This document shows, piece after piece, positions 1-64,000 of a DNA stretch of 64,000 nucleotides; position 1 is the first letter of the stretch; the number at the start of each line of letters is the position of its first letter. The position numbers and the translations under genes are program-made. Below the pieces are notes generated by a model. That model was not told the origin of the DNA. It made no database searches and saw nothing but the letters and a program-made list of their open reading frames with translations. The DNA is from a virus, in the IMG/VR virus record IMGVR_UViG_3300022752_005671, positions 62,001 to 126,000 of that record, one strand, 5' to 3'.

Positions 1-229
1 TCGTGTTGTTAAACGCAACCATCGTTGGAGATTCATAAAAAAGTCTAGTTCCATTAGTTGCAGCCATGTGAACTAAAACATCACATTCGGGTAAGTTATT
101 AACTACAATTTCAGAGCAAAGATCTTTTCCATCAACTAAATCTGCGGTAAAAATTTCGTTTGAATGTTTAATAAAGTCGTAATAATGACTTCCTATAAAC
201 CCTTTATCTCCAGTTAATACTATTTTCAT
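1..229 (-). CDS. NAD(P)-dependent epimerase/dehydratase, partial (C-terminus outside window)
   Basis: This is the first gene at the left edge and it runs off the window, so only about 76 N-terminal residues are visible. They begin MKIVLTGDKGFIGSH, a Rossmann nucleotide-binding start with the GxxGxxG-type glycine pattern of extended short-chain dehydrogenases that act on nucleotide sugars. A later LVHMAA stretch fits the conserved strand of the same family (often LVHLAA). The start is the ATG whose complement lies at 227-229, four bases before the stop of the upstream glycosyltransferase gene, so the two are probably co-transcribed. A role in nucleotide-sugar conversion is inferred from the fold and from neighbouring glycosyltransferases. 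The exact substrate cannot be told. Confidence 0.75.
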   Translation of the reverse strand, partial: MKIVLTGDKGFIGSHYYDFIKHSNEIFTADLVDGKDLCSEIVVNNLPECDVLVHMAATNGTRLFYESPTMVAFNNT

Positions 230-233
230 AATT

Positions 234-1133
234 TTAAAGTTGATTAAAAAGATCTCTATATGCTTTATATCCAAATGGCAATAATATCTCTTTTACGTTA
301 GGTATTGCAGGAATTGCCTTTATTACATCGTCATGTATTGCAGAAGATGGTAAAACTGCTTCTGCCATTCCCATGCTTCTAGAAATCATTGAAACATCTA
401 ATAGTCCACACTCTATTAAAGATTGAGGACCCCCTTCATACCTAGAAGTAACTGGATACAAATCAAGAGTTTGATACAGCTCATTTACGATTTCTTGTGA
501 AGGCAATTCTATGTACGTAAAAGGTATTGATAAATCGTTCAGTTTGCTAATGATATATTGCCTACGCCACCCAGATAAAACTACATGAATTGATGGAGAT
601 GTTTCTTTTAGTTTAGTTAAATATTCAGCTAATAAATCTGGTCCTTTTTCTAATTTTGGACTTTTTAAGTCGCTTCCTTCTGTGTCTCTCTGAAATGATC
701 CTATAACTGTTGCATCAAGAGGAATGTTATATTTTTTTCTGAATTCTTCTTTCGTACCAGTCTTTTTCCATATTTTTTGATTTGCCCAATATGGGATCAC
801 TTTAATAGGTTTATTTGTATAACTTTCGATAAACTTTTTGGTGTGAATGCTTGGCGTGTGATAAATATGAGTAATTGAATCTCTTTCCTTAAAGTCATTA
901 ATTTGATCAATACCAAACTTTTCAGGCACGATGTGGTGGATTGTAGTTACTACTTTTTTTGTTTTTAAAAACTGTATTGGTAAATTTCTCCAGCACCAAT
1001 CAGAAAACAACCAAATTACATCTGCTTGTCTACAATCAAAAACGCTAATATCGCTGTTGTCTTCATACCATTCTTTTGTAAATCTATCAATAATCCAGTT
1101 TTCTTTTGGAGGTAAAACGTAAACTTTATTCAT
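234..1133 (-). CDS. Glycosyltransferase, GT4-like
   Basis: A protein of about 299 residues. The C-terminal half carries the pattern of GT-B glycosyltransferases: a VVLSGW strand, then SRYEGGPQSLIECG, which matches the E-x7-E type donor-binding region of the Glycos_transf_1 family. Such enzymes transfer a sugar from a nucleotide donor to an acceptor. I place the start at the ATG at 1133, which has AGGTG about eight bases upstream, rather than at a GTG nine bases earlier. It follows the next glycosyltransferase in a leftward operon. It is shorter than many GT4 enzymes, with a reduced N-terminal acceptor domain. Donor and acceptor are unknown. Confidence 0.8.
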   Translation of the reverse strand: MNKVYVLPPKENWIIDRFTKEWYEDNSDISVFDCRQADVIWLFSDWCWRNLPIQFLKTKKVVTTIHHIVPEKFGIDQINDFKERDSITHIYHTPSIHTKKFIESYTNKPIKVIPYWANQKIWKKTGTKEEFRKKYNIPLDATVIGSFQRDTEGSDLKSPKLEKGPDLLAEYLTKLKETSPSIHVVLSGWRRQYIISKLNDLSIPFTYIELPSQEIVNELYQTLDLYPVTSRYEGGPQSLIECGLLDVSMISRSMGMAEAVLPSSAIHDDVIKAIPAIPNVKEILLPFGYKAYRDLFNQL

Positions 1134-1161
1134 GTAGATCACCTGAAGGTTTTAAATATTT

Positions 1162-2097
1162 TTAATTTTCTATTATTCGTTTAAAAAAATTGATGTAGTT
1201 TGATAAACAGTTTGTCATGCTGACATCAAATGGATTTTTTAATTCTTCTTTTTTTGGAAGTTTTTCAGTTATTTGAGTTATATCGATAGAAGGGGGATCA
1301 TCATAGTTTGCTAATTCAAAATTATAATCGTTCTTTTCTTTAAGAATTATTCCATAACCTTGCACTAGCTCTTTTGTTCCACCATGTTCTGAACATATAA
1401 CAGGAGTTTTTTGAGACAATGATTCAACAACAGTATTTGGACAATGATCTAGCCATGCTAGATGCAGCATCCAATTTGCTGCAGAAAATATTTCAAGACA
1501 TACTTCATGCGGTTGCGAACCAGCGTAAAAAATGTGAGGATCTGCAATTTTTGTTGCATTTGATCCCAACACTATCAGCGCTGCCGATGAATAAAAATTT
1601 CTTAAATGTTTATATAATTCTACGTTTTCGTTTAAACGTTTTTGTGGATGCCAATTTGCAGAACAGACAAACAACATTTCGTATTGCTTTCTGATTTGTT
1701 CTAATGTCGGTATATGAAATTTTTTAATTTCAGGTGCATTAATACCGTTTCTAATTATTGAACCATTTTTATGATGACCCCACCACTTCGTAGTCATTCC
1801 TTTATCAAACTCAGATTGCCATATTACTGCATCTGAATTTTGATATAGATTTTTTATTGATGAATTTTTTGTTTCAAATTCTTCTGGTTTGAACCAGATT
1901 CCATCTAGTCTTTGAACTACTTTTTTTGCTAAAGGTCTTCCTGAAGGTTCGATAAAAACTATTGAAACATCAGCTTGTCTACCATCATACAATTCAACTT
2001 CGTGACCAGACTCTATCAATCCCATTGCCAATCTTTTTGCAAAGGAGTTTGGTCCAGTTGTTGAACTCATGTTAACATTGTCTAAATGTACTTTCAT
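1162..2097 (-). CDS. Glycosyltransferase, GT4 family
   Basis: A protein of 311 residues with a GT-B layout. The N-terminus (MKVHLDNVNMSSTTGPNSFA) resembles the glycine- and serine-rich acceptor-side loop of GT4 enzymes, followed by HEVELY. The middle has VCSANWHPQKRLN, the usual start of the donor domain. The C-terminal part has NTVVESLSQKTPVICSEHGG, the typical E-x7-E and substrate loop. The ATG at 2097 overlaps the upstream stop by four bases, indicating translational coupling. With its neighbours it likely builds a short glycan on a host surface polysaccharide, on DNA or on virion protein. The sequence does not decide between these. Confidence 0.82.
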   Translation of the reverse strand: MKVHLDNVNMSSTTGPNSFAKRLAMGLIESGHEVELYDGRQADVSIVFIEPSGRPLAKKVVQRLDGIWFKPEEFETKNSSIKNLYQNSDAVIWQSEFDKGMTTKWWGHHKNGSIIRNGINAPEIKKFHIPTLEQIRKQYEMLFVCSANWHPQKRLNENVELYKHLRNFYSSAALIVLGSNATKIADPHIFYAGSQPHEVCLEIFSAANWMLHLAWLDHCPNTVVESLSQKTPVICSEHGGTKELVQGYGIILKEKNDYNFELANYDDPPSIDITQITEKLPKKEELKNPFDVSMTNCLSNYINFFKRIIEN

Positions 2098-2462
2098 GAT
2101 CTCTTTTTTACTTCTTGTATAAACGGAATTGCAAATGGAGTTTTATTAAACATCATAGCCATAAGAGCTAATTCTTTCGTGTTTATGTTTGAAAGATTAG
2201 CTCTTTGAGTAAAAATGTTTGGATCAAGCTCTTGTCCTCCATTAATTGTAACTGAATCATAGTACATTTGTGCAATAAAATTTACAGATTCATTGCTCAA
2301 AGGAATAGAAGATTCTTTGACAACTTCAGATAAAGAAAAGAATATATCCTGATAAATCTCAGAACAAGCTTGCGAAGTTAATTTTTCACCTTTTCTTCTT
2401 AATAGACGTTCTACTAATAATTTTGAAATTGAGTCGTGAAGAGCTTCGCCTTGTTGCATCAT
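2094..2462 (-). CDS. Hypothetical protein within the sugar operon
   Basis: A 122-residue protein that I do not recognise. It is predicted mainly helical, with a basic stretch LLRRKGEK near residues 21-28 and no signal peptide or membrane segment. Two adjacent ATG codons start the gene, with GAGGG upstream. It overlaps both the upstream GT2 gene and the downstream GT4 gene by four bases, so it is firmly part of the operon. It may be an accessory or regulatory subunit of the glycosylation enzymes, but that rests on position alone. Confidence 0.7.
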   Translation of the reverse strand: MMQQGEALHDSISKLLVERLLRRKGEKLTSQACSEIYQDIFFSLSEVVKESSIPLSNESVNFIAQMYYDSVTINGGQELDPNIFTQRANLSNINTKELALMAMMFNKTPFAIPFIQEVKKRS

Positions 2463-3196
2463 TTTACATACCCTCTATTTCTCATAAAAACTGCTTCATC
2501 TCTTTGAAAAAGAGCATCATTAGTTTGATAAGTTTCTGGAATATCATTTATTGTATAATGATACATTACTCTTGGTAAGAAAACTCTTTTTTTAGAGTGA
2601 TGTAACGCTGGTAAATAAATTGCCTGATCGCCGGCTCTTCTTATATAATTTCCGTCTTCACCACGATAGTTTTCATCTTTGACGTCATTCAATAATTTTT
2701 TTCTAAAAGTTTTTAAATGACTTGTAACCCATGGATGTTTATAAGGGTCTGAATCTTGTGACATCGGACCGCTTATATTTTTATCGCTGAATCCCCACCT
2801 GTGAGCAGTCCACAAAATATCGCAATTGCTTTGTTGATAAACTGCATCGATGATGGATAAAGCATCTAATTCAGTTAACCAATCATCAGCATCAATTCTG
2901 CAAATGATATCGTCATCATTGCACATTGAAATTCCAGTTAAAACATTTGAAACTTCCCATTTTTTTTCTGAATTCCAAATATTAATAATCTTTTTTGAAT
3001 ACTCGCTGTTCAAAATAGATTTAAATTCATTACAAATTTTTTTTGATTCTTCTAAATGATCAGACGAAGAAACATCATCAATTAAAATCAATTTCCAGTT
3101 TTCATGAGATTGACCACAAATAGAATGAAGCATTCTTGACAACGTTTTAGAAGCGTTGTACATAGGAGAAATAAATACGAAGTTATTTTTTAACAT
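2459..3196 (-). CDS. Glycosyltransferase family 2 (GT-A)
   Basis: A 245-residue protein with the hallmarks of GT2. The N-terminal strand FVFISPMYNASKTLSRML is followed by WKLILIDDVSSSD (first acidic pair) and then DDIICRIDADDWL near residues 98-110, which holds the DxD metal-binding motif. Such enzymes add one sugar from a UDP-, GDP- or dTDP-sugar with inversion. No membrane segments are seen, so it acts in the cytoplasm. It lies between the nucleotidyltransferase gene and the small unknown gene of the same leftward operon. Confidence 0.85.
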   Translation of the reverse strand: MLKNNFVFISPMYNASKTLSRMLHSICGQSHENWKLILIDDVSSSDHLEESKKICNEFKSILNSEYSKKIINIWNSEKKWEVSNVLTGISMCNDDDIICRIDADDWLTELDALSIIDAVYQQSNCDILWTAHRWGFSDKNISGPMSQDSDPYKHPWVTSHLKTFRKKLLNDVKDENYRGEDGNYIRRAGDQAIYLPALHHSKKRVFLPRVMYHYTINDIPETYQTNDALFQRDEAVFMRNRGYVK

Positions 3197-3211
3197 ATAA
3201 ATCTTATTTCA

Positions 3212-3952
3212 CTATAAGATAGAATCTTTATCACTTTCATTCCACAACATTTCATTTGCTTTTCTATAAGATTCTTGAGTTCCAGCATCAATCCATCCGC
3301 AATTGATATCAACGACTTTTCCATTTCTGTTTTTCACAAACCAGGAACTAACATCGCTAATTTCATACTCTCCTCTTGCCGAAGGTTTTAATGTGTCAAT
3401 TACTTCAAATGCTTCGCTAGTGTAACAATATAATCCTACGATAGCTTTATCGCTGGGAGGATTTTTTGGTTTTTCAATTATGTCTATAACATTGCCTTTT
3501 TTGTCATATTCAGGAACTCCAAACCTATGAGGATCTGGTACTGATTTGGCAAATAATTTAAATGAATCATTAGAGGTTTTAAACTCTTTTATTTCTTTTG
3601 AAATAAGATCATGATCGCTAAAGATATTATCTCCAAGTAGCACGGAAAATTTTTCATCTCCACAAAATACTTTACAAAGATTAAGAGCTGCGGCTATTCC
3701 ATTCGCTTTATCTTGGACTCTATAAGTCATAGAGCAATTTAAATGTTCACCTGAACCTAATGAAGATATGACTTGTCCAGCATGATCAGTTCCAGTAATA
3801 AGCATGATGTCTTGGATTCCAGAAGAAGTAAATAAATCAATCATTCTGTAAACCATAGGAACACCTGCTACTGGAAGCAAGCATTTATTGGTGGCTTTTG
3901 TTAAAGGATATAGCCGGCTTCCTACACCACCTGCAAGTATTATGCCTTTCAT
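3212..3952 (-). CDS. Sugar-1-phosphate nucleotidyltransferase (RmlA-like)
   Basis: A 246-residue NTP_transferase family protein. The first residues contain LAGGVGSRLYPLT, the nucleotide-binding signature loop. Further features are NKCLLPVAGVPM, LLGDNIF (metal-binding Asp) and IIEKPKNPPSD, all typical of glucose-1-phosphate thymidylyltransferases. It would make an activated sugar nucleotide, probably dTDP- or UDP-hexose, for the adjacent transferases. The length is a little below the 290 or so residues of bacterial RmlA, so the C-terminal regulatory part is missing. The start has GGAG seven bases upstream and overlaps the preceding gene by four bases. Confidence 0.88.
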   Translation of the reverse strand: MKGIILAGGVGSRLYPLTKATNKCLLPVAGVPMVYRMIDLFTSSGIQDIMLITGTDHAGQVISSLGSGEHLNCSMTYRVQDKANGIAAALNLCKVFCGDEKFSVLLGDNIFSDHDLISKEIKEFKTSNDSFKLFAKSVPDPHRFGVPEYDKKGNVIDIIEKPKNPPSDKAIVGLYCYTSEAFEVIDTLKPSARGEYEISDVSSWFVKNRNGKVVDINCGWIDAGTQESYRKANEMLWNESDKDSIL

Positions 3953-5883
3953 TCTTTTTCTCCTAACATGATTTTAGGCTGAGTTCTATTGATTTTCAAA
4001 TGAGGAGTTAAAGTTTTTCCGTCCCATTTTCTATGCCAAATCCATCCACCTAATTTTTCTTTTAATTGTGATGCTTTTTCTGATATCATTTGATCTGTGA
4101 CTTTAGACCATGGAACATCAAACATCATATTTGATTCTGCTGTATCTTCATAAGTTTTCCCTGATAAAGATTCCCAATGCTTCGTCCAATAATCTCTATA
4201 CAGTTTTATTTTTCTTTCTAAATTATACCAGCTGTAATGGAAAACGCAAGGTAAACTATTAACTACGTTATTAAACCATGCATTATATTCTGTCAAAGCT
4301 TTTTCATTTCCTAACATTGCAGCATTTCTTGCTTGATCAGCTTCTGGAGAATAAAAGCTAACATGATTAATTCTTTCACCAGTATTTGAATCTATCATAT
4401 CGCAGCCGTCACCGGCAATTGCATAAAGATTTCCTGATTCATCATACTTGCGAAGATCTTTTGGAATTCCATGAGTAATGTTTTGTTTATTCCTGCTTAA
4501 TCTCCACTTCCATGGCATAATATCTGCTCGAACTTTTTCAGCGCTGCCCCAATACTCAATGACAGGAAGAGAGATTATATCAACGCCTTGTGGAAATTTT
4601 GAACATAAATCGATAATCTTTTGAGCATCATCTTCATGAACAATTTCATCAGAATCCATTTGCCAACAAAATGTTGATTTACACATCGAACGGGCTTCTG
4701 CTTTTTGCATTCCATCAAAAACTGCAAATCTAGGATGTGACCAATCTCTATGAACTTGTTTGATTTTAAGTTTTGATTCTTTTTCAGCTAGTGATTTTAG
4801 CTTTTCCCAAGTTCCATCAGTAGATCCTCCGTCGACGACACAAACTTCTTCGCAAAATGAAAACATTGATTGTATGCATTGTTCGAACGGATATTGTTGC
4901 TTAATGCAATTAAACACAGTAACATACCCGCTGACTGATGGACGGTAATCCATCATCTTTTTTATTCCATTCCAAAATACGTTTGGAGCGGTAAAAAGAT
5001 ATTCTTCTATCGAAGAAATATCGTCTGTCATGAACCATTCTTCTTTTGAATGTTGAACGTTATCATTTAAATGTAGCTTGCAGCCAAGAAGTTTTGCTTC
5101 GATGACCATTCTTGGACATGTATCTTTTCCTTTTGGAAGATAAACAAACCCTTCGGCATTAGAAAGCTTATCTAACATCGTTTCATAAGGAACATTCCAC
5201 ACAACTTCATGATTTTTAGAAGTTTCTTCACACCACTTTTTTGCTAAATCAGCACCTTTTACCCAAGAGTCTGATCCTAAAACTATCCAATTTTTTCTTT
5301 CAGACTTTGATGTTCTAACATGCTCTCTAAGTAACTTGATTGTTCCTAAAGTTTTTTTCGAAAAAACGCTGGATAAAACAACATTATCTTTTTCAGATAA
5401 AAATGGGAACATCCTGAGGTACCAATCTTTTTGAGCCTCTGACATCCACCACAATCCTCTGGACCCATAATAGAAAGCAGATATTAGTTTTCCATTCAAC
5501 TGTTCTTGACAGTCACAAGGTTTTCCTGCGTTTGATTCATGTTTTTCTGGAGATCTATATCGGCAATATTTGTAATCGTATTCTAGGATGCTATATTTCA
5601 AATTTCCTATAATTGTAGGAATTAATTCTGGATTAAGTTGAGAAAAATTCCCAAAGATCCAAAATTTATCTACACCTTGACGCAAAACATCCAAATCGAC
5701 GTCTTTGGCAAGAATTTTTACATGCGGCAAAGGACATTCCTCAATTAACGCCTCGGTCGTTAATTCCGCACCTCCAGTATAGTGTTCAGCAAATAAATCT
5801 GCTATGAAAATTACTTTAGAATTTTCTGGTAATGTAATTTTCGGCTTTTGGACATTAAAAATATTTTCGTTAAAGATGCTCAA
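3949..5883 (-). CDS. Two-domain glycosyltransferase (GT-B-like N-terminus, GT2 C-terminus)
   Basis: A 644-residue protein and the first gene of the leftward sugar operon. Residues 1 to about 310 look like a GT-B donor domain, with a VVWNVPYETMLDKLSNAEGF stretch and a VIEAKLLGC acidic helix. From about residue 318 a second domain begins with VTVFNCIKQQYPFEQC and continues CVVDGGSTDGTWEKL and FCWQMDSDEIV, which are GT2 motifs with a DxD. It could therefore add two sugars. The start is a TTG with GAGG five bases upstream; there is no nearby ATG in frame. No membrane segments are seen. It is transcribed from the intergenic region shared with the gene at 6025. Confidence 0.78.
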   Translation of the reverse strand: MSIFNENIFNVQKPKITLPENSKVIFIADLFAEHYTGGAELTTEALIEECPLPHVKILAKDVDLDVLRQGVDKFWIFGNFSQLNPELIPTIIGNLKYSILEYDYKYCRYRSPEKHESNAGKPCDCQEQLNGKLISAFYYGSRGLWWMSEAQKDWYLRMFPFLSEKDNVVLSSVFSKKTLGTIKLLREHVRTSKSERKNWIVLGSDSWVKGADLAKKWCEETSKNHEVVWNVPYETMLDKLSNAEGFVYLPKGKDTCPRMVIEAKLLGCKLHLNDNVQHSKEEWFMTDDISSIEEYLFTAPNVFWNGIKKMMDYRPSVSGYVTVFNCIKQQYPFEQCIQSMFSFCEEVCVVDGGSTDGTWEKLKSLAEKESKLKIKQVHRDWSHPRFAVFDGMQKAEARSMCKSTFCWQMDSDEIVHEDDAQKIIDLCSKFPQGVDIISLPVIEYWGSAEKVRADIMPWKWRLSRNKQNITHGIPKDLRKYDESGNLYAIAGDGCDMIDSNTGERINHVSFYSPEADQARNAAMLGNEKALTEYNAWFNNVVNSLPCVFHYSWYNLERKIKLYRDYWTKHWESLSGKTYEDTAESNMMFDVPWSKVTDQMISEKASQLKEKLGGWIWHRKWDGKTLTPHLKINRTQPKIMLGEKE

Positions 5884-5921
5884 GTTTTCCTCAAAAACTG
5901 TTGTTAAAGAATATTTAATAA

Positions 5922-5980
5922 AGATCTAATTTATAAGAAGTATTAATAAGAATTAGATCTAGATTATTAATAGATCTATT
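5922..5980. promoter_or_regulatory. Inverted repeat and clustered AGATCT sites in a divergent promoter region
   Basis: AGATCTAATT at 5922-5931 is mirrored exactly by AATTAGATCT at 5951-5960, a ten-base perfect inverted repeat with a 19-base spacer. A third AGATCT lies in TAGATCTATT at 5971-5980. The sites sit between the start of the leftward sugar operon (5883) and the rightward gene at 6025. Repeated palindromes at this place suggest an operator controlling both directions, which is inference. Confidence 0.45.
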
Positions 5981-6024
5981 GTCTTTATAGATTATTTATA
6001 ATAGCTAAATAAGTGAGGATGTAT

Positions 6025-6633
6025 ATGTCAAGGAAACAAAATTTTGAAAAAAATACATCTCTTAAAAAATTGGCTGGTCGTCCTAGAAAAGATGCAATGC
6101 AAGACGACTTACAACCTCTATCTACAAAAGCAATAGAGAAGATTGAGAATAACTATCGAATCATTTTAGAAATGCAAGATAAAATCTTATCTGCTCCTGC
6201 CATGAATGGTGGATTTACGACTTTAATGTACAAAGTTGAAAACATAGAAAAATCGCAAGGACAACTGGTAGAAAAAGTTGATCAAATTCATGGGGTTTTG
6301 TACGAGCCAGATAATGGGTTATATGCTAGACTAAAGAAAGTAGAAAATGATTGCGCTCCAAGTGAAGTATTAGATGATCTTGAAAAAGATGTTCAAGAAA
6401 TAAAAATTTGGAAAAACTCTGAAGAAAAGCAATCTGAAAAAGAAGAAATTAAAGATTCTGAAAAAGACAAACTTTTGTCAGAACATGAAGCTGTTTTAAA
6501 AGATATACAAAAAAACATATCAAAATATAACGCTGCAGCAAAATGGATAGCTGTTTCTTTAGGTGGTGGATTATTGAGCATGCTCGGAAAATTGATTTAT
6601 GAGTATGTGACAGGACACATAAAAATCGTTTAA
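6025..6633 (+). CDS. Coiled-coil protein with C-terminal membrane segment
   Basis: A protein of about 202 residues that I cannot name. A short basic N-terminus includes LAGRPRKDA, an AT-hook-like GRP core. Most of the rest is charged and helical with heptad-like spacing. Near the end, WIAVSLGGGLLSMLGKLIY is hydrophobic enough to be one membrane helix, leaving a short tail. The topology suggests a soluble coiled-coil rod anchored by its C-terminus. I chose ATG 6025 because GAGG lies six bases upstream; a GTG at 6013 is also in frame. It is too long for a typical holin and not next to the endolysin. The first gene rightward of the divergent promoter region. Confidence 0.65.
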   Translation: MSRKQNFEKNTSLKKLAGRPRKDAMQDDLQPLSTKAIEKIENNYRIILEMQDKILSAPAMNGGFTTLMYKVENIEKSQGQLVEKVDQIHGVLYEPDNGLYARLKKVENDCAPSEVLDDLEKDVQEIKIWKNSEEKQSEKEEIKDSEKDKLLSEHEAVLKDIQKNISKYNAAAKWIAVSLGGGLLSMLGKLIYEYVTGHIKIV

Positions 6634-6673
6634 TCATTTAAACATTTAGAAAAAAACACATAATAAAGAAATT

Positions 6674-7876
6674 ATGTCTGTTTTTTTTAATGAAGACGTG
6701 TCTTCAAGAATACTTTTTGTTTTAAATAAATCTTTAGAGATTATAGAAAATTCAAAGAATCACGTTATAAACTTTGAAAAAGATAGAATCTTGTCTAAAA
6801 CAGATATTCAAACTTGCATCAATTACAAGTTTGAAGGAGAATTAGAAACTTCTATTCAAAAACTTTTAATTGAGCATGCTTTTAAAGCTGAAAAAATTTC
6901 TCCTGGTGGGTTTAAAAAAACGATAAAGTACTGTAATGATTTGTTTTTTAATAAAAAACATGATTTATTTGTGGAATCAGTTTTTTATCCTACCTTAGAG
7001 AATTTAAGGTGCATAATTAATTCATTTTGTGATGATGAGACTATTTCGAATTTATGTTTTGAAGCAATTCAATTGGCTGGATTTGGTGGGAAAATTTCTA
7101 TAGAAAAAAGCCTAAATTCTTCCACATCTATAGAATTAGTTGATGGCTATTCATTTAAACATGATCCTATAGGATTACAGCCGATAAAATTAAAACAACC
7201 TAGAGTTGTTTGCATAGATGGATATATCGAATCTGTTTCAGAGGTCAATCTACTTTTTGAAGGAGCAGTTCAACTTAAGCATCCTTTAGTTTTAATCTCT
7301 AGAGGCATGCATGAAGATGTATTAAACACTATAAAAGTTAATCGTGACAGAGGCTCGATGTTTGTTTATCCAGTTAAAATTGCTTTTGATTTAAATGGAA
7401 TAAATACGATAACTGATCTATCAACAATTTTAGGAAAACCTCCTGTTTCTTGCAATTTAGGAAATTTAATAAGTTCAACGTCAATTGAAGATTCAGTTGA
7501 AGTAAACGATATTATTATTTCTGGAAATAATTTAACCGTAAGAAATCCAAAAACTAGACATTCAGTTAACTTACACGTCAAATCATTAATAGAGAAAAGA
7601 CAATCTAGCGAAGTAAATGATGTGGAAGATTTATTGTCTTCAAGAATTAAATCTCTTTCTGGAAATTGTGTTATCATTAGACTCCCAGATAACTCAAACT
7701 ATGTAACAACTTCGCAAATAATAGATTATGTTTTAAGAGCTATTAAATCCATGTTGGATTACGGTGTCTTTTTTAAAGAAGAAAAAATTTATCTTTATGG
7801 AAGCTATAAATCTTCAAAAGAGATGTCAGATAAATTTTATTCTTTAATGAAACAAGTTTATGCGTATGTAGATTAA
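6674..7876 (+). CDS. GroEL-like (Cpn60) protein, divergent and shortened
   Basis: A 400-residue protein aligning by eye to group I chaperonins over most of its length. Residues 122-172 (ISNLCFEAIQLAGFGGKISI, then VDGYSF) match the GroEL stretch at the start of the apical domain. Residues 177-258 follow the apical domain, including LFEGAVQLKHPLVLISRG. Residues 323-338 (SRIKSLSGNCVIIRLP) match the GroEL segment RVAKLAGGVAVI, and D351 in IIDYVLRAI falls where the catalytic Asp398 of GroEL lies. However, the equatorial phosphate-binding loop GDGTTT is absent: the matching place (residues 54-60) reads GELETSI. The C-terminal equatorial part and Gly-Gly-Met tail are also missing (GroEL has about 548 residues). 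It may fold phage proteins, modify host GroEL, or serve another role. No co-chaperonin gene is seen here. Confidence 0.75.
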   Translation: MSVFFNEDVSSRILFVLNKSLEIIENSKNHVINFEKDRILSKTDIQTCINYKFEGELETSIQKLLIEHAFKAEKISPGGFKKTIKYCNDLFFNKKHDLFVESVFYPTLENLRCIINSFCDDETISNLCFEAIQLAGFGGKISIEKSLNSSTSIELVDGYSFKHDPIGLQPIKLKQPRVVCIDGYIESVSEVNLLFEGAVQLKHPLVLISRGMHEDVLNTIKVNRDRGSMFVYPVKIAFDLNGINTITDLSTILGKPPVSCNLGNLISSTSIEDSVEVNDIIISGNNLTVRNPKTRHSVNLHVKSLIEKRQSSEVNDVEDLLSSRIKSLSGNCVIIRLPDNSNYVTTSQIIDYVLRAIKSMLDYGVFFKEEKIYLYGSYKSSKEMSDKFYSLMKQVYAYVD

Positions 7877-7929
7877 ACTTTCTAATATTTCTTTATTTAC
7901 TTTTTCTACATTATGCGTAACATATAAAC

Positions 7930-8184
7930 ATGTCGAATATAAATCTTGATAAAACGTCTTGGGAATTAGTTGAAGTCTTAAAGGACACAGCAAAAAAGAA
8001 TCTTCTTAATGCTGTAAAAAACGAACAATTAAAGGTTGATCAAGAAGTTTTACCAAAATTATTTTCTTTAATTGATTCTTCAATGTCAGAAGGATATAAC
8101 AAAAGTTATAAAGTTTTTTCAGAAAAGTTTTTACAAGCCAGTAAGCAGGTATCTTCGCAGGAACCTTTAAAAAAAAGAAAGTAA
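7930..8184 (+). CDS. Hypothetical small helical protein
   Basis: An 84-residue protein without a recognisable family. It is helical and charged, with a basic C-terminal end (LKKRK). There is no signal peptide or membrane segment. It follows the chaperonin-like gene after about 50 AT-rich bases and precedes a zinc-ribbon gene on the same strand, so it is likely co-transcribed with them. There is no clear ribosome binding site before the ATG. Confidence 0.6.
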   Translation: MSNINLDKTSWELVEVLKDTAKKNLLNAVKNEQLKVDQEVLPKLFSLIDSSMSEGYNKSYKVFSEKFLQASKQVSSQEPLKKRK

Positions 8185-8200
8185 ATTTTTTTAAATCTTT

Positions 8201-8677
8201 ATGGCTATCTATGGTCAAAAACATTTGATAAAGTGTAGGTGTGTTTTACCTCAATTTAAAAATTCTTCAGATCCAGAAAAGAAACAACATCGATTTACGG
8301 TTTTTTCCGAAATCACTGATGATGTCGTAAAGCAAAAATTTGCGCAATGTAATAATTGCGGATTAGTACATAAAGTTACAGATATTTGTACTTCTGAAAT
8401 AATGACTGGCAAAGAATCGATGGGATCAATTTTATCAATCGATGATATTAAACCTGGATTACATCCGTCTCTAGTTTCAATATTAGAAAGACATCAGTGC
8501 GATCTTCCTACATGGGAGCATGCACAACATATTGTAGAAAATAAAAAATGGGGAGATATTGTCATTTTAACTAGCGATCTTGAAGAAGACGTGAAAAATA
8601 TCAAGTATGTTAGAATTTTGGGAGAAACGCTTTATAAAGTTGATTCTCATTCAAGAAAAGAATTAATCGGTGTATAA
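8201..8677 (+). CDS. Zinc-ribbon-like conserved phage protein
   Basis: A 158-residue protein with a split cysteine set: KCRC near residues 11-14 and QCNNCGLVH near residues 49-57. Together these can form one zinc site. The N-terminal half, with CRCVLPQF and CNNCGLVHKVTDIC, looks like a conserved hypothetical family I associate with large phages. Its role is unknown; binding of nucleic acid or protein is possible. The gene reads into the next one, which starts one base after its stop. Confidence 0.65.
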   Translation: MAIYGQKHLIKCRCVLPQFKNSSDPEKKQHRFTVFSEITDDVVKQKFAQCNNCGLVHKVTDICTSEIMTGKESMGSILSIDDIKPGLHPSLVSILERHQCDLPTWEHAQHIVENKKWGDIVILTSDLEEDVKNIKYVRILGETLYKVDSHSRKELIGV

Positions 8678-8678
8678 A

Positions 8679-8918
8679 ATGCATTATGGGCAATTAACTT
8701 CAGAAAAGTTAGCAAAAGAAAACGAAGACTGTAGAAGAATAGTAAAAGAAATCCTAAATGTAGGAATGTCTCAAAGACAACATATGTTTCTTATTTATTT
8801 ACTTTCTTTAGAGTTAGAAAACATTGAATACGTGCAAGCTTTGGCTGAGCTAATTAAAGAAATAGCTGGAGATCAAATTTTTATTTCAAAGAGAGAAGAC
8901 AATGGGACGATCAGCTGA
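8679..8918 (+). CDS. Hypothetical small protein
   Basis: A protein of about 79 residues, mostly helical and rich in Glu and Leu, with no domain I recognise. The ATG at 8679 directly follows the previous stop; a GTG nine bases earlier is the alternative. Its 3' end overlaps the ClpP-like gene by 17 bases, so the two are probably translated from one message. A link to ClpP function is possible from position only. Confidence 0.6.
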   Translation: MHYGQLTSEKLAKENEDCRRIVKEILNVGMSQRQHMFLIYLLSLELENIEYVQALAELIKEIAGDQIFISKREDNGTIS

Positions 8919-9507
8919 ACCTCAAAATTCTAGACTAGCTCCGAGTAGAAAATCAAATTCTGATGATCACGATGCAGCGATACTAATGTCTCCAAGCGAA
9001 GATTCTAGAATCGTTGTTTTATATGGAGGGGTCAGCGAGCAATCAATTGCTGCAACAATAGTTCAGCTTTTATATCTTGCAAATCAAAATCATAAACCAA
9101 TTCATCTAGTAGTTTCCACTTATGGTGGATCAGTAGATGAAATGTTCTCTCTTTATGACACTATTAAATTTTTACCATGTCCAGTTCATACAATTGCTTT
9201 AGGAAAAGTCATGTCCGCCGGCGTTCTTCTTCTTGCTTCCGGTGTTAAAGGAAAAAGAATGATAGGATCTTCTGCTAGGTTAATGATGCATCCTATTTCA
9301 GGTGGATTTTATGGAAATGTTTTTGAATCAGTCAACGAAACCAATGAACATAAAAGATTACATCATTTGATGACAACTGCTCTTCAAAATGAAACAAAGA
9401 TGACAGTCGAACAAATCGAATCAATTATGAAATCAGGACACGACTATTATCTAACTCCTGAAGATGCTATTAAACTTGGAATCGTTGACAAAATTATCGG
9501 TAAATGA
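8902..9507 (+). CDS. clpP: ClpP-like serine peptidase
   Basis: A 201-residue protein with the full ClpP fold signature. GGSVDE at 75-80 forms the oxyanion strand. GKVMSAG at 101-107 holds the nucleophile Ser105, RLMMHP the catalytic His130, and GHDYYLTPEDA the Asp181, followed by the usual GIVDKII end. ClpP forms two stacked seven-subunit rings and needs an AAA+ partner such as ClpX or ClpA; none is encoded here, so it may use the host partner or act alone. It is separate from the gp21-like prohead protease at 39267. The first 25 or so residues are polar and could be a propeptide. Degradation of host proteins or head maturation are both possible. Confidence 0.9.
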   Translation: MGRSAEPQNSRLAPSRKSNSDDHDAAILMSPSEDSRIVVLYGGVSEQSIAATIVQLLYLANQNHKPIHLVVSTYGGSVDEMFSLYDTIKFLPCPVHTIALGKVMSAGVLLLASGVKGKRMIGSSARLMMHPISGGFYGNVFESVNETNEHKRLHHLMTTALQNETKMTVEQIESIMKSGHDYYLTPEDAIKLGIVDKIIGK

Positions 9508-9546
9508 TAGTGTAATGTTCACAAACTAAGATATACTTTTGTATGC

Positions 9547-11193
9547 ATGCCTGCGTATGATTACAAAAAGTACTTTCCTTTTGAAAAAGTAAGGAAAGAA
9601 CAAGCTTCTGCAATTGAATTTGCTATTGATGCTTATGAATCTGGAAAAAGATATGTAGTTCTAGAACTTGGAACCGGCGTAGGAAAATCTGCAATAGGAA
9701 TTACAATTGCTAGGTATATGGAATCACATGCACCTGCAATGAGAAATGCAGATGGCGATTTAATGACAGGTGCTTATGTCATTACAACGCAAAAAATCTT
9801 ACAAGAACAATACCTAAGAGATTTTGGAGGCGGACCGAACAAAACATGTTTGGTTAGATCCATCAAGTCTAGTTCAAACTATCAATGTTCTTTTTATCCT
9901 GATCAATCTTGCGCTGAATCGAGGCGAATTTTAAGCAGCCTATCAAAACAGCTAAGCGGAACAGAGTTTCAAAAGCAATGTAAGAATCAATGTCCATATG
10001 GATTGGAAAAGCAAGAATTTATTGATTCTCCAATTTCTGTCACAAACTTTTCTTATTTTCTTGCTGAGACGATGTATGCAGGAAAGCTTGAACCGCGAGC
10101 ATTATTAATTGTTGATGAAGCTCATAATACAGAAACAGAGTTAGGAAAATTTATCGAAGTTACATTTTCTGAAAAGTTTGCAAAAGACGTGCTTAAGTGC
10201 AAACTTCCAAAGCTAATGGATCAAACTTCAGTTTATGATTGGATTTGTAAAGTTTATAAGAAATCAGTTTCAAAATATATTAAAGAACTTGAAAAAAATC
10301 TTGTAAAACTAAGCGGTGATATTGAAGGTTATGGAACTTTTTCAAAACAGTATGAAATGTTAGATAAACACATCTGCAAAATTAATAGGTTCATCGAAGT
10401 CTATAAACCTAGCAATTGGATCATGAATGTTTCTTACCCTTCTCCTGACAACAAGAAGGCCGGTAAAAAATTTGAATTTAAACCGATTGATGTTTCACCA
10501 TATAGTAATGATGTATTTTTTAAACATGGTGCAAGAGTTCTTATGATGTCAGCTACCATAGTTGATAAAGATATTTTTTGTGAATCATTAGGAATTAAAA
10601 AAGAAGATATAGCATTTTTAAACATATCTTCTCCATTTCCAATTGAGAATAGACCGATTCACTTCATTCCAGTAGGATCAATGTCAAAAAATAACATTGA
10701 TAAAACCTTACCAGTAATGGCTGAAACAGTCAGGATGTTGTTAGAAAAACATTCAAAAGAAAAAGGAATAATTCATTGTGCAAATTATAAAGTTGCAAAA
10801 TTTATTAATGATCAACTAAATGATCCTCGTCTGCTAATGCATGATTCTACTAATAGAGACCAAATGTTGAAATTTCATGTTGAATCAAAAGATCCTACTA
10901 TTCTATTGAGCCCTTCTATGATGGAAGGTGTAGATTTAAAAGACGATCATAGTAGATTTCAAATTATTTGTAAAGTTCCTTTTCCTTACTTAGGAGATCT
11001 TGTTATTCAAAAAAGAATGGAAAAAAACCAATTTTGGTATCCTTATATGACCGCAAAGTCTGTCATACAATCGTTAGGTCGTTCAATAAGAAATGAAAAT
11101 GATTTTGCGATATCATACATTCTTGATTCGGATTGGGAACGTTTCTATAAAATGAATCGATCAATGTTTCCAAAAGATTTTTTGGTATCATAA
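9547..11193 (+). CDS. DinG/XPD-family superfamily 2 helicase
   Basis: A 548-residue helicase. Motif I is LGTGVGKSA (41-49), motif II is DEAH (190-193), then LMMSAT for motif III, MMEGVDLKDD for motif V, and QSLGRSIRNEND for motif VI. Between motifs I and II are cysteines at about 101, 114, 122, 145 and 149, fitting the four-cysteine iron-sulphur domain of XPD/DinG enzymes, which unwind DNA 5' to 3'. Length is close to archaeal XPD and shorter than E. coli DinG. It likely acts in phage DNA repair, recombination or restart. The ATG has no clear Shine-Dalgarno; a TATACT lies nine bases upstream. Confidence 0.88.
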   Translation: MPAYDYKKYFPFEKVRKEQASAIEFAIDAYESGKRYVVLELGTGVGKSAIGITIARYMESHAPAMRNADGDLMTGAYVITTQKILQEQYLRDFGGGPNKTCLVRSIKSSSNYQCSFYPDQSCAESRRILSSLSKQLSGTEFQKQCKNQCPYGLEKQEFIDSPISVTNFSYFLAETMYAGKLEPRALLIVDEAHNTETELGKFIEVTFSEKFAKDVLKCKLPKLMDQTSVYDWICKVYKKSVSKYIKELEKNLVKLSGDIEGYGTFSKQYEMLDKHICKINRFIEVYKPSNWIMNVSYPSPDNKKAGKKFEFKPIDVSPYSNDVFFKHGARVLMMSATIVDKDIFCESLGIKKEDIAFLNISSPFPIENRPIHFIPVGSMSKNNIDKTLPVMAETVRMLLEKHSKEKGIIHCANYKVAKFINDQLNDPRLLMHDSTNRDQMLKFHVESKDPTILLSPSMMEGVDLKDDHSRFQIICKVPFPYLGDLVIQKRMEKNQFWYPYMTAKSVIQSLGRSIRNENDFAISYILDSDWERFYKMNRSMFPKDFLVS

Positions 11194-11244
11194 TTTTACT
11201 CCTGATTCGTGATGCCTATATTTTCGCAAGGAGGATAATCCAAT

Positions 11245-11445
11245 ATGTCAGAAAATGAAGTTTTAGCAAAGTGGTCAGATCTTAAGTCTCTTGTTGAGTC
11301 TCTTGAGCATGATGTTGCAAAGAATGCCAAAGGAACAGCAGCTGCAGGCGTCAGAGTTCGTAAAGGACTGCGCGACCTTAAGACAAAAGCTGGTGAGCTT
11401 GTGAAGCTTACTCTTACCTTAGACAAGACAAAGAAGAAAGACTGA
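11245..11445 (+). CDS. Hc1-like histone H1-like basic protein
   Basis: A 66-residue basic protein. The core AAGVRVRKGLRDLKTKAGEL resembles the chlamydial Hc1 pattern in which a helix with a KGNKAAAQRVR motif is followed by LEK and a lysine-rich run; here AKGTAAAGVRVRKGLRDL occupies that place. Hc1 proteins bind and compact DNA. The start has an AGGAGG-type site about eight bases upstream, and a clear terminator follows, so this is a discrete, probably well expressed unit. Its codon use (AAG, CTT, GTT, CGC) is less AT-biased than its neighbours. It may condense phage DNA or help silence the host nucleoid. The match is by eye over a short protein, so it is moderate. Confidence 0.6.
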   Translation: MSENEVLAKWSDLKSLVESLEHDVAKNAKGTAAAGVRVRKGLRDLKTKAGELVKLTLTLDKTKKKD

Positions 11446-11472
11446 TTACCAAAATTGGTTGTTGTTTTTAAT

Positions 11473-11506
11473 GGGATACATATATTAACATGTGTATCCC
11501 TTTTTT
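11473..11506 (+). terminator. Rho-independent terminator after the Hc1-like gene
   Basis: GGGATACA at 11473-11480 pairs with TGTATCCC at 11493-11500, giving an eight-base perfect stem that can extend inward by a few weaker pairs, followed by six T residues. It lies 28 bases after the stop of the Hc1-like gene. Confidence 0.85.
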
Positions 11507-11538
11507 ATTTAAAAAAGCAAAATTATGACGAGGTATAA

Positions 11539-11937
11539 ATGCCAGCACCAAGAAGAGCAATTTTAGCTGATATTAGTGAACAAAAGTTAGATCCAAATCA
11601 AGTTTATACACAAACTAACAAATCAGGAAAGTTTGTTGTATCTTCAGATGAAGTTGTTCAATATAAAAAGAAAGAAACTAAGTCTAGTTCAAAAGTTTTA
11701 GAACAAAAGTTATCTGTAGAAAAAACTTTAAAAAATGACGATGAATTAATAGTCATTAAAAAAGATGAAAATTTGCATGTTACTATGAATGAAGAAACAA
11801 ATGATTCTGTAAAAGCTACAGATGAAGAACATACAACTGACCATAAAGAATCTATGAATGATGTTGTAAGTTCTCAGATTATGAATGTAACTACAAAATC
11901 TTCAGAATCTTCAAAGAAAAAACAAAAGAAAAAGTGA
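11539..11937 (+). CDS. Hypothetical lysine-rich low-complexity protein
   Basis: A 132-residue, strongly charged protein rich in Lys, Ser, Thr and Glu, ending in a run of lysines. It begins MPAPRRAILADISEQKLDP. Most of it is likely disordered. No family is recognised. An ACGAGG site lies before the ATG. It starts just after the terminator of the Hc1-like gene and ends two bases before the stop of a convergent minus-strand gene. A basic, disordered tail would fit nucleic-acid or protein binding, which is inference. Confidence 0.6.
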   Translation: MPAPRRAILADISEQKLDPNQVYTQTNKSGKFVVSSDEVVQYKKKETKSSSKVLEQKLSVEKTLKNDDELIVIKKDENLHVTMNEETNDSVKATDEEHTTDHKESMNDVVSSQIMNVTTKSSESSKKKQKKK

Positions 11938-11939
11938 AA

Positions 11940-12188
11940 TCAAATTAAAATTGAATTTTTTATCTTTTGAATGATTGTTTTTTCAATTTGACAAATTCTC
12001 ATTCTAGTTAATCCATAGATTTTTCCAATTTTTTGAAGTGTATAAGGGCCATTTTGAGAAGCAATAATAACGCAATTAAAGCTGTCGATATTGTTAATGT
12101 GATGTCGGCAGCTTTTCTTTTGGCAGCTTACTTTGTGCTTGGCATGTGCTTCAAAACATTTTATGTTGTTAATTACTGGTAATTTCAT
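11940..12188 (-). CDS. Small protein with cysteine cluster and sigma-70 region 4-like helix-turn-helix
   Basis: An 82-residue protein. The C-terminal part TLQKIGKIYGLTRMRICQIE (about residues 50-69) closely follows the sigma-70 region 4.2 helix-turn-helix pattern, in which LEEIG is followed by VTRERIRQIE and a lysine-rich helix that contacts the -35 element. The N-terminal part carries Cys residues near 11, 21 and 26 plus several His, which could bind zinc. No region 2 is present, so it cannot be a full sigma factor. It may be a transcription regulator or a co-activator that touches RNA polymerase. It is the only minus-strand gene between 6025 and 53680, and it is divergent from phoH. Confidence 0.7.
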   Translation of the reverse strand: MKLPVINNIKCFEAHAKHKVSCQKKSCRHHINNIDSFNCVIIASQNGPYTLQKIGKIYGLTRMRICQIEKTIIQKIKNSILI

Positions 12189-12252
12189 TTTTAGATCTTA
12201 TCAATTAGTTTATAATCTAAGTGATAAATTTACATTGTTCATATAGAATAAC

Positions 12253-13617
12253 ATGACAAAGACATATGTTTTAGACACCAACGTTTTATTGAGTGATCCT
12301 GATAGCATCCACAGTTTTGAGGACAACGACTTATTAATTCCTATTCTTGTTTTGGAAGAGTTAGATAAACACAAAACAAGAAACGATGATGTAGGTAGAA
12401 ATGCTAGGCAGGTTAGTAGAATGCTTGACTCAATGAGAAATGAGTCAAGTTTTCATGATGGAGTAAAAACTAGAGGAGGAGGAACAATTAAGATTGTTTC
12501 TTCTGAAGTTGATCCATTGTCATTGCTTCCTAAAGAAATGTTAAAAAGCTCTAGCTTAGATAACATGATCATAGGATTTATGTTGACTCAAAAAGACAAG
12601 AACCTAGTTCTTGTTTCAAAAGATATCAACATAAGAGTTAAGTGTGACGCTCTTGGTCTAAAGTGTCAAGATTATTTAAATATGAGAATTTCTTCTGACA
12701 TTGATGAATTGTACAGAGGAGTTAAGTTAATTCATGTTAATGAAGATATCGTTGATTCATTTTATAGAGATGGAAAGATAGAGAAAGAAGTAGCGACGAA
12801 GGAACAAATTTATTCAAACCAAATAGTAATTTTAAAGACTGTCGATGAAAGAGGAAATACTGTTAAATCAGCGATGTCTAGATCTTATGAAGATGGAACA
12901 TTAAGATCTCTTTCTAAAATTGAAAGTGTTTTTGGATTAAGGCCAAGAAATAAAGAACAACTATTTTCTTTAGATTTATTAATGGACGAAAATATAAAGT
13001 TGCTTTCGATGATCGGAAAAGCTGGTTGCGGAAAGACACTTTTAGCAATTGCAGCAGGATTAGAACAATTATCTTCTGTTGGATCCCAACCAAAATATCA
13101 AAAATTAATAGTTTCGCGACCGGTTCAACCTGTTGGAAAAGACATAGGATATCTTCCAGGTACTTTAGAAGAGAAGATGGAACCATGGATAGCACCTGTT
13201 AAAGACAATCTAGATTTTCTTTTAGGTATTAATGGTAAGAAATCAGGAAGAAAATCAAAAGATAATCTAATGTCATCTGATCCTTATATGGAATTGATGC
13301 AACAAAGAGGATTAATTGAGATTGAAGCAATTTCTTTTATTCGTGGTAGATCAATTCCAAACGCATTTATTATCATTGATGAAGCACAAAATTTATCTAT
13401 GCATGAATTAAAAACCATTGTCACTAGAGTAGGAGAAGGAACAAAAATTGTTTTGACTGGAGACATTGAACAAATAGATAATGTCGAAGTTGATGCTTAT
13501 ACGAACGGTTTAACTTATGCAATTGAAAAGTTTAAAGAACATTCGATTGCAGCACATGTTACCTTACTAAAAGGAGAAAGAAGTCCATTAGCAACTTTAG
13601 CTTCAAAGATTTTGTAA
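12253..13617 (+). CDS. phoH: PIN domain-PhoH ATPase fusion (PhoH2 type)
   Basis: A 454-residue protein with two domains. Residues 1 to about 140 are a PIN nuclease: TYVLDTNVLL holds Asp8, LEELDKHK the next acidic pair, and LVSKD the later Asp. Residues from about 225 form the PhoH ATPase, with Walker A GKAGCGKT (255-262), VSRPVQPVGKDIGYLPG, and Walker B FIIIDEAQN (372-380) followed by a LTGDIEQID sensor. PIN-PhoH proteins are RNA-directed ATPases and nucleases, and PhoH genes are common in marine phages. The role in infection is unsettled. It starts from the divergent region shared with the sigma-4-like gene. Confidence 0.92.
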   Translation: MTKTYVLDTNVLLSDPDSIHSFEDNDLLIPILVLEELDKHKTRNDDVGRNARQVSRMLDSMRNESSFHDGVKTRGGGTIKIVSSEVDPLSLLPKEMLKSSSLDNMIIGFMLTQKDKNLVLVSKDINIRVKCDALGLKCQDYLNMRISSDIDELYRGVKLIHVNEDIVDSFYRDGKIEKEVATKEQIYSNQIVILKTVDERGNTVKSAMSRSYEDGTLRSLSKIESVFGLRPRNKEQLFSLDLLMDENIKLLSMIGKAGCGKTLLAIAAGLEQLSSVGSQPKYQKLIVSRPVQPVGKDIGYLPGTLEEKMEPWIAPVKDNLDFLLGINGKKSGRKSKDNLMSSDPYMELMQQRGLIEIEAISFIRGRSIPNAFIIIDEAQNLSMHELKTIVTRVGEGTKIVLTGDIEQIDNVEVDAYTNGLTYAIEKFKEHSIAAHVTLLKGERSPLATLASKIL

Positions 13618-13654
13618 GGCATTTTTATCATTCAAATAAATAATTGATATTGCC

Positions 13655-14647
13655 ATGAGCGGAATTTTAGATAACAAAACAAGAATAATGGACACGATCC
13701 TCACGTTAGAGGGTCGTCGCCAAATGGCTGATGGCAAATTAAAGATAGAATATGTAAGTTTTACAGACAATTCTACTTTTTATGATCCAGATGTTGTTAG
13801 CGGATCAGCAGATCCAACTAATAGAATTTATTTCGAACAGTGTCATTTGCCGCAAGATCAAATAACTTTTGAAGCAGATGATTCTGGTAAGTTAAAGCCA
13901 TTTAAAAATTCAGATAATATCAACGTTTCAAATTCAGGAAAAATATTTGTTTCTTCTTCAACGAATTTAACATTTTTGGAAGGAACAACATTTTCATCTA
14001 CTGCAAATGAGTTAATTGTTTCTTCTATTAAAAATTTTAATAATCTTCAAGTTATAGGAACGAAAGATTTTGTTTTTGAAAATGAAGGGTTTGAGATAGG
14101 ACCTTCTGAAGTAAATTTTGATGTTTTATATAAAAACAAAATAGGTTCCTCTGATCAAAATTTAGTTACTAATTTTAGTAAAGATTTTTTCGAAGAAAGA
14201 AATTTAGAAGAATTTCCAAGTCTTTTTAATAGTAAATGGTTAGATAAAGTTATAAATTTTAAATATTTACCACCAATTAATAAGGTTTTTGATAAAAACA
14301 TCACTAATAAATCAACATCTCAATTTTTAGAAAATAATAAAATTGGTGATTATAAAGATTTAAAAAGTAAATCTTATACTGTAGTTGATCTTGAAAAAGA
14401 TTTAGAAGATATTGAGAAAAAAGGATTAAAAAAATCTATAACGTTTGATCCAACTTCTTTAAATAACAATATCGTTTCTCAATTTTTTGAAATAAGCGAA
14501 ATTGAAATAAAAAAATTAGACGTTATTGATTATGGAACTTATTTTAACAATGGTAAATTAAAACATGCGTTTTTTGTTGGGAAAATAATGATAGATGCTG
14601 ATGATTCGCAATGTTTTATTAATTTGTTTACTTTAGTTTTCGAATGA
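13655..14647 (+). CDS. Structural protein, probably baseplate or tail associated
   Basis: A 330-residue protein. The N-terminus contains ILDNKTRIMDTILTLEGRRQ, then MADGKLKIEYVSFTDNSTFY. The same pattern (LD, then I-D--LT--GR, then a short G/F stretch and a Y) occurs in the protein at 23149, so the two share an N-terminal domain. I associate this pattern with virion proteins of large myoviruses. The remainder is Asn-, Lys- and Ser-rich with beta character. It is the first of seven large same-strand genes with small gaps, which suggests one late structural operon. The exact place in the virion is unknown. Confidence 0.65.
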   Translation: MSGILDNKTRIMDTILTLEGRRQMADGKLKIEYVSFTDNSTFYDPDVVSGSADPTNRIYFEQCHLPQDQITFEADDSGKLKPFKNSDNINVSNSGKIFVSSSTNLTFLEGTTFSSTANELIVSSIKNFNNLQVIGTKDFVFENEGFEIGPSEVNFDVLYKNKIGSSDQNLVTNFSKDFFEERNLEEFPSLFNSKWLDKVINFKYLPPINKVFDKNITNKSTSQFLENNKIGDYKDLKSKSYTVVDLEKDLEDIEKKGLKKSITFDPTSLNNNIVSQFFEISEIEIKKLDVIDYGTYFNNGKLKHAFFVGKIMIDADDSQCFINLFTLVFE

Positions 14648-14657
14648 GGCATTTGTT

Positions 14658-17141
14658 ATGTACGTTAATAGTGGCGAAAAAGAAAATAGAATTTTATTTG
14701 TAGATGATGACTTTGCATTTCTACATAAGATTTATCCTTTAGATCAAACGATAACTAATGTTTCTAAAGATTTACATTTTAAGTTTCGTTGTAAGGTTTC
14801 TCAAACGTCAGCTATAAAAGAAGGTGTATATTCTGTCGTCGTAACAGTTAAATCCGTTAATAAACAAATACCAACAATAGTGCCTAATGATTTAGAGTCT
14901 TTTGAAGGCAATGATATTGCAGAAAATATTTTAACTAATGCTTCAAAAATTAAAAATCAAAGTTTTAGAGAAGAAGCAAGCATAATATCTGAAAAAATTA
15001 TAGACATTACTTCAAAAATTGATAACAGGTTTTTAACTGCTATAAGGAATAACGTAATAGAAGAATCACAATTCTTAAAAACAAAAGTTATAGTAAAAAA
15101 GAAAAAAGATCCTAATGAAACATCTCAAGAAAGTTTAGAAAAAAGAACACAAAGAATTTCATTAAAATCTAGGTCGCTTGATCTTTTACTTTTAAGAAGT
15201 ACTCCCAAAATTAAATCAGAACAAATAAAGACTAGATTCAAACTTTTAAATTCATCTATCAGTCCATCTTCTATAACTTTATTAGAAAACAAAACGTTGA
15301 CTCCTTATTCTTCGCTTCTAGGTTCTAATTCTAGTAGCAATAATCAACAAAAAAGTTTTTTAAAAAATGACTTATTAGAATCTTTATATTTTTTTCATGA
15401 GTTTGAAAATATTGATAATGAAAATGATCATGAAAAAAAAGCTCTTAATAATCCTTACATGACAATTGTAGGACAGCAATTTGATGATCTTATAGAAGTA
15501 AGTACAAATTTTGTTTTTAAAGAAAATATAATGTATGTTCCTTTTTTAATAGTTGAGTTTAAGCTTATAAAAAACGTACTAGATTCTTTTAGAAATATTC
15601 AAAAAATTGTAATTGAAGCAGTAGAAAAAACGTTAGATTTAAAGCCTTATTACAATCAATTTTTTTCTAGAGAATTAAAACCTTTAAGAGTAGGAGTTTC
15701 TAAAAGTTTTCAAAAAAACTCAAATTATGTTTGTTTTGAAATACAAAATACGAATGAAGGAGCAGGTACTGCAAACATTTATAGAAAAAGTTTAAATTAT
15801 TTTAACGATTCTCATTTTCAAAAAATTACAAACATTCCATTTAGCACAAAAAATCAAATCAATTTTTATAAACACAATGACGTTGATGATGCGATCTATA
15901 GAGTTGTATACCAAAATTCAACGACAAACGAACTTTCAAATGATTTTACTGATGTTGTAGTAAATGATCCAAGAAAAATTAATTTTAATGACGTTATGGT
16001 CATCCCTTATTTATCAAGAGGAAAAATTTTTGTTAGCTTAATTAACGATTCTTATAATTTCAACGTTGTATCATGTAAGATTTTTTCAAAAAATTTGACA
16101 AAAAAAGAATCTAACTACGTATATCAAGCAACGTTTGATGTTAGTAAAGGAACGCAATCAGAAATTGCGATTACTAGAGATTTAGTTTTTTATAACACTT
16201 ATGAAATACGAGCAAAATTAGTTTTTGAGAACGGAGTAGAAGTTTTTTCTAAGTATTCAGGAATAATTCAGTACATTCCATATATTGGAGATATTTACAA
16301 CGTAAATATTACGGATTTTAGCACTGAAACTGATGACGTTACGTTCAACATTTTTGCTGAATTGCAACAAGATCAAGTAGGATTAATACAGAATTTGTTA
16401 TCGCAAGTTTCAGCGCAGTATAATACAGATTTTAATTCAGGAAGAGAAGCTGAATATGATAAATTTGTTGCATTTCAAATATTAAGATACGATTTATTAG
16501 ACGGAAGTTTTGAAGATTTTGGAATTGTACCTAATAATTCTTCATTTTCTGATGCTACAATATCAAAAATAAAAGGTATCCCCAACGCAATTGCAGAAAA
16601 AGCTTATACATACATAATTTCTCCATTAATAAGAGAACCATCGTCTGTTACGGAAATAGATAAAGAAATTGAAGATCAAGAAACAAATAAAACATATTCT
16701 TCAAATTTTAGAAAGTTTAGACATCCTCTAGCTTTGTCTAGAGGAAACATAATGTCAGAAAATAAAGTTAATAATGATGTTGTTCCTGACATGTTATATG
16801 GAATGGTAGCAAATTCTTTAAAAATAAATGTGCAAGCTGCAAAAAAGTACCCCACAATTTCTGATTTTATTGCTTTTAAATCAAAAGGAAAAGTTATTTT
16901 AACTTGGAATATTAATAAAAAAGAAATACAATTTGATCATATTTTAATTTTTAAAGAAAATAATGGAATTAAAACTTTGATTGGAAAAACTCACGGATTA
17001 AAAGACAACTATACATTTTTTTATGATTTAACTAATCACGATCTTGGAAATATCAGATTTGTGTTAACCCCTATAGAACAAGATTATTCTACTGGATCGT
17101 CAATAATATCTGATTATGTTTTAATTAATAGCGTGGAATAA
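14658..17141 (+). CDS. Large structural protein with fibronectin-like beta domains
   Basis: An 827-residue protein with no signal peptide. After a helical N-terminal third, the rest has repeated beta-strand stretches such as NYVCFEIQNTNEGAGTANIY and GKVILTWNINKKEIQFDHIL, which resemble fibronectin type III or Ig-like modules. It lies ten bases after the previous gene and three bases before the next, so expression is tightly linked. I infer a baseplate, tail or fibre-attachment role from size, neighbours and fold style. No enzymatic motif is seen. Confidence 0.6.
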   Translation: MYVNSGEKENRILFVDDDFAFLHKIYPLDQTITNVSKDLHFKFRCKVSQTSAIKEGVYSVVVTVKSVNKQIPTIVPNDLESFEGNDIAENILTNASKIKNQSFREEASIISEKIIDITSKIDNRFLTAIRNNVIEESQFLKTKVIVKKKKDPNETSQESLEKRTQRISLKSRSLDLLLLRSTPKIKSEQIKTRFKLLNSSISPSSITLLENKTLTPYSSLLGSNSSSNNQQKSFLKNDLLESLYFFHEFENIDNENDHEKKALNNPYMTIVGQQFDDLIEVSTNFVFKENIMYVPFLIVEFKLIKNVLDSFRNIQKIVIEAVEKTLDLKPYYNQFFSRELKPLRVGVSKSFQKNSNYVCFEIQNTNEGAGTANIYRKSLNYFNDSHFQKITNIPFSTKNQINFYKHNDVDDAIYRVVYQNSTTNELSNDFTDVVVNDPRKINFNDVMVIPYLSRGKIFVSLINDSYNFNVVSCKIFSKNLTKKESNYVYQATFDVSKGTQSEIAITRDLVFYNTYEIRAKLVFENGVEVFSKYSGIIQYIPYIGDIYNVNITDFSTETDDVTFNIFAELQQDQVGLIQNLLSQVSAQYNTDFNSGREAEYDKFVAFQILRYDLLDGSFEDFGIVPNNSSFSDATISKIKGIPNAIAEKAYTYIISPLIREPSSVTEIDKEIEDQETNKTYSSNFRKFRHPLALSRGNIMSENKVNNDVVPDMLYGMVANSLKINVQAAKKYPTISDFIAFKSKGKVILTWNINKKEIQFDHILIFKENNGIKTLIGKTHGLKDNYTFFYDLTNHDLGNIRFVLTPIEQDYSTGSSIISDYVLINSVE

Positions 17142-17144
17142 GCA

Positions 17145-20100
17145 ATGTTAAAAACAGTAAGAACAACCAGATCTCCTGCAATTTTAGGAAATGTTTCTGT
17201 CCAACCAAGGCCGACTCAAACAACTTCAACTGGAACAACTACTCAAACAACTGCAAGCGGTACAGCTGTTCAAACTTCAACAGGAACGACTACTCAAGTA
17301 CCGACTACTGGTACTACTACTCAAACTTCTTCATCTGGAACCACGAAACCTAAAAAAAATCAAAAAGCACAACAAGCTTCTCAATCGCAAACGAACGCTA
17401 GTCAACCCCCTAAAGATGCTATAAAAGGTCCTTCTACCGATATAGGAACTCCGCAAGCTTTACCGCCGCCTTTGAATCCAGAATCTCCAGAATATAAAGC
17501 AGGAATAGCTTTTTATCGACCTGAAATCATTTCTTTAACAAATTTTACCCCTCTTTACGATGAGCAAGGAAATTCTACAGAATATGGAGAATTATTCGAC
17601 GCTTTGATAGAAACACTAAGAAAAACAGATATAGATGCAAGAAATTTTATTGAATCTTCTCCTCAACAGCAACAATTGATATTGCAAAATAATGAAAAAC
17701 TAAAAAAAGAACTTGATGAATTAAATTCAAACTTTAAACAATTAGCATCACATATTAGATATTTTGCTACATTAATAAATCGTTATAATCCAAGAACTTA
17801 TAAATTTTCTCCTCAAGAAATTTTATCTTCGTTATTTAGTGATAGAAATTCTTATACAAACTATTCATCATTAGTTTCATATGTTGAAAAAATGCAATCA
17901 ACTTATGATTTAGCATTAGCTAATAGCGAAGCAAAAAGAACACTTTCTAATCCTACATTAGAAGATATAAGAAATTTTAGTATGACTAAGCTGTGGGTAG
18001 AGTCAATTGAAAAAATGAAACAATTGATTTTTTCTCATAGTACAAAAAACATGGATCAAAAATTTGCAGATGCGATTCTTTTAGGTGCGTATTCCGACTT
18101 AAAATCTTCTGGAAGAATTACCGTTGATTCTCTTCTTGAATCGACAGGTAAAGGATCATTGATGTTTTCTAGTTTAATGAAAAAAAGGTTTTCATTTGTT
18201 CCCGTAGTTTATGCAAGTAATCCGCAATATAGTCAAAATGTTTACGGAAGCGCAACAATGTTGCATGTCTTATTGAAAGAAATTAGACAAAGAATGATCC
18301 TTCAAGCAATCGGTCAAACAAACTTTGATTTGGCTACAAGAAATGCAAAAGTTAATTCTTCAATAATAGACAAGTATGCTACTTCACAAGGAACATACGT
18401 TCAAAGATTTACTCCATTCGAGGGAAATAAACTTTATGATTTAGGGGTTTTTGCTGATATTAATAATAGAAATAACAATGTTTTTGCGCTAGAACCTGGA
18501 AGTCTTCAAAATAATAATGTAAGTGGATTCAAGTATTTTTTTGAGCAATTAGGAACAGAATTATTTTATTCAAGCGCTGGGACTACAGACATTATCTCTT
18601 CAAACGTTACTAAAATAGATGATTATTTATCATTTTTGAATAAAACTTACGATAATTTTTTAAATTATATAAAAAATTCTGGTGTTTTACCAATTGATCA
18701 AACTAATCTTTCTACTTCTTTTTCCTTGGATCCAATTCAATTTTTTGAAAATGAAATTTATAGCAAGTTTGTCGATGCAACAGGAAAATCAAAAATAGAA
18801 AAAGATTTGAGATTACAATCTGATGCAGAAAAGAGAGTAGGAACACCCGACGCAATAATATTAGGGTTATTTTTCTTAGCTTCAGGTGCACCTTCTTCAA
18901 TGGACATAATGAAACCGACGGACGTAAGAAGAAAGCAACGCCGTTTAGAGATACAACGAATTAATACCAGCGAAGATGTGAGGTATTTTGATTATAAAGT
19001 TACAGCCCGCGATTTAGTTAATGTTGAAGGAGGAGCACAAGCGTTTCTTACTTCAGAAATTAGAACTGCACTATACAATTATATAACAAGTAGAGTTCAA
19101 TCAGATGAAACTAACTTAGAGCCTGATAAAAATGTTTTATATATGATAAATGATACTCTAACTAACATAGCAGATGTTGTTGGAACAGGATTAGACGTCG
19201 GATTCGAGTTCGGAAAAAATTCTTATAATAGTGCCGTTGATAAAGGCAACGACGTATACTATAATGGACAAAATTTAGGTAAAGCCACTGAAGACGGAGA
19301 GATTAATTCTGTAATTGTTGCAGTTCGTAAAGACGGAGAAGGTGATCAAAATTATGGTTATGAATCAGCTTATGTAGGTCCTGATAAGTCTGGAGATAAC
19401 GCTTCATTCAGATATTCTGTTCCCGGTGATGATATTCAAATTTCAGCAATATGGGACATGGTTCCTTTTGATGGTGCAAATCTAACAAGAGATGATCCTG
19501 CTTATTTTATACATATGAGAAAATATTTTGCAGAATCAGAATTTATGACTTTGATAGTCGAAATTATGAAACCTTTCATTCAAAATGAAGTTTTTAGAGA
19601 TTTTGCGCCAATCATGTTCGATTTAATTTGTACGTTTTTAGGTCTATTTACTCCAATCAATGATATAAGAGTATACATCGATGACTGGTATTACGATCCT
19701 GATAACAGTGCAGCTTCAAAAGATGTTTTTAACATTACCGAACATTTAAAAAGCGCGTTAGTTTTTACTGCAAATTTATCAAAACCTGCAGAAGGAGGAG
19801 CTGGAGTTTCTGCTATTAAGTCTTCTATTGATAATTGCCTCATTTCAGAAACGACAACATTGATTGGGTTAATATTTTCAGTATTAGACATTCTTAGTAA
19901 GCAAAGAAATATCTTGACTCAGGTAAAAGAAAAAATAAATGCATTTTCCCAAGTTTCTCAAACAATCGGAAAATACGTCGATAATGATCCAAGAAAATTT
20001 GCTTTGTTATTTAATGAAAGACAAATATCTTCAACATTAAATTCTTTTCAAGATTTTTATGATTCATATAGCTCATTTTTTGCTGAAAACAAAGGTGTAA

Positions 20101-21131
20101 CTCCTTCTACAGAAATTTTTGACAAGTATTTAAATAGATTAAGTTATTCTCCAAAAATGGTTTCTATATTGAGACAATTTTTTAAAAACGAAGAATACAC
20201 TTCAAAAAAAGGTTACAATAAGCAAATTTTAACAGTTGGAATTCCTCAAGGATTAATTTCAGAATTAAATAAAAAACTACTTCAAAAGATACCTAATCCT
20301 TCTATAACAAAAAATGTAACTAATATCGTATTTAAAATACTTTTATATAAAGTAGATTTATTAAATGATGATTTAATTTTCTTACCAAAAAAGTTTTTAT
20401 TTGAAATTTCAAGATTTAACGTAAAAAATTATTCAAAAATTAGTGATATAAATTCTGCTCAATTGAACTTTTCAGGATTTGAAAATTCATTACCAACATT
20501 ATTTTCAACGAGAAGTTTCCAAGTTTTTAACACAGATTTAAATTCTAATTCTACAGATTTGTTCTTTGAAAACAAGCCTACAGCTTCATCATTAACTCCA
20601 TTTTCTACTGGTAACCAAATCGTTGACTCGAATGTTTATTCTTCAGGATTAACAGAAAAAGAAAAAATAGAAATTTTAAACAATCATTCTTTAAGTTTCG
20701 TTTTAGAAAATTATTTGAATTTACTTTCTGGAATGAATTTTACAGAAGATACTTTCCCTTTATTGGATCTAGCTGATTTAAATTCATTGTTTAGAGAGCT
20801 TGTTACGCCTAACATGCAACCTTATCAAAAGGCTATTCAAACAGCACTTAGTCAAAGCCCTTCAGACGTAAATCCTTATCTAAAAAGGATAATATCTCCC
20901 AAGGTTTTTGATAGAGTATTCAACATAATATTTGATCCAGATTCATTTATTGTTGATAATCAAAAGACTAATATCAGCATTAGAAATAGTATGGTACAAA
21001 AAGGTATTATAGAAGAAGTTTCTGCGCCCTCGCTTGACGGAAAAACGTATTATAAAAACGTTGAAAAATCTTTTAGAGATCCTACACTAAATTCTTATTT
21101 TATCAATATTGAGTCTTATTCTATTCTTTAA
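17145..21131 (+). CDS. Very large structural protein with Thr/Gln-rich N-terminal linker
   Basis: A 1328-residue protein, the longest in the window. Residues 24-67 are a low-complexity Thr/Gln/Ser/Gly linker built on the unit TGTTTQ, followed by Lys/Gln/Ala- and Pro-rich stretches. From about residue 115 the protein is folded and mixed, starting near PPPLNPESPEYKAGIAFYRP. No long coiled coil or hydrophobic segments are seen, so it does not look like a tape measure protein. It sits in the middle of a run of structural genes and is most likely part of the baseplate or tail tip. I cannot name a family. Confidence 0.6.
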   Translation: MLKTVRTTRSPAILGNVSVQPRPTQTTSTGTTTQTTASGTAVQTSTGTTTQVPTTGTTTQTSSSGTTKPKKNQKAQQASQSQTNASQPPKDAIKGPSTDIGTPQALPPPLNPESPEYKAGIAFYRPEIISLTNFTPLYDEQGNSTEYGELFDALIETLRKTDIDARNFIESSPQQQQLILQNNEKLKKELDELNSNFKQLASHIRYFATLINRYNPRTYKFSPQEILSSLFSDRNSYTNYSSLVSYVEKMQSTYDLALANSEAKRTLSNPTLEDIRNFSMTKLWVESIEKMKQLIFSHSTKNMDQKFADAILLGAYSDLKSSGRITVDSLLESTGKGSLMFSSLMKKRFSFVPVVYASNPQYSQNVYGSATMLHVLLKEIRQRMILQAIGQTNFDLATRNAKVNSSIIDKYATSQGTYVQRFTPFEGNKLYDLGVFADINNRNNNVFALEPGSLQNNNVSGFKYFFEQLGTELFYSSAGTTDIISSNVTKIDDYLSFLNKTYDNFLNYIKNSGVLPIDQTNLSTSFSLDPIQFFENEIYSKFVDATGKSKIEKDLRLQSDAEKRVGTPDAIILGLFFLASGAPSSMDIMKPTDVRRKQRRLEIQRINTSEDVRYFDYKVTARDLVNVEGGAQAFLTSEIRTALYNYITSRVQSDETNLEPDKNVLYMINDTLTNIADVVGTGLDVGFEFGKNSYNSAVDKGNDVYYNGQNLGKATEDGEINSVIVAVRKDGEGDQNYGYESAYVGPDKSGDNASFRYSVPGDDIQISAIWDMVPFDGANLTRDDPAYFIHMRKYFAESEFMTLIVEIMKPFIQNEVFRDFAPIMFDLICTFLGLFTPINDIRVYIDDWYYDPDNSAASKDVFNITEHLKSALVFTANLSKPAEGGAGVSAIKSSIDNCLISETTTLIGLIFSVLDILSKQRNILTQVKEKINAFSQVSQTIGKYVDNDPRKFALLFNERQISSTLNSFQDFYDSYSSFFAENKGVTPSTEIFDKYLNRLSYSPKMVSILRQFFKNEEYTSKKGYNKQILTVGIPQGLISELNKKLLQKIPNPSITKNVTNIVFKILLYKVDLLNDDLIFLPKKFLFEISRFNVKNYSKISDINSAQLNFSGFENSLPTLFSTRSFQVFNTDLNSNSTDLFFENKPTASSLTPFSTGNQIVDSNVYSSGLTEKEKIEILNNHSLSFVLENYLNLLSGMNFTEDTFPLLDLADLNSLFRELVTPNMQPYQKAIQTALSQSPSDVNPYLKRIISPKVFDRVFNIIFDPDSFIVDNQKTNISIRNSMVQKGIIEEVSAPSLDGKTYYKNVEKSFRDPTLNSYFINIESYSIL
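17214..17345 (+). repeat. Low-complexity repeat coding for TGTTTQ-like units
   Basis: The DNA here repeats short units such as ACTACTCAAAC and CAACTGGAAC, and encodes several degenerate copies of Thr-Gly-Thr-Thr-Thr-Gln. Such tracts can change copy number by slippage and act as a flexible linker in the protein. Confidence 0.75.
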
Positions 21132-21153
21132 ATAATTAAATTAATAAATAAAA

Positions 21154-23082
21154 ATGGCAATAGTATCATCAATACCTTCTAAAGTTATTTATTCAGTCGA
21201 CGTTCCAGAAGTCGATAAGTTTAAAACAGAATTCATATACAATTACTTTGTTCCAGATGAATCGGTTCAAGATTATAAAGAAAGTAGAGATGGGTTGAAC
21301 ATCTTAGCGGATAAAATGAATTTATCTTATGATGTTTTAAAACAACCAGGTAATTTAGTAGAAGGGTATTTAAATACCAATAATAGAATTTCAGATTTAA
21401 AAAAAATTCCAAGATATGTAAAGCTTACGTGGTCGAATAACTTTAAGTTTTTATCCAATAAGAATGATCTAAATAGTTCTAAAGAAACTTCTACTTTAAA
21501 AAATGCTAAAGGTAAAACATCAACAAAATCTTCGGATAAAACAGCATTGAATAAAGAGGCTATTTTTAATAAAGTTATTAAAGAAGATGAATTTGCAAGC
21601 AGTTATTACACTGCAATTCAATTTAATAATCATAATTTATCGCAACAAATTTCTTCAATATTTAACGATATTGGAACAGACGATGATCTTAGAGACAACT
21701 TTCCAAGAAAAGTTGCCGCTTCAAACCAGGTATTTGATGAATCTAATACCAAGCTTCAAGCTTCGATGGCGGCTGTAGCATATCAAAAAGAAGGGCTTGA
21801 GTTAAAAAAGCGAGTTGAAGATGATTATCTAAAAAAGATAAATTCTACAAAATTTTATTCACAAATTAATAATAATTTTTTATATTCTTTAATTTCAGAA
21901 GCATTATCTAATTCAAGTCCAAATAATTCTTTTCATGATGGCTTTAAAAACTATGCCCAATCAGTTGTAAAGCTAGACACAAATTACAAACTTACAAACG
22001 ATGAATATAAGGCTTCTATACCGTATCATACTACTTATCAAAATGATTTAAGATCTAATCTTGATAATGACGCAACATTTTCAGTCGCGGGGTATGTAAT
22101 AGAAAAGTTTGAATTATTTCCTGATAACAAAATTAATAAATTTGATCCTATAGTAATAGAAGGTGGAGCCAACAGCGGATACATAGATTTTCAAATCAGA
22201 TATGGAGCTATATACGTTTATAGCATAAGAACGATACTTGATGTAACTTATAATGCGATAGACAATAGCAATTTTAAATTTGTTAGAGTTGGATCTTATC
22301 TTTCGTCAAAAGAAACTTCAATAACAGTTCAAACAATTGAACATGTAGCACCTCCGCCTCCTGCTGATTTTAAGATTATTTGGGATTACGATAGATTTAA
22401 TCAAAATACTGTTATATTCGATCATGAAAATAATAGACCATTCCCAGATACTGGAGTAAGAGGGTCATTAATGTTAGCATGGTCTATGCCAGTTAATTCT
22501 CAAATGGACATAAAAAAGTTTCAAGTTTTTAGAAGAAAATCTTTAGATGATCCATTTGAATTGATAAAAATGTATGATTTTGATGATTCTTTTGTTAAGT
22601 TTATTCCTCTTGAAGATAGAGTTTCTAATAATTTAATTTCTACTTCTGAAGATCCATTTTTGTATTTTTATGATGACGATTTTTATAAAAACTCTGAATA
22701 CATTTACGCAATTGCTTCAATTGATGCTCATGGACTAACATCAAATTATTCAGAACAATTTAAAATAACTTTTAATTCTTTTTCTAACAAATTAGAAAAA
22801 ACGTTGGTATCTATTTCTGGAGCTCCAAAATCATACCCAAATCTTTATTTAGAAAAAGATTTATTTGTAGACACTATCAAAACGTCCAACAAGAACATTA
22901 TGAATATCTATTTAAATCCAGATTGTATTAGGATTAATACTCGTGAAAACAGCCATCAAGAAGTTTTACAAATGAAAACTTCAAGTCAAAAAGCAAATAT
23001 TAAGTATTGCATTAATGTTATTAACACGGACGTTCAAAAAAGCCGTCAGCTTAATATAAACGTTTCGAAAAAAGTATTTTAA
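21154..23082 (+). CDS. Structural protein with C-terminal fibronectin-like region
   Basis: A 642-residue protein that begins MAIVSSIPSKVIYSVDVPEV. The N-terminal half is Asn-, Lys- and Ser-rich. From about residue 405 a fibronectin-like stretch is visible, with SLMLAWSMPVNSQMDIKKFQ, then FQVFRRKS and YIYAIASIDAHGLTSNYSEQ, a common pattern of type III modules. It follows the 1328-residue gene by 22 bases. No catalytic motif is seen. I infer a tail or baseplate role from its neighbours. Confidence 0.6.
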   Translation: MAIVSSIPSKVIYSVDVPEVDKFKTEFIYNYFVPDESVQDYKESRDGLNILADKMNLSYDVLKQPGNLVEGYLNTNNRISDLKKIPRYVKLTWSNNFKFLSNKNDLNSSKETSTLKNAKGKTSTKSSDKTALNKEAIFNKVIKEDEFASSYYTAIQFNNHNLSQQISSIFNDIGTDDDLRDNFPRKVAASNQVFDESNTKLQASMAAVAYQKEGLELKKRVEDDYLKKINSTKFYSQINNNFLYSLISEALSNSSPNNSFHDGFKNYAQSVVKLDTNYKLTNDEYKASIPYHTTYQNDLRSNLDNDATFSVAGYVIEKFELFPDNKINKFDPIVIEGGANSGYIDFQIRYGAIYVYSIRTILDVTYNAIDNSNFKFVRVGSYLSSKETSITVQTIEHVAPPPPADFKIIWDYDRFNQNTVIFDHENNRPFPDTGVRGSLMLAWSMPVNSQMDIKKFQVFRRKSLDDPFELIKMYDFDDSFVKFIPLEDRVSNNLISTSEDPFLYFYDDDFYKNSEYIYAIASIDAHGLTSNYSEQFKITFNSFSNKLEKTLVSISGAPKSYPNLYLEKDLFVDTIKTSNKNIMNIYLNPDCIRINTRENSHQEVLQMKTSSQKANIKYCINVINTDVQKSRQLNINVSKKVF

Positions 23083-23148
23083 ATCTATTATAAAAATAGT
23101 TAGAAAATTTACTTTTGATTATAGTTACTGTAGATTTATTGAGGAAGT

Positions 23149-23880
23149 ATGGGATTTCTTGATCATAGCACAAATAATATAATTTTAGATGCAGTACTAA
23201 CAGATACCGGTCGTCAATTTTTATCAAAAAATGATGGCTCTTTTAGCATTTTTAAGTTTGCTTTAGGAGACGATGAAGTCAATTATAATCTTATTAAAAA
23301 GTATGGTCGAAGTGTAGGAAGGGAAAAAATAGAAAAAAATACTCCTATATTTGAAGGGCTAACAAATCAATCTCAAGCTCAAAAATGTAAATTAATCAGC
23401 GTTTCAAATCCAAATTTAATAAGATTACCAAACCTTACGTTTACTGGTGATTCTTCTGTTAGCTCAGGAGAAGTTACCTTGTATAATATCGGAGGAACAA
23501 GAGGATTAAAGACAAGCGCTACGATGACTCTAGAACAAACTATTTTGAATGAACAGTTTGTTGATGTAGAGCTGAGAGATCAAATATATTCAGTAGATGT
23601 TCCTAATTTATTTTTACGAGTAAACGAAGGTAGAGTAACTCCAAACAACATTGATAATCAACAAAGAGCTTATTACATGTTGACTAGAACGGGATCTTCC
23701 GCAACGTCTGGCGGGTCTACTTTAACATTTAGTATTTCTGTTAAGTCTTTAACTCAAACTTTATATGACGTTTACGGAGTAGGAACTTCAAAAAACGTAA
23801 TTAAAACTTACGTTAGAGTAACAGGAATGCAGTCAGGTACAGTTAAAGATATTGCTGTCAATATCAATCAAACAACATAA
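23149..23880 (+). CDS. Structural protein with the same N-terminal domain as 13655-14647
   Basis: A 243-residue protein beginning MGFLDHSTNNIILDAVLTDT, then GRQFLSKNDGSFSIFKFALG. The order LD, then IILD--LTD-GR, then a phenylalanine-rich strand and GDDE repeats the pattern seen at 13655. The later part is beta-rich and contains SATSGGSTLTFSISVKSL. The ATG has GAGGAAG just upstream. I associate the N-terminal pattern with conserved virion proteins in large myoviruses. A baseplate or tail-tube role is likely but not shown. Confidence 0.65.
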   Translation: MGFLDHSTNNIILDAVLTDTGRQFLSKNDGSFSIFKFALGDDEVNYNLIKKYGRSVGREKIEKNTPIFEGLTNQSQAQKCKLISVSNPNLIRLPNLTFTGDSSVSSGEVTLYNIGGTRGLKTSATMTLEQTILNEQFVDVELRDQIYSVDVPNLFLRVNEGRVTPNNIDNQQRAYYMLTRTGSSATSGGSTLTFSISVKSLTQTLYDVYGVGTSKNVIKTYVRVTGMQSGTVKDIAVNINQTT

Positions 23881-23892
23881 GAATAAAATAAA

Positions 23893-25107
23893 ATGGCGAC
23901 ATATAAAAATATAGAACCCTCAGATGTAAAAACTGCTAGATCTTTTTTAAGTCAGCTAATTGACGTTATCCAAGAAGACATCAGCGGATCTTCTTCTAGA
24001 AGAAAATATCAAGTTTTCGTTACTGGAGGAATTGGACCAGGCATTACTTCATCTTTGTTTCAAACGGTATATGATCAAGATTTTACGTTACAAACAGCAA
24101 ATCAAGTTTTTGATTGTACAATAGGGTTATTTCAAAACTCTAATATTGTATCTTCTTCTTTGGCTGGTATAGATGCAGTAGGAAAAGAATTATTCCCATC
24201 TTCTTCTTTAATGATGAGAGAAAAGATGGATAATTATCGACAGTTTTCACAAACTCTTTTAGGAGATTCAAACTCTCAATTTTCAGCTCCATATAATTCT
24301 CAAGATGTTAATGATAAAATTGACGCAGCATTTTTTATTGCATTTAAGAGATTATTTGCAAGAGATCAAATTAAACGTGAATCTTTTGCGATGAGATTTT
24401 ATCAGTCAGCATCTCTTACTAGCGTCGACGGCTTAGGGTATCCAGATAAACAAAACATGTATATTACTTCTGAGTCAGGAGTTTCAATATATGCTGATAT
24501 AGGTTCTTCAAATGAAAGATTCACCACGTTTGGAGGTCAACTAGGAAACATTGTTGATTCAGCAGACACGACTAGAACGGTCGGATTAATGTTCTATGAT
24601 AGAGGAATTGCCGTTTTTGATCTTGAAAAAATTGTTTCAGGATCTCAATTTATATCCGGAACGATTGACGCAATGGCTCCCACTGGATATACAATACTTG
24701 GAAATTATAATACTGAAACTGCAAGAACTTCTAAATTTATTCCTGATTTTATTGTTTCTGCATCAATTGATAACGTAGTTGATCATATTTGTTCTACACG
24801 CTTTAGCTCAGGATCTCAAACTGCAATAACATTCCAAAACACAACGAATATTAATAGTACGTTAATATTCTGTAGAGCTGGTGCGGATGAATTCAACTAT
24901 TCTTCAAATCCAACATTCACAGATTCAAATAATAGAATAGTTGTCATAGATCCTGGAAATGAAGACACACAACAAACATTTACTTTTATTACATCAGTCG
25001 GATTATATGATGCAAATGATAACTTACTAGCTGTAGCTAAGTTAAGTCGTCCTGTTGAAAAGAGTCCTGAAAGGGATTTGACATTTAGAGTTCGATTAGA
25101 TTTTTGA
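23893..25107 (+). CDS. Structural protein sharing its C-terminal end with 25186-27813
   Basis: A 404-residue protein. The first 40 residues (ATYKNIEPSDVKTARSFLSQ) are followed by a glycine- and serine-rich beta region. The C-terminal end, SVGLYDANDNLLAVAKLSRP, then VEKSPERDLTFRVRLDF, has a close counterpart at the end of the next protein. I associate this ending with conserved tail or baseplate proteins of large phages. It lies 12 bases after the previous gene. No enzymatic motif is visible. Confidence 0.65.
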   Translation: MATYKNIEPSDVKTARSFLSQLIDVIQEDISGSSSRRKYQVFVTGGIGPGITSSLFQTVYDQDFTLQTANQVFDCTIGLFQNSNIVSSSLAGIDAVGKELFPSSSLMMREKMDNYRQFSQTLLGDSNSQFSAPYNSQDVNDKIDAAFFIAFKRLFARDQIKRESFAMRFYQSASLTSVDGLGYPDKQNMYITSESGVSIYADIGSSNERFTTFGGQLGNIVDSADTTRTVGLMFYDRGIAVFDLEKIVSGSQFISGTIDAMAPTGYTILGNYNTETARTSKFIPDFIVSASIDNVVDHICSTRFSSGSQTAITFQNTTNINSTLIFCRAGADEFNYSSNPTFTDSNNRIVVIDPGNEDTQQTFTFITSVGLYDANDNLLAVAKLSRPVEKSPERDLTFRVRLDF

Positions 25108-25185
25108 TTTTTTATTATTGCTTTTTGCCATAATAAAATGTCATGTCATCATATTTTTAATGATGTATAATTACTTGAGAATTAG

Positions 25186-27813
25186 ATGTCCATTTTTAAA
25201 GTTAATCCTACTGATTTTCAAAGTATAACAGTAACTACTAATCCATTTAGACATTATTCATCTAGTTCTAAAGGAACGACTGGTTCTATACTTTTATTTT
25301 CAAAAGAAAATAAAGTTGAAAAAGATGTTGAAGAAAGTAATTTATTATCTTTTAATGAGTCAACTTTTGCTAACAGTTTGGTAAATTTAACAAAAAAAAC
25401 CTTAGGATCTAAGGGGAATATTTATCCTTCATTAGCAGGTTTTTTAGATTCTGTTAATAAATTAAGTCTTACTGAAAAGAATAAAAAAGTTTTAAACATA
25501 GTTAGATTTACTCCGACAACTCATTTTACTTCAGGGACATTAAAAAAACTCTTAATAAAAGACAATCTATCAACCTATTATAGATGTAGATATCCTTCTT
25601 CAAATTGGGGATATTCAAATTATCATAGTTTAAATTTCTTTTCGTCTTCCACTGTCCCTACATCTTCAGTTCTTTTATATCCAAACATAGATGATGGAAG
25701 AATGCCGTCTGGATATGCTCCAGGTAGATATGCCGTCAGCGGCGCATTTAGCTTTGATTTTTATATTAATCCAAGATATAGAACTTTAGATTCTAAAGGG
25801 CATTTTAAAGCTGGAACTATTTTTCATTTATCTTCAAGTTATGCTTTATCATTAGTGACAGGTTCAGAAAAAGATGTTAATGGATTACCTGCAGCATTTC
25901 GTTTGCAACTACAATTAAGTCATAGCGCAGATATTCCCCCATCATTGGCAATTGCAGGATCTTCTCCTAAAAATTTTATATTTTTATCAAACGACAATGC
26001 TTTAAAATGGAATCATTGGCATCATGTAGTCGTTCGTTGGGGAACAAATTTAATTAATAATGGAACTGGGTCTTTTAACATCGATGGAGTTGATAAGGGT
26101 ACTTTCGTTGTACCTTCTTCTTCTATTGCTTTTAAAACCACATCGATTCACATACCTTATGCTTTATGCATTGGAAATTTTTATGAAGGAAGAAATAATA
26201 GTACAGCAGAAAGTCAGTCTCAGTTTTTCAATGCTTCAGCATATTATGAAGGTACCAGCCGTGTAGCAAGGTTAATCACTGAAAATTATGTTAACCCAAC
26301 AAATTTTTCTTTTAATCATCCTCTTCAAGCTGAACTGCATGATCTTTCAATAAAGAGATTTTATGTAAATGATTTTGACATAATTTCTTCAAGCTCTACT
26401 GGAATTACAAATTTTAATAATGTTTGTTTTTATGTTCCTCCGTTTTTTACTATGGATTCTCCTATAAAGGTGGGAACATCTGCAGCAACAGTGAACACTA
26501 CAGTCGGGGTTCCTTATTCTCTTTCTTATGCAGCTCCCGGGATAACTACGACACCATTTAATACGTGGCTGGCATTTGGTGTGAATGGACATTACATTAA
26601 TACTGAAAATTTTCTAAAAGATTTTGCTCCCGTGTTTAATCCTGGAATTTCTACAGTGTTTAATACTCCTTCCGACAAACAAGGTATTTTCCCAAGACAA
26701 TATTCGTTGTCAGCTTCATTAGTTCAAGTAGGATCTAATATTGGAAAAACTGCAAATGAAATTTTGTATAGTCAACCCTCAGTTAGAAAAAGAAATTTAA
26801 CGATACTGCCATGTGATGACGGTAATTTTTATCCAAATTATGATATTTTACTAACTTCATCATTAAGAGTTTTAACATATAGAGATGTTGAAACATTTAA
26901 TCAAAATCCATCTGACATTTTTTATACTGACGATTTACTTAAAAAATCTCCTGGATTTATAAGCTTAAATTTTAATAAGAATAAATTTGATATGATTTTT
27001 AGCGGATCAAGATTTAATTCTACGATTCCTATTGATCAAACAGCTAACAAAATAGTTAAAACAGCAATTTCAAAAGAAGAAGAATGGTCTAATGACAATG
27101 TCGGTTTCTATCCTGAAAAGCCAACAGGGCTAGCAAAATCTCAAATTATAAAAAAATTCCAACAATTTCGTTCTTTAGCAAGAAGCACTTTTAATAAAGT
27201 TACTTCATCAGATAGATTTTTTGTTACGCAAAGTCAATTTCCTCTTTCAATTCCTGTAAGAACTCAAGATATATCGTCAAATCAAGTTACGTTTTTTGAT
27301 ATAAGCAATTTATTTTATGGAATGAATATTGAACCAGGTAGCTTTACTATTACTGATTCTGCCATGACGGGATCAGGAGGTTCAGTAAGTATTACTATAA
27401 AAGATGATGGAAATGGAACTCTTTATAGAGCTGATTCATTGACGCCACATTGTACGTGGAATTCAGTTGGAACGATTTATTATGATGAAGGAATTATTGC
27501 AATTAAAAATCCTCATTTGTATTTCTTCGGTCAAGATCAATATGAATTATCTTTTAGGGGAGAACAAAATTTGCATATTCTGAGAGTAGAGACCGCAGCT
27601 CCAACAAATTATTTAAATTCTTCTTCTAATCCTTCATATGCAAACGTTCCATCAACTTTGCGTTTAAACGAATTTGATAAAGACTTTGTTTACATAACGG
27701 GAATAAATTATCATGATGATAACTTAAATGTCATTATGAAAACTCAACTAGCACAGCCAATAATGAAAAGACCTTCAGAAAAAATGTTGTTCCGCGTTAA
27801 GTTTGATTTTTAA
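25186..27813 (+). CDS. Large structural protein with LamG/concanavalin-like domain, possible adhesin
   Basis: An 875-residue protein. Residues from about 180 to 390 look like a concanavalin/LamG jelly roll: FSFDFYINPRYRT, then SSSYALSLVTGS, then NHWHHVVVRWGT and IDGVDKGTFVVP, which is the usual order of strands. Such domains bind carbohydrate. The last 45 residues (YITGINYHDDNLNVIMKTQL and MLFRVKFDF) match the C-terminal pattern of the previous protein, which suggests a shared attachment module. A role in host-surface binding or virion decoration is inferred. It ends two bases before the gp4-like gene. Confidence 0.65.
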   Translation: MSIFKVNPTDFQSITVTTNPFRHYSSSSKGTTGSILLFSKENKVEKDVEESNLLSFNESTFANSLVNLTKKTLGSKGNIYPSLAGFLDSVNKLSLTEKNKKVLNIVRFTPTTHFTSGTLKKLLIKDNLSTYYRCRYPSSNWGYSNYHSLNFFSSSTVPTSSVLLYPNIDDGRMPSGYAPGRYAVSGAFSFDFYINPRYRTLDSKGHFKAGTIFHLSSSYALSLVTGSEKDVNGLPAAFRLQLQLSHSADIPPSLAIAGSSPKNFIFLSNDNALKWNHWHHVVVRWGTNLINNGTGSFNIDGVDKGTFVVPSSSIAFKTTSIHIPYALCIGNFYEGRNNSTAESQSQFFNASAYYEGTSRVARLITENYVNPTNFSFNHPLQAELHDLSIKRFYVNDFDIISSSSTGITNFNNVCFYVPPFFTMDSPIKVGTSAATVNTTVGVPYSLSYAAPGITTTPFNTWLAFGVNGHYINTENFLKDFAPVFNPGISTVFNTPSDKQGIFPRQYSLSASLVQVGSNIGKTANEILYSQPSVRKRNLTILPCDDGNFYPNYDILLTSSLRVLTYRDVETFNQNPSDIFYTDDLLKKSPGFISLNFNKNKFDMIFSGSRFNSTIPIDQTANKIVKTAISKEEEWSNDNVGFYPEKPTGLAKSQIIKKFQQFRSLARSTFNKVTSSDRFFVTQSQFPLSIPVRTQDISSNQVTFFDISNLFYGMNIEPGSFTITDSAMTGSGGSVSITIKDDGNGTLYRADSLTPHCTWNSVGTIYYDEGIIAIKNPHLYFFGQDQYELSFRGEQNLHILRVETAAPTNYLNSSSNPSYANVPSTLRLNEFDKDFVYITGINYHDDNLNVIMKTQLAQPIMKRPSEKMLFRVKFDF

Positions 27814-27815
27814 AA

Positions 27816-28214
27816 ATGACTAAGAAAAAAAGAAAAAGAAAAAGAAAAAGTCATTATCATACAGGGGTTCATATCTCTCCGATTGCTGGTCAATGTAGAT
27901 ACCGTTCAGGTTGGGAACAAAAATACATGCAGCATTTAGATGCGGATCCCGATGTGGCATCGTGGTCATATGAAAAACTTGTTATTGAATATGTCTCAAA
28001 TAAAAAGACAAAGAAAATTAGAAAGTATTATCCAGATTTTCAAGTTGAGTACAAAGACGGAAAAAAGTTTGTCATAGAAGTAAAACCATCTCGTAAGCTG
28101 TTGCAAGATTCAGTTATGAAAAAAGTAAAAGCTGCAAAAGAATGGTGCACGGAACATGATATGACATATAAAATATTGACTGAAATAGAATTAAAAGACA
28201 TTGGTCTAATTTAA
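27816..28214 (+). CDS. Head-completion nuclease, T4 gp4-like
   Basis: A 132-residue protein with a very basic N-terminus. CRYRSGWEQKYMQHLDADPD, then WSYEKLVIEYVS, then YYPDFQVEY and FVIEVKPSRKL follow the same order as T4 gp4, including the candidate nuclease residues Glu34, Asp74, Glu88 and Lys90 of a PD-(D/E)xK site. gp4 is needed to complete heads before tail joining. The same fold occurs in TnsA-like endonucleases, an alternative, but length and context favour gp4. Confidence 0.85.
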   Translation: MTKKKRKRKRKSHYHTGVHISPIAGQCRYRSGWEQKYMQHLDADPDVASWSYEKLVIEYVSNKKTKKIRKYYPDFQVEYKDGKKFVIEVKPSRKLLQDSVMKKVKAAKEWCTEHDMTYKILTEIELKDIGLI

Positions 28215-28258
28215 AATAATTTTACTTCAGGCATCTTAGATTAAGAATTTCATGTTAT

Positions 28259-28891
28259 ATGGCATATCATGGATACATTCCTTTTATCAAACAGCTTTTA
28301 TTAAACATAGAATCCCCAAAGGTTTTAGAAGTTGGAACTGATAAAGGAATGTCGACAATTCCGTTGGTTGTTTTTCTATTGAGATTAAAACAAAACTTTG
28401 AGTTTGTTGGAATCGATGTCTTGGTTCAAGAATCTTTAAAAATAATGTTAAAAAACATTGAAGCGTCTTCAACACAAAAGATCTCTTTGTATCAAGATAG
28501 CAGTTTGAATGTTCTTCCTGCTTTGGCTAATGACTCTAATAAATTTGATGTTATTTTATTAGATGGAGATCACAATTATTATACTGTTTCAAGCGAGCTC
28601 AAACATTTAGATAAATTGCTTTCTGACGATGGAATTGCAATAGTTGATGATTATCATGGTAGATGGGCAGATAAAGATTTATGGTATTCAGAACGTGATG
28701 AATATCAAGATGTTTCAAACGTGACAAAAAAAGTTGAAACAGAAAAGCGCGGAGTGAAGCCAGCAGTTGATGAATTTTTGGAAGAAAATCCTGGTTGGGA
28801 ATCTGGGGTTTTGATGCAAGGTGAACCGATTATCTTAAAACGTAAACGTATTGAAAAATCCATGTTTTCACAGAGTTTATTCGAAAAATGA
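28259..28891 (+). CDS. Class I SAM-dependent methyltransferase (Methyltransf_24-like)
   Basis: A 210-residue protein. KVLEVGTDKGMSTIPLV (about 20-36) is the glycine-rich SAM-binding loop. FVGIDVL provides the acidic end of strand 2, and FDVILLDGDHNYYTVSSEL followed by DDGIAIVDDYHG matches the Methyltransf_24 pattern of LDG-H-Y and a D-D pair. The substrate is unknown; sugar or peptide methylation would fit the family. Its stop overlaps the start of the RuvC-like gene by four bases. Confidence 0.8.
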   Translation: MAYHGYIPFIKQLLLNIESPKVLEVGTDKGMSTIPLVVFLLRLKQNFEFVGIDVLVQESLKIMLKNIEASSTQKISLYQDSSLNVLPALANDSNKFDVILLDGDHNYYTVSSELKHLDKLLSDDGIAIVDDYHGRWADKDLWYSERDEYQDVSNVTKKVETEKRGVKPAVDEFLEENPGWESGVLMQGEPIILKRKRIEKSMFSQSLFEK

Positions 28892-29454
28892 AACTAAATC
28901 TAGGGTTAGACGTTTCAACGACAATTACTGGTATATGCATCTTAGATCCTAAGATCATTCCAGATGATAGAGGATCCCACATTTTATATTTAGACAGAGT
29001 CGAATTCAAAAAATGTAAGACCTTGTGGGAAAAAGCAGATCTAATTGCATTCGAAATGCATGAACTATTAAGAAAATTCCCAGGTGAGTATACCGTTGCT
29101 CTTGAAGAGCCGCTGATGGGATTTAGAACAGGAATGTCTTCTGCGGCAACGATTACGACGCTGATGAGATTCAATGGAATCGTTTCATATATTTCGAGAG
29201 AAATATTCAAAGTTGATCCGCAATACATAGCTTCATCATCTGCAAGGAAACTTTGTGGAATTAAGATGCAAAAGACGTCAATCGCTGGGATGAGTGGAAA
29301 AGAGCAAGTCTTCAAGTACATGTCTGAAAATGACTTGAAGCATATAGATTGGCCGAAGAAAAAGAACGGTGAAGCTGTTGACTGGAGTCGAGATGCGACG
29401 GATGCATATGTCATAGCAAGAGCCGCGACTTTGCTTACAGAAAATAAATCTTGA
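28888..29454 (+). CDS. RuvC-like Holliday junction resolvase / RNase H-fold nuclease
   Basis: A 188-residue protein with the RuvC arrangement of acidic residues: LGLDVSTTITG (Asp8) on strand 1, VALEEP (Glu73/Glu74) on strand 4, and DWSRDATDAYVIA (Asp169, Asp172) in the last helix. RuvC-type enzymes cut four-way DNA junctions, which phages need to debranch DNA before packaging. The neighbouring primase and Mre11-Rad50 genes support a DNA-processing role. The ATG overlaps the preceding stop in ATGA. Confidence 0.8.
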   Translation: MKLNLGLDVSTTITGICILDPKIIPDDRGSHILYLDRVEFKKCKTLWEKADLIAFEMHELLRKFPGEYTVALEEPLMGFRTGMSSAATITTLMRFNGIVSYISREIFKVDPQYIASSSARKLCGIKMQKTSIAGMSGKEQVFKYMSENDLKHIDWPKKKNGEAVDWSRDATDAYVIARAATLLTENKS

Positions 29455-29489
29455 AAAATCTTCCTTAGTTTTATTACTTTTTATTTGTC

Positions 29490-30452
29490 GTGCATTCGCT
29501 TACTGACAAGATAAAGTTTTATGAGTCGATATTTGGTCGTGGAAGAATTTCTGGTAATGGCAAAAATTTTGACGTAAGATGTCCCATTTGCGCTCCATCT
29601 GATCCATCTAAAAAGAAGCTGGCTATCCGGACCGATGATGACGCAAACCATTGTTGGGTTTGCGGATGGAAGGCCAGAAGCCTTGCTCCGCTCTTGAGAA
29701 AATTTGGATCTCAAGAGCATTTAGACGTTTACAAGAAATTGACTGGTGTGACATTAGTCACTGCAGAAGTTCAAAAACAACAGAAAATCGAGCTTCCTAA
29801 AGATTTTCAATTATTAACTCTAGCCAACTATGAAGATCCGGATGTCAAGGCAGCTTGGAGATATGTGTACTCTAGAGGATTGTTAGATCGCGATGCATGG
29901 TACTTTAAGTTTGGAGTATCTGATGAGCCACGTTGGAAAAGACGAGTTATCATGCCATCATTTGATTCTAATGGAGAATTAAATTATTTTGCAGCTCGAG
30001 CCATAGATAAAGACAGAAAGCCAAAATACGATAATCCTGACATCGACAAGAATCCAATAGTTTTTAATGAGATCAATATTGATTGGACTAAGAGATTGAT
30101 CTTATGTGAGGGACCGTTTGATTTGGTGAAATGTCCGGAAAATTCTACTGCATTATTGGGATCAGATTTGGATGAACGCCACGAGATTTTGAATAAGATA
30201 TTGTTGAATAATACTCCAGTTGCTCTTGCACTCGATGGCGACATGTGGAGCAAGAAAACTCCGAAGATAGTCAAGAAGCTTCAGGAATACAATGTTGACG
30301 TTGTTGTCGTCGACGTTAGACCTTGGGGAGATCCTGGAAGCATGTCGAAAGCTGAATTTGAAGAAGCCCTTCAGATTGCGAAACCCTTATACTGGGAAGA
30401 TAGATTTTTAACAAAACTTGATAAGTTTGTATCCTCAAGTTTTAGATTTTAA
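29490..30452 (+). CDS. DNA primase with CHC2 zinc finger and Toprim domain
   Basis: A 320-residue protein. The N-terminal zinc finger has Cys31, Cys34, Cys55 and Cys58 (VRCPICAP and HCWVCGW). The Toprim part includes KRLILCEGPFDLVKC, the conserved Glu, and VALALDGDMW, the DxD. These are features of DnaG-type primases, which make RNA primers for replication. No fused helicase is present. The start is a GTG without a clear ribosome binding site. Length is well below the 600 or so residues of bacterial DnaG and fits phage primases. Confidence 0.88.
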   Translation: MHSLTDKIKFYESIFGRGRISGNGKNFDVRCPICAPSDPSKKKLAIRTDDDANHCWVCGWKARSLAPLLRKFGSQEHLDVYKKLTGVTLVTAEVQKQQKIELPKDFQLLTLANYEDPDVKAAWRYVYSRGLLDRDAWYFKFGVSDEPRWKRRVIMPSFDSNGELNYFAARAIDKDRKPKYDNPDIDKNPIVFNEINIDWTKRLILCEGPFDLVKCPENSTALLGSDLDERHEILNKILLNNTPVALALDGDMWSKKTPKIVKKLQEYNVDVVVVDVRPWGDPGSMSKAEFEEALQIAKPLYWEDRFLTKLDKFVSSSFRF

Positions 30453-30459
30453 ACGCTTA

Positions 30460-30486
30460 TTGAACACTAGTTTCAAGTAGTATACT
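30460..30486 (+). promoter_or_regulatory. Possible promoter upstream of the Mre11-Rad50 gene
   Basis: TTGAAC at 30460-30465 and TATACT at 30481-30486 resemble -35 and -10 hexamers, but the spacer is only 15 bases, shorter than the usual 17. The gene starts at 30498. Confidence 0.3.
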
Positions 30487-30497
30487 GTAAATTACTA

Positions 30498-33400
30498 ATG
30501 ACTATCATCGCGCATACAGCAGACATTCATTGGCGAGGATTGAGCCGCCATGATGAATACAGAGAGGTATTTTCTGCTTTCATCAAGGATTGTAAGAAAA
30601 ACAAAGTAGACCACATTTTTGTAGGCGGAGATATCTTTCATACTAAGACTTCAGGAATATCTCCTGAGTACATTGAACAGTTAACTTGGTGGTTAGAAGA
30701 AATGTCTAATGTGGCTACGGTTCATTTGACGTTAGGTAACCATGATGGTAATCTAACTAATCTATCTAGACAAGACGCAGTATCTCCTATAGTTCAAGCT
30801 CTCAATCATCCAAAGATTAAACTCTATAAAAAAAGTGGAGTTTATGAATTTGAATCTGGAATTAATTGGTGTGTATATAGTTTATTTGATGAAGAGGGTT
30901 GGCACACAGTCAAACCAGAACCAGGAAAGATCAACATCGCATGTTATCATGGACCGGTTTTGGGTTGTGTAACTGAATCCGGATGGGAGATTGATGAATC
31001 TCACATCAAAATAGATTTTTTTAAAGATTATGATTTTTCATTTCTTGGTGACATTCACCAAATGCAGTATCTAGGATATAGAGAAGATTCCAACGGCGAA
31101 AAAAAGCCTTGGATAGCATATCCAGGAACTCCTCTACAACAAAATTATGCAGAAGAGTTAAATCATGGATATCTTCTTTGGAAGATCAAATCTTCCGTTG
31201 ACTGGGACGTTACTTTTAAGAAGCTTCCCAACCCAAAGCCGTACGTGACCATTCAATGGAATGGTTCAAAACAAGAGTTTCTTGAAGAAGCTTCCAAGTA
31301 TCCAAAACAAACTAGATTTAGAATTAAATCAGCGTTAGATCTTTCACAAGATGATGTTTCATATTTGAATGAAACTTTAAAATCTGCGTATTCGGCCACA
31401 GAAGTAACCTTTAAATCTGAATATAGAGCAGAAAGTGAAACGATAAAAGCTGGTTCATCTACAATTGCAAAATCTGATCTAACATCATCAGAAGTAATTC
31501 TTGGATTAATTCAAACTTATTGCAAAGAAAATGGAAATACCAACGTTGATTGGGAAGTTATATCTAATCAAATTAAAAAATACATGTCTGCAGTCTCTTC
31601 ATCTGAAGACTACGTTAAAGGATCAAAGTGGTCTCTTAGACATTTGAAATGGGACAACACTTTCGCTTACGGCGAAGACAATGAAATTGATTTCACTAAA
31701 CTGAACGGTATTGTTGGGGTTTTTGGTCCTAATAGAATTGGGAAATCTTCTATTGTCGGTACTTTAATGTATTGTCTTTTTAATACGACTGATAGAGGAT
31801 CGTTAAAAAACCTTCATGTTTGCAACATTAGGAAAAATCATTGTTATGCAAGAGCAATTTTTGATCATAACGGAAAAATTTATATTTCAGAAAGACAGAC
31901 AGCAAAGTCTATCAATAAAAAAGGAATTACTACAGCATCAACATCATTGAATTTTTTTAGAATGAGAGATGATGGTGATGTTGATGATTTGTGTGATGAT
32001 GTTAGAACTGGAACTGAAAAGGTCGTTAGAAATCTTATCGGCACTAGCGAAGATTTTTCTTTAACTTCTTTGTCTGCACAGGGCGACATCAATGCATTCA
32101 TTTATCAAGGATCTACTAGAAGAAGAGCATCAATTTCTAGATTTTTAGGATTAGACATCTTTGATAAGATGTGCGATTTGTCTTCAAAAGATTTAAGTTC
32201 ATATAAATCACAGTTAAAAAACTTTCCAGAAAAAAATTGGGACGAACTGCAACTAGAACATGGATCTAAAATCTTACAATTGTCAGAAAAAATTGATGAG
32301 TTAATATCTTGTATTTCTTCAGCACAAGATCAATGCTCAGAACTTCGTTCTCAATTATCAACCCACCAAGGGCATAAACCAGTAACTCTTCATGATGTTG
32401 AAATTCAAGAAAAAAGAGTTAATTCTTTAAAGGCTTCTTGTAATGAAGCATGTTCAAAGATTGACATTTTAAATGTTGACATTCAATCATTAAAAGAAAA
32501 ACTGAAAGTTGTAGAAGAAGTTGAAGCGTCAGATGATATTGAAGATTTAAAATGTAAATTAAGTAAAATTGATGCTTTAGAAAAGTCGATTTTAGAACTA
32601 CAACATTTGCATGAAAAAGAATCTACGCTGTTAAAAACTCAGCAAAAATCTTTAAAAATTTTAGATGAAGTTCCTTGCGGAGATGAATATCCTACTTGCA
32701 AATTTATTAAGGATGCTCATCAAAACAAAGAAAAGATATCTCATCAAGAAGAAAAGATTCGATCATCATTGAAAAAGTTGAACGAATTAAATGATGCATT
32801 AAAGATTCTAGAAAAAGATTCATTAATTTCAAAGATTAATAAACTTGAAAAAGCTTCAACATTATTGTCCAAGCTTCATCTTGAAATTTCTAGAAAAGAA
32901 ACAGAAGTTGAAAAGATAAGATCTACATGTGACTCTACTAGAGCAGCATTAAATGAAGCAGAACAGCGGTTAGTTGATCTTCAAGAAGCATTAAAAAATG
33001 ATGAAAATTCTGAAGTTGTTTCTTTAAGGTCAAAATTAGAAACATTATCTAGATCAATTAGAGGATGGGATGATGAGAAGTTGACATTGGCAACACAAAA
33101 AGGAAAGCTAATGTCAGAAATTGAAAAACTTGAATCAGAAAAAGAATCAAGAAATTCTCTTTTAAAGACGATGAAGACTTATGAGATAATTTCTGGGGCT
33201 TTTTCTAAAAAAGGTATTCCATTAATCATTACGAGATCGCAGCTACCTGTAATCAATGCAGAAATTTCAAAAATTTTGCACGGGATTGTTGATTTTTCTG
33301 TAGAGCTTGAAAATGATGATGAATCAGACGCTTCTGAAATTTATATCAACTATGGTGATTCAAGAAGAATCATAGAGTTATGCAGTGGAATGGAAAAAAC

Positions 33401-33656
33401 AATAGCATCTATTGCATTGAGGGTTGCTTTAGTTAATATCTCTTCGATGTCAAAATCTGACATGCTTGTTATTGATGAAGGATTTGGAACTCTTGATGAT
33501 GCAGGAGTTGAAGCTTGCAATAGGTTATTAACAAGTTTGAAAAAATATTTTAGACTTATTCTAGTAATTACTCATGTAGATGGAATAAAAGACATAGCGG
33601 ATCATGTTCTTGAAATAACGAAGAATGAAAAAGATTCAAAGGTAGTTTTTGTATGA
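30498..33656 (+). CDS. Fused Mre11-Rad50 (SbcD-SbcC; T4 gp47-gp46) protein
   Basis: A 1052-residue protein that joins two normally separate subunits. Residues 1 to about 330 are the Mre11 nuclease: HTADIHW (Asp9, His11), GGDIFH (Asp45, His48), LGNHDG (Asn81-Asp83), CYHGPV (His151) and LGDIHQ (Asp185, His187). Residues from about 380 are Rad50: Walker A GPNRIGKSS (410-418), long charged coiled coils, a hook-like pair Cys727 and Cys734, the ABC signature ELCSGMEKT (about 961-969) and Walker B VIDEGFG (991-997). It would process DNA ends and support recombination. The stop overlaps the next start by four bases. I see no internal stop or start that would split the two halves. Confidence 0.9.
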   Translation: MTIIAHTADIHWRGLSRHDEYREVFSAFIKDCKKNKVDHIFVGGDIFHTKTSGISPEYIEQLTWWLEEMSNVATVHLTLGNHDGNLTNLSRQDAVSPIVQALNHPKIKLYKKSGVYEFESGINWCVYSLFDEEGWHTVKPEPGKINIACYHGPVLGCVTESGWEIDESHIKIDFFKDYDFSFLGDIHQMQYLGYREDSNGEKKPWIAYPGTPLQQNYAEELNHGYLLWKIKSSVDWDVTFKKLPNPKPYVTIQWNGSKQEFLEEASKYPKQTRFRIKSALDLSQDDVSYLNETLKSAYSATEVTFKSEYRAESETIKAGSSTIAKSDLTSSEVILGLIQTYCKENGNTNVDWEVISNQIKKYMSAVSSSEDYVKGSKWSLRHLKWDNTFAYGEDNEIDFTKLNGIVGVFGPNRIGKSSIVGTLMYCLFNTTDRGSLKNLHVCNIRKNHCYARAIFDHNGKIYISERQTAKSINKKGITTASTSLNFFRMRDDGDVDDLCDDVRTGTEKVVRNLIGTSEDFSLTSLSAQGDINAFIYQGSTRRRASISRFLGLDIFDKMCDLSSKDLSSYKSQLKNFPEKNWDELQLEHGSKILQLSEKIDELISCISSAQDQCSELRSQLSTHQGHKPVTLHDVEIQEKRVNSLKASCNEACSKIDILNVDIQSLKEKLKVVEEVEASDDIEDLKCKLSKIDALEKSILELQHLHEKESTLLKTQQKSLKILDEVPCGDEYPTCKFIKDAHQNKEKISHQEEKIRSSLKKLNELNDALKILEKDSLISKINKLEKASTLLSKLHLEISRKETEVEKIRSTCDSTRAALNEAEQRLVDLQEALKNDENSEVVSLRSKLETLSRSIRGWDDEKLTLATQKGKLMSEIEKLESEKESRNSLLKTMKTYEIISGAFSKKGIPLIITRSQLPVINAEISKILHGIVDFSVELENDDESDASEIYINYGDSRRIIELCSGMEKTIASIALRVALVNISSMSKSDMLVIDEGFGTLDDAGVEACNRLLTSLKKYFRLILVITHVDGIKDIADHVLEITKNEKDSKVVFV

Positions 33657-33952
33657 AAGATTGGAAACCTTATCTAAATGATAGATTAATCAAAGAGCAT
33701 GAAGGATTTTATGTTATTAAGCCTTCAGAAGAAAGAAATTTTGTGCCGATAGTGTGTCCAGTTTGCAATTATTTAATGAGAACTTTGGACGATGAAAAGT
33801 CATATAGACAATTTGAATGTTGCGAAAGTTGTGAGACTTATTGGGCACGTCCTAATTTAACTGCGTGGAGAAATGGGTGGAGACCTGATAAAAAAGATAT
33901 ATTGAAAAAGTTTTCTGATGGAAAAAAGATATTATCAAACGTGCACATTTGA
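33653..33952 (+). CDS. Small zinc-ribbon protein
   Basis: A 99-residue protein with two cysteine pairs: VCPVCNYLM and CCESCETYWARPN, spaced like a zinc ribbon. The end is basic. It overlaps the Mre11-Rad50 gene by four bases (ATGA), so it is translationally coupled to it. A role in binding DNA or RNA polymerase is plausible but not shown. Confidence 0.65.
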   Translation: MKDWKPYLNDRLIKEHEGFYVIKPSEERNFVPIVCPVCNYLMRTLDDEKSYRQFECCESCETYWARPNLTAWRNGWRPDKKDILKKFSDGKKILSNVHI

Positions 33953-33985
33953 ATTATCTCAATATTTAATTGGTAGAGATATAAT

Positions 33986-34366
33986 ATGTCAGATTTAGAT
34001 TATAACGCACTAGGCCAAGCTATCGATACGACATGGGGAAAATCATCATCTCCTATTGTGAATTCATTTTCAGTAAAAATGTCTTTAGTCGGTCCAGATA
34101 TGCTTAAAGTTTCTTATCAAACCGTCGTTAATTTTGCATCAGAACGACAAATGTTACAAGTTAAGTTACAAGAACAAGATTTGTCTTCTAATAACATCAA
34201 ATCCGTGCTTGATGCTGTAAAAAATTCTTATAAAGATTTAACAAATAAATCTCTTAAGTTAAAAGAAGTTAGTTCTGGAGATTCTGTGGAAATTATTGGA
34301 ATGGCAGTTCATAACCCAAAGAAAACAGCAATTTACAGAAAAAATGTTATGTTTCAAGTAGGATGA
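33986..34366 (+). CDS. Hypothetical protein upstream of terminase
   Basis: A 126-residue protein with mixed alpha/beta character and no signal peptide. The N-terminal part includes DYNALGQAIDTTWG and later MSLVGPDMLKVSYQTVVNFA. No family is recognised. It ends one base before the terminase ATG. A small terminase subunit is conventionally encoded near here, but the protein lacks a visible helix-turn-helix and is not clearly one. Confidence 0.6.
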   Translation: MSDLDYNALGQAIDTTWGKSSSPIVNSFSVKMSLVGPDMLKVSYQTVVNFASERQMLQVKLQEQDLSSNNIKSVLDAVKNSYKDLTNKSLKLKEVSSGDSVEIIGMAVHNPKKTAIYRKNVMFQVG

Positions 34367-34367
34367 A

Positions 34368-36002
34368 ATGCAAGAAAAACCGCTGACAAAGCATCAGCAA
34401 ATTAATGAAATCGTTAGATGCGGAAAAGATCCTGCATACTTTATAAGAAAGTATGCAAGAATTCAACATCCGCTAAAGGGAACGATACCATTTGATTTAT
34501 ATCCTTTTCAAGAAAATTGTCTGGATGATTTTCAAAAGAATCGTTTTAATATAGTTCTAAAATCAAGACAGTTAGGATTATCAACAATTTCTGCTGCATA
34601 TGCAGTTTGGTTAGCTATTTTTTATAAGGATAAAAACATTCTTGTAATTGCGACAAAATTAGCTACTGCTCAAAACTTTATTCGTAAAGTTCATGTAATG
34701 CTTCAATCGTTACCTAAGTGGCTATTGATGCCAAAATTTGAACCTTCGAAACAGCAAATTTCTTTTAGCAATGGTTCCATCGTTAAAGCAGTTCCTACAT
34801 CTGAAGATGCAGGACGCTCAGAATCTCTTTCATTATTGATAGTTGACGAATGTGCATTTATTAGAGATTTTGATACGATATGGACAGGCTTATATCCTAC
34901 CCTGACGACTGGAGGTAATGCTATATTAATTTCATCTCCAAATGGTGTCGGAGGTCTTTACTACCGCCTTTGGGTTGAAGCAGAAGCTGGAACGAATGAA
35001 TTTAATCCGATAAGGCTTCCGTGGACTGTGCATCCTGAACATGATGAAGAATGGTTCATTAAAGAAACAAGAAATCTTCCTAAGAAAAAAGTAAGCCAAG
35101 AATATCTTTGCGATTTTATCTCTTCAGGAGATACTTTTTTACAGTCTGAAGATTTAGAAGATTTAAGGTCGTTAGTTAGACATCCCATAGAAAAATCTGG
35201 ATTTGATAGAAACATTTGGATATGGGAACATCCAATCGTTGAAAAAAGATATGTTATTTCAGCTGATGTTTCTAGAGGCGATGCGGCTGATTATTCTGCA
35301 TTTCATATTTTAGATCAAAAAACCTGTGAAGTTGTTGCAGAATACATGGGCAAAATACCTCCTGAAAAATTTGCTGATTTACTATCCGAATGGGGAAAGA
35401 AATACAACAACGCTTTGATTTGTCCAGAAAACAACACGTTCGGATACTTCGTTAACGTTAAGCTTAGAGATACAGGATATCCAAAGTTGTACTATTCTAG
35501 CCACAGAGGAGACCCATTTTCTTATAGTCCAGTTAATCAAGATGAATTACCTGGGTTTCAAACGAATCAAAAATCTAGAGTACAAATTCTTACTAAATTA
35601 GAAGAATTAATCCGTAATAAGACTTTAAAAAGTCATTCTCAAAGGCTTTATGACCAACTACAAGCCTTTATATGGAACGGAAATAAACCAATGGCATCTA
35701 AAGACAGTCATGATGACTTAATCATGAGTCTTGCTATTGGAAGTTGGCTAACGGAAGGCGCACAAGGAACCAATGATTCTGGTTACGCTATGGCCATGGC
35801 AATGTTAAAAGCTACAGGCGTAGCAAGCATTGATGCAAGATCAATTCCAAATAATCCTACATACGCATTAGGTTCAAATTCTAAAAATCAAAGCCAAATC
35901 AATCCTGCAAACGTTTATAAACTTAGAGAATCATCTCAAGTAAAACATTTAGATCCAAAAACGAATCATGGAATGGATGATTTTTCATGGTTGTATAAGT
36001 GA
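34368..36002 (+). CDS. terL: Terminase large subunit, T4 gp17-like
   Basis: A 544-residue protein with two domains. The ATPase has a Walker A-like SRQLGLST (66-73), a Walker B LLIVDECAF (156-164) and an LISSPNG coupling motif. The C-terminal RNase H-like nuclease has Asp300 in SADVSRGDAADYSA, and the late acidic pair Asp449/Asp450 in KDSHDDLIMSLAIG. It pumps DNA into the prohead through the portal and cuts the concatemer. It starts one base after the previous stop. The portal gene follows after one small gene, a common arrangement. Confidence 0.95.
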   Translation: MQEKPLTKHQQINEIVRCGKDPAYFIRKYARIQHPLKGTIPFDLYPFQENCLDDFQKNRFNIVLKSRQLGLSTISAAYAVWLAIFYKDKNILVIATKLATAQNFIRKVHVMLQSLPKWLLMPKFEPSKQQISFSNGSIVKAVPTSEDAGRSESLSLLIVDECAFIRDFDTIWTGLYPTLTTGGNAILISSPNGVGGLYYRLWVEAEAGTNEFNPIRLPWTVHPEHDEEWFIKETRNLPKKKVSQEYLCDFISSGDTFLQSEDLEDLRSLVRHPIEKSGFDRNIWIWEHPIVEKRYVISADVSRGDAADYSAFHILDQKTCEVVAEYMGKIPPEKFADLLSEWGKKYNNALICPENNTFGYFVNVKLRDTGYPKLYYSSHRGDPFSYSPVNQDELPGFQTNQKSRVQILTKLEELIRNKTLKSHSQRLYDQLQAFIWNGNKPMASKDSHDDLIMSLAIGSWLTEGAQGTNDSGYAMAMAMLKATGVASIDARSIPNNPTYALGSNSKNQSQINPANVYKLRESSQVKHLDPKTNHGMDDFSWLYK

Positions 36003-36034
36003 GAGTATACATATAAGCATTCGAGGTAATGAAC

Positions 36035-36334
36035 ATGACATTGAGTAAAAAAAAGCTTCAACTTTCTTTGAATGAAGATGCAAAAACTATTTATGAAGGA
36101 TTAAATTCTCAAGAAGCACGAGATTTATTCAAATGCGTTACTGATTTATACGAAGAAGTTAATGAATTTGAGAATTGCGCACCACCTGCTGCCATCGATG
36201 CATTATCTCCTCATTTAAATCATGTTAGAGAAATGCTTGAAATGATGATGCAAAATCCAATGAATTATGTTTCTAACCTTCAAAAAGAAAAGGAAGAATC
36301 CCAAAAAGTTGTATTGAAGCCAACAAAAGCCTGA
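36035..36334 (+). CDS. Hypothetical small protein between terminase and portal
   Basis: A protein of about 99 residues. It is helical with a stretch of methionines (EMLEMMMQNPM) and a Lys/Glu-rich end. The second ATG (36035) is favoured because GAGG lies about eight bases before it, while the ATG at 36029 is too close. Its position suggests a packaging or head role, but no motif supports one. Confidence 0.6.
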   Translation: MTLSKKKLQLSLNEDAKTIYEGLNSQEARDLFKCVTDLYEEVNEFENCAPPAAIDALSPHLNHVREMLEMMMQNPMNYVSNLQKEKEESQKVVLKPTKA

Positions 36335-36394
36335 TTTTTTTAATCAACTAATAATTTAGGTTTTATAATATTTGATTGAAGGTTAAGACTAAAA

Positions 36395-38341
36395 GTGTCA
36401 AAAGAAAATCAAAATTTATTTCAACGATTGAGCCGTTTGTTTAAAAGCGGTCCTGTAGTAAAGCGTAAAGTAAAATCGATTGATACTACAATTGCAGTCG
36501 CTGACAAGACCAAATCTTCTGGTGCTCTTCTTTTCCAAAGATCTACATCTCCAACTTACTCTGTAATAACTGCAAATTCTTATAATCTCTCAGAACGTTT
36601 GATGAGATATCAAGATTTCCAAGAAATGGAATATACTGCAGAAATTGCAGCTGCTATGGACATCTATGCTGACGAAACAGTTGCACAAGATGATAAAGGA
36701 AGGGTTCTTCACGTTTATTCTGATGATGAAAAAATTAGAGATATTTTAGAAGATCTTTTCTACAACGTTTTGAATGTAGAATTTAATCTTCGATCTTGGG
36801 CTCGTAACCTTGTCAAATATGGCGACTTTTTTCTCTATAATGATGTTTCACCAACGCAAGGCGTAATTCATGCTTTCCCAATCCCAGTAAATGAAATTGA
36901 ACGTGAAGAGAATTATGATAGAGAAGATCCATTTGCGGTTCGTTATCGATGGTCAACTCTTGGGAACAGAACATTAGAAAATTGGGAAGTTACGCATTTC
37001 CGTCTTTTAGGAAATGATATGTTTCTTCCTTATGGATCATCGCTAATCGAACCAGCTAGAAGGATTTGGAGACAGTTAATTCTTCTAGAGGATGCAATGT
37101 TGGTTTATCGTGTTGTTCGCGCTCCTGAACGCCGTGTGTTTTATATTGACGTTGCTAATATTCCTCCTGAAAACGTTCCAATGTATGTTGAGGAACAACG
37201 AAAGAATCTTCGTACAAATCAAGTAATTGACAGAAATACTGGAAGAGTAGATTTAAGGTATTCTCCTCTAAGCGTTGAAGATGATTACTTCATTCCAGTC
37301 AGAGGCGGAGAATCAGGTACAAGAATTGATACTTTGGCCGGCGGCCAAAATGCTGCAACCGTTGAAGACGTTCAATATATGCAAAAGAAATTATTTGCAG
37401 CATTAAAAGTTCCAAGAGCTTATCTAGGATATGATGAGATGTTGTCTTCTAAGGCAACATTAGCTCAAGAAGATATTCGCTTTTCTCGTACAATAAGCGT
37501 TATTCAAAAAACTCTTATTTCTGAATTAAATAAATTAGCAATCATTCATTTATATTCTCATGGATATGACGGCGAAGAATTGCAAAATTTTACATTAAGG
37601 CTATCTAATCCTTCTACTATAGCGCAGCAACAAAAGCTTGAATTATGGAAATCTAAATTTGAAATTGGAGGATCTCTTCCAGAAGGAATGGGAAGTAAAA
37701 GATTCGTTCAAAAAGAAATTTGGGGTCTTAATGACGATCAAATTGATGAAATTAACGATCAAAGACTTAAAGAGAAAGTTACAGATCTTGGAATTGAAGG
37801 AGCGACCGCAGAAGCTGGAGAAGCTAGTCCCGAACAACCAGCAGCAGAAGAACCAGCTGCCGGAGAAGAAGCAGGAGGCGAAGAAGCCTCGGCCGGCGAA
37901 GATTTATTTGCAAATGATGACGTTAGCGATGATGCTTCTTCAAACTCAAAGCTTTTGATGTCAAGCAATATTGATGATGACGTTTTGCCAAGCATTGATG
38001 AAAAAGATTCAGCCCCAGTAAAGCCGAATGCTTATTCAAAAAAATACGCTTATAATCGTAAACGCCGCAGAGTGCAAAAGCACATACCAGATTTTAATAC
38101 TATGTTAAGTTCAAAAAACTCTTCATTATCTGATCCTCATGACAAAAACTGGATGAAGAGTTTGGTTAGCAATCCATTTGGAGAATCGGTAGATTTATCT
38201 AATGTGAGAAGTTCGCCTCCTCCTCTTTCTCCAAACATGATATCAACTTTAAAAAAGATGTCTAATACTTTCGGTATCGTTTCTAAAAAAGAAGGATTAT
38301 TAACTGAATCTGAAGAAATAGATATTGAAGTTAAAGAATGA
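36395..38341 (+). CDS. Portal protein, T4 gp20-like
   Basis: A 648-residue protein. The gp20 pattern is clear: EYTAEIAAAMDIYADETVAQ, later LVKYGDFFLYND, VTHFRLLGNDMFLPYGSSLI, then ARRIWRQLILLEDAMLVYRV and RAPERRVFYIDV. Twelve copies form the ring through which DNA enters and to which the neck binds. The start is GTG. The C-terminal region from about 480 is a low-complexity Ala/Glu stretch followed by a basic segment, so the gene is longer than T4 gp20 (524 residues). This addition may contact the scaffold or DNA. Confidence 0.92.
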   Translation: MSKENQNLFQRLSRLFKSGPVVKRKVKSIDTTIAVADKTKSSGALLFQRSTSPTYSVITANSYNLSERLMRYQDFQEMEYTAEIAAAMDIYADETVAQDDKGRVLHVYSDDEKIRDILEDLFYNVLNVEFNLRSWARNLVKYGDFFLYNDVSPTQGVIHAFPIPVNEIEREENYDREDPFAVRYRWSTLGNRTLENWEVTHFRLLGNDMFLPYGSSLIEPARRIWRQLILLEDAMLVYRVVRAPERRVFYIDVANIPPENVPMYVEEQRKNLRTNQVIDRNTGRVDLRYSPLSVEDDYFIPVRGGESGTRIDTLAGGQNAATVEDVQYMQKKLFAALKVPRAYLGYDEMLSSKATLAQEDIRFSRTISVIQKTLISELNKLAIIHLYSHGYDGEELQNFTLRLSNPSTIAQQQKLELWKSKFEIGGSLPEGMGSKRFVQKEIWGLNDDQIDEINDQRLKEKVTDLGIEGATAEAGEASPEQPAAEEPAAGEEAGGEEASAGEDLFANDDVSDDASSNSKLLMSSNIDDDVLPSIDEKDSAPVKPNAYSKKYAYNRKRRRVQKHIPDFNTMLSSKNSSLSDPHDKNWMKSLVSNPFGESVDLSNVRSSPPPLSPNMISTLKKMSNTFGIVSKKEGLLTESEEIDIEVKE

Positions 38342-38416
38342 TTAAAAAATTTTTAATTTCCTAATTGTATTATATTATTTATTTTTTATAACCACTAAAG
38401 AAAGGATCTGACCTTA

Positions 38417-39274
38417 ATGTCGGTTCATAATAAAAAAAGAAATACTGGTTTGTTATACGAATTTTTAATAAAGACGATATCACAAGCCTTAGTAGATGAT
38501 GATAAGAAAAAATCTTCAAAAGCATTGAAGATCGTAAAAACGTATTTCAAACCAGGAACAGAACTTTATAAAGAGTTTCGTTTAATAAACTCAATTATAA
38601 AGACAACAGTTAGTTCAGAAGCTGTAGCTGCTTCGATATTAAATGAAGCAAAGTTAGCTGCAAGATCTCATGATTTAAATGAACTTGATAAAGAAAAATC
38701 TTTATTAATTAGATCAATAAATCATCAATTAAATGATGATCATTTTTATGACCAACATATCTCAGAATATAAAACTTTTGCTACTGTTCAAAACTTACTA
38801 AACGATTGGAGATCAAAATCCCCTGATCTTTCTCGGATGGCATCATATGAAGATCAAATCGTTAATTGGCTTGTGACCGCGAAACAAGAGAAAAGTGATC
38901 ACATTGTTGTTGAAGGATCGCAAGGTTCAAATAGACTATTAATGAAGATCATGATGAAGAAGCTTGGAGAGAAATATGATAATTCTCTTACAAATGAGCA
39001 AAAATCTTTAATAAAAGCATACGCGTTTTCATCAGCAAATGATGATAATAAAACAATTTTATTAAAAATTAAAGAAATTAAAGAAAAGCTTATTAATTCA
39101 ATAAATTCTTATCTTTTAGAAAACTCTAAGAGCGAAAAATATCTATCAGATAAGTTAAATGAAGTGAAATCTAATTTGCTTGTTGATCATGAACAAGTAA
39201 ATGACTCTATTGTTGCTGAATATATGTTATACATCAAATTAATTGATGAATTGTCAGGAGGAGAAAATGTCTGA
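38417..39274 (+). CDS. Hypothetical helical head-region protein
   Basis: A 285-residue, almost entirely helical and highly charged protein. It begins MSVHNKKRNTGLLYEFLIKT and has KTYFKPGTELYKEFRLINSI. There is no family I can name. It lies between the portal and the prohead protease, where T4 has the small core proteins gp67 and gp68, and it overlaps the protease gene by eight bases. An internal core or assembly role is inferred from that position. An AAAGAAAGGA site lies before the start. Confidence 0.65.
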   Translation: MSVHNKKRNTGLLYEFLIKTISQALVDDDKKKSSKALKIVKTYFKPGTELYKEFRLINSIIKTTVSSEAVAASILNEAKLAARSHDLNELDKEKSLLIRSINHQLNDDHFYDQHISEYKTFATVQNLLNDWRSKSPDLSRMASYEDQIVNWLVTAKQEKSDHIVVEGSQGSNRLLMKIMMKKLGEKYDNSLTNEQKSLIKAYAFSSANDDNKTILLKIKEIKEKLINSINSYLLENSKSEKYLSDKLNEVKSNLLVDHEQVNDSIVAEYMLYIKLIDELSGGENV

Positions 39275-39878
39275 TTTAAGATTAATTAACTCGTATCAGG
39301 TTTTTGATTATACTCCTGAACAAATTAAAGAAGCAAAAGAAGAAAATTCTGGTAAAGTCGTGATGAAAGGTGTTTTACAAAAATCAGATACCTTGAATCA
39401 AAATGGCAGAATTTATCCTCGTAACGTTTTGGAACGTGAAGTTCGTAACTATCAAAAGTTTATCATCGAAAATCGTGCATTAGGTGAATTAGACCACCCA
39501 GATTCTTCTGTTGTTAATCTTAAGAATGTTTCTCACATTGTAAGAGAAGCATATCTTGATGGTGATGTAGTTTATGGATCTGTAGAAATACTGGACACAC
39601 CTTCTGGAAAAATATTACAATCTCTCGTTGAGTCAGGAGTGAAACTTGGAATTTCTTCTAGAGGAGTAGGAACGACAAAAAAGCAAGGCGACTATCAAAT
39701 AGTTCAAGACGATTTTCAATTAATTTGTTGGGACTTCGTTTCTGAACCTTCTACACCAGGAGCATTCATGATGGCAGAAGGAAGACAAATTAATCCAGAT
39801 GAATTACAAAGAGTATTCACAAAATCGGATAGAATTGATAGAATACTCAATGATATTCTTACTTCGAAAGGTAAATGA
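39267..39878 (+). CDS. Prohead core protease, T4 gp21-like
   Basis: A 203-residue protein. The core NGRIYPRNVLEREV, then RALGELDHPDSSVVNLKNVS (His77) and VKLGISSRGVGT (Ser130/Ser131), matches the T4 gp21 and herpesvirus-like assembly peptidase family with its Ser-His catalytic pair. It cleaves scaffold and capsid proteins during head maturation. The start at 39267 has AGGAGG just upstream; a longer reading frame begins at 39243 but lies within the preceding gene without a site. It sits between the portal and the scaffold, as in T4. Confidence 0.92.
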   Translation: MSDLRLINSYQVFDYTPEQIKEAKEENSGKVVMKGVLQKSDTLNQNGRIYPRNVLEREVRNYQKFIIENRALGELDHPDSSVVNLKNVSHIVREAYLDGDVVYGSVEILDTPSGKILQSLVESGVKLGISSRGVGTTKKQGDYQIVQDDFQLICWDFVSEPSTPGAFMMAEGRQINPDELQRVFTKSDRIDRILNDILTSKGK

Positions 39879-39880
39879 AC

Positions 39881-40288
39881 ATGGGAATGAATGATCCAAG
39901 AATTGGTTTTAATTCAGTTACTGAATTCATGGGGTCTGGACTTCCATGGGTGTTATCAGAGACTATATCAAGCACTGTTGTACAACATTCATTTGAAAAG
40001 GTTACAAAACATATAAAGATAAGAAATCATGCAGCTGATGGAGTCTATGTTAGATTAGGTTTTACTAGAAATGGAATTAACGGCGTCGGCGCAAATTATT
40101 ATTATAAAATAAACGGTCAAGAAACTTTAGAGCTTGACGCAAGAGTAAAAGAAATATTTCTTTTAAGAGATGCAGCGACCGATTGTGCAGTCAGCGTATA
40201 TGTCGAGTTGGTTGGTATTGATGCTTCAATGATGCCAGTTTTGACAGGATCAGTTGGCGGCACGGCATTCTGGGAAGGTGTTGGTTGA
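39881..40288 (+). CDS. Small beta-rich virion protein, probable capsid or neck decoration
   Basis: A protein of about 135 residues with a strongly beta character, for example KHIKIRNHAADGVYVRLGFT and AVSVYVELVGID. It has no signal peptide. I cannot name a family. The start is one of three close ATGs (39875, 39881, 39887); 39881 fits best with an AAAGG site nine bases before. The gene follows the protease by two bases. A role as a minor capsid or decoration protein is inferred from its fold style and context. Confidence 0.55.
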   Translation: MGMNDPRIGFNSVTEFMGSGLPWVLSETISSTVVQHSFEKVTKHIKIRNHAADGVYVRLGFTRNGINGVGANYYYKINGQETLELDARVKEIFLLRDAATDCAVSVYVELVGIDASMMPVLTGSVGGTAFWEGVG

Positions 40289-40291
40289 CAT

Positions 40292-40711
40292 ATGGGAATT
40301 ACTAAAGGACAATTAAAAGCTATTGTTAAAGAATGTCTTGTGGAGATTCTTGCTGAAGGAATTGGTTCTTCTAATAAATCTTCAATTCAAGAATCTTCTA
40401 CTAAGACTCAAAAAATGCAAGAAAAAGTTGTATCTCCCCGTAGAGGAGAACATGTTAAGTACAGCAAAACCATTGCCGAGACAATTAAACGTGAATCTAA
40501 TGGTAATTCAGTAATGGAGTCAATCTTTGCAGATACGGCAGCAAACACTTTGCCAATTATGTTAAATGAATCGCAACATGCTCAACCATTGGCACCTGCT
40601 AGCTCTATAGAAGGTGCAGTAGCAAGAAGTACCCCAGAACAGTTATTCGGAAATGACGTTGCTTCTAAGTGGGCTGAATTAGCATTTTCTGAAACGCCAA
40701 AGAAATTTTAA
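40292..40711 (+). CDS. Prohead core-like protein with N-terminal helix and C-terminal WAxLA motif
   Basis: A 139-residue protein. Its N-terminus (MGITKGQLKAIVKECLVEIL) is an amphipathic helix similar to that of the protein at 40766. The middle is polar and probably disordered. It ends in SKWAELAFSETPKKF. The same Trp-Ala-x-Leu-Ala element ends the scaffold protein at 41621 (ERWAKLAGIK). I infer a prohead core or packaged internal protein. It starts three bases after the previous stop. Confidence 0.6.
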   Translation: MGITKGQLKAIVKECLVEILAEGIGSSNKSSIQESSTKTQKMQEKVVSPRRGEHVKYSKTIAETIKRESNGNSVMESIFADTAANTLPIMLNESQHAQPLAPASSIEGAVARSTPEQLFGNDVASKWAELAFSETPKKF

Positions 40712-40765
40712 TTTTTTTTTTAGTAACAATAATTAAAGTATATATATTTGCACGAGGTTTATATC

Positions 40766-41068
40766 ATGAAGCTTACATCAACAGTATTAAAGAGAATTAT
40801 TGCAGAAGAAGTTGCCAAAATCAAGGAAGCAAAACTTTTTGGTGACATGGAATCTACAGAGGATGCAGCAAAGGACGCAGAAGAAGTTGATGCTGATGAA
40901 TATGCAGATTCTCTCGAGCATCATGTAGATCACTATAAGGCTCTTGGATTAGAAGAAGCTCGTTTAGTCAAGAGACTTTCTCAAATTCAAGAAGCAAAGA
41001 AAAAAGTTGCAAAAAAAGTTGTTGCAAAGAAAGCAGCAGCAAAAAAAGCACCAAAAAAGTCAAAGTGA
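40766..41068 (+). CDS. Small prohead core-like protein with Lys/Ala-rich tail
   Basis: A protein of 100 residues. The N-terminus (MKLTSTVLKRIIAEEVAKIK) is an amphipathic helix like that of the previous protein. The middle is acidic (EDAAKDAEEVDADEY). The end is a run of Lys/Ala repeats (KKVVAKKAAAKKAPKKSK). T4 gp67 is likewise a small acidic and basic core protein whose fragments stay in the head. The ATG at 40766 with CACGAGG upstream is preferred over a TTG at 40748. The basic tail could bind DNA. Confidence 0.6.
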   Translation: MKLTSTVLKRIIAEEVAKIKEAKLFGDMESTEDAAKDAEEVDADEYADSLEHHVDHYKALGLEEARLVKRLSQIQEAKKKVAKKVVAKKAAAKKAPKKSK

Positions 41069-41110
41069 TTTGATTATTTGTTTTTGTAGATTTTTATAGG
41101 AGGAAATGAC

Positions 41111-41605
41111 ATGGCTGGTCAAGGAAAATATACAGTTTATGCCCCACCGAGCAATGAAAAGAACAACTTGCTAGCAAAGTTATTTCCAAGCTCACCTACT
41201 TCAGGATTTGTTGGTAAAGAAGAAGATTATAAAAAAATCATTCTAAACCAAGGAAATTTGGTTCTTAAGAACGGATTACAACCTGGAGATTCATACTTCG
41301 GAACAGGAGTGAACATGGATTTTGCCGGCGCGCCAGATATCATCAAAGGTGCCGACGGTTTGTGGAAACAAGCTGGAGACCCAGCAAATTCGTTCGCTCC
41401 TGATTTGTCATCACCTGGACCAGGAAAGACAGATGGAACTGACAAGAGCGCTGATCCTGGATTAAAGGCAGTCGATCTTAAGCCAACTTATGTGCCAGGC
41501 GGTCCAAACACTGGAACTAGAAATCCAGCAGATTTTGCGAAGAAGATTGCAGCACAAACTTTAGGAGTCCAAACGAAGATGGGCTCTTCAGATTCTACTG
41601 GTTGA
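41111..41605 (+). CDS. Hypothetical head-region protein, Gly/Pro/Asp-rich
   Basis: A 164-residue protein rich in Gly, Pro, Asp and Lys, starting MAGQGKYTVYAPPSNEKNNL. Most of it is probably loop-rich or disordered. No family is recognised. A near-perfect AGGAGG precedes the ATG, and codon use is less AT-biased than elsewhere, so high expression is likely. It lies directly before the scaffold and may be an internal or minor capsid protein. Confidence 0.6.
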   Translation: MAGQGKYTVYAPPSNEKNNLLAKLFPSSPTSGFVGKEEDYKKIILNQGNLVLKNGLQPGDSYFGTGVNMDFAGAPDIIKGADGLWKQAGDPANSFAPDLSSPGPGKTDGTDKSADPGLKAVDLKPTYVPGGPNTGTRNPADFAKKIAAQTLGVQTKMGSSDSTG

Positions 41606-41620
41606 TTGCGGAGATAAAAA

Positions 41621-43552
41621 ATGTCAAAAGAACTATACGAAGAAGCTATTGCTGATTTAAAGAAAGTAAAAGAAGTTGCAGAGGATAATGCAAAACGTGC
41701 AATCGTTGAAGCTGTAGCTCCTCGTATAAGAGAACTAATAGAAAAAGAATTATTAGGCGAAGCAGCCGATGAAGGTATGGGTTGCGAATCTGATGAAGAT
41801 GAAGAAAAGCCTGATAAGATTTTGACAGATAAAAAGCCCGCTGATTCTTCTGAAGAATCAAACGAATCTACAGTTTCCATGGAGACAGTCACTAACGAAG
41901 TTGACGAAACTCTAAACGTAGAAGAAGCTGTTGAAAAAGTTGTTTCGACATCTTCTCCGGATGGAATAGATGAGGTAGAACAAAAATTACTCTACATTGA
42001 AAGAATGTTAGGCAAACTTACATCAACATCAACACGTTTGTCTGAATCAAACGCATTTAACCTTAGTTTAATTAATTTAAATGAAATGGTTGAAGCTATA
42101 TACGGATATATTCAAGAAAATGTAGAGGATCCTAATGTCAGATTAGGGTATGGATTAAAATTAAGAAAGTGTTTAACCAAACTTGAAAAACTTCAGGAGA
42201 CAAAAATGAATCGAGATCTTTTAAATGAAGAAGACGTTGCTTTAACAATCACAGGACTCCCAGATGATCTTGATCTTGAGGGTCTTGGAGTTACTCTACA
42301 AAAAGGTGAAGAGGGAGAAGAAGCTCCTGAAGGCGAAGAAGCCGAAGCCCCCGAAGGAGAAGAAGAAGCTCCTGAAGGTGGTGAAGGTGAAGAAGCCTTA
42401 GCCGGTGAAGAAGATATGCTCGGTGGCGAGGACGAAGTCGGCAAGAAAGAAGAATCTCTCAATCTTAGCGATGATATGTTAGTTGAGATTGATGAGAACA
42501 TGCTCCGTCGCGAAATTGCAAAGATGAAAGCGCTTCGTGAAGCTCATGATGAATCACATGATGTTCAAGCTTGGGGTCACGGTGCCGGCGAAGTTTCTGA
42601 TGAATTTGTTGAGGACGACATGGGAGAACCTCTCGAATTAGATCTATCTGAAGCTTTGGCTGAGCTTGATGGTGCAGCATCTCAAGGAACTCCTGCAGAG
42701 CTTGAAGATTATGCAGCAGAAGCTTCTGAAGTTGACGAAATGGAAGAAGTCGACGAAATGTATGAAGTTGATGAAATGGATGATGCGCATGAAGCTAAAG
42801 TTGGTCATGCTCAACTCGAAGTTGACGTTGATGAAGAACTTGAAGAAGTCATGAGCCAAGCAAAAGATTCTGAGGAACATAATACCAAAGGTAAGAATGT
42901 TCAATCAAGACAACCAGAATCAGTTCAAACAGAATCCATTCGTAAAGAAATGGCCAAAGAGCTTAAGCTTCAAGAGGTGCTTCGTAAACGCGCTTCTGAA
43001 TTAAAGAAGCTCTATGAAGCAACAAAGAAAGTTGCAACTAAGTCTTCAACACTTGTTGAGACAAAGAAAGCGGCAGCACATGGTGCAAAAATCAAGACTG
43101 CATACGCTGAAACAGCTGAACTCTACAACGGTTCAGTAACTAGATTTAATAAGCTTTCACGAGCCTTGTCAGAAAGTGCTCGTAAGAACGTTCGCTCAAA
43201 TAGCAACGTCACACCTGCTGCTAGCGCGGGAACAGATACGCTAAGCAAGAAGTTGGCAGAAACGAATCTGCTCAACGCTAAGCTTCTCTTCACAAATAAG
43301 CTCCTTCAAACAGAGTCGCTCACAGCTCGCCAAAAGGCACAAATAATTGAGCAACTTGATGGAGCAGAAACAGTTCGTGAAGCAAAGCTTGTGTACGAGA
43401 GCCTTTCAAAGGCTTTAGTGAAGACTCGTACGACTGTGACCGAAGGTCGCGTTCTAGGATCATCTTCACAAGCTACACGTCCAGCTTCAACCCAAACACT
43501 CAACGAAGGGTTTGAAGCAGAGCGTTGGGCAAAACTCGCCGGAATCAAGTGA
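41621..43552 (+). CDS. Prohead scaffold / core protein, gp22-like in position
   Basis: A 643-residue, very acidic, mostly helical protein. A central region of about residues 225-300 is built of Glu-, Ala-, Pro- and Gly-rich repeats of the type EEAPEGEE. Later parts alternate VDEMEEVDEMYEVDEMDD and basic helical segments. The last 11 residues, AERWAKLAGIK, resemble the end of the protein at 40292. T4 gp22 is also a helical, acidic scaffold encoded just before the capsid gene, and it is degraded by gp21. This one is more than twice as long. The start has GGAGA nearby. Confidence 0.78.
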   Translation: MSKELYEEAIADLKKVKEVAEDNAKRAIVEAVAPRIRELIEKELLGEAADEGMGCESDEDEEKPDKILTDKKPADSSEESNESTVSMETVTNEVDETLNVEEAVEKVVSTSSPDGIDEVEQKLLYIERMLGKLTSTSTRLSESNAFNLSLINLNEMVEAIYGYIQENVEDPNVRLGYGLKLRKCLTKLEKLQETKMNRDLLNEEDVALTITGLPDDLDLEGLGVTLQKGEEGEEAPEGEEAEAPEGEEEAPEGGEGEEALAGEEDMLGGEDEVGKKEESLNLSDDMLVEIDENMLRREIAKMKALREAHDESHDVQAWGHGAGEVSDEFVEDDMGEPLELDLSEALAELDGAASQGTPAELEDYAAEASEVDEMEEVDEMYEVDEMDDAHEAKVGHAQLEVDVDEELEEVMSQAKDSEEHNTKGKNVQSRQPESVQTESIRKEMAKELKLQEVLRKRASELKKLYEATKKVATKSSTLVETKKAAAHGAKIKTAYAETAELYNGSVTRFNKLSRALSESARKNVRSNSNVTPAASAGTDTLSKKLAETNLLNAKLLFTNKLLQTESLTARQKAQIIEQLDGAETVREAKLVYESLSKALVKTRTTVTEGRVLGSSSQATRPASTQTLNEGFEAERWAKLAGIK

Positions 43553-43604
43553 TTCTCGAGTTAACAACTTTTAACAACTTTTTGATACGCACAGGAGAAA
43601 AACA

Positions 43605-45476
43605 ATGAAGACTTTTACAATCGATCAATTAGCGCAAGGCATCCGTGAGAAGCACGTTGGAGCCGAGCGTGCACGTTTAACAGAAAAGTGGAGCCGCACA
43701 GGTCTCCTCCGCGGTCTCGATGGACAACGCCGTGAAATGATGGCACAACTCCTCGAGAACCAAGCTGCTCAAGTCCTCAAGGAGAGCTCATCTCTCTCAA
43801 CAGGCGGAGCTAACGTTACAGGATCTGGCCAAATTCAAGGTTTCAGCAACATTGCATTTCCAATCGTTCGTCGCGTGTTCGGTGGCCTCGTTGCCAACGA
43901 GCTCGTGTCAATCCAACCAATGAGCCTCCCCTCAGGACTCATCTTCTATTTGGATTACACATACGGCACAAACGTTGGTCAACCCGGCGTTGCTGGTTCA
44001 ACATACACCAAGGGACAATCCATTTATAACAACCCCACCGGCCGCGGAGTCCAATCTGGATCTCTTGCAACTGGTGGTATGTATGATCTTGTTGGTTCTG
44101 GTTACTCAAAAGTCACTGGTTCAGCAACTCTTACATTCGATGGAACAATCGTAACAGGTTCTTTCGGTGGAGTAAACGGTGATACATTCTCATCAGGACT
44201 CGTCCTCACAGTAGGAACACAGTTCAGCGGCAGCAACGCTCGCCTCATGGACTTCGATTCTCAAGTTGAGACAGCACTCACAAATAATGACCTCGACACA
44301 ATGTTCGCATTCGTTCCCACATCACAACTCTCTGGTGCAGACCTCCTCGCAGTCGACCAAGTGGCCCTTTTCCAAGGACCAGGCGGCGCAACTGCATGGG
44401 GCGAGACATACCAAGGTGGAACAGGAGTCCTCAACCTTCGCCGCCTTAACAAGCGTGGAGATTGGAACGGTTCAACTTCAACATTCACACCAAACCCACT
44501 CGGCGGATCTCATATCCTCATGGTGATTAAGTGTGCAAACGCTGGTGCATTTAGCACATCTACAGCTGGCAAGGTCTCCTTCGTCAAGTCAGACTCAGTT
44601 TCAGCTCTCGGCGCTGATGCTGCTGGAACAGGTGCAACACTCACAGTTCCATCATTCGAATCTGATTTCGGAACAACACCATCTCCAGCAATCCCAGAGA
44701 TTGATATCAAGATTGAGTCTCTTGCAATCACTGCAACAACCCGCAAGCTACGCGCTCGCTGGTCACCAGAACTTGCACAAGACCTCAATGCATATCACTC
44801 AATGGATGCAGAGGTTGAGCTCACTTCAATCCTCTCTGAGCAAATCGCTCTCGAGATTGATCGTGAAATTCTCAACGACCTCGTTACACAAGCCAACGGC
44901 GCTAACTACTACTGGTCACGCGCTCCAGGCAAGTTCGTCAACAAGACAACAGGCGCTGCAGTAACCCTTGCCTCATCCCTCTCAATCGGACCAGCCTTCA
45001 CCGGTACAGTTCGTGAGTGGTACGAGACACTTGTCGAGACAATCATCGACGTTGCAAACACCATCCACCGCAAGACACTCCGCGGAAGCGCAAACTTCCT
45101 CGTCTGCGGACCAGAAGTTGCAACAGTCCTTGAATCCTCAGTTCTCTACAAGCCCAAGTTCTCCATCGACGGTGAGGGACAAGTTGCTTCTCCATTCACA
45201 ATCGGTGCAGAGGCAATCGGCTCACTCAGCAACCGCTTCACAGTTTACAAGGATCCTTACTTCGTTCGTAACAAGATCCTCGTCGGCTACAAGGGTGGTT
45301 CCTACCTCGAGACCGGCTACGTCTACGCACCATACGTTCCACTCATTGTGACACCAACAATCTTCGCACCAGAGGATTTCACACCACGTAAGGGCGTGAT
45401 GACTCGCTACGGTAAGAAGATGGTTCGTTCCGACTTCTTCGGGACGGTCACATGCTTGGACATGAACATCATCTGA
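43605..45476 (+). CDS. Major capsid protein, T4 gp23-like
   Basis: A 623-residue protein. The C-terminal half has the gp23 pattern: KLRARWSPELAQDLNAYHSM, then EVELTSILSEQIALEIDREI, and later ANFLVCGPEVATVLES and TCLDMNII at the end. The N-terminal half includes FPIVRRVFGGLVANELVSIQ and SLPSGLIFYLDYTYGT. Capsid proteins of this family are cleaved after an N-terminal propeptide. The gene is GC-richer than its neighbours, with CTC, CGC, GAG and AAG codons, which suggests selection for high expression. AGGAGA lies before the ATG, and a strong terminator follows. Confidence 0.96.
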   Translation: MKTFTIDQLAQGIREKHVGAERARLTEKWSRTGLLRGLDGQRREMMAQLLENQAAQVLKESSSLSTGGANVTGSGQIQGFSNIAFPIVRRVFGGLVANELVSIQPMSLPSGLIFYLDYTYGTNVGQPGVAGSTYTKGQSIYNNPTGRGVQSGSLATGGMYDLVGSGYSKVTGSATLTFDGTIVTGSFGGVNGDTFSSGLVLTVGTQFSGSNARLMDFDSQVETALTNNDLDTMFAFVPTSQLSGADLLAVDQVALFQGPGGATAWGETYQGGTGVLNLRRLNKRGDWNGSTSTFTPNPLGGSHILMVIKCANAGAFSTSTAGKVSFVKSDSVSALGADAAGTGATLTVPSFESDFGTTPSPAIPEIDIKIESLAITATTRKLRARWSPELAQDLNAYHSMDAEVELTSILSEQIALEIDREILNDLVTQANGANYYWSRAPGKFVNKTTGAAVTLASSLSIGPAFTGTVREWYETLVETIIDVANTIHRKTLRGSANFLVCGPEVATVLESSVLYKPKFSIDGEGQVASPFTIGAEAIGSLSNRFTVYKDPYFVRNKILVGYKGGSYLETGYVYAPYVPLIVTPTIFAPEDFTPRKGVMTRYGKKMVRSDFFGTVTCLDMNII

Positions 45477-45503
45477 TAGTCGGAAGCGACCATCTTTGAT
45501 ATG

Positions 45504-45536
45504 AAAGGCCTTCGAAAGAAGGCCTTTCTTGTTTTT
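45504..45536 (+). terminator. Rho-independent terminator after the major capsid gene
   Basis: AAAGGCCTTC at 45504-45513 and GAAGGCCTTT at 45518-45527 form a perfect ten-base stem with a GAAA tetraloop. A T-rich stretch, CTTGTTTTT, follows. It lies 27 bases after the capsid stop codon. Confidence 0.93.
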
Positions 45537-45607
45537 GTCTATAGGACATAATATAAGCGTTAAAATATCTTAAATTGTCTTCGACTTTATACATTATAGA
45601 CGTCGTG

Positions 45608-45706
45608 ATGCAAGATCTTCGCGAAGAATTTAAAGCAATTTTTAACTTATTAAAAATGATTAGTGATTTATATTTATCGACACAACCGGACGCGGTAATT
45701 AACTGA
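45608..45706 (+). CDS. Possible very small ORF (32 codons)
   Basis: An ATG at 45608 opens a 32-residue frame, MQDLREEFKAIFNLLKMISD and then LYLSTQPDAVIN, ending with TGA at 45704-45706. It is helical and amphipathic in character. There is no clear ribosome binding site, and the 277-base gap between the capsid and the next gene contains nothing else but the terminator. It may be a real small protein or chance. Confidence 0.3.
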   Translation: MQDLREEFKAIFNLLKMISDLYLSTQPDAVIN

Positions 45707-45752
45707 AACTGTAGCTGGTTTGATCATTCTAGTTAAAAAAAGGAAAATTACA

Positions 45753-46187
45753 ATGCCAAAAGTCGTTATTAATGATTCTCAAGGTTTGGTTCAACAGTCA
45801 GGTTCAGGTTTTGAAATTTCTTCCAGCGTAGATCTTGGTGGCGCTGCTAAAATTTCATCAACATTCGGTCTTACAAATATAGGAGCAAAGACAGCGGGTA
45901 CAACTCAAACAGAAGCTGGTTCTACTGCAATTACAAATGTTGTAACGGTAGCCACTGTTTCTAATGCGAATGATGGACTTAAGCTTCCAGCTGGAGTTGC
46001 AGGCGACATTAGAATAATTTCTAATATTAGCGCAAACGCTGCAAAGGTTTACACTAACGGTACTGACAAAATTAATGGATCTGACCCAGGAGCTTCTGGG
46101 AATGCTACTGTCGTTGTTGCGTCAAAGACGACTATCTTCGTATTTACAGGTGATGATCACGGTTGGGCAACTATTATAAGCGCATGA
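45753..46187 (+). CDS. Small beta-rich virion protein, possible head decoration
   Basis: A 144-residue protein with many Gly, Ser, Thr, Ala and Val residues, starting MPKVVINDSQGLVQQSGSGF. Strand-rich stretches such as TAITNVVTVATVSNANDGLK and VVVASKTTIFVFTGDDHGWA fit a beta-sandwich or trimeric decoration protein. I cannot name the family. ATG 45753 with AGGAAAA upstream is preferred to a TTG at 45720. A terminator follows, so it forms a single-gene unit after the capsid operon, consistent with abundant expression. Confidence 0.6.
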   Translation: MPKVVINDSQGLVQQSGSGFEISSSVDLGGAAKISSTFGLTNIGAKTAGTTQTEAGSTAITNVVTVATVSNANDGLKLPAGVAGDIRIISNISANAAKVYTNGTDKINGSDPGASGNATVVVASKTTIFVFTGDDHGWATIISA

Positions 46188-46230
46188 TGTATATGATTTT
46201 TACATGATCATACACTAATTTAGCAACAAG

Positions 46231-46255
46231 GGACGATCATCTGATCGTCCTTTTT
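46231..46255 (+). terminator. Rho-independent terminator after 45753-46187
   Basis: GGACGATCA at 46231-46239 pairs perfectly with TGATCGTCC at 46242-46250, followed by five T residues. The real loop is likely four bases. It separates the head genes from the HNH and exported-protein genes. Confidence 0.9.
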
Positions 46256-46308
46256 ACTTTTGCATGATAATATAAAAAATATTTTAACATATTTGATTAA
46301 TCACCCCC

Positions 46309-46632
46309 ATGAACCGGCGCCGCGCAGGACAACCAAAATTAATTAAAAAACATTGTGAAATTTGTTATTTTGATAAACCTGAAGCAATAAATTTTCATCA
46401 TATCATTCCTAAACGTGACCCACGATGTACAAATGATAATCATAACATAGCGATCGTTTGCCATTCATGTCATGACTTAATTCATGCAGGAAAAATCATA
46501 ATAATAGGCGTGTATTCGTCAACAGGAGGTAGGAAGCTAATGTGGTTCCGCCAAGGAGAAGATCCACCGTTAGAGGAAGAATTCTGGATGGTCAAAGAAA
46601 ATCCTTTGGTAATATTGAGGGGGAAACATTAA
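46309..46632 (+). CDS. HNH endonuclease-like small protein
   Basis: A 107-residue protein. Two zinc-binding pairs, CEICYF (16, 19) and CHSCHD (51, 54), flank an FHHIIPKRDPRC segment with His30 and His31, followed by NHNIAIVC. This is the typical HNH (H-N-H with Cys pairs) layout. Such proteins cut DNA and are often free-standing mobile genes in phages or help in packaging. It sits between the head gene cluster and the exported-protein module. Target and role are unknown. Confidence 0.78.
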   Translation: MNRRRAGQPKLIKKHCEICYFDKPEAINFHHIIPKRDPRCTNDNHNIAIVCHSCHDLIHAGKIIIIGVYSSTGGRKLMWFRQGEDPPLEEEFWMVKENPLVILRGKH

Positions 46633-46673
46633 TCTTTTTTTATAAATTTTTTAATGGGAAATATAATTGTTTT

Positions 46674-48143
46674 ATGACCATTAAAAAAGATCTATTTAAA
46701 AAAGGAATCATCACTGCTTCTGCGTTGATTGCTTGTTTGTATGGATGTGAACGTCCGAATCCGTATAAGTTATCGGGTGATACATCTGCAGTTTTTGAAG
46801 ATTGTCCAACTCCGAAATTTCCTGATGAAAACGTTTCTTCGCAAGTTTCATCCACCTCAACCAGCGGAGAGATGACGACAGGAAAGACAGTTGGACCATC
46901 AGTTACAGCAACAGTTGGGACAGGATATCAAGATGAGCAACAACAAGAGCAGACAGAATTAGATAAGAGAGAGTTTGATTATTCTGAAGCATTGAGAACA
47001 GCTAGCATCTTAATTGTTGGAGATGCTCCTACATTGTCTGAGATATATGAACTCGGCGATTTGCCTCTTGAGCAGCAAAAAGCAAAATATGAAGAGTTGG
47101 TTGACAAAAAGCTATCTGATTCTCGATTTGCAGATACACTTATAGAATTCTTTAAGTATACTTTTAAGATGGGCGGAGCAGCTACAATTTCAGGTGAACC
47201 TACTAGAGATACAGCTCCAACGTTTGCAGCTAGGATTGTTTATGAAGAGAAAGATTGGAGAAACATTCTTACTCAAGTTTCTAATACGTGTCCGACATAT
47301 AATGCCACGACAAAGATTTTTACCGATGGAAATTGCATGAATTTACCAGCAGGGATGAATCATTCTGGAATTTTGACAGATCCAGGCGCACAAAGTCTTT
47401 ATTACGGTAATTTGTCATTTCGTCGTAATCGATTTTATCATGAAACTTTTTTATGCAGATCAGGAAATGAGCAATCAGGTGGAGAGCCGACTGACAATCC
47501 ACCGACAGATGCTCCTTGTTCTGGAGGAACATCCATCCCAGGATATCAAAATAAATGGCCTGTTAATGAGATTGCAGGTGTGTGTAATGGTGGCCGCGTA
47601 GATTTTCATGCGTATAATAATTCAAATGTTTGTGCAAATTGTCATGCAACATGGAATCATAGAGCACCATTGTTTAGTCAGTTCGATTCCAAGGGAGTAT
47701 TTCAATCTTTAACACCTGCAGGAGAATATTCGGTATTCGTTCCTGTTGAAGGTTCTCCTAGAGCAAAGTTATCTGATTGGTTATGCATTGGATCTTCATG
47801 CCCTAATGGAGGAAATAATACAACTGCTTGGAAGAAGTCCATGAAAGTTAATGGAGTAGATACATCTGCAAATGCTAACACGATTAATGAGTTAGGACAA
47901 GTTATGTCTCAAGATGATGAAGTCGTAGAATGTGCGGTGAAAAGAATGTGGAACTATGCAATGGGCCGTGCAGATATAACTGAAATAGGAGGACGTTCTT
48001 GGGTCAATTTGCCTGACAGAAATGATCCAAACCCAGAATTAGTTACCATGTCAAAATTGGTCTTGCAATTTAAGAATAACGGATATAATCTAAAGAAAGT
48101 TTTTAGATCCATTCTTGTATCAGAGGATTTTACGAGGTTTTAA
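46674..48143 (+). CDS. Exported lipoprotein resembling DUF1592/DUF1588/DUF1585 cytochrome-like family
   Basis: A 489-residue protein. The N-terminus has a lipoprotein signal: basic start, hydrophobic GIITASALIACLYGC with a lipobox and Cys25. A Ser/Thr/Gly-rich linker follows. The body has SRFADTLIEFFKYTFKMG, then NVCANCHATWNHRAPLFSQF with a CxxCH heme-type motif, then VKRMWNYAMGRAD, and finally LKKVFRSILVSEDFTRF. This order matches the DUF1592, DUF1588 and DUF1585 modules that I associate with Planctomycetota and Myxococcota. ATG 46674 is chosen because it gives the signal peptide; the frame is open back to 46542 inside the HNH gene. A cellular-type exported protein in a phage is unusual. Confidence 0.7.
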   Translation: MTIKKDLFKKGIITASALIACLYGCERPNPYKLSGDTSAVFEDCPTPKFPDENVSSQVSSTSTSGEMTTGKTVGPSVTATVGTGYQDEQQQEQTELDKREFDYSEALRTASILIVGDAPTLSEIYELGDLPLEQQKAKYEELVDKKLSDSRFADTLIEFFKYTFKMGGAATISGEPTRDTAPTFAARIVYEEKDWRNILTQVSNTCPTYNATTKIFTDGNCMNLPAGMNHSGILTDPGAQSLYYGNLSFRRNRFYHETFLCRSGNEQSGGEPTDNPPTDAPCSGGTSIPGYQNKWPVNEIAGVCNGGRVDFHAYNNSNVCANCHATWNHRAPLFSQFDSKGVFQSLTPAGEYSVFVPVEGSPRAKLSDWLCIGSSCPNGGNNTTAWKKSMKVNGVDTSANANTINELGQVMSQDDEVVECAVKRMWNYAMGRADITEIGGRSWVNLPDRNDPNPELVTMSKLVLQFKNNGYNLKKVFRSILVSEDFTRF

Positions 48144-48144
48144 T

Positions 48145-49152
48145 ATGAAGATTATAAAAAATGGATTATTGTTTAGCGTTGTCCTAGTCGGATCTTTTGC
48201 ATGTGGGTCTAATTCTCCTAACATAGGAGAAGATGAATGTCCAGATCAAAATGAAGTTATTTCATCAACGATAGCAGTACAAGCTTCAACAACTGTCGTA
48301 ACAGCCGGAGCTGGAGGGTCTGTAAATGTTTCTGCGTCATCTTCTGTCACTTCGACTTCGACCGGAGGAGAACCTCAACAAAAATTTGACGTTCCTTCTT
48401 CAGATGAAATTATGTCTCGTTTACATAGCTGTCATAAGCTGTCATATCAACAATTAGGAAATTTTTTAAGAAATAGAGGTGCCTTAATTCCTCCTGGAAA
48501 TGTTTCAGATGTCCGTACAACACAGGTTTCAATTCTTGGTGTAACACAAACATTGGGGTCTATATTTGGTGGCAGCGGAACTTCTTGCGAAATGGCAATA
48601 ACAACAGCCAATGGAACGAATGATCCAGTTTGTCCTGCAGGAGAGGTTTGTTTTTGCAATCAAGACGATAAGATGAATCAAGTAAATCGTAGTTGTTTAG
48701 ATGTTGGAAATAACTCCCCCGACGCAGCTGATGGTTATTGCGTATCAAAGCCTGCAACGGCTGGATATCTTTATTTTTCTGGAAAAGACGCGTTAGGAGT
48801 TCCAAAACTTGATTCTAGATTAGGAGAGAAGGAAGAACACTCAACTGCTTCTGCAATGAAATTAATGGACATCTTCATACAAGCTGCTCCTCAAATTATT
48901 GCAAACATAGGTGATCAAACAAAAGCTCCTGCGTGTACTCTAAACGGAAAAAATAAACAAATGTTTGCAGCAGATGGTAGTTGTGTGGAGGAATCTGTCA
49001 GTTGCTTAATTGGAACGCCTGCTACTGAAGATCACATGCTATTATGTAACTTATTGGTTAGTAAGGCAGATAAAAGTAATTTATCTGATGTTATGAAGAA
49101 GCGAAATATTGCCGTAGCTGTTTTGTTATCTGCAGCGCATTCATGTCAATGA
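48145..49152 (+). CDS. Exported lipoprotein, Cys-rich, partner of the 46674 and 49165 products
   Basis: A 335-residue protein. The start MKIIKNGLLFSVVLVGSFAC is a lipoprotein signal peptide with the lipobox ending at Cys20, followed by a Ser/Thr-rich linker like that of the preceding gene. The body contains a RLHSCHKLSYQQLGNFLRNR segment, several Cys residues and SRLGEKEEHSTASAMKLMDI. No CxxCH is present. I cannot name a family with certainty. The ATG begins just after the previous stop, with ACGAGG upstream, so it is coupled to it. It probably sits in the host outer membrane or periplasm. Confidence 0.65.
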   Translation: MKIIKNGLLFSVVLVGSFACGSNSPNIGEDECPDQNEVISSTIAVQASTTVVTAGAGGSVNVSASSSVTSTSTGGEPQQKFDVPSSDEIMSRLHSCHKLSYQQLGNFLRNRGALIPPGNVSDVRTTQVSILGVTQTLGSIFGGSGTSCEMAITTANGTNDPVCPAGEVCFCNQDDKMNQVNRSCLDVGNNSPDAADGYCVSKPATAGYLYFSGKDALGVPKLDSRLGEKEEHSTASAMKLMDIFIQAAPQIIANIGDQTKAPACTLNGKNKQMFAADGSCVEESVSCLIGTPATEDHMLLCNLLVSKADKSNLSDVMKKRNIAVAVLLSAAHSCQ

Positions 49153-49164
49153 AGGGAAAAGAAA

Positions 49165-50766
49165 ATGGGAAATTGGAAATTAAAGCAACTTAGAGATGAA
49201 CGTCGTAGAACATTTTTAAAGATGTGTACCGTTGCGGCAGCTGCAATAGGTATTGAAAGATCTAGACTTTTAAACTTCCTTGCTGATGAAGGAGGTTATG
49301 GATTGGCAGAAGCAGCTGGTTCAACATATGGGCGATCATTGCTTGTTCCATCTCCAAATGGCGTGTATGCTTGGTTTCAAGAACTTTGGCCAGTTGCAGA
49401 CGTCGGATTGAAAGCATGCCAAAATGCAAATGTTCCCGGATTGTCTTCAAATTTTGGAGGAACGTCTTCATACCTCTACACTTCCCAATATGGATATAAC
49501 CCAGCTAACGGATATCGAGGAACCTATGCTTGGGGTAAAGGTAATCCAATGCCTACATTACCGATGGGGGTAAAAGGATGGAACGGCGGAGATAGATCTT
49601 TCTTTTATAGTCCTCATGCTCCATGGTTTGATCACAACGCTGGAACTCCAAAATATCCTGTGACTGCGTTTATGTCAGGTAAGGATGAAACCCACACAGA
49701 ATTTCCAATTTCTCATATGTCTTTGTCTGGAAATTCATCATTACAAGCAGCGTTAGCTTCTCTTGGTGCAGCTGGGTCATCTGCGATAGTACCTGTTCTT
49801 GGTATAGATCCAGTCAAATATGGTAGAGCTCCTGGTGCCCCAGAAGTTGCCACGGTCCCATCTTCTGCAGGAATGATTGATCTATTTAATTCTGCAGCAA
49901 GCCAATTCGCTTTGGCAACTAAAGTTGACCAAGAGTTGTTTGAAACTTACTATAAGGCATTAGTTGGTCTTAGAAAGTCTTCAGAGAGATCATCATGGGC
50001 TCCGCAAATGTCAATCACGAAGAATGCTGCTAGAATCATTGGTCTTAATTTCGCATCGCAACTTACTCCTACGAGTCAAGATCTTACAGATTTCGGTATC
50101 CAAGACATGATTGATAGCATTAATGCATCATCTACGTATATGACTTCAACTCAAAGAAATGGTATTGAAGAATTTGGTAGAACACTAATCGTTGTGGCAA
50201 AGGCATTCTCATTAGGTCTATCCAAAACTGCCATCGTAGCCTTATCCCCAGGTCCAACCTCCGATACGACCTTCACAGACCCCCACGTTACATTTGATAA
50301 TATGACCTTAATGAACCAGGGTCGAAATACCACAAAACATTTAGGGAAGGTTCTGGATGGCTTCTACAACTATCTATCTCAACAGGTAGATCCTGAAAGT
50401 CCAACTGAAAAGCTGGATAAGAGTACTGTGTTCGTTGCATATGGCGATACGCCGCACACCCCGCTTGTCGGAAATACCTGGCCTGATGCAACTCCTGATG
50501 CTTGTAATTGGATGTACGTCATGGACCCAAGAGGGCACATCAAGAACGGATGGTTCGGTCACGTGTATGCCAATAAAGTTGGAGGTAAAAATGCAGTTGG
50601 ATTTAATCCTCTAACCGGTGTTGATGACATGACGAAAACTTCTGAACAAGTTTCTTCTTTTGGATCGACAGCGACAGTGTTTGCAGTTGCAAATGGAGAT
50701 TCAAATAAGACTTCAGAATATGGAAATTCTCCAAACGTAGTTTCTGCTTTGATTAATCAAAAGTAA
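49165..50766 (+). CDS. Tat-exported DUF1501-like protein
   Basis: A 533-residue protein. The N-terminus holds a twin-arginine signal, DERRRTFLKMCTVAAAAIG. The body has features of DUF1501, a family in the alkaline-phosphatase/sulfatase fold group: PSPNGVYAWFQ, later STVFVAYGDTPHTPLVGNTW and RGHIKNGWFGHVY near the end. DUF1501 genes often lie beside DUF1592/1588/1585 genes in Planctomycetota and Myxococcota, and the arrangement here repeats that. It is separated from the previous gene by 12 bases, with AAGGGAAAAG upstream. The function of the family is unknown. Three exported proteins together suggest a set modifying the host surface. Confidence 0.65.
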   Translation: MGNWKLKQLRDERRRTFLKMCTVAAAAIGIERSRLLNFLADEGGYGLAEAAGSTYGRSLLVPSPNGVYAWFQELWPVADVGLKACQNANVPGLSSNFGGTSSYLYTSQYGYNPANGYRGTYAWGKGNPMPTLPMGVKGWNGGDRSFFYSPHAPWFDHNAGTPKYPVTAFMSGKDETHTEFPISHMSLSGNSSLQAALASLGAAGSSAIVPVLGIDPVKYGRAPGAPEVATVPSSAGMIDLFNSAASQFALATKVDQELFETYYKALVGLRKSSERSSWAPQMSITKNAARIIGLNFASQLTPTSQDLTDFGIQDMIDSINASSTYMTSTQRNGIEEFGRTLIVVAKAFSLGLSKTAIVALSPGPTSDTTFTDPHVTFDNMTLMNQGRNTTKHLGKVLDGFYNYLSQQVDPESPTEKLDKSTVFVAYGDTPHTPLVGNTWPDATPDACNWMYVMDPRGHIKNGWFGHVYANKVGGKNAVGFNPLTGVDDMTKTSEQVSSFGSTATVFAVANGDSNKTSEYGNSPNVVSALINQK

Positions 50767-50920
50767 AAACTAATTATTCTATTTCATTTTTATTATCAAG
50801 CGGTCAGCAACGATCTCTCGATTTTTCTTTTCTTGTACACGGAATGCCGTTATTAGTATCCTTTCTACTACCGGCAACAAGCCGACATTGAATAAATTTA
50901 AATAATTGGAGAATAAGTTT

Positions 50921-51187
50921 ATGCCAAAGAATAAGAAGACAGTTGTAAAGACAAACAAGAATGCAACAATCCGGACACGCAGAGATCGAACTGGTAAGCT
51001 TCGCACAGAGACAGCTCGCCGCGATGATGGATTTAATGCAGCTCTTACGACAGACGTTCGTAATGATTCGACTCGATTCTTCATTGATTTTGATCAACAG
51101 ACTGTTGAGTTTAGTGGTCGCGAGGCTCGCACGCTTTATCGACTTCTTCGTACTCATTACGCTTACACTGGTAAGCCACGCCGTTGA
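50921..51187 (+). CDS. Hypothetical small basic protein
   Basis: An 88-residue basic protein starting MPKNKKTVVKTNKNATIRTR and ending THYAYTGKPRR. The first third is probably disordered and the rest mixed. No family is recognised. TTGGAGAA lies before ATG 50921; a TTG at 50906 is the alternative start. A terminator follows at 51210, making it a single-gene unit. Its high Arg/Lys content would fit binding to nucleic acid or to a virion surface. Confidence 0.6.
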   Translation: MPKNKKTVVKTNKNATIRTRRDRTGKLRTETARRDDGFNAALTTDVRNDSTRFFIDFDQQTVEFSGREARTLYRLLRTHYAYTGKPRR

Positions 51188-51209
51188 GACTTACTTAGTT
51201 AGCTTATGT

Positions 51210-51240
51210 GGAGAGGCCGCAAGACCTCTCCTTTTATTTT
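51210..51240 (+). terminator. Rho-independent terminator after 50921-51187
   Basis: GGAGAGG at 51210-51216 pairs with CCTCTCC at 51225-51231 to give a seven-base stem around an eight-base loop, followed by TTTTATTTT. It ends just before the Shine-Dalgarno of the next gene. Confidence 0.88.
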
Positions 51241-51258
51241 TATAGGAGGTACGTTGAA

Positions 51259-51783
51259 ATGCAAATTAGCAAACAAACTGCAATGTCATTGATTAAAGTA
51301 CTGAGCCATTATAATTCTATCACGATGTGTGGAGGTAATTTTCCTGTCATCAATAATGTTGATGAATTACTAGAAGATTTTGAAAGTTATGTTCTAGACA
51401 TTGACGATGATAAGAAAACATTCACTGATACTATTAAGGTTGACGAGGACATTTATCCTGAAGCTCTTTGTGAATTGCCTGGAGTGAGTGGTCATATCAA
51501 TAATTCTTCTGCTGGTGACCCAGGAGATGATATTAAGTTTTCTTTCAGGAAAATTTCCAATGATGAATCTGGAGAAGTAGACACATTTTTAATGATTAAT
51601 GATTGTTCTGACTCAATTGGTCCAATTACTTACTTGCGTCTTTTTGATAGAGAACTACAAGTAGCTACAGGACAAGGTTCTTATAGAACATGGCACTATT
51701 TTGATATTGAAACAGTTCCTACTTCTTGGGTAAGAGTATTTGGTCAATCATCAAACTATTTTAGAGTCATTAACTGGCAGTAA
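51259..51783 (+). CDS. Hypothetical protein
   Basis: A 174-residue, acidic protein with mixed helical and beta character, beginning MQISKQTAMSLIKVLSHYNS and ending SNYFRVINWQ. No family is recognised and there is no signal peptide. A strong AGGAGG lies nine bases before ATG 51259; the open frame begins earlier, at 51208, but within the terminator. It may be expressed well despite the upstream terminator, so some read-through or a separate promoter is likely. Confidence 0.6.
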   Translation: MQISKQTAMSLIKVLSHYNSITMCGGNFPVINNVDELLEDFESYVLDIDDDKKTFTDTIKVDEDIYPEALCELPGVSGHINNSSAGDPGDDIKFSFRKISNDESGEVDTFLMINDCSDSIGPITYLRLFDRELQVATGQGSYRTWHYFDIETVPTSWVRVFGQSSNYFRVINWQ

Positions 51784-51807
51784 AATATTACATAACAAAT
51801 GACTATA

Positions 51808-51856
51808 GTGCCACGTTAATCGTTTAGAATTAAATACTTATTGATTAACGTGGCAC
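51808..51856. promoter_or_regulatory. Perfect 14-base inverted repeat across a start codon
   Basis: GTGCCACGTTAATC at 51808-51821 is the exact reverse complement of GATTAACGTGGCAC at 51843-51856, with a 21-base loop. The right arm begins two bases into the next reading frame and includes its possible GTG start. It lacks a poly-T tail. In mRNA it would form a strong stem that could control translation of the next gene; as DNA it could be an operator. Confidence 0.65.
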
Positions 51857-52062
51857 AAATTATTAAACCTTCTACAGTGGCAATAACTTTATTAAAAACT
51901 CGTGATGAGTTAAATGGGTTATTACAGCTTATTCGTTCTTGGAGAATAAACGGAATAAATGGATCAGGTATAGTTCCTATTGCGATATTGCCATTAGAAA
52001 CAAAATTAGAAAAATCAATCAAAGATATTGAATCTATGATTAAGATTGCTGCAAAAGTTTGA
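51841..52062 (+). CDS. Hypothetical small protein
   Basis: A 73-residue helical protein, starting with TTG at 51841 or GTG at 51850. It includes ITLLKTRDELNGLLQLIRSW and ends in KIAAKV. No family is recognised. There is no Shine-Dalgarno; instead a perfect 14-base inverted repeat overlaps the start region, so its translation may be structure controlled. It precedes two more tiny genes and then the endolysin. Confidence 0.5.
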   Translation: MINVAQIIKPSTVAITLLKTRDELNGLLQLIRSWRINGINGSGIVPIAILPLETKLEKSIKDIESMIKIAAKV

Positions 52063-52074
52063 AGTAAATTATAT

Positions 52075-52263
52075 ATGTTTAATATGTCTGCAACAACTGA
52101 AAATTTACTATTACAAATCATTGAATTAGAGCAAAAGATTCTTGAAGTAAAATCTCGAGGACAAAATTCATTTGAATTAGAAGAAACATTGGTTGTGCTT
52201 AAGGGTAAATTTGCTATGATGAATGAAGCCTTGAGCATGCGTCAAGGTATCTTGAAAGGATGA
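52075..52263 (+). CDS. Hypothetical small helical protein
   Basis: A 62-residue protein, helical and Glu/Leu-rich (LLLQIIELEQKILEVKSRGQ), probably a short coiled coil. No membrane segment is seen, so it is not an obvious holin. The second Met at 52084 is an alternative start. Its end overlaps the ribosome binding site of the next gene, so the two are coupled. Confidence 0.55.
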   Translation: MFNMSATTENLLLQIIELEQKILEVKSRGQNSFELEETLVVLKGKFAMMNEALSMRQGILKG

Positions 52264-52265
52264 AT

Positions 52266-52484
52266 ATGCAAAGAGTAGATTTATATCAACCGATGATTCA
52301 TGCTAGAGTTGGAGCCCCTCCTCTTGTTATTAACGTAGGTGTTAATAGATCAGGAGCAGAAACTATGGGAGGTATGGTTGAGAATGTAGTAAGACCAGAA
52401 TCTTATGTTTTATTATCAGCACTGCCAGATGAGCTTAGAGAAAGAGTAAAGACGGCAATTCAAGCTATCATTTCATCCATGTGA
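52266..52484 (+). CDS. Hypothetical small protein
   Basis: A protein of about 72 residues starting MQRVDLYQPMIHARVGAPPL. The first half is loop-rich and the second half one helix (ELRERVKTAIQAIISSM). ATG 52266 is preferred over 52260 because AGGA lies just upstream. It ends seven bases before the endolysin. No family is recognised and no membrane segment is seen. Confidence 0.5.
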   Translation: MQRVDLYQPMIHARVGAPPLVINVGVNRSGAETMGGMVENVVRPESYVLLSALPDELRERVKTAIQAIISSM

Positions 52485-52491
52485 GATCACC

Positions 52492-53280
52492 ATGGTTCAA
52501 ATAATTCGATTAGGATCAACAGGACTAGATGTTGAAAAGTGGCAAATATTCTTAAGAGGATTGTCACAAAATAGTTCTATCATCGTAAATGGAAATTTTG
52601 ATTCATTTACTGAAAGAGAAACAAAGGCATTTCAATCTAAGAAAGGGTTAGTTCCTGATGGAATTGTTGGACCCAAAACGTTGGCAATTGCATTACAGTC
52701 AGGATATCCCTTAATGGATGATCCAACGTCAGACATTAATGGTCCAAATTGGCCGCCTCGTCCTGCGATCGGACCATTAAGCGTAGTTGATCGCGAAAAA
52801 CTTTTTGGAAGATTTACGTATATTTCATCGCCGACATTTGCAAATCCAGAAGCCATAACGATTACTGGCAGCTGGATTCAAAACAATATATCTTCAGTAA
52901 AAATTCCTGAGTTAAGCGGAGTTGCTGGTGCACCTTCTTCTTGTAACATTCAAATTCATTCATTTTTATCAAATCAAATGATGAATCTATTTAAAGCTTG
53001 GGATAAAGAAGGATTAAAATATTTGATGATGTCTTGGGGAGGATCTTGGAGCCCCCGTTTCATTAGAGGATCAAGAACAACATTATCAAACCATGCTTGG
53101 GCGACTGCGTTTGATATTAACGTTCAATGGAACCAGCTTGGTGCACAACCTGCATTACGAGGAGAAACTGGCTCAGTTAGAGAACTTGTAGAAATTGCAT
53201 ACGATCATGGGTTTTATTGGGGCGGTTGGTTTCCAAAAAGACCTGACGGAATGCATTTTGAAGCCTACAAAATCATTTAA
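52492..53280 (+). CDS. Endolysin: peptidoglycan-binding domain plus M15 peptidase
   Basis: A 262-residue protein. Residues 1 to about 70 form a PG_binding_1 domain (GSTGLDVEKWQIFLRGL, GNFDSFTERETKAFQSKKGL, DGIVGPKT). Residues 150-262 form an M15 (VanY / L-alanyl-D-glutamate or D-Ala-D-Ala) peptidase with zinc ligands His201 and Asp208 in SNHAWATAFDIN and His255 in PDGMHFE. It would cut peptidoglycan cross-links or stems at lysis or entry. There is no signal peptide, so a holin or other route is needed. None is recognisable next to it. Confidence 0.9.
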   Translation: MVQIIRLGSTGLDVEKWQIFLRGLSQNSSIIVNGNFDSFTERETKAFQSKKGLVPDGIVGPKTLAIALQSGYPLMDDPTSDINGPNWPPRPAIGPLSVVDREKLFGRFTYISSPTFANPEAITITGSWIQNNISSVKIPELSGVAGAPSSCNIQIHSFLSNQMMNLFKAWDKEGLKYLMMSWGGSWSPRFIRGSRTTLSNHAWATAFDINVQWNQLGAQPALRGETGSVRELVEIAYDHGFYWGGWFPKRPDGMHFEAYKII

Positions 53281-53296
53281 ATACATAGTTAATCTC

Positions 53297-53680
53297 GTGC
53301 CAGTCAGTAAAGATCTTTCTCGTACCAGGAAGGCTTATTCATATTTTAGGCCTCGACCAATTATTCGTGAAATTACTACAGAACAAGAAATGATTAACAT
53401 TAATAATGTAACTACGCAAATTAATTTACTAACGCAAACAGTTAGTGCGAATAACATTATATGGAATGAAATTCCTTCAGGAACTATTGATGGAATGAAT
53501 GCTTCATTTACTCTTGCATATACTCCTCATTCTGGTTCAAAGTTGCTTGTTTTCGTAAACGGAGTGTTACAAGAAATAAAAGATGAAAATTCAGATTTTA
53601 CCATTTCTGATAAAATAATAACATTTTCATCTGCTCCAAGAAGAGATTCTAAGATTTTGGTCACTTACGCAAAATCTTGA
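53297..53680 (+). CDS. Small protein with C-terminal beta domain shared with the fibre
   Basis: A protein of about 127 residues, starting at GTG 53297; the open frame extends upstream into the endolysin gene but without a start signal. The C-terminal half GTIDGMNASFTLAYTPHSGS, then LLVFVNGVLQEIKDENSDFT and ITFSSAPRRDSKILVTYAKS, is a compact beta domain often found in phage tail and fibre proteins. The end of the fibre protein at 54430 has a similar VYLNGVL...VTFDSSIV element. A tail or fibre accessory role is likely. Confidence 0.6.
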   Translation: MPVSKDLSRTRKAYSYFRPRPIIREITTEQEMININNVTTQINLLTQTVSANNIIWNEIPSGTIDGMNASFTLAYTPHSGSKLLVFVNGVLQEIKDENSDFTISDKIITFSSAPRRDSKILVTYAKS

Positions 53681-53686
53681 TTTATT

Positions 53687-54304
53687 TCAAGCTTTTGGCT
53701 TTCTTCCACGCTTCTTTTTTTCAGATTCTTCTGAAACTTTTTGTTTTTCTAAAGCTTTTTTTCTTCTCTCTGCAATGTCTAAAGCAGCTCGTCCAGCTCT
53801 CGTTGTGGGATCCTTGTCTGGTCTAACCCTTGTCGATCTCTCTTTAGTTACAGTTGCATCTTGCTGTTGTGTTTCTTCTTTTTTAGCTTCTTCTAAACGA
53901 GTTTTTATTGCAGAATCATGATTCGTTTTTGAAGCGACTAGTTTTTCTAAATCCTGCCGCAAAAAAACAATTTCTCCTTGCTTGGAATAAAAAAGCCTGT
54001 CTGATTCTAATGATTCATTTTTAGAAAAGTTAACCACATTATTCAACACTGTTTCTACAAAATCAGAGATGTCTTTTGAAAGTTTTTGCTGCGAAACTAA
54101 TTCTGCTAATTCTTTCTTTTTCTGTTTCACATGTTTGCCAATTTTTTCAGTCAATTCTTTAGATCCGACCGTATAACCTTCTAAACGTTTTAAGCTTTCT
54201 ACTAAAGAATTTAATTGAGTTTTTTTATCTATGATCAATTCTTCTAATAGTTTTGATCTAGAAGCTAATGTTTTAATTGTTGCGTTGTCTTTTTCTTGGC
54301 TCAT
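53687..54304 (-). CDS. Coiled-coil protein with C-terminal AT-hook-like end
   Basis: A 205-residue, charged, helical protein that is probably a long coiled coil through residue 150. The C-terminal end has EKKKRGRKPKA, an AT-hook-like RGRKP core. No family is named. It is on the minus strand, downstream of the fibre gene and its terminator, and convergent with the gene ending at 53680. An 8-base palindrome lies upstream. DNA binding is plausible from the tail. Confidence 0.6.
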   Translation of the reverse strand: MSQEKDNATIKTLASRSKLLEELIIDKKTQLNSLVESLKRLEGYTVGSKELTEKIGKHVKQKKKELAELVSQQKLSKDISDFVETVLNNVVNFSKNESLESDRLFYSKQGEIVFLRQDLEKLVASKTNHDSAIKTRLEEAKKEETQQQDATVTKERSTRVRPDKDPTTRAGRAALDIAERRKKALEKQKVSEESEKKKRGRKPKA

Positions 54305-54330
54305 AAATTAATTTTGAAAAATATACTGAT

Positions 54331-54350
54331 AAAATATTGTATAATATTTT
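54331..54350. promoter_or_regulatory. Short palindrome upstream of the minus-strand coiled-coil gene
   Basis: AAAATATT at 54331-54338 and AATATTTT at 54343-54350 are exact reverse complements around GTAT. The element lies 27 bases before the minus-strand start at 54304 and may be an operator or chance in AT-rich DNA. Confidence 0.3.
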
Positions 54351-54355
54351 GTAGT

Positions 54356-54386
54356 AAAAATAAAAAGGCCCGGATTTCTCCGGGCC
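54356..54386 (-). terminator. Rho-independent terminator of the fibre gene (minus strand)
   Basis: On the plus strand GGCCCGGA at 54367-54374 and TCCGGGCC at 54379-54386 form an eight-base stem with a four-base loop. Read on the minus strand the stem is followed by TTTTTATTTTT. It ends the leftward fibre gene 44 bases after its stop codon. Confidence 0.9.
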
Positions 54387-54429
54387 CCCGCAATCAGTTA
54401 GTCTTGATTGCTATATCGTAGCCGTATTA

Positions 54430-56628
54430 TCAGCCGCGCACGATGACGGTGATGACGTCTTCAGCAACGAGTGCAGACACGATCGAAGAATCGAAAGTGA
54501 CTGATGTTGTTGAAATTGAGGTGAGGTCGCGGCTTGGAGCCATGAGAACACCGTTGAGGTAGACGTCAACCAACTTGTGGTTAGCTGAAGCAAGAGGTCC
54601 TTGGCCTACGAAGCTAAGGACGTTTCCTGCAAAGTCAGCTGCACCGTATGTTGACTTGGAGAGGTTTCCACCTTGGTTAGCTGCATCAAGATCGCTGCGA
54701 AGTTCATTGAGTGCGCCAACGATTGTTGTTGCATCGAATGCTGCATCGAATGTGGTGTATTCTGCTGCTGACATGAGACCCATGGAGTTACCATTTGCGG
54801 AGAAGGAGAGGTCATCAGCTGCTGAAATTGACATTTCTGCAACTGAAGAGAGTGATACTCCTGCTGGTGATGCAGAGAGGGAACCACTGAGGCTTCCTTC
54901 CATTCCACCTAACTTGACAGAGCTCATCCATGCTGGAACAAGTGCTGCACCATCGAGATCAGCTGGAGAATCTCCTGCTGGGTTGTGGGCAACTTGTGCG
55001 AAGATGAGTTCACCTGCGCCACCATCTTGTCCAACGATGAGGTCAGATCCAGCACCAGCTCCCTTGCTGAGGACGATACCGGAGTCAGAAGAACCGGCAG
55101 ATCCTGTTGCAAGGTAGATGAATGCATCCTTAACCTTCATGTTTTCAGTTTCAATGTAGGTGAATGCGCCCTTTACGAGGAGGTCGCCGTCAACTTGTGC
55201 ATTGCCTGAAACGCGAAGGCCGCCGTTGATGGAAAGATCAGATCCATCGAAGGTGAGCTTTTGTTCATCCTTCATTGAACCGTCTGAGTCAACGATGTAA
55301 AGACGTGTTGCTGTATCGCCATCAATGCTGATCTTGTTTGCTGTTAAGTCTGCATTGACATCGAGAGCTGCTCCGCTTACAGACACTCCGTTTTGGAATG
55401 TTGCTGCGCCTGCGACATCGAGGGTTGAGTCGAAATCGACAGCACCATCAACGTCGAGTGTTCCTGTTGTTGCAACGTTTCCGGAGCCATCTGCTACCGT
55501 GAATGCACCGTCAACATCAATTCCGCCATCGAGTGATGCGAGACCTGCGACGTCGAGTGTTCCTGTTGTTGCAACGTTTCCAGAGCCGTCTGCTACTGTG
55601 AATGCGCCATCAACATCGATTCCACCGTCAAGTGATGCAAGTCCTGCAACGTCAAGGGTTGATGCGAAGTCAGCTGCTCCATCAACGTCAAGGGTTCCTG
55701 ATGTTGCAACGTTTCCAGAGCCATCTGCTACTGTAAATGCACCGTCGACATCGATTCCGCCGTCAAGCGATGCAAGTCCTGCAACGTCAAGGGTTCCTGA
55801 TGTTGCAACGTTTCCAGAACCATCTGCTACAGTGAATGCACCGTCAACGTCGATTCCGCCGTCAAGTGATGCAAGTCCTGCAACGTCGAGGGTTGATGCG
55901 AAGTCAGCTGCTCCTGCGACAGAAAGAGATCCTGAGATTCCTGCTGCGTGTGCGAGGTAGAGAGAATCTGCATCAACAACTCCTGCAAATGAAGCATCGC
56001 CGAGAACTGCAAGATCTTCAGAAACCGTGAGGTCTCCTGTGATTGCTGCTCCGCCTACGATTGAAGCTCCACCTGCAGAAATTTCGAGACCAGCAGAACC
56101 GCTGATTGCTGAATCGAATGTTGCAATTCCGCCAACATCGAGTGCTCCTGCGATATCTGCAAATCCAGAAACGTCGAGGTTTCCAGTGATGTCAAGTTTA
56201 GATCCATCATAAACAAGGTTTGATGAATCAGCAATTTCACCGGATGCTCCAACGATGTAGAGGTTACCTGGGCTGTTGTCTCCATCAATCTTGATTTCGT
56301 TTGCGGAAACTCCGCCGTTGAAATCAGCAGCTCCTGCAACTTGGAGTGTGCTGTCGAGTGTAGCAGCTCCTGTCACATCAACTGTGCCTTGGAAATCTGC
56401 GTTTGCTCCTGACATATGAACAGCTGCGTAGATGTCTGAGAGGTCTTGTGAACCATCAAGAGCATCGTACCAGTTTGACTTACCAACGATCTTGTTGATT
56501 TGTGAGCGAAGTGCATCAAGGTCACCCTTTAATGTAGACTTGCTTGCAAGGCCAGAGCCTGCTGCAAGTGAATCGTCAAAAGAAAGTGAACCACTGATTT
56601 GTGATTGTTGTATCTTTGAAATAGCCAT
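54430..56628 (-). CDS. Repetitive tail fibre protein
   Basis: A 732-residue protein, very rich in Ala, Gly, Asp, Ser and Val, made mostly of short beta-strand units such as GTLDVDGAADFAS and ASLDGGIDVDGAF. Residues 246-389 contain four near-identical 33-residue repeats. TTIVGALNELRSDL near residue 640 is a short motif I associate with fibre C-terminal regions. The C-terminal VYLNGVLM and FDSSIVSALVAEDVITVIV form a small beta domain. AGGTGG precedes the ATG. Codon use is GC-richer than in most genes here. It runs opposite to nearly all virion genes. Fibre or receptor-binding role is inferred. Confidence 0.75.
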   Translation of the reverse strand: MAISKIQQSQISGSLSFDDSLAAGSGLASKSTLKGDLDALRSQINKIVGKSNWYDALDGSQDLSDIYAAVHMSGANADFQGTVDVTGAATLDSTLQVAGAADFNGGVSANEIKIDGDNSPGNLYIVGASGEIADSSNLVYDGSKLDITGNLDVSGFADIAGALDVGGIATFDSAISGSAGLEISAGGASIVGGAAITGDLTVSEDLAVLGDASFAGVVDADSLYLAHAAGISGSLSVAGAADFASTLDVAGLASLDGGIDVDGAFTVADGSGNVATSGTLDVAGLASLDGGIDVDGAFTVADGSGNVATSGTLDVDGAADFASTLDVAGLASLDGGIDVDGAFTVADGSGNVATTGTLDVAGLASLDGGIDVDGAFTVADGSGNVATTGTLDVDGAVDFDSTLDVAGAATFQNGVSVSGAALDVNADLTANKISIDGDTATRLYIVDSDGSMKDEQKLTFDGSDLSINGGLRVSGNAQVDGDLLVKGAFTYIETENMKVKDAFIYLATGSAGSSDSGIVLSKGAGAGSDLIVGQDGGAGELIFAQVAHNPAGDSPADLDGAALVPAWMSSVKLGGMEGSLSGSLSASPAGVSLSSVAEMSISAADDLSFSANGNSMGLMSAAEYTTFDAAFDATTIVGALNELRSDLDAANQGGNLSKSTYGAADFAGNVLSFVGQGPLASANHKLVDVYLNGVLMAPSRDLTSISTTSVTFDSSIVSALVAEDVITVIVRG
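55462..55893 (-). repeat. Four near-identical 99-base repeats in the fibre gene
   Basis: The DNA encodes four copies of a 33-residue unit beginning TLDVAGLASLDGGIDVDGAF and ending VADGSGNVAT(S/T)G, at protein residues 246-278, 279-311, 324-356 and 357-389. Copies two and three are separated by a 12-residue spacer. Such tracts can expand or shrink by recombination. Confidence 0.9.
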
Positions 56629-56876
56629 TTTACCACCTAGATTGGTTGTTGTTTACGCAATGCCAGCACCACGCTGGATCTATGCGCAAATATAAATATT
56701 CTGAAACGAATCGATCTACAATCGTGGCGATGAACTATTTGTCATAATTTTGTCATAACTTATTTTTTGTAGATTACAAGCTCAAGATGTTCATTACGTG
56801 ATAAAAATGTTTGAGATGTTTTGATTGACTACCATATTTTTATATGAACGTCTAGAGCGTTGAGGAACGAATTAAC

Positions 56877-58064
56877 ATGACGACATTTTCAGCAACAATA
56901 AATCCAACGCCGTTCGGCTTTTTTGATGCAGAAACTTCATTTCAAACAGAAGCAGATTCAATGGTCTTGTTCGTTAAGCGTAAGCTTGGCGATGATGTAC
57001 TTTCTGTTGAATTAACTAAAAAGGAAATTTGGGCATGTTTTGAAGAAGCATGTTGCGAATATTCACGTTTAATTCATGAAATGAAAATAACTTCTGATTT
57101 AACCAATGTCTTAGGAATGCCTACTGGTTCTACTGACTTGACAAATAGGTACGCAAAAAGAACTGTAGAGTATCTTTTAAGAATGGCAGAACCTTATGCG
57201 ACTGAAGCATACATAGGAGGATCTTATGATGCAACTTTAGGATATGTTGAATTAGTTTCTGGGCAGCAAGATTATAACATTTATAAAGATGTTAAAATTG
57301 CATCAGGTAGCCAAGCTGGTTCTGTATTATATGATACATTGGCAACGGGATCGAAAGGAAAATTAAAAGTTGTAGAAGTTTTTCATCTTGAACCATTGGC
57401 TGCTCAACAATTCTTATTAAATGCATCCAATGTAACTAACTTCCTTGCTACTAATTTTAACTATGAATCTTATGTAAACTCTACTGTTTTCTATGTTCTT
57501 CCAGTATTTGAGGATGTCTTAAGAAGAGGCATGTTAGAAACAGCATTTAGAGTTAGAAGGTCAAATTATTCTTATGAAATAATAGGAAGCAATTTAAGGA
57601 TTTATCCGACTCCTTCTACTGATCTACAAATGGGTAAACTTTTTATTAAATTGATGACGCCCCATAATCCGTTAAGCCCCACTGCATATGCGGATGATTC
57701 AATTTATGGAATATCTGGTCCAAGCAATGTTCCTTTTGGGAATATTCCATTCGTTACCATAAACCAACCAGGAAAACAATGGATCAGACAGTACACGTTG
57801 GCGTTGTGCAAAGAATTATTAGGATTGATTCGTTCTAAATTTTCTTCAATACCGATTCCTAATGCTGAATTGACATTAAACGGTGCTGAATTAGTTTCAC
57901 AAGGACGAGAAGATAAAGACAAGCTATCAACCCAAATGAAAGAATTTTTATCAAACTTAACCCACGCTAAGCTATTGGAACAAGATGCTTTGGCGGCAGA
58001 AAACATGCAAAAGCAGCTTAGATACATCCCAATGCCATTAGGAAAATCTATTCAAATTGGATAA
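56877..58064 (+). CDS. Neck protein, T4 gp13-like
   Basis: A 395-residue protein. Its order (GFFDAETSFQTEADSMVLFV at the start, then ELTKKEIWACFEEACCEYSR and GQQDYNIYKD, later FRVRRSNYSYEIIGSNLRIY) fits large-phage head-closure proteins that I associate with T4 gp13. In T4, gp13 and gp14 form the neck that closes the portal and connects to the tail. The next genes look like gp14 and gp15, which strengthens this call. The start has GTTGAGGAACG upstream. A 248-base AT-rich intergenic region lies before it and carries only promoter-like AT stretches. Confidence 0.72.
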   Translation: MTTFSATINPTPFGFFDAETSFQTEADSMVLFVKRKLGDDVLSVELTKKEIWACFEEACCEYSRLIHEMKITSDLTNVLGMPTGSTDLTNRYAKRTVEYLLRMAEPYATEAYIGGSYDATLGYVELVSGQQDYNIYKDVKIASGSQAGSVLYDTLATGSKGKLKVVEVFHLEPLAAQQFLLNASNVTNFLATNFNYESYVNSTVFYVLPVFEDVLRRGMLETAFRVRRSNYSYEIIGSNLRIYPTPSTDLQMGKLFIKLMTPHNPLSPTAYADDSIYGISGPSNVPFGNIPFVTINQPGKQWIRQYTLALCKELLGLIRSKFSSIPIPNAELTLNGAELVSQGREDKDKLSTQMKEFLSNLTHAKLLEQDALAAENMQKQLRYIPMPLGKSIQIG

Positions 58065-58110
58065 TGGGATTTAATCATTATTTACCTACTTAATTTTTAA
58101 GGACATTATA

Positions 58111-58782
58111 ATGGCACGTCTTTTTATCACTAAAAGAGAGATAAACTTTATATCTGACATCACAAAAGAGATAGTGAAAGATGTAGTCGGCCAAAAAATT
58201 TACTATTATCCTGTCTCAGAAACAAAAACTAAATCTCATGAAGTGTATGATGAAGCACTTCAAAAAGTGTTTGACAATCCTGTCATTGTTGATGTTTTAG
58301 TAAACAGCGAGTTTCAAACTGAGACAAAAATTAACAAATTTGGTATAGATTCTCAATTTACTTTAGAAGTATACATTCAACACAGAGATATGATAGAAAA
58401 AGGAATCAATCCAGCCATTGGAGATTATTTTTCATTCGGAGCGATTTTTTACGAAATTACAGAATATAAGTACATGAGAACGATCTATGGACAAGCTGAA
58501 AACATAGATGGAGTATCGTTGATCGGTACTAGAGTTCGTGAAAGTCAATTTAAGGCTCTCACGAATGGTCCTACAGATATCAAATACACAGATCAAGATG
58601 CGGTTCAAGAAACGTTCGTTCAACAAAGAGGGTATGCAACTGACTCTGACGGAAATGAGACCGGCGACGTAAGAGATCTTGTTAAGAATGGAGTTCTTGA
58701 TGAACCGTTGACTGGCCGTAAAGAAGTTTCGCCTAAAGGAGACTCGACGGGGGTTGGAAGTTCATTCTACGATGAGGATTGA
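58111..58782 (+). CDS. Neck protein, T4 gp14-like
   Basis: A 223-residue protein. RLFITKREINFISDITKEIV at the start, then KIYYYPVSETKT and HRDMIEKGINPAIGDYFSFG, then FYEITEYKYMRTIYGQAENI fit the order expected for gp14-like neck proteins encoded between gp13 and gp15. The C-terminal 50 residues are polar and Gly/Asp/Ser-rich. It overlaps no gene but ends two bases before the ATG of the next. Confidence 0.68.
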   Translation: MARLFITKREINFISDITKEIVKDVVGQKIYYYPVSETKTKSHEVYDEALQKVFDNPVIVDVLVNSEFQTETKINKFGIDSQFTLEVYIQHRDMIEKGINPAIGDYFSFGAIFYEITEYKYMRTIYGQAENIDGVSLIGTRVRESQFKALTNGPTDIKYTDQDAVQETFVQQRGYATDSDGNETGDVRDLVKNGVLDEPLTGRKEVSPKGDSTGVGSSFYDED

Positions 58783-58784
58783 TT

Positions 58785-60116
58785 ATGCCTACTAGATTTA
58801 ATTCAAAAAGTCAAAAGAGGTTTGGAGTCGCAGGGATTAATTTAGATAATCACCAAGGCACTCCTGATCTAACAATACCATCAGTAGGTATAGAAGATGT
58901 TGACGTTTCATTATTTAAATTGTTTGATAATGAAATTAAATTGCAGGTAGGAGGAGATAATGGCGATTTTAAAAAGGTGCCAATCATCTTTGCAACAGGA
59001 GAAAAATGGGCGTTATTAAAGAAAAAGCGCGCATTAAGAGATAAAAATAATTCTTTAATCCTTCCTTTATTGACAATTTCAAGAACTTCAATTTCTCAAG
59101 ATTTATCCTCGGACATTGCTGGCAGAGGAATTAATCAACAAACTGGAGAAATAGTGATACGCAGAAGGTTAGACAAATCTGATCGTGGATATCAAAATTT
59201 AATCAATAGATTTCTTTTAAAAAATCAAAAAAATGTTGCAACCAATCCCGATTTAGATCATGTTGAAGGTCAACTATTGACAGATAGAAAAATAGGAGAA
59301 GATTCTACAGATCCAGTCATCGAAAGCGGAGCATGGCTAGCAGATATAAAAAAGAATAATATTTACGAAACCATTGTCGTCCCTTCTCCTCAATTCTATA
59401 ATGTCACATATGACGTTACGATGTGGACTCAATATACGCAACACATGAATCAATTGTTAGAACAATTGGTTTCCTCATTTTTACCTCAAGCAAATTCATG
59501 GAAGTTAGAAACTCCTAAGGGGTACTGGTTTATAGCAACAGTAAGCAATAATTCCTACGATCCAGAAAATAATTTAGATGAATTAGGACAAGAAGAAAGA
59601 GTCATTAAGTATAAATTTACTGTTAATGTAAAAGCTTACATTTTTGCATCCAAATTCCCAGGAAATGGAGTCCCAATAAAACGTTTTGTGTCATCTCCAA
59701 CCATCAAGTTTGATGTAGAACCATCAGGAGGTTCGGGGTTCTCATCTGCTGAAAGCCAAAATCCATTTTTAGGATCTGACGATCCAACGCTACCATTAAG
59801 CGATTCTAAAAATAAACATCTTGGCCAGAGATTAACAGGAGGAACAAGATTATACGATCCTTCCGCGACGGACTCAGAAGATCCAGCCTTGAGGTCAAGA
59901 GCTGCAAAACAATATAATCCCGTTTATAAAAAAATTATTTCTAGTGATCTTTCTGGTAAAGAAACCGTTTCGTATGTAAGAGCATACCCTGTGAATCAAG
60001 CATCAGGAGAGTCTGTGATTAAAATAACCCCTCAGCCAGCTTCTAATCAAGCACCACTTACTGCAGAATCTTTGTTAGGCGGAATAACGTACCATATTAT
60101 TCAAGATGATGAATAA
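58785..60116 (+). CDS. Tail sheath stabiliser / tail completion protein, T4 gp15-like
   Basis: A 443-residue protein. YDVTMWTQYTQHMNQLLEQL, followed by SFLPQANSWKLETPKGYWFI and RVIKYKFTVNVKAYIFASKF, resembles the central part of T4 gp15, which caps the tail end and joins it to the neck. The C-terminal part is more loop-rich and makes the protein longer than T4 gp15 (272 residues). ATG 58785 with ATGAGGATT upstream is preferred to a TTG at 58779. The following gene is the sheath. Confidence 0.7.
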   Translation: MPTRFNSKSQKRFGVAGINLDNHQGTPDLTIPSVGIEDVDVSLFKLFDNEIKLQVGGDNGDFKKVPIIFATGEKWALLKKKRALRDKNNSLILPLLTISRTSISQDLSSDIAGRGINQQTGEIVIRRRLDKSDRGYQNLINRFLLKNQKNVATNPDLDHVEGQLLTDRKIGEDSTDPVIESGAWLADIKKNNIYETIVVPSPQFYNVTYDVTMWTQYTQHMNQLLEQLVSSFLPQANSWKLETPKGYWFIATVSNNSYDPENNLDELGQEERVIKYKFTVNVKAYIFASKFPGNGVPIKRFVSSPTIKFDVEPSGGSGFSSAESQNPFLGSDDPTLPLSDSKNKHLGQRLTGGTRLYDPSATDSEDPALRSRAAKQYNPVYKKIISSDLSGKETVSYVRAYPVNQASGESVIKITPQPASNQAPLTAESLLGGITYHIIQDDE

Positions 60117-60182
60117 AAGTATTTTTGATTTTTTTCGAATACTTATAAGAGAAGTTTATTCATCATATGAAGGAGCAGGATA

Positions 60183-63100
60183 ATGGCTGAGCAGGTTTTT
60201 AGGTCTCCTGGGTTTTTTGAGAGAGAAATTGAATTAAAAGCACCACCTACTGGAGGTCCATCAGGTGTACCAGCTGGTGTAATTGGTATGTCAAATAAGG
60301 GTCCGGCATTTGTGCCAGTGACTGTTGCAACTTTTAATGAATTCGTTAGCATTTTTGGTAATCTTGATCCAAAGAAGTTCGGTCCTTATGCTGTAAATGA
60401 ATTTTTAAAGAACAGAACTGCTCTTACTTATATGAGAGTACTCGGCGCTGGAGCAAACAAGAATTCAACAGACATTTCTTCAACTTCAGTGACTGGCAGA
60501 GTAAAAAATGCAGGTTTTAAGTTAGAGGGAAACGTATCAGCCCATGATTCTAAGGCACGTCATAATGGTGCAGTACAATTTTTAGTTGCAGACCATACTC
60601 TTCAAACTAATGAAGCGTATGGGATGCCTATGTTTACAGACAACGATTCTCGTACCTCAGCAACAAACGTTAATTTAGTTCGCGGCGTTGTTATGTTAGC
60701 TTCTGGTGCAAGAATGATGGTTCTTGATGGAAACGAAAGCGTTCCAGCTGCATTCATTGGGGCAACAACTGTAGATGATGCAGCACAAGTAAAAAGCGGA
60801 AAATTTAAGTTGATTATTTCTTCGGCACTTGGATCAACTTATGCATTTGATGATAAGATTCCTGGAGTTAAGATTTATACTGCTTCAATGAATCCATCAA
60901 ACGTGGATTATTTTGCGAAAGTATTGAATAGAGACCCTGAAAAATTTGAGCAATATCAACACGTTCTTTATTCAGATTTTGCAGTTGATGATGAAGTTGC
61001 ATCAGTGGTCAATGATGATTATGTTGCAGTATTATCAGGTTCATCATTAACAAGCAACGTTTCTGGAGAACCAACTACTGAATTTAGAAAAGCATTTGGA
61101 GCATATGATACAAGATTCTCGTCTCCAAAAACTTCTTATTTCATTTCTCAACCTTTCGGAACAACAGAATATGATTTGTTCCAAATTGAGTCTCTTGATG
61201 ATGGAGCTTATGCTAATAGCCTCTATAAGGTTTCTATTTCAAATCTTAAAGTTTCTGAAAATGAAGCTTATGAATATGGAACATTCAACGTTCAAATTCG
61301 CGATTGGAACGATACCGACATCAATCCTTCTGTCATCGAAGAATTTGTAAATTGTTCATTAGATCCTGATTCAGATAACTACATCGGAAAAGTTATTGGT
61401 GATCGTAAGGTAACTTACGATTTTGATCAAGATATAGTTTCTGAAAGAAGAATTATCACGAGTGGTAAGTATGATAACGTTTCAAAGTACGTTAGAGTTG
61501 TCATTTCTCAAGATGTTGAAGATAAGAAAGTTCCTGCTAAATCACTACCATTCGGATTTAGAGGTCCAGAACTTTTGAAGACTAATGATGCTTTAACTGA
61601 TGGAGCCACAAGCGCAAAGAGATTAGCTGGAGTGTTTAGCGTTGACGCTGTAGGAATTCTATCACAATCAATTCTTCCACCGGTTCCATTTAGATTTAAG
61701 GTTACAAAAGGACCGATGACGTCTCCTGCTTGGGACGGTGATCCAGGACCTCAAGAAGTAGCTTCTCCTCAATTCTATTGGGGCGTCAAATTTGAAAGAA
61801 ATGATGTTCCACTTAACGTAAACCTTTCTGAAGTAAAAAATTCGCTTCTAGAGAGCTATACAAAATTTGCAGGTATCAAAAAGCTTGATGTTCTTGTAAC
61901 TGGATCTGGAGCAGATACATTTAACAACAACAAGTTCTCATTGTCTAAGGTTGCATTCTCTGCTGGAACGATTGCTGGATTAACAGGAACCGTTCGATCT
62001 CACATGAAAGAAGCAGCTTATATCAGAAATGCAAAAGTTGATCCAACAGCATATACGATAAATGATCCTACTCTAGGAAACAGAATAACATTTGCATCTC
62101 TGCTATCAAACGGAGAACCTTATGAGTTCAACAAATATTCATCATTTGCTAAATTCACGACATTTATGCAAGGCGGATTTGATGGATTAAACATTCTAGA
62201 CCCTGCAGCGTCAAGAATGAATGATAAGGCAACATCATTTGAAACTCCTCTTGGCGGAGCTTCATCAACATTTGTATCACCTGGAATGTTGACAAACCTT
62301 GCCGGCGTTGGTGTTGATAACAACGCCGTCAATTCTTACATAACTGCAGTTGATGTTATGACAGATCCTCTTCAAGTTAATGTCAACTTGTTAGCACTTC
62401 CTGGTATCCGTGAAGATTACATCACAAATTACACTGCAAAGAAAGTTCGTGATTATGGCCTTTCAATGTACGTAATGGATCTTCCAAATTATGATGATAA
62501 TGATGGTAGAATTTATGATGATTCAACAAATAGAATTAACATAGAAAACACCGCCGCGACATTTGAAGCAAGATCATTCGACAACAACTACGTTGCTGCT
62601 TACTTCCCAAATGTTTACGTAAATGATGAAACTAACAAACGTTATGTTAAAGTTCCTTCATCAGTTGCTGCTTTAGGAGCTTTAGGATTCAATGACAGAG
62701 TTGCATATCCATGGTTTGCACCAGCAGGATTTAATAGAGCAGCTCTAGATTTCGTCAACAACGTTGAAGTTAGATTGAATGTTTCTGATAGAGATAGACT
62801 TTATGATGCTAGAATCAATCCGATTGCAACATTCCCACGATTGGGATTTGTGATTTACGGACAAAAGACTCTTCAAATAAGAAAGTCTGCTCTTGATAGA
62901 GTCAACGTTCGTAGACTTCTTCTTGAAGTTAAGAGATTAATCATTAACATTGCAAATAGAATCGTGTTTGAACAAAACACCCCCGCCGTTAGAAACAAGT
63001 TTGTTGCTGATTCAGTTCTTCAATTAGGACTTATTCAAGCGCAAGCTGGTATCGAGGCATACCAAGTTGTGATGAATGAAACAAACAATACGCAAGAAGA

Positions 63101-63209
63101 CGTCGATCTAAACAGATTGAACGGTAGAATCGTTGTTGTTCCAACTAGAGCAATAGAATTCATTGCAATTGACTTTATTGTCACAAATGCAGGAGTTCAG
63201 TTCGTTTGA
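60183..63209 (+). CDS. Tail sheath protein, long form
   Basis: A 1008-residue sheath protein. The N-terminus (FRSPGFFEREIELKAPPTGG, then PSGVPAGVIGMSNKGPAFVP) is the typical start of myovirus sheath proteins. The C-terminal third carries IREDYITNYTAKKVRDYGLS, VAYPWFAPAGFNRAALDFV, RINPIATFPRLGFVIYGQKT and VRRLLLEVKRLIINIANRIV, all sheath hallmarks. It forms the contractile outer tail. It is much longer than T4 gp18 (659 residues), with an enlarged middle region. AAGGAGCAGGATA lies before the ATG. A second sheath gene follows. Confidence 0.95.
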   Translation: MAEQVFRSPGFFEREIELKAPPTGGPSGVPAGVIGMSNKGPAFVPVTVATFNEFVSIFGNLDPKKFGPYAVNEFLKNRTALTYMRVLGAGANKNSTDISSTSVTGRVKNAGFKLEGNVSAHDSKARHNGAVQFLVADHTLQTNEAYGMPMFTDNDSRTSATNVNLVRGVVMLASGARMMVLDGNESVPAAFIGATTVDDAAQVKSGKFKLIISSALGSTYAFDDKIPGVKIYTASMNPSNVDYFAKVLNRDPEKFEQYQHVLYSDFAVDDEVASVVNDDYVAVLSGSSLTSNVSGEPTTEFRKAFGAYDTRFSSPKTSYFISQPFGTTEYDLFQIESLDDGAYANSLYKVSISNLKVSENEAYEYGTFNVQIRDWNDTDINPSVIEEFVNCSLDPDSDNYIGKVIGDRKVTYDFDQDIVSERRIITSGKYDNVSKYVRVVISQDVEDKKVPAKSLPFGFRGPELLKTNDALTDGATSAKRLAGVFSVDAVGILSQSILPPVPFRFKVTKGPMTSPAWDGDPGPQEVASPQFYWGVKFERNDVPLNVNLSEVKNSLLESYTKFAGIKKLDVLVTGSGADTFNNNKFSLSKVAFSAGTIAGLTGTVRSHMKEAAYIRNAKVDPTAYTINDPTLGNRITFASLLSNGEPYEFNKYSSFAKFTTFMQGGFDGLNILDPAASRMNDKATSFETPLGGASSTFVSPGMLTNLAGVGVDNNAVNSYITAVDVMTDPLQVNVNLLALPGIREDYITNYTAKKVRDYGLSMYVMDLPNYDDNDGRIYDDSTNRINIENTAATFEARSFDNNYVAAYFPNVYVNDETNKRYVKVPSSVAALGALGFNDRVAYPWFAPAGFNRAALDFVNNVEVRLNVSDRDRLYDARINPIATFPRLGFVIYGQKTLQIRKSALDRVNVRRLLLEVKRLIINIANRIVFEQNTPAVRNKFVADSVLQLGLIQAQAGIEAYQVVMNETNNTQEDVDLNRLNGRIVVVPTRAIEFIAIDFIVTNAGVQFV

Positions 63210-63266
63210 TCTAAAAATTCTTATGTAATTTGATACTTATCAAGCAAGTTGTAGGAGCGAAAATAA

Positions 63267-64000
63267 ATGGCACAGCTCAAATTCGGAAGCGCAGGAGTAA
63301 CGACAAGAGAAATTGATTTAACAGGACCCGTTTCGGCGTCTCCTTCAGGTGTTCCTGCAGGGATAATTGGAACATCAGTTAAAGGACCGGCATTCGTTCC
63401 TTTAACATACGGTACATTGAGCGATTTCTTTGCAAAGTTTGGTGAAAGTGATTCTAAGAAATTTGGACCGATGGCGGTAGCAGAATGGATGAAGAGAGCT
63501 ACTTCCGTAACTTACCTTAGAGTTTTAGGCGTAGGTGATGGAAAGAAAAGAGTAGCTAGCGGCCAATCTGCAGGTGACGTAACAAATTCTGGATTTACTG
63601 TTGGTGAACAACTTCCTTCTTCCAATGGAACGTTATCATCTAACACATATGCAAATTCTGAAGGCGTTTTAGGAAGAACATACTTCTTGGGATGCTTCAT
63701 GTCAGAATCTGCAGGATCTAACGTCTTTAACGCAGCTGGATTACAAGGAACAGGAAGCGTTAATGGAATTGGATTGAACACTGCTGTGCCAATTGTTCGA
63801 GGAATTTTAATGGCTCCATCTGGAGTTATTTTAAGATTATCAGCTTCTGCTGTAGGGTTGGATTCAAGCAAGCCTTCTTCAACTTTGGTCGGAAATGATG
63901 AATCTGCAAAAGGAACATCTTTAGGTTCTCTTGTCTTAGGATCAGGAACATCCGCAAAACAAGAATTTACCATTTTGCTAAATGGACATAAGGGAACAGA
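63267..64000 (+). CDS. Second tail sheath paralogue, partial (continues past window)
   Basis: The visible 244 residues start MAQLKFGSAGVTTREIDLTG and continue PSGVPAGIIGTSVKGPAFVP, which closely parallels the start of the sheath gene just upstream. YGTLSDFFAKFGESDSKKFG and VAEWMKRATSVTYLRVLGVG also match the corresponding part of that gene. The rest has drifted. The ATG at 63267 has TAGGAGCGA upstream. It is a tandem duplicate, followed beyond the window edge by the remaining part. Confidence 0.9.
   Translation, partial: MAQLKFGSAGVTTREIDLTGPVSASPSGVPAGIIGTSVKGPAFVPLTYGTLSDFFAKFGESDSKKFGPMAVAEWMKRATSVTYLRVLGVGDGKKRVASGQSAGDVTNSGFTVGEQLPSSNGTLSSNTYANSEGVLGRTYFLGCFMSESAGSNVFNAAGLQGTGSVNGIGLNTAVPIVRGILMAPSGVILRLSASAVGLDSSKPSSTLVGNDESAKGTSLGSLVLGSGTSAKQEFTILLNGHKGT

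Follow-up and report, generated by a model that had tools for sequence, protein, structure and literature searches.

A 66-residue Hc1-family protein at a conserved locus in a lineage of large phages

What does a short relative of the chlamydial histone-like protein Hc1 do in a phage, and how much of the function of Hc1 can be carried over to it? The question is raised by a reading frame at 11245–11445 (+) of the window, the 64,000-base stretch of DNA analysed here, which comprises bases 62001–126000 of a 187,069-base virus record. A first-pass annotation had described it as a stand-alone, strongly expressed phage unit for an Hc1-like basic protein that might pack phage DNA or condense the host nucleoid. 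The frame starts with ATG and encodes 66 residues, including AKGTAAAGVRVRKGLRDL. Its dN/dS against every close relative is about 0.04–0.12, indicating purifying selection, and it is therefore a gene and not a chance reading frame. The product is indeed basic, although mildly so, with a net charge of about +4 to +5. Its codons are less AT-biased, as had been claimed, without being extreme: the gene ranks 18th of 170 in GC (0.43, with a median over genes of 0.35) and 22nd of 170 in GC3 (0.34, compared with 0.24 for other genes). When codon adaptation to the capsid and sheath genes is scored, it comes 27th of 170; the highest value in this phage (0.81) belongs to a 100-residue protein of no known family in the head cluster (40766–41068), which is probably an abundant virion protein. 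That the setting is a phage is clear from the T4-like terminase, portal, prohead protease, major head and tail-sheath genes on the record, on which a tRNA search found none.

The proposed likeness to Hc1 holds at the level of the family. The first-pass annotation had named a profile search against PF07432 as the check, and the Pfam Hc1 model matched with 42.3 bits (E 7e-11; profile positions 5–46 of 57), above its curated gathering cut-off of 23.5 bits. By comparison, the chlamydial HctA equivalog (NCBIfam NF051889; 121 positions, cut-off 100 bits) scored 17.4 bits, below its cut-off, and was matched at positions 9–38 only; since this match is confined to the N-terminal part, the phage protein is a PF07432 member and not HctA. 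In chlamydial Hc1 the N-terminal half is the dimerisation half, and DNA binding resides in the lysine-rich C-terminal domain (PMC2848022, PMC3469542). HctA has about 125 residues, as opposed to 66 in the phage protein, which is homologous to its N-terminal half and lacks the lysine-rich C-terminal domain, the tail being merely DKTKKKD. On these comparisons, the counterpart of the phage protein in chlamydial Hc1 is the N-terminal half alone. Because the DNA-binding domain of HctA is missing, neither DNA binding nor the packing of phage DNA or condensation of the host nucleoid follows from homology, and condensation on the large scale of Hc1 is not expected from length and charge alone. The winged-helix globular domain of the eukaryotic linker histone H1 is absent as well, the prediction being an all-helical two-helix hairpin with no strands. 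A DASH_Dad3 match in Pfam (E 0.014) fell under the cut-off and was ignored. PHROGs held no family for the protein, a PDB sequence search returned no relative, and tblastn against 50,697 GenBank phage records gave no match even at E ≤ 1. A search of IMG/VR with the protein itself yielded 48 relatives, which are viral; the gene is known from metagenomic phages.

AlphaFold2, given 31 relatives, predicts a two-helix hairpin with helices at residues 3–28 and 32–65 (mean pLDDT 91.5). Across 65 distinct relatives, W10, D23, K26, G35, R37, R39 and R43 are 100% conserved, and positions 9, 14, 29, 40, 54 and 61 hold a basic residue in 85–98%; K54, which lies on the basic helix 2 of the predicted hairpin, is near-invariant. 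The median net charge in these relatives is −2 for helix 1, +5 for helix 2 and +1 for the tail that follows the hairpin. This tail is variable, with a median of 8 residues, and is net positive in 42 of the 65 and not in the other 23; longer tails rich in K, A and P are found in the relatives L096, L104, L109 and L139. The pattern of residues and charge thus indicates that the conserved feature is the basic helix 2 together with the hairpin tip, and not a lysine-rich tail. When its fold was searched, neither PDB nor BFVD yielded a match at E ≤ 0.001, and hence no meaningful match to a DNA-binding protein; a two-helix hairpin is too generic to be a diagnostic fold. With E values above 0.001, the first viral match in BFVD came from the virus NIOZ-UU157 and the third was named 'Histone H1 [uncultured virus]'.

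The claim of a stand-alone unit is upheld by a conserved promoter-like element, a Shine–Dalgarno sequence, a terminator and conserved synteny. A pattern scan and conservation place the promoter-like element, TTTACT-N16-TATATT, at 11195–11222 (+). Elements of the form TTTAC(T/A/C)-N16/17-TATA(T/C)T precede the ATG by 17–26 nt in all 24 clade members, whose spacers have diverged, and the element is present before the gene in 44 of the 65 distinct relatives, compared with 44 of 13,000 random 75-mers (0.3%) from the same loci; in many of the remaining relatives, looser versions can be seen by eye. The site before the Hc1 gene is the top-scoring one of the 187-kb genome, at 14.4 (a value inflated because this very site belongs to the set behind the scoring matrix); the runner-up reaches 11.0, roughly the highest score that shuffled sequence gives by chance. 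Upstream of the major head and tail-sheath genes no comparable site was found, only low scores, and a search for k-mers shared as late promoters upstream of genes gave AT-rich words only. A generic sigma-70 scan was not significant (6 sites against 6.4 expected), so the significance of the promoter rests on its conservation. A strong ribosome-binding site had been claimed, and AAGGAGG does stand 10 nt before the ATG (11228–11234, +); a 5-nt Shine–Dalgarno core precedes the gene in 57 of the 65 relatives. The terminator was likewise found, by a terminator scan, as an intrinsic terminator-like hairpin with a T run at 11473–11508 (+), the hairpin being placed at 11473–11500; the region holds 2 such sites where 0.5 would be expected. 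Many relatives have a comparable hairpin 3′ of the gene, with GGGATACA..TGTATCCC or another stem, and 16 of 65 satisfy a strict perfect-stem rule. From these signals strong expression may be inferred. As the conserved element is dedicated to this gene and has no counterpart at the virion genes, the Hc1 gene is probably transcribed by itself, under control not common to the virion genes. The element may point to early expression, and one idea is that the adjacent sigma-70 region 4 protein might recognise it.

The gene also has a fixed place. Upstream of it lie a syntenic ClpP-like protease (8902–9507, +; PF00574) and a DNA helicase of the DEAD_2/Helicase_C_2, XPD/DinG-like type (9547–11193, +), assigned by Pfam, PHROG and synteny. 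Downstream are a 132-residue reading frame (11539–11937, +), which has no family in Pfam or PHROG and by locus comparison occurs in near relatives only, a convergent stand-alone sigma-70 region 4 protein (11940–12188, −; PF04545) and a PIN + PhoH ATPase (12253–13617, +; Pfam, PHROG and locus comparison), which serves as a syntenic anchor. The order GroEL-like, o84/o158/o82, ClpP, helicase, Hc1, sigma region 4, PhoH recurs in nearly all loci of the window clade, and in nearly all syntenic loci the sigma region 4 gene lies on the opposite strand between Hc1 and PhoH. The protein it encodes is without other sigma regions and may be a phage transcription factor. The GroEL-like protein, of about 400 residues (6674–7876), is recognised by PHROGs (phrog_5725) and not by Pfam; it is a divergent chaperonin of reduced length that keeps its place in the gene order throughout the lineage. 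As the loci had first been found with Hc1 as the seed, the search was repeated with PhoH, and Hc1 was then found 0.7–1.2 kb upstream of PhoH in 47 of 47 informative viral contigs, that is, those with PhoH at least 57% identical and enough upstream sequence, contigs of 298–369 kb among them. Below about 53% PhoH identity, many loci have no Hc1 nearby. On this comparison of loci, Hc1 is a vertically kept gene and no stray acquisition.

In two relatives the Hc1 gene is immediately followed by a phage-encoded tmRNA (L034:5262-5665 and L039:5257-5621; Rfam RF00023, 112 and 110 bits; tag ANDSNYNTYALAA and ANDSNYSTYALAA, respectively), with tRNA-Met and tRNA-Asn upstream. The sole match in a cellular genome, contig L058 of a Legionellales MAG, was rejected as a host gene: it holds GroEL-like, o158, Hc1, sigma region 4 and PhoH in phage order, and, of the genomes sampled in its class, the remaining 142 have no PF07432. 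A terminase search of this MAG found none, so that the contig counts as a phage fragment by synteny only.

By capsid and terminase, the nearest isolates are Flavobacterium phage immuto and Microcystis phage Mel-JY01, all at less than 50% identity. Gene 75 of immuto (MW353175) encodes a 57-residue PF07432 protein that scores 23.5 bits, exactly at the cut-off, and has no BLASTP similarity to the window protein; it stands directly after GroEL, in a locus that differs from that of the window. Short PF07432 proteins of Bacteroidota type (L044–L048) are likewise single hairpins, of 57–60 residues and with up to 82 bits, and a Bacteroides control genome also has a PF07432 match. These proteins, however, are of the AGTRVRK/AGVRVRKGLQ type, with no Shine–Dalgarno sequence and without the synteny of the window clade, whose members have an extra N-terminal MSxxxVLxKW together with AGVRxRKGLR. 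Shine–Dalgarno cores precede 64 of 120 larger genes of the window phage, against 12% by chance, and are almost lacking in L045, L047 and L048; given this difference in usage, the host of the window phage is probably not a bacteroidote. PF07432 proteins have been reported from four complete genomes of moraphages, large aquatic phages mostly predicted to infect Bacteroidota (PMC12619734, Perez-Hernandez et al., November 2025). The window phage resembles them, as compared by the published description, in being one of the large aquatic tailed phages with such a protein, and differs in that its Shine–Dalgarno usage is unlike that of the Bacteroidota-type relatives. Elsewhere on the record, outside the window, DNA polymerase III alpha is seemingly split over two reading frames (G000:C1:170726-175489) with a Phage_endo_I-like frame between the halves, which would fit an intron, an intein or a split gene, and a phage actin homologue (Volactin, 226.8 bits) lies near an IMP dehydrogenase gene (G000:C1:168658-169662).

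The reading that we prefer, to which we give about even credence, is that the short phage Hc1 member acts as a small architectural nucleic-acid-binding protein in the infected cell. The hairpins would form dimers or larger oligomers, in keeping with the homologous half of chlamydial Hc1; DNA or RNA would be contacted by the short lysine-containing tail together with the basic side of helix 2; and the protein, made in quantity and apart from the virion genes, would organise phage DNA or alter the host nucleoid. In its favour are the division of the predicted hairpin into an acidic-to-neutral helix 1 and a basic helix 2 that carries all three invariant arginines, and the neighbouring genes, which include those for enzymes acting on nucleic acids (helicase and PhoH) and for a protein resembling a transcription factor (sigma region 4). 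The low net charge, the 23 of 65 tails that are not net positive and the lack of a meaningful fold match to a DNA-binding protein count against it, and the conserved charged residues could instead serve folding of the hairpin or a protein interface. A rival reading is a role as a protein–protein adaptor, in which the dimerisation half of Hc1, devoid of DNA binding, would pair with a partner of phage or host origin, such as the helicase encoded next to it, RNA polymerase or a sigma factor. The half of Hc1 that is matched is the dimerising one (PMC2848022, PMC3469542), the invariant W10 and D23 are atypical as DNA-contact residues, and a sigma region 4 gene adjoins Hc1 in nearly all syntenic loci. 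Yet dimerisation alone hardly accounts for a single helix that bears three invariant arginines as well as a conserved lysine, and K/A/P-rich tails are added in many relatives; we regard such an adaptor as quite unlikely.

Two further roles would keep the protein closer to its namesake. It might serve early takeover of the host, binding or condensing the nucleoid and shutting down host transcription, in the manner of HctA in E. coli, where expression of HctA condenses the chromosome (PMC8343073, PMC2848022). A sigma-70-like element of its own, a strong Shine–Dalgarno sequence and a terminator suggest high output independent of the late genes; however, the domain with which HctA binds DNA is missing, and a conserved element that is merely sigma-70-like does not imply early timing, which makes this role unlikely. 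Alternatively, the protein might be packaged in the virion and compact the DNA so that the genome fits inside the head; genome compaction during packaging is what was suggested for the moraphage proteins (PMC12619734). The occurrence of Hc1 in large-genome phages, on contigs of up to 369 kb, and the high GC3 of the gene, which resembles that of the major capsid gene, agree with this. In tailed phages, though, it is the terminase motor that fills the head; the gene sits apart from the head and packaging cluster (34–45 kb), among helicase, PhoH and ClpP genes; the capsid and tail-sheath genes are without its promoter element; and the other large phages checked (PP395634, LR756508, LR756511 and NC_004735) gave no Hc1 match. 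Packaging is, in our judgement, improbable. A stronger form of the architectural reading, in which a miniature nucleoid protein, near-universal in a widespread lineage of large phages and made from an early-type promoter of its own, would reorganise the DNA of the infected cell by the Hc1 hairpin only, is put forward tentatively, as a possibility that we consider somewhat doubtful.

The moraphage report and the structure-library entry named as a histone H1 of an uncultured virus mean that Hc1 proteins in large phages were already known, and sequences had revealed stand-alone Hc1 hairpins in both Bacteroidota and large phages. As far as the literature consulted shows, the fixed locus and near-universality of Hc1 in the clade are new, as are the dedicated promoter-like element, the missing DNA-binding half of HctA and the conserved basic helix. 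The finding corrects a common shortcut, in that 'histone H1-like' need not mean 'condenses DNA'. The lineage offers a clean test case: a protein of 58–92 residues, seven of them invariant, which is encoded at a fixed locus behind a promoter-like element of its own and lacks the tail that explains chlamydial Hc1. Should reorganisation of DNA by the hairpin only prove true, the supposed dimerisation domain would itself be a nucleic-acid-binding module.

Follow-up and report, generated by a model that had tools for sequence, protein, structure and literature searches.

The window analysed here is a stretch of 64,000 nucleotides corresponding to bases 62001-126000 of a 187,069-base IMG/VR virus record. 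On its plus strand, to which all positions below refer, lie three consecutive genes: p1 (46674..48143), encoding a predicted lipoprotein of 489 aa with one CxxCH motif; p2 (48145..49152), encoding a cysteine-rich predicted lipoprotein of 335 aa; and p3 (49165..50766), encoding a predicted Tat-exported protein of 533 aa. All three open reading frames are intact at the coordinates given in the initial annotation, which had described a lipoprotein with CxxCH, a second lipoprotein and a Tat-signal protein in succession. The reading frames, alignments of 16 (p1), 18 (p2) and 19 (p3) members and a match of p3 to TIGR01409 bear this description out.

Comparison with PHROGs identified terminase, portal, prohead protease, major head protein, head-tail adaptor, tail sheath and endolysin genes around the trio, and by these surrounding genes the window is part of a T4-like myovirus. 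The major capsid gene (43605..45476; phrog_138, 1.6e-74) lies outside the module and marks its insertion neighbourhood. Just upstream of the module sits an HNH endonuclease gene (46309..46632; Pfam PF01844 above cut-off, phrog_144), and relatives that lack the module also have a similar HNH gene near the capsid gene. Two terminator-like hairpins were found, one at 45503 and one at 46228..46253, the latter setting the HNH gene and the module apart from the upstream virion gene. The flanks are therefore of phage type, as had been proposed, with named virion genes, an endolysin gene and terminator-like hairpins.

A promoter-like element (46639..46667) precedes p1, with a 10/12 consensus match and a perfect TATAAT whose -10 box ends 6 nt before the p1 ATG. 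Across phages the spacing of this box is preserved: of 15 distinct upstream regions, 13 have a TATAAT-like box 12-17 nt ahead of the p1 ATG, and the -10-like box at p1 has a mean of 5.1/6 matches versus 3.7-4.6 in neighbouring windows. Overall, the region holds no more promoter-like matches than shuffles do, so the case for a promoter at p1 is made by the conservation of the box in place. As a promoter, the element is identified by consensus match only. No clear Shine-Dalgarno sequence was found for p1, and the overall arrangement suggests a leaderless p1 transcript from its own promoter, downstream of the terminator-like hairpin at 46228-46253. The T4 late promoter TATAAATA showed no enrichment in the window (2 found versus 6.5 expected).

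The N-termini of p1 and p2 consist of a hydrophobic segment followed by a cysteine, a pattern that is consistent across relatives. In p1, the predicted lipid-attachment cysteine C25 (46746..46748) is invariant in the 16-member alignment and, when 23 p1 proteins from phages and cells are compared, conserved in at least 90% of them. The haem c motif CANCH (residues 320-324; 47631..47645) is likewise invariant at C320, C323 and H324 in the 16-member alignment and is conserved in every one of these 23 sequences, from which p1 is predicted to bind haem. In p2, the predicted lipid-attachment cysteine C20 (48202..48204) is invariant in the 18-member alignment, and the p2 family has no match in Pfam, NCBIfam or PHROGs.

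Domain analysis placed p1 among proteins of the DUF1549/DUF1588/DUF1585 (PSCyt2/PSCyt3/PSD2) type. In the window p1, PSD2 (PF07624/DUF1585) scored 26.5 bits against a cut-off of 25.8, while PSCyt2 (DUF1549) and PSCyt3 (DUF1588) fell below cut-off yet were present in 16/16 p1 proteins of the version of the trio that we call type I. Both domains exceed the Pfam cut-off in p1 of a second phage version, type II, which is described below. The CxxCH motif falls inside the DUF1588 region, as expected of PSCyt2/PSCyt3/PSD2 proteins, and by Pfam matches in the right order across phage copies p1 is a protein of this family. The families first named for p1 thus stand in part: DUF1585 is recognised above cut-off and DUF1588 below it (above it in type II), but DUF1592 was not seen.

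The twin-arginine motif RRRTFLK of p3 (49201..49221), whose R14 and R15 reach at least 95% conservation among 73 p3 proteins, together with a hydrophobic core marks p3 as a predicted Tat substrate; the TIGR01409 TAT_signal_seq model reaches its cut-off of 16.7 bits. Two further motifs are at least 95% conserved across the phage and cellular p3 proteins: DPH (D372, P373 and H374; 50278..50286; 73 proteins), whose residues are candidate metal or active-site residues, and GDTPxxP...WPD (G427 to D441; 50443..50487), in which G427, D428, P433, W439 and D441 are conserved. The former aligns with the D-x-H of DUF1501 and the latter with its EFGRTP...DHWP region.

Assignment of p3 to DUF1501, as initially proposed, received a mixed answer. 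Pfam gave no DUF1501 (PF07394) match for the window p3, its relatives or nine divergent homologues, and p3 matched no Pfam family apart from the Tat signal. A p3 profile compared with Myxococcota DUF1501 proteins by hhalign, with the Tat region removed, was nevertheless colinear over 328 columns (90% probability, E 1.6e-6), versus E values of 0.05-0.9 for reversed and shuffled controls. We therefore describe p3 as a putative, very remote DUF1501 relative, at the level of profile-profile similarity only. DUF1552 was rejected as an alternative, its profile similarity being at control level once the Tat region was removed. No relatives of p1 or p3 were found in INPHARED phages, in PHROGs or, by sequence, in the PDB, and AlphaFold2 on shallow alignments gave a pLDDT of 49 for p1 and a mean of 34 for p3, whose model was unusable.

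A genome scan uncovered the cellular counterpart of the module. In genomes of Polyangiaceae and Myxococcota it gave ten GC-rich loci (63-71%) with p3 homologues of 50-77% identity and no phage genes nearby in the stretches examined; one of these loci has Clp, beta-galactosidase and nuoN/M/L-type genes on its flanks, named by reading their translations. All phage loci, both type II ones included, have the order p1-p2-p3, as does each of the 11 cellular loci whose flanks were long enough to read. A p3 homologue occurs in 29 of 145 genomes of the order, and each of the six closest genomes holds at least one near p3 copy and one divergent copy. Many cellular operons have a preceding fourth gene, p0, encoding a predicted di-haem lipoprotein cytochrome with two CxxCH motifs, which neither the phages nor the freshwater loci searched possess. 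By gene content and order, the module corresponds to a defined Polyangiales (Myxococcota) operon, p1-p2-p3, which supports the earlier suggestion of a cellular-type exported module among phage virion genes and gives it a Myxococcota origin. Phage and cellular versions share the same genes, order and conserved residues, whereas the phage version is AT-rich, resides on a phage and lacks the p0 that precedes many cellular copies.

Phylogenetic analysis indicates more than one transfer of this operon. A 200-kb contig whose capsid protein is 80% identical to that of the window carries a different version of the trio (type II) 3′ of the capsid gene, and type II is also present in two further contigs. 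In a p3 tree of 75 rows, the type I phage copies group as a single clade (98/98) nested among freshwater Polyangiaceae copies, while the type II clade (100/100) lies in another paralog beside 10-13 Mb Polyangiales genomes, with type II p3 67% identical to the nearest cellular copy. With the two types nested in different paralogs, the tree forces at least two captures of the operon from cells, and both types lie 3′ of the same capsid gene. Searches for a third capture with two wider profiles found none.

The capsid tree places all carriers in a single 20-row clade (100/99) to which four phages lacking the trio also belong, and 18 outer relatives lack it. A topology in which type I carriers form a single clade was rejected (AU p 0.002). 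No p3 was found anywhere along a 297,894-base record inside the carrier clade; the other absences rest on fragments and are weaker than this one. The simplest reading of these patterns is gain, exchange and loss 3′ of the capsid gene. Since close relatives exist without it, the trio is not essential, and the module is optional within the phage clade. The hosts are probably myxobacteria-like bacteria, an assignment drawn from gene phylogeny rather than from CRISPR spacers or infection. A capsid search for co-binned phage in eight Polyangia genomes returned none, a result that shows little.

A scan of IMG/VR with p3 recovered 21 loci. A single scan with a wider profile revealed 34 viral contigs other than that of the window in which the trio follows the major capsid gene on its 3′ side, which answers the earlier proposal to look for the same three genes in other phage contigs. 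Where a locus extends far enough to tell, the trio has the capsid gene on one side and the neck and tail genes on the other, and several separate contigs are continuous from the capsid via the trio to the neck and sheath genes.

Pairwise omega values were 0.04-0.15 (window pairs with finite dS), and mean pN was 0.109 for p3 versus 0.127 for the capsid protein; the trio is under strong purifying selection in phages. GC3 of the phage trio is 0.22-0.30, like that of the phage terminase and sheath genes and in agreement with the AT-rich phage style noted at the outset, versus 0.87-0.88 in a cellular copy. This phage-like composition implies that the trio has long been resident in phage DNA. All residues at least 95% conserved across the p3 family are retained in the phage copies, and the residues conserved in the cellular families persist as well, among them the CxxCH motif, the p2 cysteines, and H177, D372, H374, D428 and D441 of p3. 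With the haem motif, the cysteines and the family-invariant D/H residues retained, the phage copies of all three genes look functional. The trio also bears the sequence hallmarks by which an auxiliary metabolic gene is recognised, being nested in a cellular clade, carried by phages and subject to purifying selection.

At the level of sequence, then, the analysis establishes a host origin, two captures, a common insertion neighbourhood, purifying selection and retention of cofactor motifs. As for function, we give about an even chance to the explanation that the module is a complete, functional copy of a host operon, serving as an accessory surface module that restores or raises the activity of a host surface complex during infection. 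Inside the infected cell, the module's own promoter would be used by host RNA polymerase, and the products would be exported by the Sec and Tat pathways. The haem c protein p1 and the p2 protein would be anchored by lipid in the envelope, whereas p3, as a metallohydrolase-like DUF1501 relative, would be exported folded via Tat. Jointly, the trio may restore or raise the activity of the host surface complex while a long infection lasts, in the way that pmoC or psbA serve other phages.

Several observations count against such a supply of host activity. The phages lack the di-haem cytochrome gene of many cellular operons, and the trio is missing from close relatives. Nor is a function known for PSCyt/PSD or DUF1501 proteins, with nothing known of what PSCyt does (PMC5615132) and DUF1501 called a domain of unknown function (PMC5122149).

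The main rival is superinfection exclusion or receptor remodelling, which we consider possible but doubtful. Here the module would replace, mask or modify a receptor structure, perhaps the host p1-p2-p3 complex itself, leaving sibling and rival phages unable to adsorb and keeping progeny from sticking to debris. All three products are predicted to reside in the envelope, hosts carry several paralogs, and the presence, type and loss of the module differ among close phages, as would be expected of competition genes. Phage lipoproteins are known to act in this way, as T5 Llp does on FhuA, and Llp is likewise a phage-encoded lipoprotein in the host envelope (PMC9586334). However, Llp is a single small protein without a haem motif or Tat partner (the sequence relation being judged by family searches only), and one small protein is usually enough for exclusion; the module comprises three, with intact haem and candidate active-site motifs and under strong constraint. 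PADLOC families show no similarity to the trio, and a known defence system was rejected on the same absence of a PADLOC match. Because the cofactor motifs are retained, the whole trio is present in both captures and constraint is strong, the sequence evidence points to the host activity being supplied in working form, in preference to a lipoprotein that only blocks.

Late remodelling of the envelope or matrix for release appears improbable. It would make p3 an exported hydrolase of surface polymers, with p1 and p2 as anchors, aiding lysis or virion spread. The position of the module, with the capsid and neck genes on either side and the endolysin gene close by, would fit, as would the remote relationship of p3 to DUF1501, which we take to be grouped with alkaline-phosphatase-like hydrolases. 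Yet the module's own promoter-like element provides no tie to late genes, the homologous cellular operons are ordinary chromosomal genes without lysis context, and no activity is known. The cellular homology of the trio might also suggest a host fragment misjoined to, or briefly carried by, the phage, but the chance of this is negligible given the 34 further contigs, purifying selection, phage-like GC3 and conserved upstream element, and an assembly join was rejected because many separate IMG/VR contigs have this arrangement too.

The trio has partial parallels. Large freshwater pmoC phages carry one host-acquired subunit of a host membrane complex (PMC7674155), and pmoC in these phages, like psbA in cyanophages, is a host-derived gene for part of such a complex; here, in contrast, a whole three-gene exported operon is carried instead of a single subunit of a known enzyme, and two captures of different paralogs lie beside the same gene. 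Planctomycete-type pairs of PSCyt/PSD and DUF1501/DUF1552 genes share the domain architecture of p1 and have a Tat-exported DUF1501-like partner nearby. These pairs are cellular, whereas the phage trio is divergent in sequence, its p3 lies below Pfam recognition and it has p2 in addition. No published phage system like the p1-p2-p3 trio was found in the open-access literature searched, which agrees with the original remark that none of this kind had been described.

Collectively, we tentatively propose, with somewhat less than even confidence, that T4-like phages of Polyangia swap whole host surface operons in and out beside the capsid gene, and that the resulting class of phage-encoded envelope complex reprograms the infected-cell surface, whether to sustain a surface redox or hydrolytic activity not yet recognised or to keep competitors out. 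The two captures are taken to show that the activity of the operon matters within a single infection cycle. With this module, the range of phage auxiliary genes widens beyond single metabolic subunits to take in a complete surface module of several exported proteins, and a widespread clade of T4-like phages is linked to freshwater Polyangiaceae that are uncultured. Some Planctomycetota, Verrucomicrobia and Myxococcota carry gene pairs of the PSCyt/PSD and DUF1501 type in abundance, and operon swapping of this kind, if true, would offer a first functional handle on the PSCyt and DUF1501 families.

The major capsid gene of the window (43605-45476) has a GC content of 0.51 and a GC3 of 0.48, both far above those of its neighbouring genes, and its nearest relative lies in locus L003; the nearest relative of the three-gene module is found in locus L001. 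This suggests recombination between the capsid gene and the module. An HNH endonuclease gene is located near the capsid gene, at 46309-46632 in the window and likewise in the compared loci L147, L165, L168 and L191, and it accompanies the capsid gene both with and without the module. Insertion of the module may have been aided by the HNH endonuclease.

Many cellular Polyangiales operons (L273, L274, L275, L276, L277, L278) carry a fourth conserved gene, p0, before p1. It encodes a lipoprotein of ~400 aa with two CxxCH motifs, which looks like a di-haem cytochrome partner. Upstream of the trio, freshwater-type cellular loci (L049, L052, L055) conserve a ClpA-like gene on the opposite strand.

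Elsewhere in the 187-kb record, a structural or fibre-like gene with long internal repeats (54430-56628, reverse strand; phrog_697) and, close to the record's end, a thymidine-kinase-like gene (L046:1755-2346) were observed.

Phage L191 is closely related by its capsid and has a larger genome, a 297,894-base record from which p3 is entirely missing; it would make a natural phage for comparison.
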